From NCBI GenBank assembly GCA_022361535.1, contig JAKSAU010000541.1, forward strand, positions 1 through 12,459: DNA of 12,459 nt, in the 5' to 3' direction. Source of the DNA: Desulfobacterales bacterium (GTDB taxonomy: Bacteria; Desulfobacterota; Desulfobacteria; Desulfobacterales; Desulfobacteraceae). Below, piece by piece: positions 1-12,459 of the stretch (position 1 is its first letter; each line of letters begins with the position of its first letter). The notes beneath the pieces were generated by a model that was not told the origin of the DNA, ran no database searches, and was given only the letters and a program-made list of their open reading frames with translations. Position numbers and translations under genes: made by a program.

Positions 1-640
1 CTGCATAAAACCAGGCCATTGCTTCGTAGGTATATGGATTTTCAGGAGCAAACTTCATGGCTTTTTCAAAATCAGCCAAAGCTAAATTATAGTTTCGTGC
101 CTTTACATAGGTTTTTCCGCGATGAATATATACATCTGCATTTTGAGGTCTAAGCCAAACCGCATGGCTCAGATCAGAAATAGCCTGATCATAGTTGCTC
201 AATTCCCGGTACGCCAATCCTTTTTTAATAAACCCATTTGGATCTTTTGGAGATACTTGCGTATAAAGGGTTAAGTCTTCTAAGGCCCTTTGTGTTAACC
301 CCATATCATAATACAGCATACCTCGCCCAATAAGGGCCTCAGGATTGTCAGGATCAAGGTAAAGCGACTCGGAATAACAATCTACAGCCTTTTTATTTTC
401 CAACTCAGACTGCAGGACATCACATAATTGATTATTCACAATGATATAATTTTCTTTTGACAGTTCATTGGATTTTAAAGCGCTTTTTAAGAGTATTTTT
501 GCTTTTTTCTTATCCCCTGCTTTATAGGCCTTCATGCCGTTGTTGGCCATATCAACTGCATCGGCAAAACATAAAGGGACATTGACTGAAAGAAATAAAT
601 TACAAAGGACTATACACGCAAGAATTCTGATTCCGCTCAT
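1..640 (-). CDS. Exported TPR-repeat protein (3' end outside window)
   Basis: An open frame runs from ATG at 640 to the window edge with no stop, giving 213 codons of an incomplete gene. Residues 1-26 form a signal peptide with a hydrophobic core (ILACIVLCNLFL) and a likely signal peptidase I site after CFA. From residue 28 onward there are about five tetratricopeptide repeats of roughly 34 residues (28-59, 64-99, 100-133, 134-167, 168-201), and a sixth begins at 202. Repeat signatures such as G-x-x-Y near the start and A-x-x-D-x-x-x-A before a proline-containing turn (LDPDNP, VSPKDP, LRPQN, FAPEN) are clear. TPR arrays are protein-binding scaffolds; no catalytic domain is visible, and the partner and function are unknown. 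The likely site is the periplasm. An AAGGG-like ribosome site precedes the ATG. It lies downstream of the hydrolase gene on the same strand but 201 bases away, so it probably has its own promoter. Confidence 0.88.
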   Translation of the reverse strand, partial: MSGIRILACIVLCNLFLSVNVPLCFADAVDMANNGMKAYKAGDKKKAKILLKSALKSNELSKENYIIVNNQLCDVLQSELENKKAVDCYSESLYLDPDNPEALIGRGMLYYDMGLTQRALEDLTLYTQVSPKDPNGFIKKGLAYRELSNYDQAISDLSHAVWLRPQNADVYIHRGKTYVKARNYNLALADFEKAMKFAPENPYTYEAMAWFYA

Positions 641-841
641 AAGATATACCCTTGTGAATGAATAAATAGCTATTAAATCCGTATTCTATGCCAATACCAA
701 AATTTCAAAACTTTGAAAACGGAGAAAATATATTCATCTTAAAAAGATGTAACAAATCACGCAATCGTTATCAATTAAAGCATTGCAAACGAACGCGTTC
801 ATTATTAATAGTGAAAAACTGAACACGTTAAATTCTGTGGC
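641..841. other. Intergenic region with three short inverted repeats
   Basis: This gap follows the isochorismatase-fold gene and precedes the TPR gene, both on the minus strand. It holds three symmetrical elements: TTTCAAA-AC-TTTGAAA at 703-718, CATCTT-AAA-AAGATG at 735-749, and the perfect palindrome GAACGCGTTC at 791-800. On the minus strand the second is followed by an AT/T-rich stretch, so it could be a weak terminator for the hydrolase transcript. The first lies close to a TAGAAT -10-like box on the minus strand and could be an operator for the TPR gene. No convincing -35 box was found, and AT-rich DNA makes short repeats by chance. Confidence 0.3.
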
Positions 842-1495
842 TTATTCAAACGACGATATACAGTTCTCAATATTCTGTAAATCCGCAACCCAGCCAAAAA
901 GATGTCCTTCACCTGAGATGATTTTTAATGCCATGTCATGCATGTCTGGGTCACAAGCGGCACAGCAATCTGCTACAGTCAGGCACCAGTAGCCGCGATC
1001 AACGGCTTCTCGAAGTGTGGAATGGACACAGCACTGGGTTGTGACACCACATAAGATAAGGTGATCTATTTTTTGCTGTTTCAACAGATCGTCGAGATTG
1101 GTATTGTAAAAAGCACCGAAACTTGCTTTATCGATAACAGTTTCACCAGACTTTGGCCGCAGGGTATCGACAAACTCATGCCCGGGCTCACCAAGGATAC
1201 AGAAACGTCCTAAGGGGCCTGGTCTGCCGACATATCCCAACGAACACCTATAGGAGCTGACATCACTTAAGTCAGGTTGGTAGGACTCCCGTGTGTGGAT
1301 CACTCTCATCCCAAGCGATCTTGCCAGGGATAAAAGCTCTGCAGCCCGGGGTAAAACAGCACGCATATCATCAAGGCATTCTCCACTGCCGTCTTCAAAA
1401 AATTCCTTTTGAAAATCTATCGCCAAAAGAGCTGTTGTTTCAGGTATGAACTCATAAGAGCGTTCCCCTCTGCAGCTGACAGACAATTTCCCCAT
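842..1495 (-). CDS. Isochorismatase-family cysteine hydrolase
   Basis: The 217-residue protein has the fold and catalytic triad of the isochorismatase-like cysteine hydrolases, which cut amide or ether bonds in small molecules (nicotinamide, biuret, ureidoacrylate, N-carbamoyl compounds). The visible triad is Asp27 in AIDFQ, Lys123 in VIDKASFGAF and the nucleophile Cys156 in GVTTQCCVHST, with the usual T-T pair before it. Length is typical for the family. The order of motifs and the SAF-like SFGAF segment resemble biuret/ureidoacrylate amidohydrolases more than true isochorismatases, but the substrate cannot be read from the sequence. The region around the nucleophile is unusually cysteine-rich (Cys149, 155, 156, 171, 177, 178, 181). 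The ATG at 1495 is preceded by AGAGAGGGA on the coding strand. No neighbour suggests a pathway; the upstream gene is separated by a strong terminator, so it is probably monocistronic. Confidence 0.9.
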   Translation of the reverse strand: MGKLSVSCRGERSYEFIPETTALLAIDFQKEFFEDGSGECLDDMRAVLPRAAELLSLARSLGMRVIHTRESYQPDLSDVSSYRCSLGYVGRPGPLGRFCILGEPGHEFVDTLRPKSGETVIDKASFGAFYNTNLDDLLKQQKIDHLILCGVTTQCCVHSTLREAVDRGYWCLTVADCCAACDPDMHDMALKIISGEGHLFGWVADLQNIENCISSFE

Positions 1496-1664
1496 TCAAT
1501 CCCTCTCTGAATGTTTCGGTTAGATCTAATCTTTTATTGCACATTGGTATCTTAAGCGAAGCACCTTATTAATGTTTAACTATTTGGAGCTAAACAGCTT
1601 AAAGCCATCTTTTCAATACATGGCCTTAAAAAATAACATGTCGATCCTATGCCCCTAAAATATT

Positions 1665-1699
1665 AAAAGGGCCATGGACAAAATGTCCATGGCCCTTTT
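1665..1699. terminator. Bidirectional intrinsic terminator
   Basis: A perfect 16-base inverted repeat (AAAAGGGCCATGGACA and its complement, at 1665-1680 and 1684-1699) has a three-base AAA loop. The stem has a GC-rich core and A/T flanks, so a U-tract follows the hairpin on either strand. It lies 41 bases past the stop of the YkgJ-type gene and would end that minus-strand transcript before the hydrolase gene. The rest of 1496-1740 shows no gene. Confidence 0.88.
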
Positions 1700-1740
1700 T
1701 CAACTGACCGGTTTCTTATTTGGATTATTCAAATAAGAGT

Positions 1741-2550
1741 CTATTTTTCCTCTTTTTTAACCGTAAAATCCTCTTCGTCTGTCTGGAAAAAAGTGGCTTT
1801 AAGCCATTCAAAACCAAACTGGAGAAGTTTCACATCATCGGATTTGATTTCATTGATCCGTGATTCAGGAATCTGGTACCGGGAAAGAAAACTTGATTCG
1901 AATACAAATGCTTTGAACTTATCAATATTGTAGCAGACCATGAAAAACATTTGTTTGGCCTGTTCAGACAGCTGCATGCTTGGTGGCAAAGATTTTTTTC
2001 TCACCATGAGATCCAGCCACCCTTCATTGACTTCGTCCCGCAAATCCACACCCTGGTCTTCACGCCACTCAGCAACACTCCAATCGTCCTCTTCCTCAAA
2101 TCCCTTACAATGTGACTCTTTAATAGTGAAAAAGAATTCATCCTTTTCACCTTGCTCACCCGAATAGCTCAAAGAACCGACACCCAGAGGATAATACCGG
2201 CAGGTCGTGGGGCGGTCCTCATAGATGGCACAGCCGTCTTTGTCTTCCACAAAAGGACAGGACTGGCGTTCATCATCCAGCAGTTTCAGGGTGACCACAG
2301 GCATGTCTGCTCTCTCTAAAATCTGGGGGGTGGTAAATATCGCTAGAAACTTTTCCGAGTGCATATCAAGTTTTCTGCGCATGGTCAGGATATCGTAAGG
2401 GGTCAGCATTATATCGATACCACGGCAGCAATCTGTAAAGCAGCTTACACCCTTGTGGCACTTAAACTTGAACTTGCTTTGCAGACTCATCTGCTCCGGG
2501 GGGATTTCAGCACTGTTCATTATCTGGTCGGTCTGGTTTTTATCGGTCAT
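1741..2550 (-). CDS. YkgJ-type cysteine-cluster (zinc/iron-chelating) protein
   Basis: This 269-residue protein belongs to the YkgJ/PF03692 type (CxxxxCC metal-chelating cluster). The visible ligand candidates are Cys31, Cys37, Cys41 and Cys42 (CHKGVSCFTDCC), then Cys98, Cys107 and Cys117 (SCPF, GCAIY, TTCRYYPLG), and Cys148. The pattern C-x-I-Y-x-x-R-P-x-x-C-R-x-x-P is the family hallmark. Members are thought to bind iron, zinc or an iron-sulfur cluster; the biochemical role is not established. There is no signal peptide or membrane segment, so it is probably cytoplasmic. The C-terminal 120 residues are charged, end in VKKEEK, and contain no motif I know. The start at 2550 has a strong GAGGAAA ribosome site. 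A near-consensus sigma70 promoter lies upstream and an intrinsic terminator downstream, so it is a single-gene transcript. Confidence 0.88.
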   Translation of the reverse strand: MTDKNQTDQIMNSAEIPPEQMSLQSKFKFKCHKGVSCFTDCCRGIDIMLTPYDILTMRRKLDMHSEKFLAIFTTPQILERADMPVVTLKLLDDERQSCPFVEDKDGCAIYEDRPTTCRYYPLGVGSLSYSGEQGEKDEFFFTIKESHCKGFEEEDDWSVAEWREDQGVDLRDEVNEGWLDLMVRKKSLPPSMQLSEQAKQMFFMVCYNIDKFKAFVFESSFLSRYQIPESRINEIKSDDVKLLQFGFEWLKATFFQTDEEDFTVKKEEK

Positions 2551-2595
2551 TTATGATTTCCTCATCAATTTATAACAGGTCATTTAAAGGTCTGG

Positions 2596-2624
2596 ACTAT
2601 ACAGAAAAAACACAATGATGTCAA
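2596..2624 (-). promoter_or_regulatory. Sigma70-type promoter for the YkgJ-type gene
   Basis: On the minus strand a perfect TTGACA (2624-2619) is followed by a 17-base spacer and TATAGT (2601-2596), a 5/6 match to the -10 consensus. It sits about 45 bases upstream of the ATG at 2550 and points at that gene. A short leader of roughly 40 nt is predicted. Confidence 0.75.
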
Positions 2625-2688
2625 TCGGATAGCCCGTACAGAGCAAGCCGACACAGAAACAGTGCAACCAATTCATTTAAAAATAAAT

Positions 2689-2717
2689 TTGACATCACAG
2701 TTATTCCTTTTTAAAAG
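2689..2717 (+). promoter_or_regulatory. Candidate promoter for galU
   Basis: A perfect TTGACA at 2689-2694 is followed, after 17 bases, by TAAAAG at 2712-2717 (4/6 match to the -10 box). It lies about 50 bases upstream of the galU ATG and is divergent from the YkgJ promoter. The -10 box is weak, so the exact start of transcription is uncertain. Confidence 0.45.
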
Positions 2718-2767
2718 AGTGAGAATTACTCATTTGTATTCCCATTTCACCCGTTCAAGGAGCGATT

Positions 2768-3643
2768 ATGAAGGTAAAAAAAGCGGTTTTCCCTGTAGCC
2801 GGATTAGGTACCCGTTTTATTCCGGCAACCAAAGCGATGGCCAAAGAGATGCTGCCCGTAGTAGACAAACCTATTATCCAGTATGCGGTTGAAGAAGCAT
2901 TTGCTGCAGGTATCGAACAGATCATCTTTGTTACCGGCAGGGCTAAAAAAGCACTGGAAGACCATTTTGACAGAAGTGTCGAAATCGAAGCAAGCCTTGA
3001 AGCCAAGGGTAAAACCGAATTGCTCAAACAGATCCAGGAACTGGTCCCCAGAACCGGCACTATTGTGTATACGCGCCAACATGAACCCTTAGGGCTTGGC
3101 CATGCCATCTGGTGCGCCAGGGATATAGTAGGGGATGAACCTTTTGCAGTGCTCCTGGCAGATGATATGATTCAGACTAAAGGAAAGCCTGTGCTCACTG
3201 AAATGGTTGAAAAATTTGATCGTTTCAGAGCCTCCATTGCCGCGGTAATGGAAATAGAGAAAGATCAGACTGACAAGTACGGCATATTGGATGCCGGCCC
3301 CCTTGAAGATGAAATGGTCAAAATCAATGATATGATCGAAAAGCCAAAACCTGAAGACGCCCCATCTAACCTGGCCATTGTCGGCAGGTATATTCTCACA
3401 CCAAGAATTTGGGATTACCTTGGGAAGAAAGAAAAAGGTGCTGGCGGAGAAATACAACTGACCGACGCCATGAAAGGTTTATTAACCGAACAGCCGATTT
3501 TTGGTTACAAATTTACAGGTACCCGGTTTGACTGCGGGGACAAGGCAGGGTTCCAGATGGCTAACCTGGCATATTCCCTGAAACGGCCTGATATGCGGGA
3601 TAAACTGATCAAGTTTATCAAAGAAATTCAAAAAGATTTTTAA
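2768..3643 (+). CDS. galU: UTP-glucose-1-phosphate uridylyltransferase
   Basis: GalU makes UDP-glucose and pyrophosphate from UTP and glucose-1-phosphate. UDP-glucose is the glucosyl donor for lipopolysaccharide, exopolysaccharide and osmolyte synthesis, and the precursor of UDP-galactose and UDP-glucuronate. The 291-residue length is typical. Visible family signatures are the nucleotide-binding start VFPVAGLGTRFIPATKAMAK (residues 7-26), KEMLPVVDKP (27-35), LGLGHAIWCA (108-117), LLADD (129-133, metal-binding aspartates), YGILDAG (171-177), MIEKP (189-193), VGRYIL (205-210) and GGEIQLTDA (227-235). The protein is soluble and cytoplasmic. The start is fixed by AAGGAG at 2757-2762. It stands alone on this strand. 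The stop overlaps the convergent transglycosylase stop by four bases, leaving no room for a terminator between them. A distant gene in the window (from 11046) looks GalT-like, another UDP-sugar enzyme fold, but I see no operon link. Confidence 0.96.
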   Translation: MKVKKAVFPVAGLGTRFIPATKAMAKEMLPVVDKPIIQYAVEEAFAAGIEQIIFVTGRAKKALEDHFDRSVEIEASLEAKGKTELLKQIQELVPRTGTIVYTRQHEPLGLGHAIWCARDIVGDEPFAVLLADDMIQTKGKPVLTEMVEKFDRFRASIAAVMEIEKDQTDKYGILDAGPLEDEMVKINDMIEKPKPEDAPSNLAIVGRYILTPRIWDYLGKKEKGAGGEIQLTDAMKGLLTEQPIFGYKFTGTRFDCGDKAGFQMANLAYSLKRPDMRDKLIKFIKEIQKDF

Positions 3644-4263
3644 ATTCGTTTGTACTGAGAATAAAGTTCCATGACCTTTTTTACATAGGCCTGGGTTTCT
3701 GCATAGGGTGGTATCTCACGGTACCGGTCAACTGCGGTGGGACCGGCATTATAGGCGGCAAGGGCAAGCCCCAGTTCCCTATTGTAACGGTTTATCAACC
3801 GCTTTAGATACCGGGTGCCACCCATTATATTCTGGGACGGATCAAATGGATTTGAAATATTGAGGGCCGACTCGTTTTCAGGCATAATCTGCATCAACCC
3901 CCTGGCCCCTTTCTTGGAAACGGCTTTGGGATTGAAGCTGGACTCCACCTGAATCACCGCCTTAATTAGAGCCGCTTCCACGCCGTATCTTTTACCGGCT
4001 TTTTGAATGATCTTGTCATACGACCTAGGTGCGGACCTTACATTTTTTGCTGACTTTTCTTTAACCCTGATATAGACCGTGTATCCTGCCGTAGTGGGGG
4101 TGTTGGTAAAGTGAACTACCCCGTCAGCGTCAATATACCTGTAAATATTGCCCTGACCTAAACATGGGCTGGACAGGGCAACTAGAACCCAGACGGAAAC
4201 GGCAAGCGCATTGGTAAAAGCAAGCCTGCCCAAAGTGGTCTTATTTTTTATTCCGCTTTTCAA
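3640..4263 (-). CDS. DUF4124 / SLT-domain lytic transglycosylase
   Basis: Lytic transglycosylases cleave the MurNAc-GlcNAc bond of peptidoglycan and leave a 1,6-anhydro end. This 207-residue protein has a secretion signal (positive start, hydrophobic 16-32, cleavage near CLG-QG), a DUF4124-type module at 38-65 (IYRYIDADGVVHFTNTP) and a C-terminal SLT domain at about 83-200. The catalytic glutamate is Glu107 in QVESSFN; GARGLMQIMP (119-128), GGTRYLKRL and LALAAYNAGP (166-175) are the other conserved motifs. It probably acts in the periplasm. The start is TTG at 4263-4261, preceded by AGGG six bases upstream; no in-frame ATG lies before residue 124, which is within the catalytic domain. This start lies 23 bases inside the preceding gene, suggesting translational coupling. 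CLG could hint at a lipobox (SSPC), but the proline makes a lipoprotein unlikely. Confidence 0.93.
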   Translation of the reverse strand: MKSGIKNKTTLGRLAFTNALAVSVWVLVALSSPCLGQGNIYRYIDADGVVHFTNTPTTAGYTVYIRVKEKSAKNVRSAPRSYDKIIQKAGKRYGVEAALIKAVIQVESSFNPKAVSKKGARGLMQIMPENESALNISNPFDPSQNIMGGTRYLKRLINRYNRELGLALAAYNAGPTAVDRYREIPPYAETQAYVKKVMELYSQYKRI

Positions 4264-4627
4264 TCCTTTCCCTGTATTCCTTTAGTACCAGCTTTTCCGG
4301 AAAACTTGGCTTGGCTACATACTGCCCCGTATTATCCAGGAACGTATCAACCAGTCCTTCAAAGATCTCGTCTTTTTCATGGTCCATGATCATATTCCGT
4401 TCAACCTTGTATTGATAGACGATTGGGGACCCCAGGGTCTCAAGAATATCATCAAAGGTATCTTTGGCCATGTGTTCTATGGTAAACAACTCCTGCACTA
4501 CCGGAATTTCCATTTTAGCGGTCATTATGACAACATAGGCATCTGCCCCTATTTTCCTGGAATCGTCAAAAATTTCAAGACAATGATTGTTTTCAAGTTC
4601 AATTTTTTTAAAGGGTGCTCTTTCCAT
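4241..4627 (-). CDS. Conserved-looking hypothetical protein, 128 aa
   Basis: I do not recognise the family. The protein is soluble, acidic in the middle and basic at the end (RERIEKRNKK), with no signal peptide, membrane segment, cysteine cluster or catalytic motif. The first half looks like alternating beta strands (CLEIFDDSR, ADAYVVIMTAKMEIPV). A charged helix and a second strand follow (PIVYQYKVERNMIMDHE). It is the middle gene of an apparent minus-strand operon, 58 bases after the EndoQ-UvrD gene, and it overlaps the transglycosylase start by 23 bases. The ribosome site before ATG 4627 is weak (AGAAAAG), so expression may depend on the upstream gene. The tight overlaps on the coding strand support it as real, in preference to the antisense open frame at 4379-4783. 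Function is unknown. Confidence 0.75.
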   Translation of the reverse strand: MERAPFKKIELENNHCLEIFDDSRKIGADAYVVIMTAKMEIPVVQELFTIEHMAKDTFDDILETLGSPIVYQYKVERNMIMDHEKDEIFEGLVDTFLDNTGQYVAKPSFPEKLVLKEYRERIEKRNKK

Positions 4628-4685
4628 ATTTCGTATTTATTCTTTTCTTCTGGTTTAGTTTCTGTCAGGCAGCAGTCTTATCCGA

Positions 4686-7600
4686 TCAGAACAATTCCAA
4701 CTGGACTTCAGTTTTTTTCTTTTCTTTCTTTAGCCGGGCAGCCTGCTCGTACCGGGCCAGTTCTTTTTCAATATCGTCAATAAAACAAGACCGTTCACGG
4801 GGCTTGTCGATGCCGAATATGCGTCTTTTTTTTGCATATGTCAAACATAGAATATCCATAGCCCGGGTCATGGCTACATAAAACAGACGGCGTTCTTCCT
4901 CCGGATCTTCAACAGTCTTACCGTCTCGGGCATAGGGAATCATTCCGGTCTCGCATCCGGTTACAAAGACCACGGGGAACTCAAGCCCCTTTGCCGCATG
5001 CATAGTCATAAGAGAGACTTTCTCCACACCCTTTTCCAGAAAATCTATATCCTGATCCAGTCGAAGATTATCAAGTAGATCTTTTGGATTTGGATAAATA
5101 CCTGCCAAGGCCTTAAGGCGATTCCAAGCTTCTGACAGGTGTTCATCTGATTCAATCGTTTTGGAAATATTTTGCCATTGCCCAATGGTCTCCAGGAGCA
5201 TCGTGCTGTCTTTTGGCAGATGATGCGCGTTGATCCGGTCATTGTACTTTTCCAATAGCTTCAGGTCTTCAGGTGTTGCTCGACCCAGTACCAGGCGCAT
5301 CAACCCCAAGGTTTCTTTGATGCCGTCCATATCTTCCCAGGTCTGGCGGTCAGCAGTTTGATATGGAATGCCTGCTTTTTCAAATGCCCTGGCAAAGGTC
5401 TCACACTGGTTCCGGGTCCTGTACAATACTGCAAAGTCTGAGAACGAATATTCCTTCCCATCTTCATTTTGACCCATGCCCGTATCCATGGACAAAAACG
5501 ACAAACCACCCACCATTTGTTCAATCATTTTTCCTACGGCCACGGCTTCAGCACTTTGGGTGGCGCTTTCCTTGATCACAACCTGCTGCGTGCCATCCAG
5601 GCTCGAATAAATTTTGCGGTCCTGGGTGTTATCAGCACTCCCGGTAGAGATCATCTGGTATGAAGCATCCAGAATTGTCTGGGTGGATCTATAGTTTTGT
5701 TTCAAACGTATCTTTTCACATCCCGGATAATCGGAAGCAAACTGATTAAAAAACCGGTTGTCCGATCCCCTGAATCCGTAAATGGATTGATCAGGATCGC
5801 CAATCACAAAAATACGGTTTTCGAATGCCAACAGTTTTACCAATTCATATTGTCCCAAGTTCAAATCCTGGTACTCGTCCACAAATATATAGGAAAATCG
5901 TTCCCTTACCTTTCGGCAAAGTGCCGCATCACGTGAAAACAACTTAAAACATATGAAAATTAGGTCTTCAAAATCTGCAAGGTTCTTTTCCTCGCAGAGT
6001 TGATTATAGGCCTTATAAATTGGGGCAAGGGCTTGTTCAAAGTCACCTGCGACCTTGGAAAGATCATCTTCAGGTCCTAAAAGCTGCTGTTTGCAAAGGC
6101 TGATCCAATTGTCTATCTGTTTGAGTCGTTTCTTTGGCGTCTTATCTCCATTCATTGCTTTGTCTGCAGCCGCCTTAAGAATCTCAATACGATGACCGTC
6201 TTCCATCAGCCCTCTGTCAAATCCAGAGTAAGCTTTCAGCATTTTAAGGCAAAACCCGTGAAACGTGGCTGCCATCACCTGACCTTCTCCCTGGGGCATA
6301 AAGGCTTTAATGCGGTGGGCAAGCTCTCTTGCTGCTTTATTGGTAAACGTCAATGCAAGGATACTCTCGGGCGACACGTTCTGATCCGATACCAGCCAGG
6401 CGATCCTGGCTGTTAATGTTCTTGTTTTTCCGGTACCCGGGCCTGCCTGAATCAATACAGCTTTAGAATCGGATTTCACAGCCTGTTCCTGCTCCGGATT
6501 CAATCCATCCAGGACGTGCTTTGGTATTGAAGGCGCATTGGATTGTGCCTTCTTTTTGCGCAGTTTTACCTTGGGTTCAGGTTTCTTTGCAGGTGCGCTG
6601 TTCGGTTTAACTGTCTTTGTTCGCTTCTTTTTCTTGGGCAGGTCAAAAAGCAGGTTTTTCTCCCCCCTGATGGCCTCTTTTTCTTCCCGGGTAAAGATCT
6701 TGACCTTACCGTATTCCCCGTCATAGCCCGGGTCGATATAAAGGTCGCCGGCCCGCATTTTTTCAATAGCCTCTGCAAGCAGGGGAACGCCTGAGGTTTC
6801 GATTTCTTCGATAGATTTTTCAGTCAGAATGGGCAATTCAGGCCCTAAAGCCTCTATGGCCTTATCATAGTAACCTGTGACTTTCTTTGTTTTGGGACCT
6901 ACCTCAAAAATTTCAGACAAGATATCGGCTAAGGGTACAACGTAGCTGTGAGGATGCCTGTTCTCAGGTACATACCCTTCAGGGCGGCTGGCCAATTCTC
7001 GCACCCGGTATAACACACCAAGGGTTAAAGGTTTGCCGCATTCCGGACACAGGCCGCCAAGGGCAGCTGTTTCATCAGGATTTAACCGGACGTTGCATTT
7101 TCTATGACCGTCATAGTGATATTTTCCCTGGTCCGGGTACATATCCAAGGTACCGCGGTATGCTTTGAGATCATGGGTTTCAAGGGCATTGCGGATTGCG
7201 GAAAAACTTAAGTCAGTATCAAACATCGAGGCGTTTCGCCCTAAAAAGCCAGGTGAATGGGCATCGGAATTAGAAATCAACCGGACATTGTCCAAATTTT
7301 CCACCCGCCAGTTCATTGGGGGATCAGAGGACAATCCGGTTTCACAGGCAAAGATATGATGGCTTAAATCGGAAAAGCACTCTTCAATGGTATCAAATCC
7401 GGATTTGGATCCGAACATGGAAAACCAAGGGGTCCAGATATGGGCAGGTACAAAAAAACCTCGATCAGAAATCTCCAGCATGATTTCAAGAAGATCTCTT
7501 GCATCCAGGCCTAATATAGGGCGGCCGTCGGATTTAATATTTCCAATGGCATCCAGCCGGGCGTTGAATCGTTTGGCCGTTTCAATATCCGGCATGTAAA

Positions 7601-7931
7601 TCAGGTTATGGTTTTTGCGGACCCTGTCATCCTTCTTATAGATATTTGAAATTTCAGCCTGCAGGATAAAACGCACCTGACCCCGGCAGGATTCGGGTAC
7701 TTTGGGGTCAATCTCTTTTGCAATCTCTTTTTTTAATGAGAATAGCCCCGGTTCGGTTTCTTCAAGTTTTGTTTCAAGTTCCTCCATCCAGGCCGGATGG
7801 GTAAAGTCACCTGTTCCAACAAGGCTTAACCCCTTGACCTGAGCGGCATGGTAAAGGTGTTCAAGGTCAAGATTTTTCGCCGTGGCCCTGGAATATTTGG
7901 AGTGAATGTGTAAATCTGCTGTAAATTTCAT
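4686..7931 (-). CDS. EndoQ-like PHP nuclease fused to UvrD/REP-type helicase
   Basis: This 1081-residue protein joins two DNA-repair enzymes. Residues 1-425 match the EndoQ (TIGR00375-type) family, which nicks DNA 5' of deaminated bases such as uracil and hypoxanthine. PHP metal ligands are visible: His8/His10 (DLHIHS), Asp42 and His45 (GTGDFTHP), Glu93, His164, Glu197 (CETGLSSD) and Asp223/His225 (NSDAHSP). A zinc finger HRKC...CPEC (276-298) follows, then LTLGVLYRVRELASRPEGY. Residues 430-470 are a Lys/Pro-rich linker. Residues 475-1060 are a superfamily 1A helicase: GLNPEQEQAV, Walker A AGPGTGKT (496-503), TFTNKAA, VDEYQDL (684-690), GDPDQSIYGFRG (711-722), QNYRST, TMHAAKGLEF and EERRLFYVAMTRA. 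The protein ends in QLELF, a sliding-clamp binding motif. ATG 7931 has an AAGGG ribosome site. It is the first gene of an apparent operon. That the helicase acts at the EndoQ nick is inference. Confidence 0.93.
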   Translation of the reverse strand: MKFTADLHIHSKYSRATAKNLDLEHLYHAAQVKGLSLVGTGDFTHPAWMEELETKLEETEPGLFSLKKEIAKEIDPKVPESCRGQVRFILQAEISNIYKKDDRVRKNHNLIYMPDIETAKRFNARLDAIGNIKSDGRPILGLDARDLLEIMLEISDRGFFVPAHIWTPWFSMFGSKSGFDTIEECFSDLSHHIFACETGLSSDPPMNWRVENLDNVRLISNSDAHSPGFLGRNASMFDTDLSFSAIRNALETHDLKAYRGTLDMYPDQGKYHYDGHRKCNVRLNPDETAALGGLCPECGKPLTLGVLYRVRELASRPEGYVPENRHPHSYVVPLADILSEIFEVGPKTKKVTGYYDKAIEALGPELPILTEKSIEEIETSGVPLLAEAIEKMRAGDLYIDPGYDGEYGKVKIFTREEKEAIRGEKNLLFDLPKKKKRTKTVKPNSAPAKKPEPKVKLRKKKAQSNAPSIPKHVLDGLNPEQEQAVKSDSKAVLIQAGPGTGKTRTLTARIAWLVSDQNVSPESILALTFTNKAARELAHRIKAFMPQGEGQVMAATFHGFCLKMLKAYSGFDRGLMEDGHRIEILKAAADKAMNGDKTPKKRLKQIDNWISLCKQQLLGPEDDLSKVAGDFEQALAPIYKAYNQLCEEKNLADFEDLIFICFKLFSRDAALCRKVRERFSYIFVDEYQDLNLGQYELVKLLAFENRIFVIGDPDQSIYGFRGSDNRFFNQFASDYPGCEKIRLKQNYRSTQTILDASYQMISTGSADNTQDRKIYSSLDGTQQVVIKESATQSAEAVAVGKMIEQMVGGLSFLSMDTGMGQNEDGKEYSFSDFAVLYRTRNQCETFARAFEKAGIPYQTADRQTWEDMDGIKETLGLMRLVLGRATPEDLKLLEKYNDRINAHHLPKDSTMLLETIGQWQNISKTIESDEHLSEAWNRLKALAGIYPNPKDLLDNLRLDQDIDFLEKGVEKVSLMTMHAAKGLEFPVVFVTGCETGMIPYARDGKTVEDPEEERRLFYVAMTRAMDILCLTYAKKRRIFGIDKPRERSCFIDDIEKELARYEQAARLKKEKKKTEVQLELF

Positions 7932-8008
7932 ATACGATGCCCTTTATATTGCTGTCAGGCATTTATGTACATGATTTCCCCTTAATTTAAAAGCCGGATT
8001 CTGATAAA

Positions 8009-8022
8009 CTGCCAGGTGGCAG
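8009..8022. promoter_or_regulatory. Inverted repeat in divergent promoter region
   Basis: CTGCCA-GG-TGGCAG, a perfect 6-base inverted repeat with a 2-base centre, lies between the divergent EndoQ-UvrD and thioredoxin-HEAT genes, 28 bases before the latter's ATG. It overlaps a weak TAAACT -10-like box, so it could be a regulator site acting on the plus-strand gene. No -35 box supports the promoter. Confidence 0.3.
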
Positions 8023-8050
8023 AATAAACCCATGCAGCCGGAGGATATTC

Positions 8051-9013
8051 ATGGATAAAGCAGCTCAAAAAACCATTCAGGACTGGAATGCCCCGGGGAA
8101 CGTGACCATCGAAATCCTGGACACAGACCACCCGGAACAGGCAACGTTTACCGCTTTTACAAGAAAATGGAAAACATTGTCACCATCCGTCAGATGGGAG
8201 CAAAGCGACACTGATGCCACCCTGCCCGGGTTTGCCTTAAAGGAAAATATTATTTACTCTGCCCTGCCGATGGAAAGAGAACTTGCCCCTTTTTTAAAAG
8301 GAATTGAAAACCTTGATGACCCGGCTCTACCCCAAGGAGTCAAACAGATGCTGGACAAGGTTGATCTGCCAAGCGAGCTGACCCTGTATATTGCTCTCCA
8401 GTGTCCCCATTGCCCTGTGATGGTAGACATGTTGATCCCTTTGGCTGCCTACTGCAAAAACATCCGTCTGCATATCATAGATGGCTCGCTGTTCCCTGAA
8501 AAAGCACAGGCGGATCAGGTCATGGCCGCCCCTTGCCTGATTTTAGACAACGATTTTCGATGGACCGGATCTGTTCCCTCCCATGAAGTGATCAATATGA
8601 TATTGAACCGGGATCCGGCCCAACTTGGCACAGACACATTAAAAACAATTCTTGAAGAAGGACGGGCTGACTGGATCACAGAACAGATGGTCAAATCCGG
8701 AACACTTTTTAAAGGATTTGCAGGTCTGCTACTTCACGAAACCTGGTCTGTTAGGCTTGGCGCCATGGTGGTGGCAGAAGCCATGGCAGAACAGTCACCG
8801 AACTTGTGTGCAGCGCTTGCTCCGGTTCTAATGCAGGAATTTGGCAGACATGATATTCCCGTCCAGGGCGACATCCTCTATGCCCTGGGAGAAATCGGCA
8901 ACCTTGAGACAAGGGCCTGGATTGTTGAGCGCATGGACAGAATGGACCACGACGATCTCAAAGATGCGGCACAGGATGCCGTGGATGCCATTGAATCAAG
9001 GATTGCCCCTTAA
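8051..9013 (+). CDS. Tandem thioredoxin-fold protein with C-terminal HEAT-like repeats
   Basis: The 320-residue protein has no signal peptide and is probably cytoplasmic. Residues 15-90 look like a thioredoxin-type fold without a CxxC motif. Residues 107-188 are a second thioredoxin fold with the active site Cys118-Pro-His-Cys121 (ALQCPHCPVM) and the cis-proline in AAPCL (Pro161). This inactive-plus-active tandem resembles the N-terminal domain of AhpF and protein disulfide oxidoreductases, which pass electrons to peroxiredoxins or reduce disulfides. Residues 205-318 are helical HEAT-like repeats (WSVRLGAMVVAEAM, DILYALGEIGNLETRAWI, KDAAQDAVDAIESR), usually a protein-binding platform. The ATG has a strong GGAGG at 8040-8044. 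The gene is divergent from EndoQ-UvrD, and its stop overlaps by four bases the stop of the convergent small HEAT-like gene. A thiol redox role is well supported; the partner is unknown. Confidence 0.87.
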   Translation: MDKAAQKTIQDWNAPGNVTIEILDTDHPEQATFTAFTRKWKTLSPSVRWEQSDTDATLPGFALKENIIYSALPMERELAPFLKGIENLDDPALPQGVKQMLDKVDLPSELTLYIALQCPHCPVMVDMLIPLAAYCKNIRLHIIDGSLFPEKAQADQVMAAPCLILDNDFRWTGSVPSHEVINMILNRDPAQLGTDTLKTILEEGRADWITEQMVKSGTLFKGFAGLLLHETWSVRLGAMVVAEAMAEQSPNLCAALAPVLMQEFGRHDIPVQGDILYALGEIGNLETRAWIVERMDRMDHDDLKDAAQDAVDAIESRIAP

Positions 9014-9195
9014 GAAGATGTGGTAACTGTCAGTGCATGGAGACGATCTCTGGCAGCGTTGACAACCTCGTTGTCTTCATCTTTTTCGATCATCTGTTCT
9101 AACAGTTTCACATCTTTTGTGTTGTTGATAAATTTAATCCGCACTTTGGGATTGGAGTGCAGATACTTGGGGACAAAAAAATCTGAAAAACGCAT
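9010..9195 (-). CDS. Small HEAT-like protein, 61 aa
   Basis: An excellent AAGGAGGATGTC ribosome site immediately before ATG 9195 fixes this start; a longer reading from 9228 lacks such a site. The protein begins MRFSDFFVPKYLHS. Residues 15-54 read like one HEAT-type helical hairpin (NPKVRIKFI, KDVKLLEQMIEKD, EVVNAARDRLHAL), the pattern of a single armadillo/HEAT repeat. There is no signal peptide, membrane segment or catalytic motif. It lies 29 bases after the RHH regulator gene on the same strand, so the two probably form an operon. Its stop shares TTAA with the stop of the convergent thioredoxin-HEAT gene, which also carries HEAT-like repeats. The function is not known; a single repeat suggests a small adaptor or oligomerising protein. 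Confidence 0.75.
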   Translation of the reverse strand: MRFSDFFVPKYLHSNPKVRIKFINNTKDVKLLEQMIEKDEDNEVVNAARDRLHALTVTTSS

Positions 9196-9224
9196 GACAT
9201 CCTCCTTAATGATATATGGGTGTA

Positions 9225-9383
9225 TCACAAGGGATCAGATGCTTTACTCACATATTTCCTGATCAATTCTATGGTTACTTCTCCCATTGTCCGGCCCTGT
9301 TTTACCGCTGTTATTTTGAATTCTTTATGAAGTGCTTCCGGCATCCTTAAGGTCAACTGTTTCACCTTGTTTTTCTCGCTCAT
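9225..9383 (-). CDS. Ribbon-helix-helix DNA-binding protein, 52 aa
   Basis: A short frame from ATG 9383 to TGA 9225 codes for 52 residues beginning MSEKNKVKQLTLRMPEALHK and ending VSKASDPL. This is the ribbon-helix-helix (Arc/MetJ/CopG/ParD-like) layout: a strand with alternating polar residues (KQLTLRMP, 8-14), helix A (PEALHKEFKITAVKQ), the G-R-T-M turn and helix B (GEVTIELIRKYVSK). RHH proteins bind DNA as dimers through the paired strands and commonly repress their own promoter. AGAGGG precedes the ATG at a normal distance. It is followed by the 61-residue HEAT-like gene, and the promoter region upstream holds an inverted repeat. Many RHH proteins are antitoxins, but no recognisable toxin (RelE, MazF, HicA, PIN) is next to it, so I call it only a regulator. 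Confidence 0.82.
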   Translation of the reverse strand: MSEKNKVKQLTLRMPEALHKEFKITAVKQGRTMGEVTIELIRKYVSKASDPL

Positions 9384-9430
9384 GTAACCCTCTTATTTTT
9401 CTATACATTCATCTGATCCCGCTTGATTCC

Positions 9431-9464
9431 ATAAAACCATAAAGATGTCTAAGTGTCAAGACAT
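9431..9464 (-). promoter_or_regulatory. Promoter and candidate operator of the RHH operon
   Basis: On the minus strand TTGACA (9459-9454), a 17-base spacer and TTTTAT (9436-9431, 4/6 match) form a likely sigma70 promoter for the RHH gene, giving a leader of roughly 40 nt. The inverted repeat ATGTCT (9445-9450) and AGACAT (9459-9464), with an eight-base centre, covers the -35 box. This is a fitting position for autorepression by the RHH dimer. The rest of 9384-9615 shows no gene; GGTGATCACC at 9589-9598 is a perfect palindrome just before the tautomerase ribosome site. Confidence 0.5.
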
Positions 9465-9615
9465 AAACATGCTTTGATGCCTCAGTGGAAAAATGTTTTG
9501 AAAGACCGGTAAAAATCAGATAAGCATTGAGAAAAATATGACACGTGAAAACCCATCACCCATAGGTTAGAGTTCATCCGCCTCAAAGGGTGATCACCTC
9601 AAGAAAGGAAAAGTA

Positions 9616-10083
9616 ATGCCCCATATTATTGTTAAACTTTATTCCGGCAGAACCGATGACCAGAAAACACAGCTTGCTGAAAAAATTGCACAAAACGTTG
9701 TTGAAGTCACAGGATGTAAAGAGCGGTCCGTATCTGTAGCATTTGAAGAATTTGAACCTGAAGCATGGACTGAAGAAGTATACCGGCCCGATATTCTTGA
9801 GGGTAAAGGAATCCTTTATAAAAAACCCGGGTACAACCCTTTTACAGAGGAAACCTCAGAAGACAATTCAAAAAAAGCACCCGACCTGATGGCCTTTGTC
9901 AGGGGGGCGGCTGAACAGGCCGCAAAAGATGATGATTCCGGCATGTTTAATCCCATGTCCTGGCTGGACCTTGCACTTGAAGACAACCCCCAGGTTTTTG
10001 ATCCTTGTTTTGATACCCCTTGGTCTGCATTGTCAGATTCAGACAAGGCAGACCGGATGATGGCCATAAGACGAGTTCTCTAA
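9616..10083 (+). CDS. PptA-like tautomerase with C-terminal extension
   Basis: The first 75 residues fit the 4-oxalocrotonate tautomerase/PptA family: Pro2, the catalytic base exposed when Met is removed; PHIIVKLYSGRTDDQKTQLA; SVSVAFEEFEPEAW; and the family-typical ILYKKPGYNP near 66-75. Family enzymes catalyse enol-keto tautomerisation of small 2-oxo acids, usually as oligomers of 60-80 residue subunits; the substrate here is unknown. The protein is unusual in being 155 residues. An extra 80-residue tail, acidic at first (EETSEDNSKK) and then with a helix/loop segment (MFNPMSWLDLALEDNPQVFDPCFDTPWSAL), has no family I recognise. It is not low-complexity and ends in a basic RR, so it may be a separate small domain. 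AAAGGAA lies five bases before the ATG. It is followed 39 bases later by the DUF985 cupin and probably shares its transcript. Confidence 0.87.
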   Translation: MPHIIVKLYSGRTDDQKTQLAEKIAQNVVEVTGCKERSVSVAFEEFEPEAWTEEVYRPDILEGKGILYKKPGYNPFTEETSEDNSKKAPDLMAFVRGAAEQAAKDDDSGMFNPMSWLDLALEDNPQVFDPCFDTPWSALSDSDKADRMMAIRRVL

Positions 10084-10122
10084 GTTTTGGTCCGATCCCC
10101 ACAAAATAGGAGCAGCATAGAA

Positions 10123-10581
10123 ATGAAATCGCTGATCGACAAATACAACCTTGCCCCCCATCCGGAAGGCGGATATTTCAGAGAAATATACAGATCGGAT
10201 CTAATCGTTGATTCTGATCTTGCAAAAGCACCGCGGAATGCAGCCACACATATCTACTTTTTATTGACCCGGGGCCAGGTCAGCCGGTTTCACCGCGTAG
10301 TCCATGACGAGATTTGGCATTTTTATGATGGAGATCCCCTGACCCTTTATCTGTTCAATGGAACTGGCATAGAAAAGCAGACCATTGGGCCAGGCAAACA
10401 GTTTATGGCTGTGGTTCCTGCAGGCACGTGGCAGGCAGCCGAAACAACAGGCAGCCACACCCTGGTGGGATGCACAGTGGCACCAGGTTTTGACTTTACC
10501 GACTTTTCTTTTCTAAGTGACATGCCCCAGGACTTAAATATATTCAGATCCTTACAAACCGGTTTGGATCGATTTTTATAA
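10123..10581 (+). CDS. DUF985 (cupin_5) family protein
   Basis: The 152-residue protein matches the DUF985/cupin_5 family, a single-domain beta-barrel cupin. Its hallmark is near the start: LAPHPEGGYFREIYRSD (residues 10-26). ATHIYFLLTRG (41-51) and FHRVVHDEIWHFYDG (56-70) follow, the latter with likely metal or ligand histidines His57, His61 and His66. Then come VVPAGTWQAAE (97-107) and GCTVAPGFDFTDF (116-128). Family members have been studied structurally, but most have no assigned reaction; epimerase-like and sugar-binding roles are only suggestions. I chose ATG 10123 because AGGAG lies at 10108-10112 and the family motif begins soon after. An upstream TTG at 10087 has no ribosome site. 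It lies after the tautomerase, likely in one operon. Confidence 0.87.
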   Translation: MKSLIDKYNLAPHPEGGYFREIYRSDLIVDSDLAKAPRNAATHIYFLLTRGQVSRFHRVVHDEIWHFYDGDPLTLYLFNGTGIEKQTIGPGKQFMAVVPAGTWQAAETTGSHTLVGCTVAPGFDFTDFSFLSDMPQDLNIFRSLQTGLDRFL

Positions 10582-10604
10582 AACACCTCATGCCCAACCC
10601 GGGA

Positions 10605-10643
10605 TTGACAAGAACTGGTTCAACACCTAATTTTTAATATAAA
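10605..10643 (+). promoter_or_regulatory. Possible promoter before the small cupin gene
   Basis: A perfect TTGACA at 10605-10610 is followed at 17 bases by TAATTT (10628-10633), a poor -10 box. A better TATAAA at 10638-10643 is too far downstream for that -35. One of these combinations may drive the cupin/GalT-like pair; the gap of 111 bases from the DUF985 gene makes a separate promoter plausible. Confidence 0.3.
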
Positions 10644-10692
10644 CCAACAGCTAAACCTTAGCCAAGATAAGCCAGAATCAAGGAGTTGCCTG

Positions 10693-11043
10693 ATGAAAGT
10701 GACACATTATACAGATATTCCCCCAATTGCCATGAACAGCGATATTGTTAAAAACGTTGCCGGACGTGTACTAATCGGCAAAGAAGACGGTGCTGCAAAT
10801 TTTTGTATGCGCAGGTTTGAGATCGGTCCTGAGGGATTTACGCCCAAACACAGCCATGACTGGGAACATGAAGTGTTTGTCCTTGAAGGCAAGGGAGAAG
10901 TCTTTATTGAAGATCAATGGCACTCTATCAAAAACGGTTCGGCCGTATATGTACCGCCGAATGCAGAACACCAGTTTAGAAACACCTCTGACTCTGCATT
11001 TGCCTTTCTTTGCCTGGTGCCGTCACAGGCACCGGAGATGTAA
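10693..11043 (+). CDS. Small cupin-domain protein
   Basis: The 116-residue protein is a single cupin barrel. Motif 1 is GFTPKHSHDWEHEVFVLEGKG, abbreviated here by its metal ligands His53, His55 and Glu60, with the glycine at 68. Motif 2 is YVPPNAEHQFRN (86-97) with His93 as the fourth ligand. All four ligands are present, so it should bind a metal (Fe, Mn, Ni or Zn). Single-domain cupins of this kind may be dioxygenases, isomerases or simple sensor proteins, and the reaction is not predictable. AAGGAG lies nine bases before the ATG. The next gene starts only two bases after the stop and its ribosome site is inside this gene, so the two are almost certainly co-translated and may work on the same substrate. 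Confidence 0.92.
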   Translation: MKVTHYTDIPPIAMNSDIVKNVAGRVLIGKEDGAANFCMRRFEIGPEGFTPKHSHDWEHEVFVLEGKGEVFIEDQWHSIKNGSAVYVPPNAEHQFRNTSDSAFAFLCLVPSQAPEM

Positions 11044-11045
11044 CC

Positions 11046-12459
11046 ATGCCCCTCAGGACCTGCGTCAGCCCGGAAGGGACTTTTAAAGTCGGCATCCATA
11101 ACCCCGGCTTTGAGGTGGAAAACCTAAGACAGAATACCCAGAAAGATGTCCTGGGAAGGCTTTTTGACGATAGCCCTGTAGAAAACCAAATCAATTTTCC
11201 ATCATCTACAGTTAGTGCAGATAAAACCGATAGGATCTATGAAATTGCCAATGCATTTCCTTTCAGGGGCACCACATTTATCAATTCAGCCTGGGCAGAT
11301 AGGAAAGCGGCAAAACCGGATGCTATAGCATTGCCTCCGAGCCCAGACTGCTCCCTGACAAAAAATCTGGTTGAATGGCAAAACAAAGAAACTAAAGAAG
11401 CGCCTTCCCTGCCCCCAGTGTTGGACCTTCTTCCGCGGCCATTGCTGCTGGCCCTGGCCCAGGCGTCCACAGATCCGAAAGAACTGGCCGCCCTGGCTGC
11501 TAAATCCTGCGACCTTCTTTTTGACAGTGGCAAGGATATGCCACCGACAGGCGTAGCATTTAATGAAATAGAACCTGGAAGACCCGAGCCTGTCATACAC
11601 GATCATGACCTCTATGATATCCTGGGCAATAATCCCTGCCTGCCTGATTCATATAAAGAGGTAATGGTCTTAAGACCCGGCATACAGGGGAACAGCGAAA
11701 TCATAGGTGAGGCGATAGAAGATACTCATGTGTTCGAGTACCTGCGACGCAATTCATATATTCCATGGGGACATTTTGCCTCAAATATGGCCAATGATGA
11801 AATCCGGTACAACGTAAAAGACCTCACCCTTTCAGATATATCAGGCATCCGTCACCTGTATTACCAACGCGTTTACGTACGACTGGCCCAGGAATTAGGA
11901 CTGAAATTGCCTGCAACACAAAGGCCTTTTACCCCCCGGGAACTTGAAGCACTGCGGCTTTCTGTTGCAAAGGCTGTTGAGTCAGAAAAAACAGATGCAC
12001 TTTTTTTTAATTCCTCTCTTTGGGGATGGAACTATGGATTCGGATTTGCACAGTCCGGTGACAGGCTGCATGCCTCACACCAAATGATCCACCAGCAAAA
12101 TGCCATGGTGCCGGAAAAGATTTCTGACGACCAGGGAAATCCCTACCACTGTTTTTCCTGCGGAGACTTGGTAACTGATTTTATCCAGGACTACAAAGCC
12201 ACTTATGACCAAGAATTTTTCCCGGCCTATATCAGGGCCATTCAATCCAACCAGCGTACAGACATGAACGACCAGGGCTCGGACTCCTTGATCGTCTGGG
12301 AAGATGAACAGGTCATGCTCTTTGTGCCCAAGGCCCAGGTCAGTGAATGGGAGCTTCAGTTGATGACCAAAACTGTCTGTCCCCATATCCTGGCAGCGGA
12401 CACGCCCACCCGCCAAAGCCTGGATCGTGCCATGCTTATTGCCCTTCAAACCCTTGATA
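11046..12459 (+). CDS. GalT/HIT-superfamily-like protein (3' end outside window)
   Basis: An open frame of 471 codons without stop runs from ATG 11046 to the window end. It has an upstream GGAG and lies two bases after the cupin stop. I read it as a distant relative of galactose-1-phosphate uridylyltransferase and the HIT superfamily, from two segments. One is LHASHQMIHQQNAMVP (341-356), which lines up with the GalT signature G-A-S-x-P-H-P-H-x-Q; His349 falls on the nucleophile and Gln351 on the conserved glutamine. The other is VWEDEQVMLFVPKAQVSEWE (417-436), resembling the second GalT half-domain start (strand, VP, W-x-x-E). The first histidine of the motif is Met347 here. CxxC at 369-372 (YHCFSCGD) may be a metal site. 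The first 200 residues are unfamiliar; RRNSYIPWGHFASNM and LRPGIQGN are distinctive. No signal peptide. The function is a weak inference. Confidence 0.65.
   Translation, partial: MPLRTCVSPEGTFKVGIHNPGFEVENLRQNTQKDVLGRLFDDSPVENQINFPSSTVSADKTDRIYEIANAFPFRGTTFINSAWADRKAAKPDAIALPPSPDCSLTKNLVEWQNKETKEAPSLPPVLDLLPRPLLLALAQASTDPKELAALAAKSCDLLFDSGKDMPPTGVAFNEIEPGRPEPVIHDHDLYDILGNNPCLPDSYKEVMVLRPGIQGNSEIIGEAIEDTHVFEYLRRNSYIPWGHFASNMANDEIRYNVKDLTLSDISGIRHLYYQRVYVRLAQELGLKLPATQRPFTPRELEALRLSVAKAVESEKTDALFFNSSLWGWNYGFGFAQSGDRLHASHQMIHQQNAMVPEKISDDQGNPYHCFSCGDLVTDFIQDYKATYDQEFFPAYIRAIQSNQRTDMNDQGSDSLIVWEDEQVMLFVPKAQVSEWELQLMTKTVCPHILAADTPTRQSLDRAMLIALQTLD

Follow-up and report, generated by a model that had tools for sequence, protein, structure and literature searches.

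Why should a nuclease of the endonuclease Q (EndoQ) type and a helicase of the UvrD type be encoded as a single protein, and would the two act on the same lesion? The question is raised by one gene in the window, the whole 12,459-nucleotide stretch of Desulfobacterales DNA that was analysed (contig JAKSAU010000541.1). Its features are as follows.

4686..7931, minus strand: EndoQ-UvrD fusion gene, a single unbroken ORF with an ATG start, 1081 aa
6693..7931, minus strand (residues 1-413): EndoQ half, with PHP nuclease domain, zinc ribbon and C-terminal part
H276, C279, C295 and C298: zinc ribbon ligands within the EndoQ half
6645..6662, minus strand (residues 424-429): EKNLLF, the decayed remnant of what was a clamp motif at the EndoQ C-terminus
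6525..6659, minus strand (residues 425-469): disordered Lys/Pro-rich linker, pLDDT below 50, its length and sequence varying between fusions
4746..6521, minus strand (residues 471-1062): UvrD/PcrA-type helicase half
5037..5279, minus strand (about residues 885-965): shortened 2B region, from length comparison and a gap in the phmmer alignment with PcrA
4689..4703, minus strand (residues 1077-1081): C-terminal QLELF, a predicted sliding-clamp-binding motif in a disordered tail

The reading that we favor, with moderate confidence, is that of a repair protein for deaminated bases that would be tethered to the sliding clamp, incise the damaged strand and unwind it, the two activities being coupled. 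The catalytic residues of both halves are intact and invariant, the pairing of nuclease and helicase also occurs unfused, and a motif of the clamp-binding type is present; the coupling itself we infer.

The two halves of the fused protein

The original prediction of an EndoQ-type nuclease and a UvrD helicase in one polypeptide is confirmed by the single ORF and by matches to both families. In phmmer searches, residues 4-413 match the whole of PfuEndoQ with E-values between 1e-48 and 1e-46, and 127 of 376 aligned residues are identical; the EndoQ (COG1379-type) fold spans the entire EndoQ half. D6, H8, H10, E76, H84 and H139 of PfuEndoQ align with D6, H8, H10, E93, H108 and H164 of the window protein, and E167, G169, S171, D193 and H195 with E197, G199, S201, D223 and H225. 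A review describes E76, H84 and H139 of PfuEndoQ as zinc ligands on which activity depends, and assigns the steric exclusion of normal bases to H139, G169 and S171 (PMC8307549). All of these window residues, and D42 with them, are identical in 49/49 fusion rows. They are also identical in 12/12 rows of operon-labelled EndoQs, among which L171 is counted here, in the EndoQ motif tally and in the helicase tree, although the helicase sequence adjoining its endoQ is just a fragment of about 67 residues. A single departure, at H8 in one row, is found among 92 stand-alone EndoQ rows. N221 is variable, being kept in 45/49, 12/12 and 84/92 rows, respectively. The PHP metal ligands are thus intact as predicted, in alignment with those of PfuEndoQ and common to all 49 fusions, and the steric-gate residues are present as well. 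For the residues checked, those of the published active site and steric gate, the EndoQ pocket is retained; the loss of this pocket, named in the original prediction as a result that would overturn it, was not seen.

The expected EndoQ zinc finger does follow the PHP domain, but its ligands form a His-Cys3 site and not the Cys4 site of PfuEndoQ. This His-Cys3 arrangement is found in 49/49 fusion, 12/12 operon-labelled and 92/92 stand-alone EndoQ rows. Against TIGR00375, an NCBIfam hypothetical equivalog model, the EndoQ half scores 181.5 bits, below the curated cut-off of 326.6, and it is therefore not filed under that model; the cut-off is passed by 0/395 genomes of the phylum sample and by 2/14 control genomes. 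Judged by its family, the EndoQ half would be expected to nick 5' of dU, dI and AP sites.

Residues 472-1059 match PcrA/UvrD (phmmer). The SF1A motor motifs Q, I, Ia, II, III, IV, V and VI are all present, and K502, D685, E686, Q715, R748 and R1023 are identical in 47/47 fused helicases. The description as a complete superfamily 1A helicase holds for these motor motifs but not for subdomain 2B, the span of which, taken between two fixed alignment columns, is 106 residues as compared with 152-173 in 17 other PcrA/UvrD-type helicases, and varies from 14 to 165 residues over 47 fusions. As the full-size 2B of UvrD and PcrA is lacking, the protein is filed as a UvrD-like motor and not as a full UvrD. 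Subdomain 2B restrains the motor in UvrD relatives, and its erosion may thus matter to motor function. The pcrA NCBIfam equivalog model gives 391.2 bits against a cut-off of 911.2, and the uvrD and rep models also stay below theirs. A 3'-5' polarity would be expected of the fused motor from its relatives. In 8/8 fusion genomes searched, another PcrA/UvrD-type helicase is present and groups apart, and the fused helicase is thus distinct from the general-purpose one.

The halves are joined by the predicted Lys/Pro linker, residues 425-469 having a pLDDT below 50 and their Lys/Pro richness being judged by eye. The predicted model of the full protein has a pTM of 0.54, and the relative placement of the two halves therefore carries no evidential weight; the VIA-align match lists are occupied by the motor half and are uninformative on the presence of other folds. 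With catalytic and motor residues identical across fusions, neither half looks like a relic. Substitutions are mostly silent, with a dN/dS of 0.04 (EndoQ half) and 0.10 (helicase half) against L001 and of 0.07 and 0.14 against L005, at a dS near saturation and with the ratio undefined for both halves against L002 and L003.

Occurrence and descent of the pairing

Among 7996 protein matches, the candidates sharing most words and the only ones scored in the protein-collection search, the 120 best are 972-1168 aa long and each covers 80-100% of the 1081-residue query. The fusion is thus more than a chance joining. Names carried by such proteins in the database include 'UvrD-helicase domain-containing protein.' The phylum sample comprises 395 genomes from the phylum to which the Desulfobacterales genome G001 belongs. 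TIGR00375 is matched in 255 of them, at an E-value of 0.001 or lower, and 102 of the 255 contain a frame of at least 850 aa, the length by which their fusion status is defined. The long frames that were read all hold both halves (28, then 22/22, then 18/18, with two genomes shared by the last two sets). The expectation that fusions occur in related bacteria is accordingly borne out. No frame of at least 850 aa is found in the other 153 EndoQ-positive genomes, some of them with partial or weak matches and one (G132, with a 426-aa frame) unclassified, and this would count against a general need for the helicase.

Neighbors of the window gene are kept, namely an NTP transferase (9 loci), a CxxCxxCC protein (9 loci) and an SLT transglycosylase (17 loci, two from one genome and one a 32% match beside a stand-alone EndoQ), and the fusion therefore fits vertical, chromosomal inheritance. 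No tblastn match to the EndoQ half was found in 72,556 plasmid records or 50,697 phage records. The full-length protein matched 176 phage records, in no case over more than 80% of its length, and in the five records listed the match fell in the motor half.

The pairing is also found without fusion. EndoQ is matched in 84/198 Nitrospirota genomes, nearly all with short frames and with a fusion in one (G557). In 11 of 40 Nitrospirota genomes whose flanks were read about 1 kb or more downstream, an intact UvrD-like ORF lies directly after endoQ on the same strand, with a gap of 0 nt in seven, -4 in two, and 16 and 23 nt in one each; this proportion is not a rate, as part of the batch had been selected for frames resembling the UBA2600 one. 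On the Nitrospirae contig of L050, an endoQ tail at the contig edge directly precedes such a helicase, and in L171 the piece that follows endoQ is accompanied by a whole helicase ORF 2.7 kb on. A separate helicase gene placed directly after endoQ supports a joint function. An adjacent helicase was found in 0/40 stand-alone EndoQ loci of the Desulfobacterota sample (L052-L080, L102-L105, L107-L109, L118-L121) and in none of nine further named Nitrospirota/Nitrospinota loci.

In the EndoQ tree, built from 73 rows picked by hand from 153, a branch supported at 98.9 separates the fusions, L077 and L107 from the rest. An earlier tree gave the same fusion side at 97 with L106, whose gene is cut by the contig end, also in it. 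The EndoQs of L077 and L107 lie inside the fusion clade and have no helicase nearby. AU tests rejected a single EndoQ clade uniting fusions and operons (p-AU 0.009 when L171 counts as an operon, 0.001 when it is left out) and also a clade of fusion EndoQs excluding L077 and L107 (p-AU 3e-10). In the helicase tree (64 of 77 rows, near-copies having been dropped by hand), the 17 other PcrA/UvrD-type helicases, which are the pcrA-model matches of 14 genomes and not all UvrD relatives, fall on one side and all fused and adjacent helicases on the other (SH-aLRT 99.8), the fused ones forming one side at 94 and the adjacent ones at 72. The whole helicase of L171 is the best pcrA-model match of its genome and falls on the EndoQ-linked side though it is not next to endoQ, so this split is not clean. 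The trees would fit a helicase lineage that is tied to EndoQ, was fused once and has at times been lost; repeated recruitment of the helicase may be an alternative to the single fusion.

The predicted clamp motif and other uracil repair genes

The sliding-clamp motif has the consensus QL[S/D]LF, or more generally QxxLF (PMC12309361). Archaeal EndoQ is reported to bind PCNA via a C-terminal PIP box, stimulating nicking, and a clamp motif near the C-terminus of bacterial EndoQs was already noted in 2016 (PMC3820547; PMC4858679). The window protein ends in QLELF, a motif of the sliding-clamp-client type in an accessible place, its low-confidence tail, and by analogy with its family this motif would bind the sliding clamp. 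Counted as Q..[LMI][FLYM] within five residues of the C-terminus, the motif is present in 42/45 complete fusions of a first set and in 8/18 fusions from genomes without UDG, or 50/63 overall. The three misses of the first set are L086 (QLHLF seven residues before the end), L091 (ending QLKFF) and L097 (ending ASLF); among the ten misses in genomes without UDG, several read HLSLF or HLSLL, with H for Q. The motif also ends 70/90 stand-alone EndoQs, 12/12 operon-labelled EndoQs and 12/12 adjacent helicases (L050 counted), against a background of 1/634 ORFs of at least 200 aa. It ends 0/17 other PcrA/UvrD-type helicases, a figure for which five motif-bearers among 22 'other' helicases were recognized as second copies of the L171, L166, L156, L162 and L158 helicases.

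At the junction of the two halves, a Q..LF-like motif of the former EndoQ end persists in 24/45 fusions (shuffled control: mean 2.5, maximum 7/45). It is not kept in the window protein, where the junction reads EKNLLF and the C-terminal end QLELF. With such a motif at the end of the helicase, the one at the junction seems no longer constrained.

Is the fusion a substitute for glycosylase repair? UDG was scored by PF03167 and EndoV by PF04493, with E 0.001 as the upper limit. A UDG-family gene is present in 84/102 fusion, 150/153 other EndoQ-positive and 119/140 EndoQ-negative genomes, PF03167 being the glycosylase family searched and the completeness of the genomes not being given. Absence is commoner in fusion genomes than in other EndoQ genomes (Fisher p 1e-5) and no commoner than in EndoQ-negative ones (p 0.60). 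An earlier count of 35/35 fusion genomes with UDG is misleading, as it came from the best-scoring matches only; over all 102, 84 have UDG and 18 do not. UDG replacement as a general rule was rejected, UDG being present in 234/255 EndoQ-positive versus 119/140 EndoQ-negative genomes (Fisher p 0.04, towards co-occurrence). Dependence on EndoV was not seen either, EndoV being present in 38/102 fusion genomes versus 73/153 other EndoQ-positive and 67/140 EndoQ-negative ones. The proposal of repair without a separate glycosylase is therefore tenable for the 18 genomes without UDG but not for most, and the fusion usually adds to glycosylase repair.

On a tree of 66 fused EndoQs, 15 of the 18 from UDG-less genomes group in a single clade (support 90) that includes no genome with UDG, and the other three fall elsewhere. 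Being one lineage, the fifteen represent one event and not fifteen. No EndoV match was found in this clade, and among all 18 only G052 has EndoV; with neither UDG nor EndoV found there, the fusion may start uracil repair alone in this one clade. Three of the 18 loci lie on contigs longer than 3 Mb.

A proposed coupled mechanism, its alternatives and known systems

In the mechanism that we favor, the EndoQ half would flip uracil, hypoxanthine or an abasic nucleotide into its pocket and nick the phosphodiester 5' of the lesion, leaving the 3'-OH and 5'-phosphate reported for EndoQ (PMC4357722). The UvrD-type motor, kept near by the flexible linker, would load at the nick and, moving 3' to 5' along the intact strand, peel away the lesion-bearing 5' end, after which a polymerase would extend the 3'-OH and the flap would be trimmed off by a 5' nuclease. 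QLELF would bind the sliding clamp and so direct the protein to DNA that has just been replicated or is nicked, and in most genomes the fusion would work beside UDG. UvrD is known to remove the cut piece in nucleotide excision repair (PMC2997466), and a scheme from 2015 already places a helicase after incision by EndoQ and EndoV (PMC4357722). The UDG-less clade speaks for this coupled reading, and the fall of the motif count from 42/45 to 50/63 speaks against it, as do the 153/255 genomes without a long frame, the helicase-free L077 and L107, the stand-alone loci with no adjacent helicase, the failure of operon and fusion EndoQs to group together, the position of L171 in the helicase tree, the TIGR00375 score below its cut-off, and the presence of UDG in 84/102 and of EndoV in only 38/102 fusion genomes. 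A bolder version is possible, though we hold it tentatively: a one-polypeptide excision-repair machine combining recognition, 5' incision, displacement and a clamp tether, related to a two-gene module found in part of another phylum, with the clamp motif handed from the nuclease end to the helicase end at fusion, and acting as the principal initiator of uracil repair in the clade where neither UDG nor EndoV is detected.

The order of events could be reversed. A clamp-tethered motor on new or stalled DNA might expose single strands, which the EndoQ half would scan for deaminated bases. PfuEndoQ is reported to cut U and Hx in single-stranded DNA (PMC11354406), and the flexible linker and the clamp motif at the helicase end in 50/63 fusions would suit this arrangement; yet abasic sites are described as poorly cut in single strands (PMC6202378; PMC11354406) and the sequence gives no order of the two steps; we consider this reading unlikely. 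Slightly less likely still is co-delivery only, whereby two enzymes would share a polypeptide and a clamp tether but not the same lesion in one event. The linker is disordered and variable, and the helicase is absent from many EndoQ genomes and beside two EndoQs inside the fusion clade, as co-delivery would allow, but it is not the general helicase, another that groups apart being present in 8/8 genomes. It is improbable that the EndoQ half has turned to a changed substrate (another lesion, a ribonucleotide, a flap or an R-loop) that the motor serves. An identity of 127/376 to PfuEndoQ, the His-Cys3 site and a pocket comparison limited to published gate residues leave room for such a change, whereas the metal site and gate residues H164, G199 and S201 are unchanged in 49/49 fusions and 92/92 stand-alone EndoQs (the single H8 departure aside), and a stand-alone bacterial EndoQ, that of B. 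pumilus, is cited as active in PMC6202378. A role in defence against modified-base DNA of phages or plasmids is very improbable: Gabija GajB models do match the motor half, as they match UvrD relatives, and a review raises the possibility that bacterial EndoQ joins antiviral defence (PMC8307549), but the EndoQ half lacks tblastn matches in the plasmid and phage records, the housekeeping neighbors are kept and fusion-size frames occur in 102/255 EndoQ genomes of the phylum sample.

Returning to the coupled mechanism, the relevant part of PMC4357722 does not settle which step comes after incision by EndoQ, and the fused or adjacent helicase is a named candidate for it, in a system that could be purified for testing. 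The clade with the fusion and without detectable UDG or EndoV offers a natural test of EndoQ-borne uracil repair in bacteria. If the mechanism is true, a nuclease and a motor have been merged on one clamp tether. In line with the original prediction, which knew of no biochemical study of the joint activity, neither such a study nor any paper on an EndoQ-helicase fusion was found among the papers listed by searches of the open-licence PMC literature.

Several known systems invite comparison. Gabija GajB shares the UvrD-like motor, but the PADLOC matches shown (the 25 best of 53) are confined to the motor half, and no family like its partner GajA was found among ten neighboring ORFs scanned (the ORF at 2-640 not included). 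The EndoQ repair schemes of 2015 include one in which an EndoQ nick is followed by a helicase; as set out in the passages concerned, that helicase is a separate activity to which no name is given, and EndoV makes a second cut (PMC4357722), whereas EndoV occurs in 38/102 fusion genomes. Compared with the SF1A helicases UvrD, PcrA and Rep, the fused helicase groups apart from 17 such proteins of 14 genomes, has a shortened 2B, scores below the NCBIfam equivalog cut-offs and ends in a clamp motif, as 0/17 of the others do. Relative to Endonuclease Q itself (PfuEndoQ, 5zb8/7k30; B. pumilus EndoQ), the window protein is fused to a helicase and has a His-Cys3 zinc site, and its clamp motif is located at the helicase end while that of the EndoQ end has decayed.

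Fusion clade and long reading frames

Within a clade of 15 genomes that carry the EndoQ-helicase fusion (loci L237, L239-L241, L243, L244, L246-L248, L250-L254 and L227), no UDG-family (PF03167) or EndoV (PF04493) matches were found at E 0.001 or better. Several members of this clade feature H in place of Q in the C-terminal motif, the predicted sliding-clamp-binding sequence that ends the fused helicase. EndoQ-helicase frames of 1227-1387 aa, which exceed the usual fusion size, are present in genomes G401, G245, G271 and G382 (among their loci L254, L246 and L253), and these may accommodate a further domain.

Unfused and extended EndoQs

In seven Nitrospirota loci (L153-L156, L158, L159 and L162), the endoQ stop codon is followed directly by the ATG of the separate helicase gene, with 0 nt between them. 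At L171:6157-10876, EndoQ precedes a helicase piece of ~67 residues, and the whole helicase ORF lies 2.7 kb further on. Two other EndoQs are extended N-terminal to the PHP domain, by about 150 residues in L102:5540-7252 and about 200 residues in L048:33-1637.

Neighbouring ORFs in the window

Two ORFs of the window are without a Pfam match and have relatives among the fetched loci by tblastn:
4241-4627, relatives in 7 loci
11010-12458, relatives in 9 loci
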